NCBI GenBank assembly: GCA_019116025.1
Contig: DXCM01000030.1
Span: 1-32,611 of the forward strand
DNA length: 32,611 nucleotides
Direction of reading: 5' to 3'
From: Candidatus Companilactobacillus pullicola
Lineage (GTDB): Bacteria; Bacillota; Bacilli; Lactobacillales; Lactobacillaceae
A program made the translations under genes and the position numbers. Below are positions 1-32,611 of this stretch, in pieces. The stretch's first letter is position 1. Each line of letters starts with the position of its first letter. The notes below the pieces were generated by a model. That model was not told the DNA's origin. It was given only the letters and a program-made list of their open reading frames with translations, and did no database searches.

Positions 1-125
1 AAGCAAGGTTAGTAGAAGACCGGACTTGGAGATCCATGATTTTTCACGAAGTGGAAAATTATTAGCTTCAAGCCGTGTCCACCACGTTCCAGAGGCCCAC
101 AGATTTTCTACTACCGACGGGCATC
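1..125 (-). repeat. Structured intergenic repeat, type B, copy 1 (truncated by window edge)
   Basis: Read on the minus strand, this begins near 124 with ATGCCCGTCGGTAGTAG, continues through CTGTGGGCC, the conserved TGGAACGTGGTGG block and the AGCTTCAAG-type arm, and is cut by the window start inside the second arm. It is nearly identical to the copy at 19984-20165. The 5' arm of the outer stem ends in GGTAGTAGAAAAT, which would pair with the ATTTTCTACTACC seen at the 3' end of the related copy at 23597; the matching 3' end here lies outside the window. There is no coding potential. It sits upstream of the small gene at 242 and points away from it. Confidence 0.8.
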
Positions 126-241
126 CTCAACCAATTCAGTTGATATCAGCTACAATCAAACTAAGCAAGAACCAAAATATCCTTAAGCTTACATAATAAT
201 TTAATTGAACAATAAAAACAATTATTTAGTGGAGAATTCTT

Positions 242-526
242 ATGCGTACTATTGATTTAATCTTATTATTAAATGATTTTAAAAAGAACAATCGTATTTT
301 CGTTGAAGATGGTGATCAGCGTTTAGCCGTTGTTGATATTGAAATAATTGATGATTCAATTGTTTTGAAAACATCCAACAAATTACATGGACTTAAAAAC
401 TGGGAGTTTCTAGTCTTACTTAATAAAAAAGATTATTATGAATTCCCAATTTTTTACCATAACAAAAACAGCCACAAACAACTCTTTGGTTTCAGAGTCG
501 CTAATGACTGTCTATTACTTGGTTAA
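242..526 (+). CDS. Hypothetical protein, 94 aa
   Basis: I do not recognise this protein. It has no membrane segment and no obvious motif. The composition is mixed acidic/basic with alternating hydrophobic stretches (LAVVDIEIIDDSIVLK, WEFLVLL), suggesting a small beta-rich soluble domain. An ATG follows GTGGAG at a reasonable spacing (230s), so translation is plausible. It ends one base before the galU stop on the opposite strand, so the two genes converge with no separate terminator. Codon usage looks like that of its neighbours. It could be a lineage-specific orphan. Confidence 0.55.
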   Translation: MRTIDLILLLNDFKKNNRIFVEDGDQRLAVVDIEIIDDSIVLKTSNKLHGLKNWEFLVLLNKKDYYEFPIFYHNKNSHKQLFGFRVANDCLLLG

Positions 527-527
527 T

Positions 528-1439
528 TTATTTGCTTGATTTCTTGCTAGGTTTGTCTTCTGCTTGAAGCTTCTTAGCAAGTTCCAAAATATATGGCTTC
601 AATTCGCCCTCAACTTCGGGGTGAGTCAAACCGTATTCAATATTTGTCTTAACATAGCCAAACTTGTTACCAACATCATATCTTTGACCCTTGAATTCAT
701 GAGCAAATACACGTTGTGTCTTATTCATACGATCAATTGCATCAGTCAATTGAATTTCGTTACCGGCACCTGGTGTTTGTGTTGCTAATAGATCAAAAAT
801 TTCTGGTGTTAATAAATAACGTCCAATAATAGCTAAATTACTTGGGGCATCTTCAACTTTTGGCTTTTCAACGAATTTCTTAACATTGTATAGTCCTGGG
901 GCTGTTTCGCCTTCAGGATCAATAACACCATACTTAGAAACGTCTTTTTCTGGCACTCTCATGACAGCTAGAGTTGAAGCATGTGTCTTGTCATAGTCGT
1001 TGATCAATTGCTTTGTCAAAGGAACCTTGTCCTTCATCAAATCGTCACCTAGCATAACAACGAATGGTTCGTCACCAATAAATGAGCGTGCTTGAGCAAC
1101 AGCGTCACCTAACCCATTTGGATGTGCTTGACGGCTATAGTACAAGTTAACACCTAAGTTAGTAGTGTCTTGAACAACTTTCAATAGTTCTGTCTTGTTC
1201 TTTGCCTCAAGGTTTTGTTCCAATTCTGGTACAGCATCAAAGTGGTCTTCAATAGAACGCTTATTCTTACCAGTAATAATTAAAATATCCTCAATACCTG
1301 AAGCCTTAGCTTCCTCAACGATAAATTGAATTGTTGGCTTATCAACAATTGGTAGCATTTCCTTAGCTAAAGCCTTTGTTGCTGGTAAAAATCTTGTTCC
1401 CAATCCTGCTGCTGGTATAATTGCTTTTCTTACTTTCAT
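528..1439 (-). CDS. galU: UTP--glucose-1-phosphate uridylyltransferase
   Basis: Makes UDP-glucose from UTP and glucose-1-phosphate for exopolysaccharide, teichoic-acid glycosylation and the Leloir pathway; cytoplasmic. The N-terminus carries the nucleotidyltransferase signature [20 protein letters not shown], followed by [12 protein letters not shown], and VMLGDDL and FVEKP further on. At 303 aa it has the usual length. A TTG at 1442 is in frame, but the ATG at 1439 is the better start: GGAG lies 8 nt upstream and the ATG overlaps the stop of the preceding gene (TGATG), implying translational coupling. It is the last gene of the map-yihY-galU run. The lysine- and serine-rich tail (KPSKKSSK) is not conserved in the family as far as I know. 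Confidence 0.95.
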
Positions 1440-2398
1440 CAATTATTCTCCTTTTCGTGCGATTTCAGATAACTAGTTAACTTACCAGTGTTTCTCCTCA
1501 AAAATGGACCGCCATATCCTTCGGCAAAACCAACGTTAACGGCATTCCCAAATAAAAAGATTGTCACTGACATATTCACCCACAACAAAAACACAATAAT
1601 GGCACCAATCGTTCCATAGTTATCCCAGGCTGATCCAAAATATTTCAAATAGTACGAGAATAACTGCGACAAGCCTAGCAAACCAATACTGGTAATAATC
1701 GATCCCGTTATTATGTAATAAAATTTAAGATGAATATTAGGTAAAAAATAATACAAAGCAAAAACGATCATCAACATTATAACAATAGCAAAGGGCCATT
1801 TCCAACGCATAAAGACATCTAAAAGTGTTGACTTTATACGTAGCAATGGAATCAGCCAATTTAAAAATATTTGTCCAAATGTAAACGTTACAATTGCCAT
1901 CACACCAATCATCAATAACATCAATGTCATTAAAAACGCTAAGGCACGACGGATTACGTAATTTACAAAGGTTTGTTCCGCAAACAAATTGTTCACATCT
2001 AGTCCGTAGGCCTCATTCATAGTCATTTGAACAATATTCAAGCCACGCGAAATCGCCCATAAGGCTACGACAATACCAACAGACAAGACACCCTTATTGG
2101 AACTGGACAAAACTTTAACTATCGTTGGTAAAAAGTAATGATGCAGATCATCTGGCAAAATAAACTCGATATAACTAATAACTGTCGGTTTATCCAAATG
2201 TAATAATGGGATCAAATTTCCCACAACAATTACCGCTGGAAACAACGACAACAAAATATAATATGTGATGGCTTTTGAAGCCATGGGGACATTCGAGTCA
2301 CTCACGGCTTGAGCAACATATTTAGCAAAGCCAAGAAACTTTTGTTTTTTAGTTATCGACTGCTTAAACAGCGGTATCTGTTGCTTTTCTTCTTCCAT
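1439..2398 (-). CDS. YihY/BrkB-family (UPF0761) inner-membrane protein
   Basis: A 319-residue polytopic membrane protein with about six hydrophobic helices. The family hallmark [18 protein letters not shown] lies near residues 41-58, and [24 protein letters not shown] and FLFGNAVN follow, all typical of YihY/BrkB proteins. Once misannotated as ribonuclease BN, the family has no settled function and is thought to act in envelope transport. The SD GAGG lies 8 nt before the ATG. It sits 17 nt after map and overlaps galU by one base, so the three genes probably form one operon. The C-terminal tail (LKSHEKENN) is hydrophilic and cytoplasmic. Confidence 0.88.
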
Positions 2399-2415
2399 TA
2401 TTTTTCCTCACTATT

Positions 2416-3210
2416 TTAAAGTAAGTATTTGGCATCATATTCTGGATCTTGAGAAGTCAAGATCTTAGGACCATCTTTAGTGATGGCAATGGTATGTTCA
2501 TATTGCGCTGAATCCGTGCCGTCGGCAGAAACAAAATATTCCCAACCATCAGCTTTAACAAACTTGTCTTTAATTTCCCATGTTCCTAGGTTGACCATTG
2601 GTTCAATTGTGATAGTCATCCCTTCACGCAAACGTAAACCTTGTCCTGGTTCACCATAGTGAGGGACATTGGGAGCTTCGTGCATAGTTGGTTGAATACC
2701 ATGACCAATCAAATCACGAACGTCACCCATGTGATTCTCATCTTCAACGTAATGTTGAATGGCATAACCAATATCGCCTAAACGATTACCAACTACGGCT
2801 TGGTCGATTCCTAGGTAAAGTGCCTTATGAGTTACATCCATTAATTTTTGATCCTCAGCTGACAAATCTCCAACTGCATAAGTCCAGCAAGAATCACTTT
2901 CATAACCATTAAGGTTAACTGTCATATCTACTTTTAGAACGTCGCCACTCTTTAAAATTAGGTTTTTACGAGGAATACCATGAGCAACTTCATCATTAAC
3001 ACAGACACAAGTTGCATACTTGTAGCCTTCAAAGCCCTTTTCTGATGGACGACCACCGTGTGAAACGATATAATCGTTAGCAAAATTTTCAATTTCCATT
3101 GAAGAAATTCCTTGTTTAATAATGTCACGTAAACCAATATGTGTATTAGCAAGCAATTCTCCAGACTTTCTCATTCCTTCGATTTCTCTTGCAGATTTTA
3201 ATGTAATCAC
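2416..3210 (-). CDS. map: Type I methionine aminopeptidase
   Basis: Removes the initiator methionine from nascent proteins; cytoplasmic and usually essential. The pita-bread fold ligands are visible: Asp in KVDMTVN, Asp in ESDSCWTY, His in LIGHGI, Glu in TIEPMV and Glu in QYEHTIAI. The catalytic histidine is in EVAHGIP. Its 264 aa is slightly longer than the usual ~250, with an insert-like stretch WEIKDKFVKADGWEYF before the last metal ligand, as in lactobacillar and streptococcal enzymes. Start is GTG at 3210, with an AAGGGA site about 11 nt upstream, a rather long spacing. First gene of map-yihY-galU, divergent from the flavodoxin gene. Confidence 0.95.
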   Translation of the reverse strand: MITLKSAREIEGMRKSGELLANTHIGLRDIIKQGISSMEIENFANDYIVSHGGRPSEKGFEGYKYATCVCVNDEVAHGIPRKNLILKSGDVLKVDMTVNLNGYESDSCWTYAVGDLSAEDQKLMDVTHKALYLGIDQAVVGNRLGDIGYAIQHYVEDENHMGDVRDLIGHGIQPTMHEAPNVPHYGEPGQGLRLREGMTITIEPMVNLGTWEIKDKFVKADGWEYFVSADGTDSAQYEHTIAITKDGPKILTSQDPEYDAKYLL

Positions 3211-3298
3211 TTTATAACATGTCCCTTCAAAAATATGTTAGTTTCATTATAACATTAGAGCGTTTCGGAATTAGATAGCCCGGAATATTAATTTTTGC

Positions 3299-3304
3299 TA
3301 TAAT
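3299..3304 (+). promoter_or_regulatory. Extended -10 promoter for flavodoxin-gtrA
   Basis: TATAAT is preceded by TGC (TTTTTGCTATAAT), an extended -10. The -35 position (around 3276-3281) has no consensus. It lies about 30 nt before the flavodoxin ATG. A TATAAT on the opposite strand around 3255-3260 may serve map. Confidence 0.6.
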
Positions 3305-3334
3305 GTCTAAAGATTAATTAATGAGGCGACAATT

Positions 3335-3790
3335 ATGACAAAAGTAAAAATTGTTTTTGCTAGTATTACTGGTAACGATGAAGATATCGCTTATGTTCTA
3401 ACGGAGAAGTTTGAGGATTTAGGCTGCGATGTTGATATGAGCGAAGTTTCTCAAACAGATGTGTCTGACTTTGAAGACTCTGATATCTGTGTTATCGCTA
3501 GTTATACTTATGATCAAGGCGTTGTGCCTGACGAAGCTTTGGATTTCTATGACGACATGCAAGACCTTGATTTAGCTGGAAAAGTATATGGTGTTTGTGG
3601 TTCTGGTGACACTTTCTATGAAGATTACTGCCGTGCTGTTGAGGAATTTGACAAAGCCTTTGCCCAAACTGGTGCCACTCGTGGAGCTGAATCAGTCAAA
3701 GTAGAATTGGGACCTCAACAAGAGGATATCGACAATCTCGATAACTTTGCTGAACAAATTTATAAAAAGGCACAAGAAATGGATCTCTAA
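3335..3790 (+). CDS. Flavodoxin (FMN-binding electron carrier)
   Basis: A 151-residue short-chain flavodoxin. The FMN phosphate loop is seen as ASITGNDEDIA near residues 9-19. The two FMN-ring loops correspond to ASYTYDQGVVPDE and CGSGDTFYEDYC. It is strongly acidic, as flavodoxins are. It probably supplies electrons to radical or reductive enzymes (such as pyruvate formate-lyase activation or isoprenoid reductases), but no partner gene is adjacent. The SD is weak (GAGGCG). The downstream GtrA-like gene starts 3 nt after its stop, so the two are co-transcribed. Confidence 0.9.
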   Translation: MTKVKIVFASITGNDEDIAYVLTEKFEDLGCDVDMSEVSQTDVSDFEDSDICVIASYTYDQGVVPDEALDFYDDMQDLDLAGKVYGVCGSGDTFYEDYCRAVEEFDKAFAQTGATRGAESVKVELGPQQEDIDNLDNFAEQIYKKAQEMDL

Positions 3791-3793
3791 AAA

Positions 3794-4255
3794 ATGAACT
3801 TTTTAAAAAAATATCGTAATTTTGGAGTCTATTGCCTGTTTGGTTTCTTAGCGTCCTTATTGAATATCGGCATCTTCGATTTATCGCATAACTATTTCCA
3901 TATTACTTTATGGATTGCTAACACAATCGCATGGTTTATCTCCAATTTCTTTTCATTCTTTGTAACGAAATTATATGTTTTCAAATCTGAAATGGAAAGT
4001 TTAAAGAAACTATTTAAAGAGGGGATGTTCTTCCTCGTTTCACGTATCTTCTCGTTGATCTTTGATGACATTTTCATGGTCGTAGCTGTTTTCATTTTTC
4101 CTTGGAATAACTTGATTATCAAAGCTATTGATCAATTGATTGTTGGACTGTTCAATTATTTTTCATCGAAATTGATCTTCAACTATCAAAATCGACGTTT
4201 AATCGATCGTATTAAAAACTTAAAAGAACGTAGAAAAAGTCGTAATGAAATTTAA
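3794..4255 (+). CDS. GtrA-family membrane protein
   Basis: A 153-aa protein with four hydrophobic helices (about residues 10-30, 38-58, 75-97 and 105-125) and a basic tail (RIKNLKERRKSRNEI). The pattern FGVYCLFGFLASLLNIGIFD...AWFISNFFSFFVTKLYVF is characteristic of GtrA proteins, which are thought to help flip undecaprenyl-linked sugars in wall or teichoic-acid glycosylation. With galU and the UDP-GlcNAc 2-epimerase nearby this fits envelope glycan work, but no glycosyltransferase partner is in the window. No clear SD; it starts 3 nt after the flavodoxin stop, so coupling is likely. Its stop codon lies in the loop of the terminator. Confidence 0.85.
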   Translation: MNFLKKYRNFGVYCLFGFLASLLNIGIFDLSHNYFHITLWIANTIAWFISNFFSFFVTKLYVFKSEMESLKKLFKEGMFFLVSRIFSLIFDDIFMVVAVFIFPWNNLIIKAIDQLIVGLFNYFSSKLIFNYQNRRLIDRIKNLKERRKSRNEI

Positions 4256-4272
4256 TTCATTACGACTTTTTT
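4234..4272. terminator. Bidirectional intrinsic terminator (gtrA-like / wecB)
   Basis: Perfect 16-bp stem: AAAAAGTCGTAATGAA (4234-4249) pairs with TTCATTACGACTTTTT (4256-4271), with a 6-nt loop that contains the GtrA-like stop codon. It has U-runs in both directions, so it also serves the convergent epimerase gene. Confidence 0.9.
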
Positions 4273-4282
4273 GGTTGGATAG

Positions 4283-4315
4283 ATATGCTGTTGTCCGCAA
4301 AACTTGGGAATGCTC
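4283..4315 (+). repeat. Decayed 5' remnant of the structured repeat family
   Basis: ATATGCTGTTGTCCGCAAAA followed by CTTGGGAATGCT matches the first ~32 nt of type A copies (ATATGCCGTCC..., ...TTGGGAATGC). The rest of the element is missing; only 17 nt separate it from the epimerase stop. Best read as a truncated, dead copy. Confidence 0.55.
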
Positions 4316-4332
4316 TTTAAAACAACTACAGC

Positions 4333-5475
4333 CTATTTAAATTCATCTGGCTTTTCAGTTGTTTGTTTGAAGTAATAACTCATTGCGTCCAAGATACGTT
4401 CGGAAGCTTTACCGTCACCATAGGGATTCTTAGCGTTAGCCATACGACTGTATTCAGCGTTGTCAGTAATTAAACGTGTCATTTCTCTTTCAACTACTTC
4501 AGCATCAGTACCAACTAACTTCAAAGTACCGGCTTTAACACCTTCGGGACGTTCTGTGGTATCACGTAATACTAGAACTGGTTTTCCTAGTGATGGGGCT
4601 TCTTCTTGAACACCACCAGAATCAGTCATGATGAAGTAACTTCTTGATGCAAGGTTATGGAAGTCTACCACATCTAATGGTTCGATCAAGTGAATTCTAT
4701 CTACTCCACCTAAGATTTCCTTAGCTGTTTGTTGAACAACTGGATTCAAGTGAACTGGATAAACTAATTCAATGTCATCATGTTTTGCAACTACTTTACG
4801 CATTGCTCTGAAGACTTGTTTCATTGGCTCACCTTGATTTTCACGACGATGCATTGTGATCAAGATCATCTTCTTATCAGGGTCGATGACATCTAGAATA
4901 TCATGATGGTAATCTTTATGAACAGTACTCTTTAAGGCATCGATGGCAGTATTACCAGTTACAAAGATATTTTCGCCATGATGATTTTCCTTCAACAAGT
5001 TAGCTTTACTTTCATCAGTTGGAGCAAAGTATAGATCAGTCAAATCATCAGTCATTTGACGATTCATTTCTTCTGGCCATGGTGAATACTTGTTCCAAGT
5101 TCTCAAACCAGCTTCAACATGTCCAATACGTGTTTGATGATAAAAGGCTGATAGAGCGGCACTGAAAGTTGTTGTTGTATCACCGTGAACTAAAACAATA
5201 TCAGGCTTTTCTTTTTCAATGATACTATCTAGTTCTTTTAAAACTAACCCAGTGATACCACTAAGAGTTTGGCGCTCCTTCATGATATTCAAATCGTAGT
5301 CGGGCTTGATATCAAAAATCTCAAGCACTGAATCCAACATTTCACGATGTTGAGCTGTAACTACAGTCACAGTATCAAATCGATCACTATTCTGCTTTAA
5401 TTTTAAAACTAGTGGTGCCATTTTAATTGCTTCGGGTCTGGTACCAAAGACCGTCATAACTTTAATTTTGTCCAA
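4333..5475 (-). CDS. wecB: UDP-N-acetylglucosamine 2-epimerase, non-hydrolysing
   Basis: Interconverts UDP-GlcNAc and UDP-ManNAc, supplying ManNAc for teichoic-acid linkage units or capsular glycans. Family motifs are present in order: VMTVFGTRPEAIKMAPL at the N-terminus, HVEAGLRT, MHRREN and TDSGGVQEEAPSLGKPVLVLR. Length about 380 aa is normal. The frame opens at a GTG at 5484 that lies inside the ribosome site (GAGGTGAT); I place the start at the TTG at 5475, which gives MDKIKVMTVFGTRPE, the usual N-terminus. It is a single gene convergent with the GtrA-like gene and shares its terminator. Confidence 0.93.
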   Translation of the reverse strand: MDKIKVMTVFGTRPEAIKMAPLVLKLKQNSDRFDTVTVVTAQHREMLDSVLEIFDIKPDYDLNIMKERQTLSGITGLVLKELDSIIEKEKPDIVLVHGDTTTTFSAALSAFYHQTRIGHVEAGLRTWNKYSPWPEEMNRQMTDDLTDLYFAPTDESKANLLKENHHGENIFVTGNTAIDALKSTVHKDYHHDILDVIDPDKKMILITMHRRENQGEPMKQVFRAMRKVVAKHDDIELVYPVHLNPVVQQTAKEILGGVDRIHLIEPLDVVDFHNLASRSYFIMTDSGGVQEEAPSLGKPVLVLRDTTERPEGVKAGTLKLVGTDAEVVEREMTRLITDNAEYSRMANAKNPYGDGKASERILDAMSYYFKQTTEKPDEFK

Positions 5476-5579
5476 AATTATCACCTCAGTAAAATTACTT
5501 ACAGTATACCAAAGATAAATTGATTAATATAGGAAGATACGCCTGCTTTATTAGATGTCGTTTTCTGAAAGTTTTTGCG

Positions 5580-5585
5580 TATAAT
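5580..5585 (+). promoter_or_regulatory. -10 box close to the start of a small membrane gene
   Basis: TATAAT ends only 9 nt before the ATG at 5595. Transcription from it would start at or within a few bases of the start codon, giving a leaderless or nearly leaderless mRNA. No good -35 is visible, so the call is tentative. Confidence 0.35.
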
Positions 5586-5594
5586 ATAGGTATT

Positions 5595-5777
5595 ATGATT
5601 AATCTTCCAATATTAGTAATACTCAGTATTTTAACTACTTTAATTGCTTTCTTCGCTGTCATGGCAATTTATAATACTTTTATCAAATCCACGAGCAAAA
5701 AATACTGGTGGTTTATTTTAATTGGATTGGTAATCCTTTATTTGATGGCGTTTTACATCTATTTTCACGTCCATTAG
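5595..5777 (+). CDS. Small two-helix membrane protein, 60 aa
   Basis: The frame extends upstream to a TTG at 5520, but that part is hydrophilic and atypical. From the ATG at 5595 the product is a coherent small membrane protein: helix 1 (PILVILSILTTLIAFFAVMA), a short basic loop (KSTSKKYW) and helix 2 (FILIGLVILYLMAFYIYF). The ATG has only a weak site (TAGG, 4 nt). I do not recognise a family. It lies between the divergent epimerase gene and the aldolase gene, about 100 nt upstream of the latter. Confidence 0.6.
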   Translation: MINLPILVILSILTTLIAFFAVMAIYNTFIKSTSKKYWWFILIGLVILYLMAFYIYFHVH

Positions 5778-5877
5778 GAGGTTTACAGAAATAGTTTGTT
5801 AAAAAAAGTATTAATTTTTGGAGTTTTGAGTTAGAATTATCAATGTATTCGAAAATGAATTTTATGGAGGTTTATCG

Positions 5878-6747
5878 ATGGTTTTAACAAACGGTAACGA
5901 AATTTTCAATAACGCCCGTAAAGGCAAGTATGCTGTTGGTGCTTTTAACATCAACGACTTGGAATGGACACGCTCAATTTTGGCTGCTGCCCAAGAAACA
6001 CAAACACCTATCTTGGTTCAAACATCAATGGGTGCTGCTAAGTACATGGGTGGTTACGAATTATGTCTACACCTTGTACAAGACACAATCAAATCAATGG
6101 GTATCACAGTTCCAGTTGTAATGCACTTGGATCATGGTAACTACGAAGCTGCTAAGGAATGTATCGAAGTTGGATATAACTCAGTTATGTTCGATGGTCA
6201 TGACCTTCCATTCGCAGAAAACCTTGAAAAGACAAAGGAAATTGTTAAATTAGCTCATGCTAAGAACATGTCTGTTGAAGCTGAAGTTGGTTCAATCGGT
6301 GGTACTGAAGATGGTATCGTTGGTTTAGGTGAATTAGCTGACGTTGAAGAAGCTAAGACTCTTGCTGCTACTGGTGTTGATTACCTAGCTGTTGGTATTG
6401 GTAACATCCACGGTGTTTACCCTGACAACTGGAAAGGCCTAAGCTTTGACCGTCTTAAGGAATTAGCTGACGTTATCAAGACACCACTTGTTCTTCATGG
6501 TGGTTCAGGTATTCCTAAGGAACAAATCATCAAGGCTGTTTCAATGGGTATCTCAAAGGTTAACGTTAATACTGAATTACAACTTTCATTCGCTAAAGCA
6601 ACACGTGAATATATCGAAGCTAAGAAAGACTTGGATATTGATGAAAAGGGTTATGACCCACGTAAATTGCTTGCACCTGGTGCTAAAGCTATTACTGAAA
6701 CTACTAAGGAACGTATCAAGTGGTTCGGTACACCTTCAATCAAATAA
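5878..6747 (+). CDS. fba: Class II fructose-1,6-bisphosphate aldolase
   Basis: Glycolytic cleavage of fructose-1,6-bisphosphate to DHAP and glyceraldehyde-3-phosphate; Zn-dependent, cytoplasmic. At 289 aa it has the short Gram-positive class IIA length. Zn and substrate motifs are visible: HLDHGNYE (near residue 83), EAEVGSIGGTEDG, AVGIGNIHGVY and VLHGGSGIPKEQI. An SD of GGAGG lies 10 nt before the ATG. Codon use is strongly biased to preferred codons (GCT, GGT, AAG, AAC), as expected for a highly expressed gene. It is transcribed alone, with its own terminator. Confidence 0.97.
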   Translation: MVLTNGNEIFNNARKGKYAVGAFNINDLEWTRSILAAAQETQTPILVQTSMGAAKYMGGYELCLHLVQDTIKSMGITVPVVMHLDHGNYEAAKECIEVGYNSVMFDGHDLPFAENLEKTKEIVKLAHAKNMSVEAEVGSIGGTEDGIVGLGELADVEEAKTLAATGVDYLAVGIGNIHGVYPDNWKGLSFDRLKELADVIKTPLVLHGGSGIPKEQIIKAVSMGISKVNVNTELQLSFAKATREYIEAKKDLDIDEKGYDPRKLLAPGAKAITETTKERIKWFGTPSIK

Positions 6748-6762
6748 TTATTTGATAAATAA

Positions 6763-6797
6763 AAAATACAGAGACTTCGGTCCCTGTATTTTTTTCT
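6763..6797 (+). terminator. Intrinsic terminator of fba
   Basis: AAAATACAGAGAC, TTCG tetraloop, GTCCCTGTATTTTTTT: a stem interrupted by one A/C mismatch and followed by a long U-run. Confidence 0.9.
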
Positions 6798-6825
6798 CCT
6801 AAAATTTAATTAGTTAAGACAATGC

Positions 6826-6884
6826 AAAAAGCTGATTGGTTCAATAGACGTATTTTACTACGCTATGACCAAATCAGCTTTTTT
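6826..6884. terminator. Bidirectional terminator of the H+-ATPase gene, repeated sequence
   Basis: AAAAAGCTGATTGGT (6826-6840) pairs with ACCAAATCAGCTTTTTT (6868-6884). The loop folds further: ATAG/CTAT and CGTA/TACG. It has a U-run on both strands and lies 6 nt beyond the ATPase stop. The outer stem is nearly identical to the terminator at 26472-26520. Confidence 0.8.
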
Positions 6885-6889
6885 ATTTG

Positions 6890-9142
6890 TTATCTACCCT
6901 GCTTATAATAAGAAACTTTTATCAAATCTAGTAAGAAAAACATTACAAAACAAATCAAGAATACCATCAATACATTCAACACAGCCGTATGCAACCACAG
7001 AATACTTATTAAACTAGATAAAACCAGATTGATAAATATAACTATACCAACGGACTTACTCGTTTTAATTGACCAGAAATGATCTCTTGTTCTCGTTGAA
7101 AGAATCATTCCCATTGCTGAGTAAATCAAGTAGACAAACAGCAATCCGCTGATCTGTGCATGCGTAAAACTTGTGAAGCTCACACTGTACCATAACATCA
7201 GAAACCCTAGAATCAACCAGCCAATCGTATAAATGGCAGAGATTCTCGTTAGGTTCCTTAAATTCCACGCTTCTGGTAAATGATTGATTTTTACTCGATC
7301 TGTTCCTAAAGTCAAAGTAACACAATCGTTAAAAATAACGATGAAAACAATGATATTCAACGAGATTGGGAAGAAATTAGTAAACAGATAACCAATTGAT
7401 AATAGCAGAGCCAATTGGGCTGTTCTTGCTAATTTGGTAATTAACCAAGTCATCATTCTTTGATAAACCCGATGACCAGCATTGACCAATTCAATAATTC
7501 CCTTTAACGAAGGTTCAGTCAAAATAATTCTCGCTGCTAATTTAGAAATATCCGTTGCTGTATCAATAGCAATTCCGACATCAGCTTTCTTTAAAGCTGG
7601 AGCATCGTTGATACCATCACCTGTCATACCAACTACATAACCTTTATCTTGCAATGATTTGACAATCTTAAACTTATCTTCTGGATAAACATTAGCAAAA
7701 CCGCCAAAAGACATAGGATCAGATAGAGCTTGATCAACGGAACCAATTTGATCATTCAGACCGACCTTTTGAGCAATTGCCTTAGCTGTTGGAGCTGTAT
7801 CACCAGTCAACATTAGAATAGTAATACCCTGTTTCTTCAATGCGGCAATTGTTTCGGGCATATCTTCTTTGATTTGATCCCTAAAAGTCAACAAACCAAT
7901 GGCATTTTGATTAATGGTCAGGACCATCACTTGTAGTCCTTGCTGTGATAATTCGTCAACTTTTGATTTAACGGTATTTTCCAAATCACTTGTTGCAGGT
8001 GATCCCAAGAATATTTCGTCTCCATTATCTAAGATAGCTCGGGCACCCTTCATTTTAGGATCAAAGGATACTTGTTCTTTAACTCCTGTTGCCGTTACAT
8101 TATCCAACTTTGCTTTTTGCAAAATCGCTAAATCAAGCGGACTAACACTGCTAGGTTTGACTGTTGCCAAAGCATATTCAAATAATTTTGTCTCGTCTAC
8201 ACCATTTAAACTTATTATCTGACTAACTTGGGGTTCATTTTTAGTAATCGTTCCGGTCTTATCCATCAACAGAACGTTCATAGATCCGGCTTCCTGAATA
8301 CCAGTCAATCCACCAACTAGAATTCCCTTTTTAGACAGATTCCCTGCTTCCAAAGAATTTGCTACAGCAAAACTTGATGGCATTGAGATAGGAATTGTGG
8401 CAACAAACAGAATTACCAAGAATGGTAATAACGAAAGAAATGGTGTGTGTCTGAACAGTGCGGCAATTGTCAGGATAACTGCTAAAACAACATCAAGATA
8501 AGCCAGATATTTAACTACTGTGAAAAGTAAATTTTCCAATCTACCTGGAGCTTCGTTAGTTCTGACCAATTCCGTTGTTTTCCCAAGACTACTGTGAACA
8601 CCCGTCTTTTCGACCAGCACATCCGCAGTACCTTCAATTACCGTTGATCCAGAATACAATTCATCGTCTTCTGCTTTGGTAACGGCTTTAGTTTCACCAG
8701 TAACAACCGACTGATTAACCAAAATTGCACCCTTAACTACTTTACAATCGGCTGGTATCACTGATCCTACCGATAAATGAATCAAATCACTTGGGACTAA
8801 CTCTCGACTGGATAATTTTTGCCATTTGCCATCACGCAATACACTAGCATAAGCAATTAATTTCGTATCCAATTCACCAATCGATTCTGATGCTCGATTC
8901 TCTTGAATAGCTCCATCAATTGCTGAAAATAGTAGCAAAGCAAAGATAAAAGCTACTTGAATATAATTTCCTAGTATCAGTTCAATCACTAAGGCTAACT
9001 CAATTACATACGGAATTGGACCGATCAAACGTTTCAAAATTAAGCTGATAAATGACTTTTGAATCTTTGGAGTTTCATTATATCCGTACTCTTGTCTAGC
9101 TTTTTCGGCTTCTTGTGTAGTAAGACCGTATTTTTCTGCCAT
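6890..9142 (-). CDS. P3A-type plasma-membrane H+-transporting ATPase
   Basis: A 750-residue P-type ATPase, probably exporting protons at the expense of ATP to regulate internal pH. Visible in order: two N-terminal helices, the actuator loop with VTGETKAV, phosphorylation site LLMDKTGTITKN (Asp; the usual Leu after T-G-T is Ile), TGDTAPTAKAI, hinge GMTGDGINDAPALKKADVGIAI, and six C-terminal helices. IFNDCVTLTLGTDRVK in helix 6 matches the Asp-containing segment of plant and fungal proton pumps, supporting H+ rather than Ca2+ or metal specificity. It starts 10 nt after the enolase stop with no recognisable ribosome site, so it probably depends on coupling to enolase translation. Confidence 0.88.
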   Translation of the reverse strand: MAEKYGLTTQEAEKARQEYGYNETPKIQKSFISLILKRLIGPIPYVIELALVIELILGNYIQVAFIFALLLFSAIDGAIQENRASESIGELDTKLIAYASVLRDGKWQKLSSRELVPSDLIHLSVGSVIPADCKVVKGAILVNQSVVTGETKAVTKAEDDELYSGSTVIEGTADVLVEKTGVHSSLGKTTELVRTNEAPGRLENLLFTVVKYLAYLDVVLAVILTIAALFRHTPFLSLLPFLVILFVATIPISMPSSFAVANSLEAGNLSKKGILVGGLTGIQEAGSMNVLLMDKTGTITKNEPQVSQIISLNGVDETKLFEYALATVKPSSVSPLDLAILQKAKLDNVTATGVKEQVSFDPKMKGARAILDNGDEIFLGSPATSDLENTVKSKVDELSQQGLQVMVLTINQNAIGLLTFRDQIKEDMPETIAALKKQGITILMLTGDTAPTAKAIAQKVGLNDQIGSVDQALSDPMSFGGFANVYPEDKFKIVKSLQDKGYVVGMTGDGINDAPALKKADVGIAIDTATDISKLAARIILTEPSLKGIIELVNAGHRVYQRMMTWLITKLARTAQLALLLSIGYLFTNFFPISLNIIVFIVIFNDCVTLTLGTDRVKINHLPEAWNLRNLTRISAIYTIGWLILGFLMLWYSVSFTSFTHAQISGLLFVYLIYSAMGMILSTRTRDHFWSIKTSKSVGIVIFINLVLSSLISILWLHTAVLNVLMVFLICFVMFFLLDLIKVSYYKQGR

Positions 9143-9152
9143 GATTTATTAA

Positions 9153-10436
9153 TTAGTCAAAGTCAACGTCATTAGGGAAATGAGCTAAGTTGGCTTCTTC
9201 GCCTAATTCCTCTTCAATTCTTAATAATTGATTGTATTTAGCTAGACGTTCACCACGGGCTGGAGCACCTGACTTCAATTGCTCAGCGTGCATTGCAACT
9301 GTAAAGTCAGCCAAGAATGAATCTTCAGTTTCACCAGAACGATGTGACATCATTGTTGTATAGCCATTCTTTCTAGCAACACGGATAGCTTCTATGGTTT
9401 CAGATACAGTACCGATCTGATTCAATTTGATCAAGAAACTATTAGCCATGCCTTTCTTAATAGCTTTTCTGAAGAGAGCAGGATTTGTACATACGTTATC
9501 ATCAGTAATAATTTGAACACGATTGCCATTCTTTTGAGTGAATTTAGCAAAATTATCCCAATCATTTTCACCAAATGGATCTTCCATTGATACGATTGCT
9601 GGATACTTGTCTAATAATCCTTCATAGTATGAACCCATTTCATCAGCACTGCGTTTCTTGCCTTCAAACATGTATGAACCATCATCTTGAGCAAAACTTG
9701 AAGCAGCAGCATCAAAGGCGATACCAATTTCTTCACCAGGAACATAACCAGCATCTTTAATAGCCCGATTTAATTCATCAATTGCGGCTTCACTTGATGG
9801 AAGATCGGGAGCAAATCCACCTTCATCACCTAAACCTGTTTGATAACCTTCTTTTTCAAGGTTCTTCTTCAATTGATGGTAAACATTAACAATCTTTTCA
9901 AAACCATCACGGAAGGTTGTACGTTTGATAGGTGTAATTAGAAATTCTTGCATATCGATTCCGTTGTCAGCATGCTCACCACCATTGATTACATTGTGGA
10001 ATGTTTGTGGCAATTCAAGGTCAACACCACCAAGGTAACGGTAAACAGGAACACCTTCTGCATTAGCGGCAGCACGAACTGTGGCAATTGAAACACCTAA
10101 AATAGCATTGGCACCTAACTTAGCCTTATTAGGTGTACCATCAAGATCGATCATCATTTGGTCGATATGTGCTTGATTGAAAGGATCCGCACCTTTTAAT
10201 TTATCATTGATCAAAGTATTAACATTGTTGACGGCTTTCAAAACACCTTTGCCATCTAATCTGTCGCCACCATCACGCAATTCAACGGCTTCATTGTCAC
10301 CAGTTGATTTACCAGATGGAACACTAGCACGACCTAAAACGCCGTTTGAAAGAACAACATCTGCTTCAACGGTTGGGTTACCACGTGAATCAAATACTTC
10401 CCTAGCTTTAACATTCTCAATAGTTACTCTTGACAT
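9153..10436 (-). CDS. eno: Enolase, divergent paralogue
   Basis: Converts 2-phosphoglycerate to phosphoenolpyruvate. It is 427 aa. The N-terminal VFDSRGNPTVEADV, GDEGGFAPDL (catalytic Glu), IKLNQIG (catalytic Lys) and SHRSGETED are all present, and Mg ligands are seen at FDAAASSF, MEDPF and TDD. Yet segments normally almost invariant differ: IEDGLDEND reads MEDPFGEND, and GDDLFVTN reads TDDNVCTN. Several lactobacilli carry a second enolase, and this copy, away from gap-pgk-tpi, may be that type. SD AAGGGAG is 7-8 nt before the ATG. It heads a two-gene operon with the proton ATPase and is preceded by a terminator-like leader hairpin. Confidence 0.93.
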   Translation of the reverse strand: MSRVTIENVKAREVFDSRGNPTVEADVVLSNGVLGRASVPSGKSTGDNEAVELRDGGDRLDGKGVLKAVNNVNTLINDKLKGADPFNQAHIDQMMIDLDGTPNKAKLGANAILGVSIATVRAAANAEGVPVYRYLGGVDLELPQTFHNVINGGEHADNGIDMQEFLITPIKRTTFRDGFEKIVNVYHQLKKNLEKEGYQTGLGDEGGFAPDLPSSEAAIDELNRAIKDAGYVPGEEIGIAFDAAASSFAQDDGSYMFEGKKRSADEMGSYYEGLLDKYPAIVSMEDPFGENDWDNFAKFTQKNGNRVQIITDDNVCTNPALFRKAIKKGMANSFLIKLNQIGTVSETIEAIRVARKNGYTTMMSHRSGETEDSFLADFTVAMHAEQLKSGAPARGERLAKYNQLLRIEEELGEEANLAHFPNDVDFD

Positions 10437-10461
10437 AATAAATTCTCCCTTTCTTAATCAT

Positions 10462-10543
10462 AAAAAAAGACGACTACTCCACTTTAAAAAACCCTCAATA
10501 ATTTTCCTCAATTATTACTGGTTATTTAAATAGAGTAGACGTC
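10462..10543 (-). terminator. Terminator-like hairpin in the enolase leader (possible attenuator)
   Basis: On the minus strand GACGTCTACTC (10543-10533) pairs with GAGTAGTCGTC (10479-10469), with one T/T mismatch. The stem continues inward through TTTAAA/TTTAAA and AACC/GGTT, and seven U residues (10468-10462) follow. The T-run faces enolase and ends about 26 nt before its ATG, leaving no room for a promoter, so enolase transcripts must read through it. Confidence 0.75.
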
Positions 10544-10603
10544 ATCAATTACGATTAAGTAATATTTTTCGGCGAACGTCATCGCCTCTTCGAACAAGCT
10601 CAT

Positions 10604-10632
10604 AGTATAATACTTCGTTTATTTAAACAAGT
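10604..10632 (-). promoter_or_regulatory. Probable enolase promoter with embedded palindrome
   Basis: On the minus strand a -35-like ACTTGT (10632-10627) is 17 nt from TATACT (10609-10604). The spacer holds the 12-bp palindrome GTTTATTTAAAC (10617-10628). A related perfect palindrome TTCTGTTTAAACAGAA lies upstream at 10674-10689. Both share GTTT/AAAC half-sites, which suggests an operator, but I cannot name the regulator. Confidence 0.5.
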
Positions 10633-10673
10633 ATATTCATCCACTTTTAGCGGCATTTTCTGCTTGTGAAAAT

Positions 10674-10689
10674 TTCTGTTTAAACAGAA
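10674..10689. promoter_or_regulatory. 16-bp perfect palindrome upstream of enolase
   Basis: TTCTGTTTAAACAGAA is fully self-complementary, about 45 nt upstream of the palindrome inside the enolase promoter spacer. Likely a regulator-binding site; no known box matched. Confidence 0.4.
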
Positions 10690-10768
10690 TATAAATAAAT
10701 TAATTAATCAATCCATACGGCCCCTTACACTTGGCATGATATTATTTTTCGAATTATGAGCTTACAAA

Positions 10769-10797
10769 TTGTGAAATTCACAAAAACTTGCTATACT
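10769..10797 (+). promoter_or_regulatory. Strong rightward promoter with 7-1-7 palindrome over the -35
   Basis: TTGTGA (10769-10774), 17-nt spacer, TATACT (10792-10797). The palindrome TTGTGAAATTCACAA (10769-10783; two 7-bp half-sites around one base) covers the -35. The symmetry resembles Fur-family boxes, but the sequence does not match a specific one. The transcript would run towards 11124 without a secure ORF. Confidence 0.6.
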
Positions 10798-10812
10798 TCA
10801 GATGTACCATAA

Positions 10813-10826
10813 AGAAAGCGTTAACA
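10813..10826 (+). promoter_or_regulatory. Probable cre site (CcpA)
   Basis: AGAAAGCGTTAACA matches the catabolite-responsive element consensus TGWAANCGNTNWCA at all fixed positions except the first. It lies about 10-25 nt downstream of the predicted transcription start, where CcpA binding would block transcription. Confidence 0.55.
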
Positions 10827-10829
10827 TAG

Positions 10830-11090
10830 AAAGGAGGGACACTAATAGCAACTTTGTTTACAACTAGAATAGGTAGTTTTCAAAGTCCTATCTTGTGCCT
10901 CCCATGTAGAAAATCTGTTTCTATGATAAACACTTATTCTAGTAATTGATTTGTCAGGTAGGAGCTCACTCAATTCTTCGATTTGCCTAGAATTTAACTC
11001 CCAGACCAATATTGATCTCCTGTTAATTGAATACCCCATCATTCAATGACATATTAATTTTTTGCTCCTACAGCAAATCAATATTATATA
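10830..11090 (+). pseudogene. Possible short transcript or gene remnant without intact start
   Basis: A near-perfect ribosome site AAAGGAGGG (10830-10838) follows the promoter and cre, but no ATG follows at normal spacing; the codon there is ATA within ACTAATAGCAAC. A TTG at 10854 would encode only about 30 residues. On the other strand a frame of up to 66 residues (10842-11042), with a TTG at 11009 preceded by AGGAG, could encode 55 residues, but it resembles nothing I know. Either the plus-strand gene has decayed, or the region makes a small regulated RNA ending at the terminator at 11089-11124. Confidence 0.3.
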
Positions 11091-11124
11091 AAAAACGGCT
11101 TAGTTCCCCGCTAAGCTGTTTTTT
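11089..11124. terminator. Intrinsic terminator
   Basis: AACGGCTTAG (11094-11103) pairs with CTAAGCTGTT (11111-11120), loop TTCCCCG, followed by TTTT; the preceding A-run gives a U-tail on the other strand too. It would end the short rightward transcript from 10800. Confidence 0.8.
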
Positions 11125-11152
11125 ATGCTTCTTTTTTTGGTGAAGAGAGAAA

Positions 11153-11330
11153 TATGCCGTCCTCCATAAACCTGGGGAATGCATTGGAACGCTATGGGCG
11201 CGATTTGAAACTAATTATTTTACACTTCGTGCAAAATAATGGATTTCCAAAGTCGGCCTTATTGTAACCGGCAAAGCCGGTAACAATAATTTCATAGCTG
11301 AACGCATTCCCCAGGTTTACTCCGGACTAG
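11153..11330 (+). repeat. Structured intergenic repeat, type A, copy 2 (complete)
   Basis: Outer stem 11159-11182 pairs with 11304-11327 (GTCC/GGAC, a 4x4 internal loop TCCA/CTCC, then 16 bp). Then comes the internal loop ATTGGAAC/TGAAC and the 6-bp stem GCTATG/CATAGC (11191-11196/11293-11298). Arm 1 is GGC-g-CGA-TTTG paired with CAAA-g-TCG-GCC, topped by ATTATTTT/AAAATAAT. Arm 2 is TATTGT/ACAATA and ACCGGC/GCCGGT around AAA. Compared with the copy at 18685, both the outer stem and arm 2 differ by paired substitutions. No ORF and no U-tail. Confidence 0.88.
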
Positions 11331-11373
11331 TAAACCGTTCATCCAATATTTACTTTTCTAAATATTTAAAATC

Positions 11374-11448
11374 AAAATAATAGCACCCATTCATTAGTTT
11401 CAATTCTGGCTTCTAAACAAATAACCATGAAACTATGAATAGGTGCTA
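11374..11448 (-). terminator. Terminator of the first GGDEF gene
   Basis: TAGCACC and ATTCAT (11381-11394) and AGTTTCA pair with TGAAACT, ATGAAT and AGGTGCTA (11428-11448). On the minus strand the stem is followed by a T-rich tract (ATTATTTTGATTTT). The sequence is homologous to the hairpin after the second GGDEF gene (18609-18674). Confidence 0.7.
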
Positions 11449-11512
11449 ATTTAATTTCTAAAATAATTGTGATAATGATAAAACATGCTCTGTTTGATCA
11501 GTAGTAAGTCTT

Positions 11513-12721
11513 CTATATTTTAACCACATTAGTTTTCTCATATTGGAAGATCTTGCCCTCAATTGTCATCTCGTCACGTCCATTATTCTTCGATAGATAA
11601 AGATAATTGTCTACTCTCTTAAAGGTATCATCAAAGGATTTATCCGTTCTTCGTAACATCGTTACACCAAAACATAACGTCACATCTAAACGTGTTTCCT
11701 GTATGAACAATGGCATTGCTGTTAAGGTTTGATTGATTCTATTGACGATTTCTCTGGCTCTTTGTGTATCGTTATTTCTTAATAAAATAACAAATTCCTC
11801 ACCGCCATAACGGAATAACTGTCTCTTGCTATCATCAATATGTAACTCACGTTCAACGATATGGGAAACGTGTCTTAAGACTTCATCCCCTACATCATGC
11901 CCATAGTGATCGTTGAATTCTTTAAAATGGTCGATATCAAATAGCATTACGGTTAAAGGAACATTGCTTTGATTATATTTCTCAAATACTTCTTTTGAAA
12001 TTTTATTCAAATTAGCTCTATTACGAACTCCGGTTAATGCATCATAATTGACTTTATTTTCTAAATCGTTATAAGCATGCATATACATACTCATCTTTAG
12101 TTCAATCACACGAACGATGAACATATAAACTTCGAATAGAATCAACATTCCAATAATATCGACTAATGGAAATTTATAATCAATCCAAAGAAAAATCCAC
12201 CAACAAACGCCAAACAATACTTGTGACGATAAATATCGGTAATTAGAAATTGCTAGAACATCTTTATGACTGTAAAGATAATCTATAACAATTATTAAAA
12301 TTAAATAAGCAACGACAAATAACCATGCATACGGCCCTTGAATTCTCGAGATGTCGGATGATGGATGATATAAGAAAGGTAGAAACACATTTAATAAAAC
12401 AATCAAACGATTGTTAAATATAAACAGGCAATAGAATAATATTGTTAACTCGGCATTTGCTAACAAGCCACCTAATTCTACTTCTGTTCCTCCCGTGAAA
12501 CTCTTAAAAACTATTGTAATAATAAAGAGCATCAGTATTAACAGTAGCATCTCGGCAACGTTTATCGAAACTTTTTTGAAAAACGACGATGCTACACTAA
12601 CTTTTCGTTCTAGAACAAAAGATATATATGTAATAATCGAAATTAATCCGATTGTGACTATTCCTGTGACTAAGGCATTTGCACTGAAACAGACTCTTAA
12701 AATTTCCGTTAAATTACCCAA
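11513..12721 (-). CDS. Membrane-bound diguanylate cyclase (GGDEF)
   Basis: Predicted to make cyclic di-GMP from two GTP. The N-terminal ~200 residues form about six membrane helices with no recognisable extracellular sensor; GVCWWIFLWID in helix 5-6 is shared with the paralogue at 17408. The GGDEF domain follows: NYDALTGVRNRANLN, MLFDIDHFKEFNDHYGHDVGDEVL and active-site FRYGGEEF (about residue 305). All catalytic residues are present; there is no RxxD inhibitory site before GGEEF, so classic product inhibition is unlikely. An ATG at 12739 is in frame, but the TTG at 12721 is the better start, with GAGGGG 6 nt upstream, and it aligns exactly with the paralogue's TTG start. Confidence 0.88.
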   Translation of the reverse strand: MGNLTEILRVCFSANALVTGIVTIGLISIITYISFVLERKVSVASSFFKKVSINVAEMLLLILMLFIITIVFKSFTGGTEVELGGLLANAELTILFYCLFIFNNRLIVLLNVFLPFLYHPSSDISRIQGPYAWLFVVAYLILIIVIDYLYSHKDVLAISNYRYLSSQVLFGVCWWIFLWIDYKFPLVDIIGMLILFEVYMFIVRVIELKMSMYMHAYNDLENKVNYDALTGVRNRANLNKISKEVFEKYNQSNVPLTVMLFDIDHFKEFNDHYGHDVGDEVLRHVSHIVERELHIDDSKRQLFRYGGEEFVILLRNNDTQRAREIVNRINQTLTAMPLFIQETRLDVTLCFGVTMLRRTDKSFDDTFKRVDNYLYLSKNNGRDEMTIEGKIFQYEKTNVVKI

Positions 12722-12823
12722 AAGGAACCCCTCACACATTCATTTATATATCCAAGTCTAGCATTAATAAGTTACCTATTAAATTGAAAGTGACAGATTA
12801 ACCGGATTCTTATATGATTTTCA

Positions 12824-12855
12824 TAAAAAAAGAACAAAACTAAAAATAGTTTTGT
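12824..12855 (-). terminator. Terminator of the first NADH oxidase gene
   Basis: ACAAAACTA (12834-12842) pairs with TAGTTTTGT (12847-12855). On the minus strand it is followed by TTCTTTTTTT. It separates the oxidase gene from the downstream GGDEF gene. Confidence 0.8.
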
Positions 12856-12867
12856 CCTTAATGATTT

Positions 12868-14199
12868 TTAATTATTATTATCTTCTTTATCAATTGCTTG
12901 TTGTGCAACTAAATTAAGATAATTAAATGGATTATCGTAATTTGGTTGGAATAACATATCAACAAAAGCTAAATCATCAATTGTATTCCCATTTTGAATA
13001 CAGATTGACAATGCATTAGCTGACTGAGCAACTTCATGTTTACTGAACAATTGTGCACCTAAGACTTTTCTAGTGTCCTTATCATAAATCAGATAAATCG
13101 TTGGCATATAATCTGGACGATAATTGTCGTGGTAAGTAACACAATCAGCATTTAATCCGTTTGCCAAAGCTTTCTTTAAAGTCAATCCTGTTTCAGCTAA
13201 AGTGTAACCGAATAATGCCATGGCTGTGGTAGCCTGTGTTCCCATATACTTACGAACATTGCCAAAGACATTCAATCCGGCCAAAGTTCCCTGACGAACA
13301 GCACTAGAAGCTAATGGGATATACTTCATCTCACCAGTTGGATTGAATTTAACTGCACAAGAATCACCGGCAGCAAAAATATCAGGATCTGAAGTTTGCA
13401 TGTAATCATTAACTAAAATGGCTCCATAACCGTCCATTTGAACTTGACCACGTAGCAAATCAGTATTAGCGAAAAAGCCAGTACATACAATAACCAAATC
13501 AGCCTTATAAGCGTGACCAGCTTTAGTTTTAATAGTTAACTGATCGCCATCTTCAATTTCCGCAACACGTTCACCAAGTGCAACTTTTACATCGTGTTCT
13601 TTAAGCTTTTCAATGATAGTCTGTGATAGTGGCTCATCAACATAATTATTGAGAATTTGTTCTCTTGATTGAATCAAGGTTACTTCGTGAACGGTATTAG
13701 CATAACTTTCGGCCAATTCTACTCCCACATATCCAGCACCAACAATGGCAATGCTAGGATAGTTTAAAGCAGACTCATAAATCTTTTTGGCTTGGTCATA
13801 ACTCTTACATAATAAAACACGTGGGTTGTCCATTCCGCCAATTGGTGGAACGCCAACTTCTGAACCAGTTGTCATGATCAATTTATCATAACTGTCTTCA
13901 AAAATTTCTTCTGTGTTTAAGTCCTGAACAATAATTTTCTTATTCTTTGAATCAATCTTAATAACGTTATGTTTCATATGAACCTTAGCGCCATAACCTT
14001 CAAGCGTGGTTGGATCAGCATAAAACATGTCTTCTAGTCGATTGACGATTCTTCCTAAATACAATGCTATCCCACATGATAGGAATGCAATATTATCATC
14101 ACGTTCATATACGGTAACTTCCGTATCTGGATGTTTTTTTAATATTTGTTCCACTGCAGCTGTTCCAGCATGTGTACATCCGACAACGATTACTTTCAA
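12868..14199 (-). CDS. nox: NADH oxidase-type FAD flavoprotein, first copy
   Basis: A 443-aa class III pyridine-nucleotide disulphide oxidoreductase, most like water-forming NADH oxidase, which removes O2 and regenerates NAD+. FAD motif VIVVGCTHAGTAAV at residues 3-16, redox-active Cys42 in FLSCGIAL, NADH-binding IAIVGAGYVGVELAES, and the second FAD motif TSDPDIFAAGDSCA are visible. Close relatives include CoA-disulphide reductase and NADH peroxidase, so exact chemistry is inferred. Compared with the copy at 15826, four residues are missing in the loop around YMPTIYLIYD, near the dimer domain. Start is TTG at 14199 behind GAGGAGG. Confidence 0.87.
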   Translation of the reverse strand: MKVIVVGCTHAGTAAVEQILKKHPDTEVTVYERDDNIAFLSCGIALYLGRIVNRLEDMFYADPTTLEGYGAKVHMKHNVIKIDSKNKKIIVQDLNTEEIFEDSYDKLIMTTGSEVGVPPIGGMDNPRVLLCKSYDQAKKIYESALNYPSIAIVGAGYVGVELAESYANTVHEVTLIQSREQILNNYVDEPLSQTIIEKLKEHDVKVALGERVAEIEDGDQLTIKTKAGHAYKADLVIVCTGFFANTDLLRGQVQMDGYGAILVNDYMQTSDPDIFAAGDSCAVKFNPTGEMKYIPLASSAVRQGTLAGLNVFGNVRKYMGTQATTAMALFGYTLAETGLTLKKALANGLNADCVTYHDNYRPDYMPTIYLIYDKDTRKVLGAQLFSKHEVAQSANALSICIQNGNTIDDLAFVDMLFQPNYDNPFNYLNLVAQQAIDKEDNNN

Positions 14200-14361
14200 C
14201 AGTCGGTTCCTCCTCTACAGTACCCAATAAATTATTCTCTCTGCTCATTAAAGCTTATACAAACACCTAGTTACATTATATCAATCTATTTAAATTTTCA
14301 TATGTTATAAATGGACTTTTTAAATTTCAAATATCGACAATGCACAGTTGATTATTTGTAA

Positions 14362-14367
14362 TATAAT
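14362..14367 (+). promoter_or_regulatory. -10 box upstream of the GNAT gene
   Basis: TATAAT about 40 nt before the ATG; no convincing -35. Tentative promoter for the GNAT-EAL pair. Confidence 0.4.
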
Positions 14368-14405
14368 AACAAGTGTATTGACTTTTTTAAAAGCGGTGGT
14401 AAATA

Positions 14406-14840
14406 ATGAACAAAATCAAATCTTCCAATGATATAAATTCTGATATCTATCAAGACAGTGTCAACATTCGAACCAAAGTATTCGTAGATGAACAGAATGT
14501 TCCAGCTGAAATCGAAATAGATGCTGATGAAGACAAATGTACTTATTTTGTTCTTTACAGTAACAACAAAGCCGCAGCTACTGCCAGATTCCAAGTCACT
14601 TCAGATAATGGAATCCACATTCAAAGAGTCGCCGTACTTAAAAGTTTTCGTCACCAACATTTAGGGTCAGATCTCTTAGAATACATTTTTAACTATGCTA
14701 AACAACACAATTTTAATTACATTATTTTAGGTGCCCAAGATCACGCTCAAGCTTTTTATACACAATTAGGATTTAAGGTTGTCGGTGAACAATACGAAGA
14801 AGCCGGGATCCTTCATCATGACATGAGATTAAGCTTGTAG
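14406..14840 (+). CDS. GNAT-family N-acetyltransferase (YjcF/ElaA-like)
   Basis: A 144-residue acetyltransferase. The opening region VFVDEQNVPAEIEIDADED is typical of the YjcF/ElaA branch, followed by ARFQV, the acetyl-CoA-binding motif RVAVLKSFRHQHLGSDLL (the R/Q-x-x-G-x-G/A position is HQHLGS), and GAQDHAQAFYTQLGFKVVG with the C-terminal GILHHDM. The substrate is unknown. It lies 79 nt upstream of the EAL gene on the same strand and could share its transcript. The SD (GGTGG) is moderate, 6 nt before the ATG. Confidence 0.85.
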   Translation: MNKIKSSNDINSDIYQDSVNIRTKVFVDEQNVPAEIEIDADEDKCTYFVLYSNNKAAATARFQVTSDNGIHIQRVAVLKSFRHQHLGSDLLEYIFNYAKQHNFNYIILGAQDHAQAFYTQLGFKVVGEQYEEAGILHHDMRLSL

Positions 14841-14919
14841 TATTATTGGTTCGGTGCATTTATTCCAAGTTAAGAAATAATAAATCAAGAATCGATTAGA
14901 ACTAACAAAGGAGTTTGTT

Positions 14920-15603
14920 ATGTACAGATATTTTATTCAACCCCAACTTGATAAGGTGAATAACTCATTAATTGGTTATGAGTTATTAATGAAGGAAAAA
15001 AAGCCCGAAGGATGGCGTCCACCAGCAAACTTTTCCGATGTCCCTTCTCACCTTATGGCTCAAGTCTTAGTTGAAACAACGAAATTACTATCATTAAAGA
15101 TTGGTTCCGTTTCAGTAAATATTAACCGTAACCAACTAATGGACGAAGAAGTACGAGATGCCATCATTGAAGCACAAAGAATCCTCCGTCCCTTAAGATT
15201 AGTAGTAGAACTAACCGAAGATACGCCTAATCAAAATTGGAGCAACGAAGAATACATTTCCTTAATTAAAGAATTTATCGACTATGGCATGGACTTCAGC
15301 CTTGATGACTGTGGTACCGGAACAAACCAAATGGATCAGATCAAAGACATGATCCCACTAGCCGCCGAAATCAAATTTGCCATTCAAAATTTTGGAGAGA
15401 AATTACGCGATCCTGACATTGAGAGTAAAGTGATTTATTGGCGCGATATCTGCAAAAAACAAAATATCCGTTTTATCCTTGAAGGAATAGAAGACGACAA
15501 AGACGATGCCCTAGCAGACAAATTAGGAATCGACCTACGTCAAGGATACTATTACGGAAAGCCAAGATTGTTAAAATTAAAAGCAGACGATGACGTATTT
15601 TAG
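14920..15603 (+). CDS. EAL-domain protein (putative c-di-GMP phosphodiesterase)
   Basis: A stand-alone EAL domain of 227 aa, without sensor or membrane segment. Motif by motif: EAL reads GYELLMK (Glu kept), SVNINRNQ keeps the Asn, VELTED keeps Glu, DDFGTG reads DDCGTG (both Asp kept), the Lys of the KID motif is kept but reads IKFA, LEGIED keeps Glu, and QGYYYGKP is intact. Most metal and catalytic positions are therefore present, with a changed loop 6 (DCGTGTNQM) and KID motif, so activity is likely but not certain; a c-di-GMP-binding role is the alternative. A strong AAAGGAG site lies 8 nt before the ATG. It is flanked on both sides by GGDEF genes within 3 kb, forming a complete make-and-break set. 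Confidence 0.88.
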   Translation: MYRYFIQPQLDKVNNSLIGYELLMKEKKPEGWRPPANFSDVPSHLMAQVLVETTKLLSLKIGSVSVNINRNQLMDEEVRDAIIEAQRILRPLRLVVELTEDTPNQNWSNEEYISLIKEFIDYGMDFSLDDCGTGTNQMDQIKDMIPLAAEIKFAIQNFGEKLRDPDIESKVIYWRDICKKQNIRFILEGIEDDKDDALADKLGIDLRQGYYYGKPRLLKLKADDDVF

Positions 15604-15725
15604 AGAGCGAAACAGGCCCGGGAATTTCCGAGGATTTGCCTAAGTGTCAGAATTGCACGCGCACTTGGCGGGCGATTTTGACACTGTAGCAAACCGGAAG
15701 AAATTGGCCTGTGGAGCTCGTTTCC
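15604..15725. repeat. Large single hairpin of a different class
   Basis: It begins at the EAL stop. ACAGGCC (15612-15618) pairs with GGCCTGT (15706-15712); AATTTC with GAAATT, TTTGC with GCAAA; then a 14-bp stem, AGTGTCAGAATTGC against GCGATTTTGACACT, with two G/T wobbles. The tip is CGC/GCG. The base composition is richer in GC than its surroundings. There is no U-tail in either direction, so it is not a simple terminator; it may be a repeat element or a stable 3' end. Only one copy is in this window. Confidence 0.6.
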
Positions 15726-15771
15726 ACTATTCCGCATAGAACCATGGTTATTAAAAAAATAAAATCCAAAC

Positions 15772-15810
15772 AAAAAAAGGAGATGCTAAAACTCAAAGCA
15801 TCCCCTTTTT
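15772..15810. terminator. Bidirectional terminator of the second NADH oxidase gene
   Basis: AAAAAGGAGATGCT pairs with AGCATCCCCTTTTT around a short loop, with A- and T-runs on the two sides. It lies 16 nt from the oxidase stop. Confidence 0.88.
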
Positions 15811-15825
15811 ACTTTATACAAAATT

Positions 15826-17169
15826 TTATTTTTCTTGACGTTCTTTAGCGACAGCCATTTGAGCAACCAAATTCAAGTAGTTAAATGGATTATCGTAATT
15901 TGGTTGGAACAACATATCCATGAAAGCCAAATCATCAATCGTATTCTTATTTTGAATACATACTGACAAAGTATCAGCTGACTGAGCAACTTCATGTTTA
16001 CTGAACAATTGTCCACCAAGAATCAAACGTGTGTCCTTATCATAAACTAGTCTGATCGTTAACATCGCTGTCGTTGGCATATAAGCTGGACGATAGTAGT
16101 CGTGGTATTCAACAACATCCGCGTTCATTCCATGTTCTAACGCATGTCCTAATGTCAATCCGGTTGAAGCAACTGTGTATCCAAATAATTCCATAGCCGA
16201 AGTAGCTTGTGTACCCATATACTTTTGAATATTTCCAAAAACATTAATACCAGCCAAAGCACCTTGTCTGATTGCATTAGTTGCTAGTGGCATATAAGCA
16301 TGTTCATGTGTTGGATTAAAGTAAACTGTACATGCATCCCCTGCAGCATAAATATCAGGATTTGAAGTTTGGGTATATTCATTAATAATAATGGCACCAC
16401 GACGATCCATATCCACTTGTCCACGCAATAAACCTGTATTAGCGACAAAACCTGTGCAGACGATAACTAAATCAGCCTTGTGATCTTCTTTAGTTGTTTC
16501 AATAACAATATTGTCATCGTCATCACGATTAAAGCCGTTAACATTTTCATTCAAATAAACGTCAACACCATGTTCTCTTAACAAATCAACAACTTTTTCA
16601 GACATGTCAGGATCAATGTAGTGGTTCAAGACTTGATCTCTTGATTGAATCAAAGTTACTTGATGGTTTGTATTAGCGTAACTTTCAGCCAACTCTACCC
16701 CAATATAACCACCACCAACAATGGCGATATGTTTGTAGTCTTTTGCAGTATCATGAATTGCTTGTGCATAACTCTTACACATCAAAATTCTTGAATCCGA
16801 AATTCCCATAATAGGTGGCACTACTACAGTTGAGCCAGTTGTCATAATTAATTTGTCATAAGTATCATTAATTATTTCGTGAGTCTCCATATTTTCGCAC
16901 ATCAAAGTCTTGTTTTCAGAATCAATCTTCAAGACATCATGCTTCATTTTGATTGTAGCACCTAATTTTTCTAGATCCTTGGGGCTAGCGTAAAACATAT
17001 CTTCCAAACGTTTTACTTTACCGCCTAGGTACAAGGCAATTCCACAAGATAAAAATGAGATATTATCGTCACGTTCATAAACTGTAACTTCTGTATCTGG
17101 ATGTTCCTGAAGAATTTGTTCTACGGCCGCAGTCCCTGCGTGAGTACATCCTACAACTACTACTTTCAT
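15826..17169 (-). CDS. nox: NADH oxidase-type FAD flavoprotein, second copy
   Basis: Paralogue of the gene at 12868, 447 aa. It keeps VVVVGCTHAGTAAV, Cys42 in FLSCGIAL, IAIVGGGYIGVELAES and TSNPDIYAAGDACT, so the same flavin- and cysteine-based reduction of O2 by NADH is expected. The loop YMPTTAMLTIRLVYD has the usual length, unlike the first copy. The frame runs open to 17229, but the ATG at 17169 with GAGGGG upstream gives the normal N-terminus; the extra 20 residues are not family-like. It diverges from the second GGDEF gene, with which it shares a ~240-nt regulatory region. Confidence 0.88.
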   Translation of the reverse strand: MKVVVVGCTHAGTAAVEQILQEHPDTEVTVYERDDNISFLSCGIALYLGGKVKRLEDMFYASPKDLEKLGATIKMKHDVLKIDSENKTLMCENMETHEIINDTYDKLIMTTGSTVVVPPIMGISDSRILMCKSYAQAIHDTAKDYKHIAIVGGGYIGVELAESYANTNHQVTLIQSRDQVLNHYIDPDMSEKVVDLLREHGVDVYLNENVNGFNRDDDDNIVIETTKEDHKADLVIVCTGFVANTGLLRGQVDMDRRGAIIINEYTQTSNPDIYAAGDACTVYFNPTHEHAYMPLATNAIRQGALAGINVFGNIQKYMGTQATSAMELFGYTVASTGLTLGHALEHGMNADVVEYHDYYRPAYMPTTAMLTIRLVYDKDTRLILGGQLFSKHEVAQSADTLSVCIQNKNTIDDLAFMDMLFQPNYDNPFNYLNLVAQMAVAKERQEK

Positions 17170-17407
17170 TTGATTTTCCCCTCTCAAAATTTGAGTAAAA
17201 TTTATATTAGAAAACGAATAATGAAGCATAACTTTAAAAAATATCTATCGTTTCACCCATCATTATAAACCTATAAAATTATAAATAAATACGTGTATAC
17301 TGATACATAACGTTACTCAAAAGTAATCAATCATTAAATACTTTATATTACTACAACATAATCCCATAGGCACCAATTTTATGAATCACCGAATGGAGGA
17401 GGTAATT
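17170..17407. promoter_or_regulatory. Divergent promoter region, NADH oxidase 2 / GGDEF 2
   Basis: Very AT-rich. Candidate -10 boxes: TATACT at 17296-17301 rightwards, and a TATAAT on the minus strand near 17260-17265. Neither has a clear -35. I found no recognisable operator, so the basis of any co-regulation is unknown. Confidence 0.35.
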
Positions 17408-18604
17408 TTGAATATCCTAAACGAGATCACCACTAAATACGTGAATCTCACTTCAACCATTATCACCTTAGTTACTATCGGTCTAATTACCGTTATTACT
17501 ATTATTGCTTATGGTTTGGAAAGAAGAATTGACGATAAGTCCCCTATTTATTTTAAACTGCCAGTTCATTTAGCTGAAGGTGCTGTTTTGGCAGGTAGCA
17601 TGATCATCCTTCAAAAGACTTTCCTAGTATTAAACAATGGATCGGTCAACAACGGTTGGTTATACGCCAACGCTCAACTAACTATCCTGTTATATGCTAT
17701 GTATCTTCTACGAAATAAAATAATTTTGCTTATTAATTTACTAATGCCTTTTGCATATCACCAATCCGCAAATATTCAACGCTTAGGTAGCAGTAGATGG
17801 CCCTATTTTCTTATCTCATACATTTTCTTGGTAGCTATCATCATTTATATCTATTGGCAAACTGACAGTCTAAAAGATAGTACAATCAAATATCTCACCT
17901 TACAAATCCTATACGGAGCTGCATGGTGGATATTACTCTGGGTCGATCACAGTTTTCCATTTTATAATATTTTCAATATGTTAATAGTCTTCGTTATTTA
18001 CATGGCCATTATCAGGTATTGTGAACATAAGATGCAATTAACTTTGAATGGGTATGATACTTTAAAGAAAGTCGTTAATTATGACGAATTAACTGGAATA
18101 AGAAATCGTTCCAGTTTAGATAAGAATTCCAAAGAGATCTATAAACAGTATTCACATGAAGATGATGTTCCTCTAAGCATGGCCATGTTTGATATCGACC
18201 ATTTTAAACTTTTTAATGATAAATACGGCCACTCAACTGGTGATGAAGTTTTACGTCACGTTGCCCATACAATGGATCGTGAATTATACTTGAAGAAAAC
18301 ACACGGACAAATTTTTCGTTTTGGTGGTGAGGAGTTTATCATCGTCTTTCGTGGTAAAACCGCCGAAGAATGCAAACCCATTATTACCGATTTAAGAAAC
18401 ACCTTACTTCATTCACCATTATTCTTTAATGGCATGCGACTAAATGTCAGTGTATCTTTTGGTATTTCAGAATTAAAGCCAACTGATAGTGGCTTCGCTG
18501 ATTTGTTCAACCGAGTTGACAGTTATCTTTACAAGTCTAAAAATGCCGGTCGTAATAAAATGACCATTGAAAATGTCACATATGATTTTGATAAAACTGA
18601 ATAA
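17408..18604 (+). CDS. Membrane-bound diguanylate cyclase (GGDEF), paralogue
   Basis: About 398 aa with the same plan as the gene at 11513: six N-terminal helices including GAAWWILLWVD, then NYDELTGIRNRSSLD, MFDIDHFKLFNDKYGHSTGDEVL and FRFGGEEF (about residue 307). Catalytic residues are intact; there is no RxxD inhibitory site (the sequence before the motif is KKTHGQIF). The frame opens at an ATG at 17381, but GGAGGAGG at 17395-17402 lies 5 nt before the TTG at 17408, which is the likely start and aligns with the paralogue (LNEITTKYV against LTEILRVCF). Different N-termini within a shared fold suggest the two sense different inputs. Confidence 0.88.
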   Translation: MNILNEITTKYVNLTSTIITLVTIGLITVITIIAYGLERRIDDKSPIYFKLPVHLAEGAVLAGSMIILQKTFLVLNNGSVNNGWLYANAQLTILLYAMYLLRNKIILLINLLMPFAYHQSANIQRLGSSRWPYFLISYIFLVAIIIYIYWQTDSLKDSTIKYLTLQILYGAAWWILLWVDHSFPFYNIFNMLIVFVIYMAIIRYCEHKMQLTLNGYDTLKKVVNYDELTGIRNRSSLDKNSKEIYKQYSHEDDVPLSMAMFDIDHFKLFNDKYGHSTGDEVLRHVAHTMDRELYLKKTHGQIFRFGGEEFIIVFRGKTAEECKPIITDLRNTLLHSPLFFNGMRLNVSVSFGISELKPTDSGFADLFNRVDSYLYKSKNAGRNKMTIENVTYDFDKTE

Positions 18605-18608
18605 TTAA

Positions 18609-18674
18609 AAATAGCATCCATTCAGATTTCCTCCGATTCTGGGGAAAATTTGAATGGGTGCTATTTATTTTTTA
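18609..18674 (+). terminator. Terminator of the second GGDEF gene
   Basis: ATAGCATCCATTCA pairs with TGAATGGGTGCTAT (G/T wobbles allowed), followed by TTATTTTTTAT. Its stem sequence is homologous to the hairpin after the first GGDEF gene. Confidence 0.8.
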
Positions 18675-18684
18675 TAGTGGAGAT

Positions 18685-18860
18685 TGCCGTCCTCCACAAG
18701 AATTGGGAACGCGGTTGGAACGCTATGGGCGCGATTCGGAGCTAATTATTTTACACTTCGTGCAAAATAATGGATCTTCGAACTCGGCCTCATTGTAAAT
18801 GGCAAAGCCATTAACAATGATCTCACAGCTGAACGCATTCCCAATTCTTGCTCCGGACTA
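18685..18860 (+). repeat. Structured intergenic repeat, type A, copy 3 (complete)
   Basis: Outer stem: GTCC, internal loop TCCA/CTCC, then CAAGAATTGGGAACGC against GCATTCCCAATTCTTG. Six base pairs GCTATG/CACAGC with one mismatch; arm 1 TTCG/CGAA where copy 2 has TTTG/CAAA; arm 2 CATTGT/ACAATG and AATGGC/GCCATT. The 3' flank AAAGAGTACTTCTATTGT (to 18878) is shared with the copy at 20373-20547, so the unit may extend that far. Confidence 0.88.
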
Positions 18861-18865
18861 AAGAG

Positions 18866-19168
18866 TACTTCTATTGTTTGTATGTTTTTAAATATTAGAT
18901 AGCAAGACAGTGAACTACAGTTACTTCGTTAATATGTATTTTAACCAAACTTTTTAAGAACCAATAAATTTCATTACTGAGCCAATTTCCCTATTTTCAA
19001 GACAAAAAAATAGTGAGAAATTAATCTCACCGTCGGGAAGGAATCAGTTGTTTTTAAATCTGGTAGTCCCTATATGTCATAGTAAACCATGTTCGGCCTG
19101 ACCGCAATAGTATAAATTGAGAATCTTAACTCTTTTTTTAATAATTAATATAATTTCTTAAATACCAG
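18866..19168. other. AT-rich spacer with a leftward terminator
   Basis: No credible ORF. On the minus strand, downstream of the YczE-like gene, GTGAGA/TCTCAC (19013-19030) is followed by TATTTTTTT (19010-19004), an intrinsic terminator about 140 nt past that gene's stop. The intervening sequence can form short hairpins (CGG/CCG around 19100, CATGG/CTATG near 19085), so the transcript has a long structured 3' end. Confidence 0.5.
19004..19030 (-). terminator. Distal terminator of the YczE-like gene
   Basis: GTGAGA pairs with TCTCAC around a 6-nt loop, with a run of seven U residues on the minus strand. Confidence 0.65.
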
Positions 19169-19822
19169 TTAAAAAGAATAGTGATGTTTCAGCGATGGGA
19201 CAACGATTTTATCCGAAATACCAATAATAATTCCTTGGCAGAACATTGCCAAAATGGTTCCGATTCCAACAGACAAAATGTGACCGGTTACCGCGAAACA
19301 AATTATCATGATGATCACTGGTGGTGTATAGCTGACCAACTGGCCCCAACCAGCCGAACCATGTAAATATTTGAATCGCAAAAGATAAGCCATTTCATCA
19401 TTAGGATGTTGAATTAGATTACATCTTTGATAAATTGAAGTTCCCATTGAAACGAAAATTAATCCTAATAGATCAACTAAAAAGCGTGAATAGATTGGCA
19501 AATAATTTAAATTGAGTGGATTTAAAATATCACTGAAAAATCCCACTAAATAACTAAATGGTAATGAGAATAATAAATTGGAAATAAAGATATGACTATC
19601 AAACTTTCCTATTAATAATTGATTAACAATCGTGACGATTACGGCATAGATAAACAATGTCGTTCCGTAACTAGTATGCAGCAGAGTAGAAATATTGACC
19701 GCTGAAGCCGTCCACACCGCACTTCCCATATTACTGTCAATCATCAATGCATTCGCGAAAGCATCCAGTACAATCGCAAAAATTAAATAACCTAAACGTT
19801 TTTTGAAACTATTATCTTCCAA
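19169..19822 (-). CDS. YczE/YyaS-like multi-pass membrane protein
   Basis: About 217 aa, with five to six hydrophobic helices. The motif-like stretches FANALMIDSNMGSAVWTA near the N-terminus and the loop RCNLIQHPNDEMAYLLRFKY resemble YczE/YitT-related proteins of Gram-positives, whose transported substrate is not established. The frame runs open to a TTG at 19855, but that start would lie inside a terminator hairpin. I choose the TTG at 19822, with GGGGGAT 8 nt upstream, giving MEDNSFKKRLGYLIF. It is expressed from a near-consensus promoter through a leader that contains a terminator-like hairpin. Confidence 0.72.
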   Translation of the reverse strand: MEDNSFKKRLGYLIFAIVLDAFANALMIDSNMGSAVWTASAVNISTLLHTSYGTTLFIYAVIVTIVNQLLIGKFDSHIFISNLLFSLPFSYLVGFFSDILNPLNLNYLPIYSRFLVDLLGLIFVSMGTSIYQRCNLIQHPNDEMAYLLRFKYLHGSAGWGQLVSYTPPVIIMIICFAVTGHILSVGIGTILAMFCQGIIIGISDKIVVPSLKHHYSF

Positions 19823-19836
19823 TCTTTTATCCCCCA

Positions 19837-19876
19837 AAATAAAAAGCAATACCAACTTTGTAATTGGTATTGCTTT
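19837..19876 (-). terminator. Leader terminator/attenuator of the YczE-like gene
   Basis: A perfect 13-bp stem, AAAGCAATACCAA (19876-19864, minus) against TTGGTATTGCTTT (19855-19843), 8-nt loop, then TTTTTATTTT. The ribosome site GGGGG begins 2 nt beyond the T-tract, so a read-through decision must precede translation. Confidence 0.75.
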
Positions 19877-19901
19877 CTTAACAGCCTGATTACTAAGAAT
19901 T

Positions 19902-19930
19902 AGTTTAAATTAGACTGAAAACGTTGTCAA
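19902..19930 (-). promoter_or_regulatory. Near-consensus promoter of the YczE-like gene
   Basis: On the minus strand, TTGACA (19930-19925), a 17-nt spacer, then TAAACT (19907-19902). It starts a ~20-nt leader before the terminator-like hairpin. Confidence 0.75.
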
Positions 19931-19983
19931 TAAAACTTATTTAAGTTTGGTTGTAGTCGTTAATACTAACTGATGTAGTTGAA

Positions 19984-20165
19984 ATATGCCGCCGTCCGCA
20001 AAAAATCTGTGGGCCACTGGAACGTGGTGGACACGGCTTGAAGCTAATAATTTTTCACTCTGTGAAAAATCATGGATCTCCAAGTCCGGTCTTCTACTAA
20101 CCTTGCTACGCAAGCTAAGTAGAATGGCACCACTGAGGGCCCACAGATTTTTTACTACCGACTAG
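19984..20165 (+). repeat. Structured intergenic repeat, type B, copy 4 (complete)
   Basis: The outer stem AAAAAATCTGTGGGCC pairs with GGGCCCACAGATTTTTT; 6-bp stem GTGGTG/CACCAC replaces GCTATG/CATAGC of type A; arm 1 is GAC-a-CGG-CTTG against CAAG-t-CCG-GTC; arm 2 is TTCTACT/AGTAGAA with CTTGC/GCAAG. Its 5' end (GCCGTCCGC) is type A-like while its 3' end (ACTACCGAC) is type B, so the outermost bases do not pair: a hybrid end. Confidence 0.87.
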
Positions 20166-20241
20166 ATTCATGGTTTTAATATTATTAGACAAATTTGAAA
20201 GGTGTTTTTGGTTTTTCACAATTTAGAATTGTTAATAATAA

Positions 20242-20295
20242 AAGAAGAAGCATCCATATCAACCAATGTACCTGGTTATATGGATGCTTCTTTCG
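20242..20295 (+). terminator. Stand-alone hairpin between two repeats
   Basis: GAAGCATCCATAT (20247-20259) pairs perfectly with ATATGGATGCTTC (20278-20290). After a one-base bulge AACCA pairs with TGGTT. TTTCGATTT follows. It is terminator-like with a short U-tract, but no gene ends here. Confidence 0.55.
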
Positions 20296-20372
20296 ATTTA
20301 AAAGTGATTTTTAGAAATAGAAAGGATACTGGATTAAGTAATTCATTGTAATTGCACAATAGAAGTACTCTT

Positions 20373-20547
20373 TAGTCCGGAGCAAAAATTGGGAATGCGT
20401 TCAGCTATGAGATCATTGTTAATGGCTTTGCCATTTACAATGAGGCCGACTTTGGAAATCCATTATTTTGCACGAAGTGGAAAATAATTAGTTTCAAATC
20501 GCGCCCATAGCGTTCCAACAGCATTCCCATTTTTTGCGGAGGACGGG
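20373..20547 (-). repeat. Structured intergenic repeat, type A, copy 5 (complete)
   Basis: Minus-strand copy: GTCCTCCGCAAAAAATGGG... pairs with ...CCCAATTTTTGCTCCGGAC. It shares the AAAGAGTACTTCTATTGT 3' flank with the copy at 18685. Tail to tail with the type B copy at 19984; 45 nt beyond the multicopper oxidase stop. Confidence 0.87.
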
Positions 20548-20592
20548 AATTTAAATATATTCTCCAATCTAACCAAACTTTAGCAAGTATCC

Positions 20593-22056
20593 TTATTTAT
20601 TCATTGGGTGATTCATTTCATCCATACTTAATAGATGATACTTATGTTCATGATCTGGATCATAAGCCTCAATTTGAGCCATCATCCCTGTATCCTCGTG
20701 TTCAAGGATATGACAGTGATACATGTAGACACCAAATTTAGTGAACTGTACAGCAATTCTAACTGTTTCACCAGCATTGACACCAACAGTATCCTTCCAA
20801 CCATGTTCATTAGGATATGGTGCCTTACCATTACGACTGATAACTAAGAATTGACAGCCATGCATGTGGAACGGATGAATCATACCAGCATCCATATCGT
20901 TAGTATTAACAACATCCCATAGGACGGTGTCACCAATTTTTTGACGACGGTCGATTCTTTGCATATCAAAGAGTTTGCCATCAAGTCTAACTTGATCATC
21001 CATACCTGACATAACGGTACGAGTGATAGGTAAACCAGGTGTTACTTCTGGAGCATTGATTGTTGTGAGATGTTCGGGAAGTTTGGTATCATCTGGAGCA
21101 TATTGGCCAATCTTAAATTTCATAATTGGCATGTCATCACTCATCAAAGTAACCACATCACCAGGATTCTTGTCACCAAAGTTAACAATAACTTCAGCAC
21201 GTTCAGCACAAGTTAACATCAACTTAGTTAACTCAACTGGCTCTGGCAAAGTACCACCATCAGAAGCAATTTGAGTAAATTCATGATTATCGTCAAAATG
21301 AAGACGCCATTCACGACGATCGGAACCATTTAAAATTCTTAAACGAACTCTTTGAGTTGTAACATCAAAGACACCATTGATTGTGCCGTTAACTAAAGCA
21401 TATTTACCTAAAGTACCATCGATATCGTAATCTTTCTTATAATCCAATTGATTATCATGATAACTTCTATCTTGTAAAATAATTGGAATATCATCCACAC
21501 CATAATTGCGTGGGAATGGTAATTTGGCTTCCTGGGCATCTGTTACAACAACAGCTGCAGCTAATCCATTCCAAACCTGACGAGCTGTGTTAGGACATGG
21601 ATGTGGGTGAATCCAATCAGTTTGTGCAGGTTGATCTAGTGTAAAGTCAATATCACGACTGCCACCTGGATAAACTGGAGCATGGGGACCACCATCAACG
21701 ATAGGTCCTGTAACATTTAGTCCATGCCAATGGAAAGTAGTAACTTCTGGTAATTTATTAACAAGATGCACATGGTAGTGAACTCCTTGCTTCAAAACAA
21801 TCGTTTGGCCCAATAATGAAGTGTTGTAACCCCATGTCTTAGTCTTAGCACCAGGCAAAATTTGAGTTTCACCCTCTTGTGCTGTGATTGTGTAATAAAC
21901 ATCGTTACCCTCTACCTTGTCTGGTTTCAAAGCAGCTGGGATATTCAATGGATGATCAGGCATATCCACTTTTTCTAGTGGTACATAACCTCCATCGTGC
22001 AAATCAAATACTGGTTCATCAAAGAAATAATCATTGTAAACTTTTGTTTCTGACAT
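20593..22056 (-). CDS. Multicopper oxidase (laccase-like)
   Basis: A 487-aa three-cupredoxin-domain oxidase that couples one-electron substrate oxidation to reduction of O2 to water. Four copper motifs are seen: TFHWHGLNV and WIHPHPCPNTARQVWNG in the first domain, HPFHMHGCQF and YMYHCHILEHEDTGMM in the last (type 1 Cys, His and Met in HCHILEHEDTGM). The second motif reads HPHPCPNT instead of the common HPHPHGKT; both ligand histidines are kept. No signal or Tat peptide, so it is cytoplasmic or released otherwise. Related lactobacillar laccases oxidise phenols and biogenic amines; the natural substrate here is unknown. SD AGGGTGG lies 9 nt upstream. It follows a small membrane protein gene by 14 nt. 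Confidence 0.92.
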   Translation of the reverse strand: MSETKVYNDYFFDEPVFDLHDGGYVPLEKVDMPDHPLNIPAALKPDKVEGNDVYYTITAQEGETQILPGAKTKTWGYNTSLLGQTIVLKQGVHYHVHLVNKLPEVTTFHWHGLNVTGPIVDGGPHAPVYPGGSRDIDFTLDQPAQTDWIHPHPCPNTARQVWNGLAAAVVVTDAQEAKLPFPRNYGVDDIPIILQDRSYHDNQLDYKKDYDIDGTLGKYALVNGTINGVFDVTTQRVRLRILNGSDRREWRLHFDDNHEFTQIASDGGTLPEPVELTKLMLTCAERAEVIVNFGDKNPGDVVTLMSDDMPIMKFKIGQYAPDDTKLPEHLTTINAPEVTPGLPITRTVMSGMDDQVRLDGKLFDMQRIDRRQKIGDTVLWDVVNTNDMDAGMIHPFHMHGCQFLVISRNGKAPYPNEHGWKDTVGVNAGETVRIAVQFTKFGVYMYHCHILEHEDTGMMAQIEAYDPDHEHKYHLLSMDEMNHPMNK

Positions 22057-22070
22057 TCATAATCGCCACC

Positions 22071-22241
22071 CTATTTAGTTTTTGATCGAAACGTACAAAC
22101 GCAATTTACTAAAGCCTCAACAAACATACCGATAGCCATCATATACATAGCTATCATATTTTTATCAGCGAAGACAAAATACAATAAAATTGCATAAAAA
22201 ATTAGCATGATTAGTGCGAAAACCCTAGAACCACCTGCCAT
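22071..22241 (-). CDS. Small two-helix membrane protein, 56 aa, upstream of the oxidase
   Basis: ATG at 22241 behind GGTGGTG (spacing 9-10); stop TAG at 22071. The product begins MAGGSRVFALIMLIFYAILL, has a first helix (FALIMLIFYAILLYFVF), a short DKN turn, a second methionine-rich helix (MIAMYMMAIGMFVEALVNCVC) and a basic tail (TFRSKTK). The clear ribosome site, coherent two-helix layout and 14-nt gap to the oxidase support a real gene in an operon. Family unknown. The Met/Cys content of helix 2 invites a copper-related guess, but many small membrane proteins are Met-rich. Confidence 0.7.
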   Translation of the reverse strand: MAGGSRVFALIMLIFYAILLYFVFADKNMIAMYMMAIGMFVEALVNCVCTFRSKTK

Positions 22242-22327
22242 ATTATTATCACCACCAAAAGTTATTACAATTTCATTCTAATACAGTTGAGGCTTTATGA
22301 AAATGGATTTTTGGCTAACCTAAAAAA

Positions 22328-22957
22328 TTAATATTTATAAATAACTAACTCACCGTTGATGTAATTAGCCATATATACTTCAGAAATTTCGAGTTGACGC
22401 TTCTTTAATTCCTCTTCGACCCAAGCTTCATCTTTACCTGATGTTGATAATTCATCCATATCAAGCTTGCCATCCAAAATCAGAGGATATTTGAAACTAT
22501 CTTCATCCTTCAAAATAATCGTTAACTGACCGTTACGTTCAAATACAGCTCGTTTAACATTTCTGACATCTAAAACGCCCGCTTGGCGCAATTTAAAAGA
22601 TAGATCATTAGCCGACAAACCATTCTTCAAAGCCAAATTAACATCAATATGTCCATTCTTAACAATTATCTGTGGCGTTCCTTCGATAACCTTTTTGAAA
22701 AAGTTATTGTGATTAGTTAGAAATTTAGCGATAAAGACAACTAAAGTCCATATCAATAAAACCAAAGTGAATTGTAGAATCGTAATACTAGCGTTGTAGA
22801 TCATCCCACCAACGATACCACCAAGAACATAGTTTTGAAGTTGATCGATTGCACTAGTAGGCGCAATGTTACCTCGTCCAAACAGATTGATCTGCAAGAC
22901 CATGAATAAGAAACCTATAATAAATTTTAAAGTTAAATCACCGTATTGTAATACCAT
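22328..22957 (-). CDS. DUF421 (YetF-like) membrane protein
   Basis: 209 aa: three N-terminal helices (LTLKFIIGFLFMVLQINLFG, LGGIVGGMIYN, ITILQFTLVLLIWTLVVFIAKF) followed by a cytoplasmic domain. The signature GTPQIIVKNGHIDVNLALKNGLSANDLSFKLRQAGV is typical of DUF421 (in YetF-like proteins, pattern Lxx.LRxxGi.dv). Function unproven; Bacillus relatives are sporulation or stress membrane proteins. It starts 8 nt after the DUF3290 stop with AGGTGA as SD; the two DUFs commonly occur together in Lactobacillales. Confidence 0.88.
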   Translation of the reverse strand: MVLQYGDLTLKFIIGFLFMVLQINLFGRGNIAPTSAIDQLQNYVLGGIVGGMIYNASITILQFTLVLLIWTLVVFIAKFLTNHNNFFKKVIEGTPQIIVKNGHIDVNLALKNGLSANDLSFKLRQAGVLDVRNVKRAVFERNGQLTIILKDEDSFKYPLILDGKLDMDELSTSGKDEAWVEEELKKRQLEISEVYMANYINGELVIYKY

Positions 22958-22965
22958 TATGTCAC

Positions 22966-23415
22966 CTATTTTTTAACCAATTGTATTTTTTGTGAGCTGA
23001 TTATATTAGCCTTCGAAAGCGTATAACTGCTCAAATTATTATCAAAACTGACCCGATAAATATCTTTGCCCGCCTTGATCAACATTCCTTCAGTCAAACT
23101 AGAACTGTTCGAGTACAGTTTATTCTTGGAAACCTTCTTATCCTTAGCAACCGATTCCATCAAACTTAAAGTCTGATTAGTCTTATTATTGATATCCAAC
23201 TGTTGTTCATAATTGTTGTAATTGATACCGATAAATAAAAAGATTCCAAGTCCAAAAATAATCAACAGATCTCGATATTTATTGTCAGATCGATTTTTAA
23301 AATACAAGTAACTAGTTACAAAAATAGCCGTCGCTAGTACTAGAATTCCTATAATAAACAAGAAATTCGGTTCATTATTGTGTTCCACCAAATACTGATA
23401 CGAATAAAAACTCAT
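22966..23415 (-). CDS. DUF3290 membrane protein
   Basis: 149 aa: N-terminal MSFYSYQYLVEHN segment, two helices (FLFIIGILVLATAIFVTSYLYF; LLIIFGLGIFLFIGINY), and an extracytoplasmic or cytosolic tail of about 80 residues containing KDKKVSKNKLY and GKDIYRVSFDNNLSSYTL. Matches the DUF3290 family that partners DUF421. SD GAGGGGA 6 nt upstream. Extended -10 promoter TTTTTGCTATACT on the minus strand (-10 at 23455-23450) lies about 35 nt upstream. Confidence 0.86.
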   Translation of the reverse strand: MSFYSYQYLVEHNNEPNFLFIIGILVLATAIFVTSYLYFKNRSDNKYRDLLIIFGLGIFLFIGINYNNYEQQLDINNKTNQTLSLMESVAKDKKVSKNKLYSNSSSLTEGMLIKAGKDIYRVSFDNNLSSYTLSKANIISSQKIQLVKK

Positions 23416-23449
23416 TTATATCCCCTCAACTATTTTTTTATTTACGATT

Positions 23450-23455
23450 AGTATA
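23450..23455 (-). promoter_or_regulatory. Extended -10 promoter of DUF3290-DUF421
   Basis: TATACT preceded by TTTTTGC on the minus strand; no clear -35. Confidence 0.5.
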
Positions 23456-23596
23456 GCAAAAAGTCATCATCAAGGATTTATCAAACAATTCATTAATAAA
23501 AATATTTTCTTGCGCAAACAATTGATTTGTTTCATAATACATAAACGTTGATTCTTAAATTCAGGTATAGATAATATCAACTTATATACGTTAAAG

Positions 23597-23677
23597 ATGC
23601 CGTTGGTAGTAGAAAATCTGTCGGCCACTGGAACGTGGTGGACACGGCTTGAAGCTAATAATTTTCTACTACCAACT
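23597..23677 (+). repeat. Structured intergenic repeat, type B, copy 6 with internal deletion
   Basis: It matches the type B copy at 19984 from ATGCC through TGGAACGTGGTGG to GCTAATAATTTTC, then jumps directly to the 3' end TACTACCAAC. ATTTTC occurs at both deletion edges in intact copies, so a short-homology deletion removed about 95 nt. The ends GTTGGTAGTAGAAAAT and ATTTTCTACTACCAAC remain a perfect 16-bp inverted repeat. Confidence 0.85.
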
Positions 23678-23871
23678 ATATTTCTGATTCTATTATTACA
23701 ACATTGCGTTATTCGAATATTCTCTAACTTCATATGGTCAGATAAGGATTATGAGGTCTGGATTAAGTGAAAAAGATGTTTATTAGTGAAATACATGGAT
23801 GTATCTCATTTTTAGTGAATACCATTCTTACCATCTGATATCTTAAAGTCCCCCAAAAATAGAACCGGATA
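23678..23871. other. Spacer between repeats, no gene seen
   Basis: About 195 nt with no credible ORF or ribosome site. Only short inverted repeats are visible (TCAGAT near 23739 and ATCTGA near 23836). Its sequence is unlike the corresponding spacer at 20166-20372. Confidence 0.5.
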
Positions 23872-24048
23872 CTAGTCCGGAGCAAAAATTGGAAATGCGT
23901 TCAGCTATGAAATCATTGTTAATGGCTTCGCCATTTACAATGAGGCCGACTTTGGAAATCCATTATTTTGCACGAAGTGGAAAATAATTAGTTTCAAATC
24001 GCGCCCATAACGTTCCAACAGCATTCCCAATTTTTGTGGAGGACGGCA
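23872..24048 (-). repeat. Structured intergenic repeat, type A, copy 7 (complete)
   Basis: Minus-strand copy closely matching the one at 20373-20547. Outer stem CAAAAATTGGGAATGC against GCATTTCCAATTTTTG; arm 2 AATGGC/GCCATT around GAA. It ends about 50 nt before the marR start and points away from it. Confidence 0.87.
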
Positions 24049-24101
24049 ATTAAACACTACAACTGCAATTACGCAGCAATCTAAAATAGGAGGTGGTAAA
24101 T

Positions 24102-24524
24102 ATGAATCATACTTCAAACCTTTGTACTTGGTTGAATATGAAACACTTTGAAAATGATGTTCAAGTAAACCTTGAAAAAGTATTAATTAAATATGACTTA
24201 TCTCCTGCTGAATTTAGTTTCTTACACTATCTTTATGACCAATATGAATCCAAAGCTAGCTTGCTAGAAATTAAAGACTCACTAAAATTGAGTTCTGCCG
24301 CCGTTTCGCGGATGGCTGTTCGTCTAGAAAACAAGGACTGCAAACCTATCATTCGTTATCATAGCGATAAAAATCAAAAAGAAGTTTGCCTAAAAATTAC
24401 TGAATCTGGTATCAAACATTTTAAAGAAGCCTCTGAAGTAGTTGATCAATCCTTAAATGAATCATTCTCAAGTAAAGAGTTTCAAAACTTGAGAGAAGCA
24501 ATCTTAACTACGGAGACTGAGTAA
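24102..24524 (+). CDS. MarR-family transcriptional regulator
   Basis: 140 aa. Winged-helix layout: helix-rich dimerisation N-terminus, then SPAEFSFLHYLYDQYESKASLLEIKDSLKLSSAAVSRMAVRLENKD (helix-turn-helix, about residues 35-85), wing PIIRYHSDKNQKEVCLKITESG, and C-terminal dimer helix. A GTG at 24093 is in frame but lies within the AGGAGGTGG ribosome site; the ATG at 24102 is the start. It precedes the MFS exporter on the same strand, a classic MarR-efflux pair, so it probably represses its own operon in the absence of a toxic ligand. Its stop overlaps a terminator hairpin. Confidence 0.88.
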   Translation: MNHTSNLCTWLNMKHFENDVQVNLEKVLIKYDLSPAEFSFLHYLYDQYESKASLLEIKDSLKLSSAAVSRMAVRLENKDCKPIIRYHSDKNQKEVCLKITESGIKHFKEASEVVDQSLNESFSSKEFQNLREAILTTETE

Positions 24525-24547
24525 AGAATCCTCGTGATTCTTTTTTC
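24523..24547 (+). terminator. Intercistronic terminator between marR-like and MFS genes
   Basis: AAGAATC (24524-24530), loop CTCGT, GATTCTT (24536-24542), then TTTT. It overlaps the regulator's stop codon and leaves too little space for a promoter before the MFS ribosome site at 24558, so only read-through reaches the exporter. Confidence 0.75.
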
Positions 24548-24570
24548 TTTGTCTAAAAGAGGAGCAAATT

Positions 24571-25731
24571 ATGCACAATTATAAGTTTCAAACTACCATT
24601 TTAGTATTACTGTCATTCGTTCTCGGTAATAACGAATTTTTAGTCATGGGCGTTCTTTCCAATATTTCCAAAACTTATCATGTTTCCATTGCAAATGTTG
24701 GTTTATTAATCACAGCTTACGGTCTAATCTATGCCATCAGTACACCGATTATCACATCTTTACTCGGTAACTTTAATCGTTACTATACTCTGATAGGTTT
24801 GACAGTTGTCTTTATTCTGGGTAATACCCTGAGTGGGTTTGCCAGTAATTATACTGTCTTAATTATTTCCCGTGTCATTGCGGCCTCGGTAGCTGGTGCA
24901 ATTATTTCACTGTCAATGACCTTTTCTAATGTTATCGCTCCAAGGTCGAAACAAGGAACCGTCGTTTCCTGGATCTTTTCTGGTTTCAGTATTGCTTCTG
25001 TCTTCGGGGTTCCCTTTAGTACCGCTATCAGTACTGTTTTTGACTGGCGCATGACTTTTTTCATCATATCTCTAGTCAGCGTTATAACGCTTGTTCTGTT
25101 GATGTTATCTTTGCCAAGAGAATTTGAACAAATCAATAGCCCACTGAAGAGTCAATTCAAATTGATCAAAGATCCTCGTATTTATACAGGGTTCTTTCTG
25201 CCATTCTTCGCCATTGCGGCTATCTATGTCATTTACACTTATCTTCAACCACTTTATGGCACACTGGGATTTTCCAAAACCAGTCTAAGCATCTTTTTAG
25301 CCGTCTTTGGATTTGCCTCACTAGTAAGCAATCAACTATCAGGACGAATTTCTGAACACGGTGGTCTCAAATTCATGCCTAAAGTTTACACGGTTGAAAT
25401 CTTCATCCTTTTAGCTGTACCGTTTTTGATTTACAACAAATATTTGGGGTTAATCAATCTACTTATTGTCGGTGTTGTTATGTACCTAATTAATGCACCC
25501 ATTCAAATACACTTCTTAAATATTGCTGAAGAATCATATCCCCAAGCAGTTGCTCTAGCCTCATCTTTAAATCCTATTGCCTCCAATTTGGGAATATCGT
25601 TAGGGTCAGCCGTCGGATCATTGATCGTTGGTAACTTTGGTCTTACACAAGTTGGCTTCGGTGGTGCTATCTTTGCTTTAGGTGCTTTACTGATAAATTT
25701 AAAACTAAACCAAATCGTTTCCAGAGCATGA
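24571..25731 (+). CDS. MFS transporter, DHA1-like multidrug/sugar efflux
   Basis: 386 aa with about 12 membrane helices. VLSFVLGNNEFLVMGVLSNIS at the N-terminus is typical of the AraJ/YdhP branch of drug:H+ antiporters, followed by the loop 2-3 region (GNFNRYYTLIGL) and PRSKQGTVVSW after helix 5. Substrate unknown. SD GAGGAG 8 nt before the ATG. Under the upstream MarR regulator and its intercistronic terminator. Confidence 0.88.
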   Translation: MHNYKFQTTILVLLSFVLGNNEFLVMGVLSNISKTYHVSIANVGLLITAYGLIYAISTPIITSLLGNFNRYYTLIGLTVVFILGNTLSGFASNYTVLIISRVIAASVAGAIISLSMTFSNVIAPRSKQGTVVSWIFSGFSIASVFGVPFSTAISTVFDWRMTFFIISLVSVITLVLLMLSLPREFEQINSPLKSQFKLIKDPRIYTGFFLPFFAIAAIYVIYTYLQPLYGTLGFSKTSLSIFLAVFGFASLVSNQLSGRISEHGGLKFMPKVYTVEIFILLAVPFLIYNKYLGLINLLIVGVVMYLINAPIQIHFLNIAEESYPQAVALASSLNPIASNLGISLGSAVGSLIVGNFGLTQVGFGGAIFALGALLINLKLNQIVSRA

Positions 25732-25764
25732 AAAAAGACGTAGATATTATTCTGCGTCTTTTTT
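25731..25764. terminator. Bidirectional terminator, MFS / thioesterase
   Basis: AAAAAAGACGTAGA pairs with TCTGCGTCTTTTTT with one mismatch, with A- and T-runs on the two sides. It overlaps the C-terminal end of the converging thioesterase gene. Confidence 0.9.
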
Positions 25765-26268
25765 GATTTGCCATGGGAATTGCAAACTGATATTTTTATT
25801 GAATTTTTCTTGTTCCAATAACTTCTTTAAACGTTCATCTTGACGTTGATGATAACCATTACAAACATACTTAGCTTCATCATTGTCTGGAACAATCTGT
25901 GGTAGAACAATATCCTTGTCTGTTACAACGAAAGTTGAAAAACAAGTTAATCCTAAGAAACGTTTTCCTGTCTTCAAATGCTCACCAATAATTTTAGTAA
26001 AAACTTCAATTGATCGACTGCCTACTCCCGTAACATAGGATTCCGTACACATTGAGTCTTGAAGCTTGAACGGTAAAATAAAATTAACTTGATCAATCGA
26101 AGCAGTCACTGTTTCAATTCGAGCAACTCGCGAAGCTGAAATCGAAGAATTATCGTCAATTGTCGTTAACGTTCTTCCACCAAATACTGTCTCATGTTCA
26201 TTCAAATCTGATGAAAAAACTCGATGATTACTGATGGATAAAGTATCGCTACATTTAATTTCTCTCAT
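25747..26268 (-). CDS. Acyl-CoA thioesterase, hotdog fold (YkhA/YciA-like)
   Basis: 173 aa. The hotdog signature HRVFSSDLNEHETVFGGRTLTTIDDNSSISASRVAR (residues about 16-51; Asn/Asp-Glu-His active region, then helix) is typical of the YkhA/BACH thioesterase family, followed by VTASIDQVNFILPFKLQDSMCTESYVTGVG. It hydrolyses acyl-CoA thioesters; the physiological substrate is unknown. Longer C-terminus with a basic and acidic tail. SD AGGAG 6 nt before the ATG. It lies downstream of the tRNA-Arg on the same strand. Confidence 0.85.
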   Translation of the reverse strand: MREIKCSDTLSISNHRVFSSDLNEHETVFGGRTLTTIDDNSSISASRVARIETVTASIDQVNFILPFKLQDSMCTESYVTGVGSRSIEVFTKIIGEHLKTGKRFLGLTCFSTFVVTDKDIVLPQIVPDNDEAKYVCNGYHQRQDERLKKLLEQEKFNKNISLQFPWQIKKDAE

Positions 26269-26320
26269 AAATTACTCCTAGAAAATAAAAATTCTAGTGC
26301 TTTTTAACATTTTTTCTAAT

Positions 26321-26393
26321 GATCCCTCCCGGAATCGAACCGGGGACCTACTGCTTAGGAGGCAGTTGCTCTATCCAACTGGGCCAAGGGACC
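26321..26393 (-). tRNA. tRNA-Arg (anticodon CCT)
   Basis: A 73-nt cloverleaf: acceptor GGTCCCT/AGGGATC (one G/T pair), D-arm GCCCAGTTGGATAGAGC, anticodon stem ACTGC/GCAGT with loop CTCCTAA, T-arm CCCGGTTCGATTCCGGG. Anticodon CCT reads AGG. The CCA end is not encoded (ATTAG follows). Confidence 0.97.
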
Positions 26394-26398
26394 AAGAT

Positions 26399-26457
26399 CT
26401 TATAGCCAATAAAAAACAGCTATAAGAAAATTATATCTCATATACGCAATTATTCAA
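26399..26457 (-). promoter_or_regulatory. tRNA-Arg promoter and leader hairpin
   Basis: On the minus strand, TTGAAT (26457-26452), 16-nt spacer, TATAAT (26435-26430). A perfect 8-bp inverted repeat CTTATAGC/GCTATAAG (26426-26419, 26406-26399) follows, just before the tRNA. It has no U-tail after it; it may be a processing element or a sequence overlapping the start site. Confidence 0.6.
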
Positions 26458-26471
26458 CACTGGAAAAATTG

Positions 26472-26520
26472 AAACAAAAAGCTGATTGGCCATGTTTTAG
26501 CCAAATCAGCTTTTTTGTTT
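26472..26520. terminator. Bidirectional terminator of the DEAD-box helicase gene, repeated sequence
   Basis: AAACAAAAAGCTGATTGGC pairs with GCCAAATCAGCTTTTTTGTTT around a short loop. The stem shares AAAAAGCTGATTGG/CCAAATCAGCTTTTTT with the terminator at 6826-6884. Confidence 0.9.
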
Positions 26521-26522
26521 CT

Positions 26523-27725
26523 TTATTTACTACTACGACGCTTACCCTTATTCTTTTGATCACGTAAACGTTTCTTAGCCTTAGGCTTGTCTTTATGACT
26601 AACTGGTTTCTTACGAGTAACAGGCTTATTCGAAAGTGTTCCATCACTCTTAAGATAAGCTTTGTTTATCTCAATATCAGTGAAATCACGCATATTCTTC
26701 AAATCATGACTGTTACCAAAGGTAAGCACGATACCGCTCTTACCCATTCTTCCAGTTCTTCCAGCACGATGAACGTACTCGCTCTCATCCCTTGGAACCA
26801 TGTAGTTAACAATTGTCGTGATATTATCAATATCCATCCCACGAGCGGCCACATCAGTTGTTAACAACAAATTAACTTTCTTAGTTGAAAAGAGTTGAAT
26901 CGCTGACTTACGTTGTTGTGACGACATCTTACTGTCCAAAGCCACAAAGTTAGTCTTATTATGATTCAAATCACTGATTGCTTTGTGTAGTGAACGAGAA
27001 TTATTGAAAAAGACGATTCCCAAAAACTTCTTATTGTGTGCCAACTCACGCACTAAAGCATTCTTGATAAATTCACTATTAGCATCAATAAAGTAATGCT
27101 TAATTCCAGCGGTGTAACTAGTATCGTGGCGTTGATCAATAATCTCAAAGTCCTGTCCAAACCACTTATGCATATCTTTGAAGGTCTCATTACCAGTGGC
27201 TGAGAAGAAAGTCATCTGAACATCGGCTGGCATCTGAGCAATTGTCTCACGAACCGTTTCCAACTTCGATTCATTCAACATCTCATCGGCTTCATCAACA
27301 ATAACAGTGTTGATCTTACCCAATTTCACCTTACGGGCCTGAGTCAATTCATTTAAACGCCCTAACGTAGCCACAATAATTTCAGGTTTTTCCTTCAATT
27401 TCTTCAATTGACGTTGGGGATTAGCACCACCAGTGACTGCTTGAACTTTGCAATCAACTAATTTAGCTAAAGGTTGAATGACATCCCTAACTTGCATAGC
27501 CAATTCCTGTGAAGGTTCTAAGATCAATACTTGTAAGCCATCCTTGGGTACTAAGGTTTCCAACATTGGCATCACAAACCCTAAAGTCTTACCGGAACCA
27601 GTTGGTGCCATAGCGACAAAATCTCTGCCCTCTTTAAAAGGTAAATAGACTGCTTCTTGAATCTTTGTTAAAGCACTAAATTGATTTTGCTTAAAATAAT
27701 CTTGATATAATTTTGGTATTTCCAC
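26523..27725 (-). CDS. DEAD-box ATP-dependent RNA helicase
   Basis: About 400 aa: ATP-dependent RNA unwinding in ribosome assembly or mRNA turnover. Motifs in order: Q-motif region SALTKIQEAVYLPF, I APTGSGKT, Ia PSQELAMQV (usual PTRELA), GG, Ib VATLGRLNE (usual TPGR), II VDEADEML, III SAT, IV VFFNNSRS, V TTDVAARGMDI, VI HRAGRTGRMG. The two altered motifs suggest a diverged lactobacillar branch. The basic tail (PKAKKRLRDQKNKGKRRSSK) likely binds RNA. The frame extends to 27764 into the preceding gene, but GTG at 27725 with GAGGAT upstream fits best; an ATG at 27737 is an alternative. It follows the Gfo/Idh gene with a 1-nt gap. Confidence 0.9.
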   Translation of the reverse strand: MEIPKLYQDYFKQNQFSALTKIQEAVYLPFKEGRDFVAMAPTGSGKTLGFVMPMLETLVPKDGLQVLILEPSQELAMQVRDVIQPLAKLVDCKVQAVTGGANPQRQLKKLKEKPEIIVATLGRLNELTQARKVKLGKINTVIVDEADEMLNESKLETVRETIAQMPADVQMTFFSATGNETFKDMHKWFGQDFEIIDQRHDTSYTAGIKHYFIDANSEFIKNALVRELAHNKKFLGIVFFNNSRSLHKAISDLNHNKTNFVALDSKMSSQQRKSAIQLFSTKKVNLLLTTDVAARGMDIDNITTIVNYMVPRDESEYVHRAGRTGRMGKSGIVLTFGNSHDLKNMRDFTDIEINKAYLKSDGTLSNKPVTRKKPVSHKDKPKAKKRLRDQKNKGKRRSSK

Positions 27726-27726
27726 T

Positions 27727-28725
27727 TTACTTATCCTCATCTGCTCCAAAAACAAGTCCTGCACTTGTTCTAGCTTGTTCTAGAATTCTATTTACAATTC
27801 TAGCGTACTTCAAGAGATTTTCATAAGTTTCTTGATCATTTTCAGTCATAATTCGTGCAAATTCTTTTGCTTCAGAGTCCATGGGATTTTCACTCTTAAC
27901 AGTTGGAATAGTTGTAATATTCTTATTGTCGTCGGCAAGTTGAACGTGTGTGATGTCGCCACCACTGTCCATCAACAAAGTTTTTCTGTCGAAATAAATT
28001 TCTGAATTTGCATATGAATTCTTAGTCTTACCAACTAAAATATTGACGTCAAATTCAGGATACTTCAAAGTCAAACTACCACTACCATCAATTCCAGATG
28101 AAAGTATTTCAGCCACATAACTGACAGACTCGGGTTGTCCAAATAATACAACGGCGTCATAAACTGTGTAGACTCCTAAGTCATACAAAGCCCCACCAGA
28201 AAACTTAGGGTTAAAGATGTTAGGCAACTTACCAGCTTTGAAGTCGTCATAACGGCTCGAATATTTCATGTAAGAAAGTGTTGCCCCACTCAATTCAGCA
28301 CGATTTTCTTCAACATAATTTTGAATCTTTTTGAAAATTGGTTCGTGAATGTGACGAGCAGCCTCAAACAAAAAGAGTCCTTTTTCATGAGCTAGATCGT
28401 CCAAAATAGTAAACTCTCTAACTGTTGAAGTACTTGGTTTTTCCACAATAACGTTTTTGCCATGTTCCAGTGCTAATTTAGCTTGTTGGAAATGTAATCC
28501 ATTAGGCGAAGCAATATAAACAGTATCAAAATCGTCGCTACTGAAAAATTCTTCTAGATCGGTACTGATATTAATATTCTTCTTTTGGAGGTCTTCAATA
28601 AACTTGTCAGCTTTTTCTTCAGTTCTTGAATAGACATGCGTTAATGAAAAGCTCTTTGTTTCATCTGTTGCATTAACAAATTGTTCTGTAATCCAATTTG
28701 TTCCAATTATTCCTAAATTTATCAT
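27727..28725 (-). CDS. Gfo/Idh/MocA-family NAD(P)-dependent oxidoreductase
   Basis: 332 aa. Rossmann N-terminus LGIIGTNWITEQFVNA, then DTVYIASPNGLHFQQAKLALEHGKNVIVEKPST, with the catalytic Lys of the EKP motif. C-terminal sheet domain with GGALYDLGVYTVYDAVVLFG. It likely oxidises or reduces a sugar or inositol-like substrate, not determined here. SD GAGGTGA 6 nt before the ATG. First gene of a two-gene run with the helicase, although their functions do not suggest a shared pathway. Confidence 0.88.
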   Translation of the reverse strand: MINLGIIGTNWITEQFVNATDETKSFSLTHVYSRTEEKADKFIEDLQKKNINISTDLEEFFSSDDFDTVYIASPNGLHFQQAKLALEHGKNVIVEKPSTSTVREFTILDDLAHEKGLFLFEAARHIHEPIFKKIQNYVEENRAELSGATLSYMKYSSRYDDFKAGKLPNIFNPKFSGGALYDLGVYTVYDAVVLFGQPESVSYVAEILSSGIDGSGSLTLKYPEFDVNILVGKTKNSYANSEIYFDRKTLLMDSGGDITHVQLADDNKNITTIPTVKSENPMDSEAKEFARIMTENDQETYENLLKYARIVNRILEQARTSAGLVFGADEDK

Positions 28726-28846
28726 AAAATCACCTCGCCTTAATTCTACTTATATGTAAGCGCAATTACTACTAAAAAAGTACCAGAATTATATCAATAT
28801 GGTATATAATTGCAATTTAAGCCATTTGAGGGGGTAGTTTTTTTTC

Positions 28847-30187
28847 ATGAACAAGGAAACAGATAAATTCAGTCTGAAAAGAGATCTCGGTTTCTTCTCA
28901 GCACTATCAACGGTAATGGGGCTCGTTATCGGTGGTGGAGTCTTCTTCAAGATCTCCAGTGTAACTGCAGCCACCGGTAGTCCTAGTTTGACCATCTTTG
29001 TATGGTTACTTGCCGGTTTCATTACGATCAACGCTGGTTTGACCATTGCCGAATTAGCCTCAGCCATTCCAGTCGCTGGTGGTATTTATAAATACATCGA
29101 ATATATTTACGGAAAAGTTCCTGCTTTTCTACTAGCCTGGGCACAGTCAGTTATCTATTACCCAGCGGGAATCTCAGCTCTATCAATTATTTTTGCTACA
29201 CAAGTTATGAACCTTTGTAACATTTCTTCTGTTTGGCAAATACCAATTGCCATTTCATTAGCTGTCTTCCTCTACGTCGTTAACTTATTAGGTGCCAAAG
29301 TCGGTGGGACGATACAGACCGTCTCTTTGATTGCTAAATTGATTCCGATCGTTTTAATTATCGTCGTTGGGATTTTTACACCTTCAACTAATCCTATTTC
29401 ACTCTTTCCAATCACTTCTGGTAATCATGCTAGTTTCTGGTCTTCGCTGGGTGGCGGACTACTAGCAACCATGTTTGCTTTTGATGGCTGGATGAATGTT
29501 GGTAGTTTGGCTGGTGAAATGAAGCGTCCCGAAAAGGATCTTGCTAAATCAATCATTGTTGGACTCTTCGCCATTACTCTAATTTACGTTCTAATTAGTT
29601 TCGTATTCATTAAAGAATTGCCATTCAACTTGATTCCTGGAAATCAAAATGCCGCATCTGAATCTGCCGTTCATATTTTCGGTGAGATCGGTGGAAAAAT
29701 CGTTACAATTGGTATTCTGATTTCTGTTTTCGGATCAGTTAACGGTTATACTATGACCGGTGCACGTGTACCTTACGTTTTAGGAACTGACGACGACATT
29801 GTCTTTTCCAAATTCTTCGGTAAATTAACTAAGAATACTCGTGTTCCTGCAAACGCTGGCTTAGTACAAACCGTTATTGCAGTCATCATGATCTTTATGG
29901 GCAGTTTTGATTATTTAACCGATATGTTAGTTTTCGTTATGTGGATCTTCTCAATGATGATGTTCATTGGTGTCTTCATCTTAAGAAAGAAAGAACCCGA
30001 ACTGGTACGTCCTTATAAGATCAATTTTTATCCTATTCCACCAATCATTGCCTTAGCAGGTGGAGCTTATATCATTATTTCCACTTTGTTCCGTCAAACT
30101 GGTCTAGCTATGATGGGAATTGGAATCACCTTATTAGGTTTACCAATTTATTACATACACTATTTGTATAAAAAGAGGTCGCTATGA
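28847..30187 (+). CDS. APC-superfamily amino acid permease
   Basis: 446 aa with about 12 helices. The N-terminus KRDLGFFSALSTVMGLVIGGGVFFKISSV contains the G-x-G-I/V-F motif of helix 1, and EMKRPEKDLAKSIIVG the conserved loop after helix 6, typical of LAT-like exchangers (SteT/YfnA). Substrate unknown, probably an amino acid antiporter. A TATAAT at 28805-28810 may serve as promoter -10. The GAGGGGG site lies 12 nt from the ATG, an unusually long spacing. Confidence 0.88.
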   Translation: MNKETDKFSLKRDLGFFSALSTVMGLVIGGGVFFKISSVTAATGSPSLTIFVWLLAGFITINAGLTIAELASAIPVAGGIYKYIEYIYGKVPAFLLAWAQSVIYYPAGISALSIIFATQVMNLCNISSVWQIPIAISLAVFLYVVNLLGAKVGGTIQTVSLIAKLIPIVLIIVVGIFTPSTNPISLFPITSGNHASFWSSLGGGLLATMFAFDGWMNVGSLAGEMKRPEKDLAKSIIVGLFAITLIYVLISFVFIKELPFNLIPGNQNAASESAVHIFGEIGGKIVTIGILISVFGSVNGYTMTGARVPYVLGTDDDIVFSKFFGKLTKNTRVPANAGLVQTVIAVIMIFMGSFDYLTDMLVFVMWIFSMMMFIGVFILRKKEPELVRPYKINFYPIPPIIALAGGAYIIISTLFRQTGLAMMGIGITLLGLPIYYIHYLYKKRSL

Positions 30188-30203
30188 TGGCGGCTTTTTT
30201 TAT
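30168..30203 (+). terminator. Weak terminator after the APC permease gene
   Basis: GTCGC/GCGGC stem-loop overlapping the permease stop codon, flanked by AAAAAG and TTTTTTT. A short stem, so partial read-through to the PTS gene is possible. Confidence 0.6.
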
Positions 30204-30252
30204 TTGCGGTATACTTTTCCTGAAATCTATAAAAAGCTGATGTGGTGCTTTC

Positions 30253-31587
30253 ATGAAAACAAAATTTAACAACAAATTTGAAGAGAAATTAATTCTGGGA
30301 ACTCTCAAAATTCAAAAACTACTCATCTACCGTATTATTCAACGTACATTACTACTGATTTTTCCCTTTGCTCTCTTCGGTAGTTTCATTAAAGTAATTC
30401 AAACGGTCATTATTGGTAAGGAAGGATTCTTAACCGATGTCTTTCCCAACCTAAGTAATGACTTTATTTATCTCCAAATCGATAACATTGCTACAGTCCT
30501 CTACAACCTATCTTTGGGATGGGTCTCAGTTATTGCCGTTTTCGGTGCAGCCAAATATACCGCTAAACATTTCAATCGGGACGATCAATTGGCCGGTATC
30601 ACTGCAATGAGCTCTTTGTTAATCATTGATTACACTTACTCCAAAGTCCAAGCAGTATCGTTTCATCCACAAATTTTGGGCTTACGTGGTCTTCTATTTG
30701 CATTTTTCCTAGGAATATTTGTCGGTTGGATTTTTAAAAAAACAAGTCGACCTATTCCTGACCACGTTACACATTTCGGCGTATCCAGCGTTACTGAACG
30801 TTCTTTTATTTCCGCAAAACCAATCATAATTTGTTTACTATTGGCGATGGTCTTCAGTATCTTAGTCAATGTTACTTATTACGCTGAAGCACCTGGAAAT
30901 TATATCAATGCTCTAGCCTCTGAATACAATTCTAAAAGCCCTTTATCACAATTAATAAAGACTTTTATCTTCTCTATCTACACTTTGGTAATGTCATTCT
31001 TCGGTTGGTCTGGTACCTACTCACCAAATGGAACCGAAAAAATGGATGTTCTTTCCAATATCAATCTCTATTATGCTTTAGATAAACATACCGCTTGGAA
31101 TGCCCCTAATCCGTTTACCAGTTCCTCACTCTACCATGCTTTCGCTACCTTTGGTGGTACCGGAGCTACTTTGGGACTAATCATTGCTATCTTGATCATC
31201 GGTAAAGATAATGACTATCAAACCGTTGCTAAATTGGCTATCTTCCCCAGTCTCTTTAATATCGGTAGTGCTCTGATGGCCGGCATACCGGTCTTCTTCA
31301 ACGTTATTTTCTTTATCCCATATATCCTGGCTCCTGTAGCCGATATGGCTATGGCTGCCTTAGCGATTCAATTGCATTTAATGCCGCCTAGCGTCTATCC
31401 TGTGCCAATTGGAACACCAGGACCACTAATTGCCTTCATTGGTACAAACGGTAGCTGGCAGGCTCTAATATTCTCAATTATCGCAATCATAATTTCTACC
31501 TTGATCTATATTCCCTTCGTAAAAATGGCTATCAAGATCAAAGGATATGATAATTTGAGTATTGAAGAAGGTGGCTTGAATGCATAG
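30253..31587 (+). CDS. PTS EIIC component, Lac/cellobiose family
   Basis: 444 aa, about ten membrane helices. The arrangement GAAKYTAKHFNRDDQLAGITAMSSLLI near residue 110, FFGWSGTYSPNG, AFATFGGTGATLGLIIA and VYPVPIGTPGPLIAFIGTNGSW matches permeases of the lactose/cellobiose PTS family, with glycan disaccharides as typical substrates. No EIIA or EIIB gene is nearby, so it must borrow them or act otherwise. SD is weak (GGTG). Its stop overlaps the start of the DUF915 gene by 8 nt, so the two are translationally coupled. Confidence 0.85.
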   Translation: MKTKFNNKFEEKLILGTLKIQKLLIYRIIQRTLLLIFPFALFGSFIKVIQTVIIGKEGFLTDVFPNLSNDFIYLQIDNIATVLYNLSLGWVSVIAVFGAAKYTAKHFNRDDQLAGITAMSSLLIIDYTYSKVQAVSFHPQILGLRGLLFAFFLGIFVGWIFKKTSRPIPDHVTHFGVSSVTERSFISAKPIIICLLLAMVFSILVNVTYYAEAPGNYINALASEYNSKSPLSQLIKTFIFSIYTLVMSFFGWSGTYSPNGTEKMDVLSNINLYYALDKHTAWNAPNPFTSSSLYHAFATFGGTGATLGLIIAILIIGKDNDYQTVAKLAIFPSLFNIGSALMAGIPVFFNVIFFIPYILAPVADMAMAALAIQLHLMPPSVYPVPIGTPGPLIAFIGTNGSWQALIFSIIAIIISTLIYIPFVKMAIKIKGYDNLSIEEGGLNA

Positions 31588-32461
31588 ATTAACCAAGAAT
31601 AAAAACTTCAAATATCTCTTTATGATGTTAGTTTTCTTTATTATCCTCGGCATCCCCTCGTATATCTGGACGCAAAAAAATGTTACAACCTTAGCTGGAA
31701 GATACAATTCACCCATGACACCTATCATCATGATTCCTGGTAGTAGTGCCTCAGCCAATCGTTTCGATAACCTAGTCAGCACAATAAACAACAAATACGG
31801 CGAACATCACAGTCTGATGAAGATTACCGTCCATACAGATGATTCTTTGACCTACACCGGTAAAATTCGAGCCAACGATCCCCAACCTGTTTTCGTCGTC
31901 GGCTTTGAAAATAATTCCGACGGCTATGAGAACATCAAGAAACAAGCCCGTTGGTTCAATATAGCCTTCAATGCTATAAAAAAACGTTATCGTTTCAGTG
32001 TATTCAACGGCTTCGGCCATTCCAACGGTGGCTTGATCTGGACCATGTTCTTAGAGAATGATTTCAACGATGATAATATGAATATTGATCAGCTTCTAAC
32101 CGTTGGAACACCGTATAATTTTGAAGAGAAAAACACTTCCAATCATACACAGATGCTCAATGACCTCATCAGCAAACGTGATAACATTCCAGGCAACATG
32201 ACCTATTACTCAATTGCCGGAACTCAGTTGTATTCTGATGATGGAATCGTACCACTAGGAAGCGTTGATGCCGGTAAGTATATCTATGAGGGTCATATCA
32301 AACATTACACACTAATTACTTTAACCGGTAACAAAGCCCAACACTCAGATATGATCGACAGTAATGAGTTCTTGGATATTTTCCATCAATACATTATCGG
32401 TAACGGAGTTAACAATCCTAATTCACCAGATAGCAAGAGAAGTGCCATCGCTTCACAATAA
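31580..32461 (+). CDS. DUF915 alpha/beta hydrolase, membrane-anchored or secreted
   Basis: 293 aa. N-terminal basic residues and a single helix (about residues 12-29, YLFMMLVFFIILGIPSYIW) act as a signal anchor or signal peptide; the rest is extracytoplasmic. The hydrolase fold shows IIMIPGSSASANRF (oxyanion region), FNGFGHSNGGLIW (nucleophile Ser in GHSNGG), SDDGIVPLGS (catalytic Asp) and HSDMID (His). Acts on an unknown ester or peptide. Start at the ATG overlapping the PTS stop. Coupled to EIIC, suggesting substrate release outside followed by uptake, an inference only. Confidence 0.86.
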   Translation: MHRLTKNKNFKYLFMMLVFFIILGIPSYIWTQKNVTTLAGRYNSPMTPIIMIPGSSASANRFDNLVSTINNKYGEHHSLMKITVHTDDSLTYTGKIRANDPQPVFVVGFENNSDGYENIKKQARWFNIAFNAIKKRYRFSVFNGFGHSNGGLIWTMFLENDFNDDNMNIDQLLTVGTPYNFEEKNTSNHTQMLNDLISKRDNIPGNMTYYSIAGTQLYSDDGIVPLGSVDAGKYIYEGHIKHYTLITLTGNKAQHSDMIDSNEFLDIFHQYIIGNGVNNPNSPDSKRSAIASQ

Positions 32462-32471
32462 GTTAGTTTAA

Positions 32472-32611
32472 ATATGCCACCCTCCACAACAAGCCCGATT
32501 GGTCTGGAACGCTGTGGACACTGATTTGAGCCAATTGAAGTTCACAATTGTCTCAAATTCAGGTCTTTTACTAGGTGATAAATCACCAAGTAAAATTTCA
32601 CGGCTGAGACC
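32472..32611 (+). repeat. Structured intergenic repeat, third sequence variant, truncated by window end
   Basis: Starts ATATGCCACCCTCCACAAC; its outer-stem 5' arm ends GATTGGTC, and GAGACC at the window edge is the start of the 3' arm. The conserved TGGAAC/TGA loop, 6-bp stem GCTGTG/CACGGC, arm 1 (GAC-a-CTG-ATTTGAG against CTCAAAT-t-CAG-GTC) and arm 2 (TTTTACT/AGTAAAA, GGTGAT/ATCACC) all re-form with bases quite unlike types A and B. It begins 10 nt after the DUF915 stop. Confidence 0.82.

Follow-up and report, generated by a model that had tools for sequence, protein, structure and literature searches.

What kind of element keeps its fold while the letters of its stems turn over, and does that fold matter as RNA or as DNA? 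This question is raised by a family of repeats of about 175 nt in a Companilactobacillus draft genome (2.93 Mb, 99 contigs), one whole contig of which (G000:C4), 32,611 nt long, is the window analysed here. A sequence-only reading of the window had listed eight copies and a remnant, and had proposed that they form a structured repeat with a covarying two-armed fold. All nine places exist: seven were recovered by a covariance model, on the strands noted and at E values of 2e-15 or better, one by BLAST and one by eye (Table 1). That reading stated neither the subtypes nor the convergent pairing of the copies, and, although the structured repeat itself has stood, the actual unit is larger, an insertion with two modules turned towards each other. 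The copies at 1-125 and 32472-32611 are incomplete because the window is a whole contig ending in repeats; since the contig both starts and stops inside modules, these repeats probably break the assembly of this genome. The fragment at 18970-18990 has the same orientation as the module at 18685-18860 and is therefore not its convergent partner. Five genes are grouped between two module A copies, at window positions 11513-18604; we take them to be two GGDEF-like genes (in opposite orientation), two paralogous NADH-oxidase-like genes and one EAL-like gene.

Table 1. Modules, units and associated features in the 32,611-nt window.
Feature	Position	Strand	Basis
Module B, cut by contig end	1..122	-	covariance model, 105.7 bits, cut at 3'
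33-nt fragment like the left outer stem of module A	4283..4315	+	sequence only, by eye
Module A without recognisable partner module	11155..11329	+	covariance model, 189.2 bits
Hairpin of spacer type, 3' of module 11155-11329	11376..11451		sequence
Module A without recognisable convergent partner	18685..18860	+	covariance model, 187 bits
Probable module 3' stem fragment (TTCATTACTGAGCCAATTTCC)	18970..18990	+	visual comparison with modules of subtypes C and D
Unit 1, left 8-bp target duplication CTTATTTA	19936..19943		identical to 20592-20599
Unit 1, 648-bp insertion	19944..20591		whole block missing from G028 and G014
Module B of unit 1	19987..20164	+	covariance model, 186.7 bits
Spacer hairpin of unit 1, 15-bp stem	20245..20292		sequence
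Module A of unit 1	20373..20548	-	covariance model, 192.5 bits
Unit 1, right 8-bp target duplication CTTATTTA	20592..20599		sequence
Unit 2 insertion, ends approximate, no clear duplication	23553..24086		missing from G028 and G014
Internally deleted module B of unit 2	23597..23677	+	BLAST only, 98% over 53 nt
Module A of unit 2	23873..24048	-	covariance model, 191.1 bits
Module D, cut by contig end	32475..32611	+	covariance model, 69.9 bits, cut at 3'

Across the genome, the covariance model finds at least 150 modules of about 175 nt. These are the best 150 of 1881 first-look candidates, and as every one of the 150 that were scored matched, the true number is probably above 150. An extended list of 189 modules comprises the aligned 150 and 39 weaker or truncated copies added by hand (one via BLAST); the 109 of 297 model matches that were left off it are all opposite-strand echoes inside modules. 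The 189 fall into subtypes A (91), B (74), C (10) and D (14). The most regular aspect of their arrangement is that close neighbours always face each other: among the 150 best modules, neighbours no more than 600 nt apart are convergent in 36/36 cases, and among the 189, neighbours less than 700 nt apart are convergent in 72/72. The same orientation was seen in two other species, in 8/8 and 1/1 pairs among the matches listed. Paired modules are of different subtype in 68 of the 72 pairs and are separated by a spacer of 100-455 nt (median 205.5), and 45 modules of this genome have no detected partner. The unit is thus laid out as two inverted modules of about 175 nt, with their 3' ends inward and an AT-rich spacer between them, and the three units that were measured are 648, 534 and 609 bp long (about 530-650). 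In unit 1, ISL3-like ends enclose module B, the spacer and module A in that order, the left end being some 12 nt shorter than the right. Some spacers, and window 18970-18990, also contain short pieces of module in other orientations.

The spacers have features of their own. Their ends are alike between units (20 compared), and a hairpin with a stem of at least 12 bp is present in 16 of 72 spacers, against 3 of 360 letter shuffles. The hairpins at window 20245-20292 and at loci L111 and L145 carry runs of A and T on their sides and recurring cores (CTATTAAG...CTTAATAG and ATATCAACC...GGTTGATAT) with variable stems. They have the look of a second family of structured repeats, similar to terminators. 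Hairpins of this sort also follow a host gene (window about 18605-18675) and occur within two ISL3 elements (L209 and L210).

Seven sites were compared with the sister species G028 and G014, and three units were found to be cleanly absent there, two of them with exact 8-bp duplications. The site of unit 1 is uninterrupted in both relatives, each of which has one extra T at that point. A unit in L184 is bordered on both sides by exactly the same 8 bp, AAGATAAG, and its site is likewise uninterrupted in both; unit 2, whose ends are worn, is missing from both. The other four compared sites, all in L184, were not clean, the relatives holding remnants or other sequence. At L175, a unit with an internally deleted left module has a near-duplication (CAAATTTT/CAAATCTT, 7 of 8) adjoining the ends GGTTCTTACTC and GATTCTTTCTC. 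Over 67 units, exact words of at least 8 nt common to both flanks numbered 27, against 20.5 +/- 4.4 for mismatched flanks (maximum 31); this is not significant, and a duplication is therefore not visible for most units. Measured from the modules, the two validated insertion boundaries are 37 and 43 nt further out.

The ends of the units lead to the ISL3 family of insertion sequences. Read by eye from the copies of this genome, the end consensus is GGTTCTTACTCAAATTTGGTTGT. Two intact ISL3 elements of the genus, found through Pfam PF01610 in genomes G006 and G009, terminate in GGTTCTTTCTCAAGTTTGGTTATAA and GGTTCTTTCTTAAACTTGGTTAGAA, which score 21/25 and 19/25 against this consensus. They are flanked by target duplications of 7 bp (CATCTGA, G006) and 8 bp (GTTTTGCC, G009), and their transposases, of 608 and 609 aa, reach 226.7 and 241.6 bits with NCBIfam NF033550 (cut-off 180). 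In G019, two broken copies retain both ends; a 7-bp duplication (TTTTTGA) flanks one of them and none flanks the other. When the G006 end was used as a query, a match of at least 17/25 was found within 75 nt outside the module for 12 of 179 own modules, against 1 far upstream, 0 on the reverse strand and 0 with a shuffled end; most unit ends are eroded, a clear one being present at only these 12. Since other ISL3 groups of the genus have ends of up to 18/25 against the consensus, part of this resemblance is general to ISL3.

The units are probably ISL3-type MITEs, because three are absent as blocks from relatives, two of these are bordered by exact 8-bp duplications, and such outer ends as survive resemble those of a flanked ISL3 element. 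Of the features by which a MITE is recognised, terminal inverted repeats in common with an autonomous element are present, and a target duplication of about 8 bp with a clean empty site is seen for two units; internal sequence derived from the autonomous element was not found when the two intact elements were considered. With ISL3 elements (NF033550) and their MITEs, the units have in common the end GGTTCTT...TTGGTTA and a target duplication of 7 to 8 bp, as judged against those two intact elements. They differ in that the two intact elements are without a module, the modules are non-coding, and the draft genome of the window yielded no ISL3 transposase. The outcome that the sequence-only reading had named as speaking against it, modules that are degraded copies of a protein-coding mobile element, was not seen, neither intact ISL3 element holding one. 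Two of the 72 units lie mostly within an ORF of at least 100 aa. Counting all groups, 25 of 36 genus genomes have an ISL3 transposase, and the long group (608-609 aa) is intact in 2 of the 36, with pieces in a few others. In G009, the intact ISL3 element lies 44 nt from a module. In G017, weak module-like matches (25.7 and 22.3 bits) sit at the edges of two broken long-group copies (L321, L336). At L318 of G006, a second ISL3-like end pair (1296 and 3394) encloses the intact insertion sequence, as though, judging from the sequence, the latter had inserted into a further element that shares its ends.

The fold of the module consists of a short terminal helix, a long stem, an internal loop and a three-way junction with two arms, and the stems and covarying pairs that had been quoted for it are real. 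In the 150 own copies, standard pairs fill 98.4% of 8680 cells, against 83.3 +/- 0.2% after shuffling, and 45 of 58 pairs have changed on both sides, against 27.7 +/- 1.9; in 51 copies of other species, 96.4% of 2556 cells are paired and 57 of the 58 pairs have changed on both sides. The observed covariation was reached by 0 of 500 shuffles in either set, and pairing falls to 35-49% in both when the partner is shifted by one to three columns. Because both alignments had been fitted to the covariance model, which leans towards the structure, separate alignments matter: in one made with MAFFT and RNAalifold from 30 of the 150 own copies, changes were again mostly compensated. Two offset single-base bulges, already described as kept in the window, are retained in 147/150 and 150/150 own copies, with doubly changed pairs flanking them on both sides. 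The strands of the internal loop are conserved in sequence, GGAAC being kept in 135 and CTGA in 125 of the 150 own copies, and both are found again in many copies from other species. At the module ends, letters close to TGCCG and GACTA are likewise common across species.

Covariation is the usual sign of structured RNA. A G.T on one strand is, however, an A.C on the other, and an RNA under constraint would be expected to prefer G.T on its sense strand. As a yardstick, RNase P RNA from 30 of the 36 Companilactobacillus genomes was treated as the modules were, and gave a G.T/A.C ratio of 31.7 on the sense strand (190 to 6) and of 8.4 on the antisense strand, the latter mainly because of the structure choice. 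The ratios of the modules are lower than both: 3.1 on the strand of the sequence-only reading (here called forward) and 5.2 on the reverse for own modules (30 of 150 used), and 1.24 and 2.0 for those of other species (30 of 51 used). Compensated changes per G.T amount to 2.9-13.8 in modules and 0.86 in RNase P RNA. In the fitted 150-copy alignment, with one constant G.T pair removed, there are 75 G.T and 98 A.C cells. Changes present in no more than two copies of subtype A or B comprise 48 compensated pairs, 35 G.T, 45 A.C and 24 other, and recent one-sided changes stand, G.T to A.C, at 7 to 19 in subtype A and 28 to 26 in subtype B. An excess of G.U well above A.C on a sense strand, as a structured RNA should have, was not found, the reverse strand of the own group coming closest. 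These results point to folded DNA or arm-to-arm copying, rather than ordinary structured RNA. The earlier alternative of RNA or DNA is thereby narrowed, the wobble speaking against an ordinary RNA, and the own species group is less clear-cut.

It can still be hypothesised that the modules are a structured RNA family, transcribed perhaps from the reverse strand and acting in processing, stability or the regulation of neighbouring genes, which the mobile unit merely spreads; we regard this as unlikely, though it is the foremost of the alternatives. It would fit the three-way junction with its sequence-conserved internal loops, and, in the own group, several features of the reverse strand: this strand has the better folding energy in 139 of the 150 own copies and in 52 of 54 from near relatives, fixed 1x1 mismatches on the forward strand are mostly A.C, that is, G.U on the reverse (A.C to G.T 231:59 in own copies and 75:14 in near relatives), and G.T takes up 5.0% of reverse-strand cells in own modules, against 6.9% in RNase P RNA. 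The other species disagree. Their fixed mismatches lean the opposite way (20:45), for which reason the pattern is read as DNA constraint or arm copying, and just 34 of 50 of their copies favour the reverse strand; subtype D also folds better on the forward strand in 7 of 11 modules. Reverse-strand RNA was accordingly rejected as the main reading, on the disagreement of the other species and the different behaviour of the RNase P control. Gene context also argues against an RNA role. The 58 classifiable units lie in 41 tandem, 9 convergent and 8 divergent gene gaps, against 193, 44 and 36 for all neighbouring ORF pairs in the same stretches; the mix is about that of the background and suggests no gene-related role. 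A terminator function, which had been doubted at the outset for want of a U-tail, is not supported as the role of the module by these same rates. The 45 single modules lie in 26 tandem, 11 convergent and 0 divergent gaps, with 8 unclear. The proposed check against Rfam returned no module match in the window at gathering score, only a tRNA and a fluoride riboswitch, and a scan of unit 1 under relaxed settings gave nothing with E below 0.02. The riboswitch (window 10529-10595, minus strand) lies upstream of an enolase-like gene (9153-10436, minus strand).

A second alternative dispenses with function. One arm of an extruded hairpin might be copied from the other, by template switching or mismatch repair, so that the fold is kept, and transposition and gene conversion would spread the products. 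The 48 compensated changes among variants in at most two copies, far above a hand estimate of independent double mutations, agree with this proposition, as does the fact that wobble is not favoured. Copying should nevertheless erase single-base bulges, yet both are kept almost throughout, and the conserved GGAAC and CTGA strands, recurring in other species, are equally at odds with it. We consider it rather improbable, and it is from the bulges that the shape itself is argued to be selected. Of the earlier wording, selection or self-templated repair, the covariation of a folded molecule has thus proved genuine, and repair alone leaves the kept bulges unexplained. How copies exchange sequence bears on a further alternative. 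Of 22 comparisons between modules at the same site, only 3 have the two as mutual best matches (ranks range from 1 to 161), and L215 and L124, one insertion in two species, agree in their flanks and outermost stem and have interiors of different subtype. As far as the sequences tell, copies seem to undergo gene conversion in the interiors of their modules. Same-site comparisons are therefore unsafe for judging upkeep after insertion, and a count over seven same-site module pairs (33 compensated, 23 one-sided and 1 other change) was set aside as confounded; the same-site count omitted rows labelled as same site but different type, and own modules outside the 150-copy alignment. The modules could alternatively be folded single-strand DNA sites for recombination or transposition, following the logic of attC or of REP/IS200 ends and served by a putative enzyme. 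In integron attC sites, structure with conserved bulges outweighs stem sequence, and the modules may be alike in this functional sense only, their shape and bulges being kept over stem sequence. The common end letters near TGCCG and GACTA, and the closely matching flanks around an exchanged interior at L215 and L124, would also suit such a site. However, the modules have no known integrase or cassette array and are inverted rather than tandem, the validated boundaries lie beyond them, and ordinary gene conversion accounts for the interior exchange, so that this reading appears the least probable of the three alternatives.

We think it moderately likely that the paired modules are parts of a non-autonomous ISL3-type element (MITE), with a fold constrained as DNA and module interiors that are exchanged. 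An ISL3-type transposase of the 608-609 aa group would have moved the units in trans. Each module would act as a three-way-junction foldback, with its long outer stem, GGAAC/CTGA internal loop, two arms and two single-base bulges, while its letters turn over. The constraint would be exerted on an extruded or single-stranded form of the DNA, which we infer because changes run mostly from Watson-Crick to Watson-Crick pairs and no strand is consistently preferred across species. A protein probably binds the shape of the module during the spread or upkeep of the element, and the exchange of interiors between copies could then spread coherent variants.

The range of the family exceeds this genome. 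In a scan of named genomes by sequence pattern, 21 stretches came up, in C. kimchii, C. paralimentarius and an uncultured Lactobacillus MAG. In a sample of 60 genomes, matches were found in 32, all of them Companilactobacillus (32/36 of the genus, own genome included), and in 0 of the 24 genomes outside the genus. A broader model, built from other species, matched 9 of 246 genomes of the order: 3 of 5 genus members sampled, five genomes of three further Lactobacillaceae genera, each with at least 12 matches, and a single weak match (E 1e-4) in another family. The search of related Lactobacillaceae that the sequence-only reading had proposed was thus rewarded. No end above 16/25 was found at five loci from the other genera, and the module may therefore predate its ISL3-like vehicle. 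One may go further and suppose a widespread lactobacillar element, composed of two mirror-image three-armed modules that a protein would recognise as folded DNA, and that would serve as swappable cassettes, older than and portable across transposition systems; this is a tentative proposition and on balance an unlikely one. A 93-nt piece of unit 1 is present at 84% identity on two mobilizable plasmids, NZ_CP040738.1 and NZ_CP104775.1, of C. futsaii and Pediococcus inopinatus; such plasmids are a possible route between genera. No phage record matched unit 1.

In the literature searches made, no description of the module family was found among the matches listed. Two known repeats can be set beside it: bcr1 of the Bacillus cereus group, on the structure and compensatory changes of which papers reportedly appeared in 2004 and 2011, and Efa-1 of Enterococcus faecalis, later named EFAR, which inserts into stem-loops. 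In the excerpt of the source that covers it, bcr1 is a short, multiplied, group-restricted repeat with mobile-DNA features and a mean of 39 copies per strain, up to 130 (PMC6542083). It differs in having a TTTAT motif and a possible site-specific mechanism rather than ISL3-like ends, and the same excerpt does not mention inverted pairs (PMC6542083). Efa-1, in the corresponding portion of its description, is an intergenic repeat of 163 bp, with 65 copies listed, that adopts a fold of two adjacent hairpins (PMC2267715). On that partial description it is set apart by a double hairpin in place of a three-way junction and by the lack of inverted pairing (PMC2267715).

The family is real and very abundant; its paired modules with wobble-poor covariation are the new part, and its vehicle is of a known kind. 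Nearly every pair of the module covaries, yet the wobble suggests folded DNA, or arms copying each other. If this is true, the family warns against equating covariation with RNA function, offers extensive natural data on selection for DNA foldbacks in vivo, and may account for the breaks that assemblies of these genomes show at the repeats.
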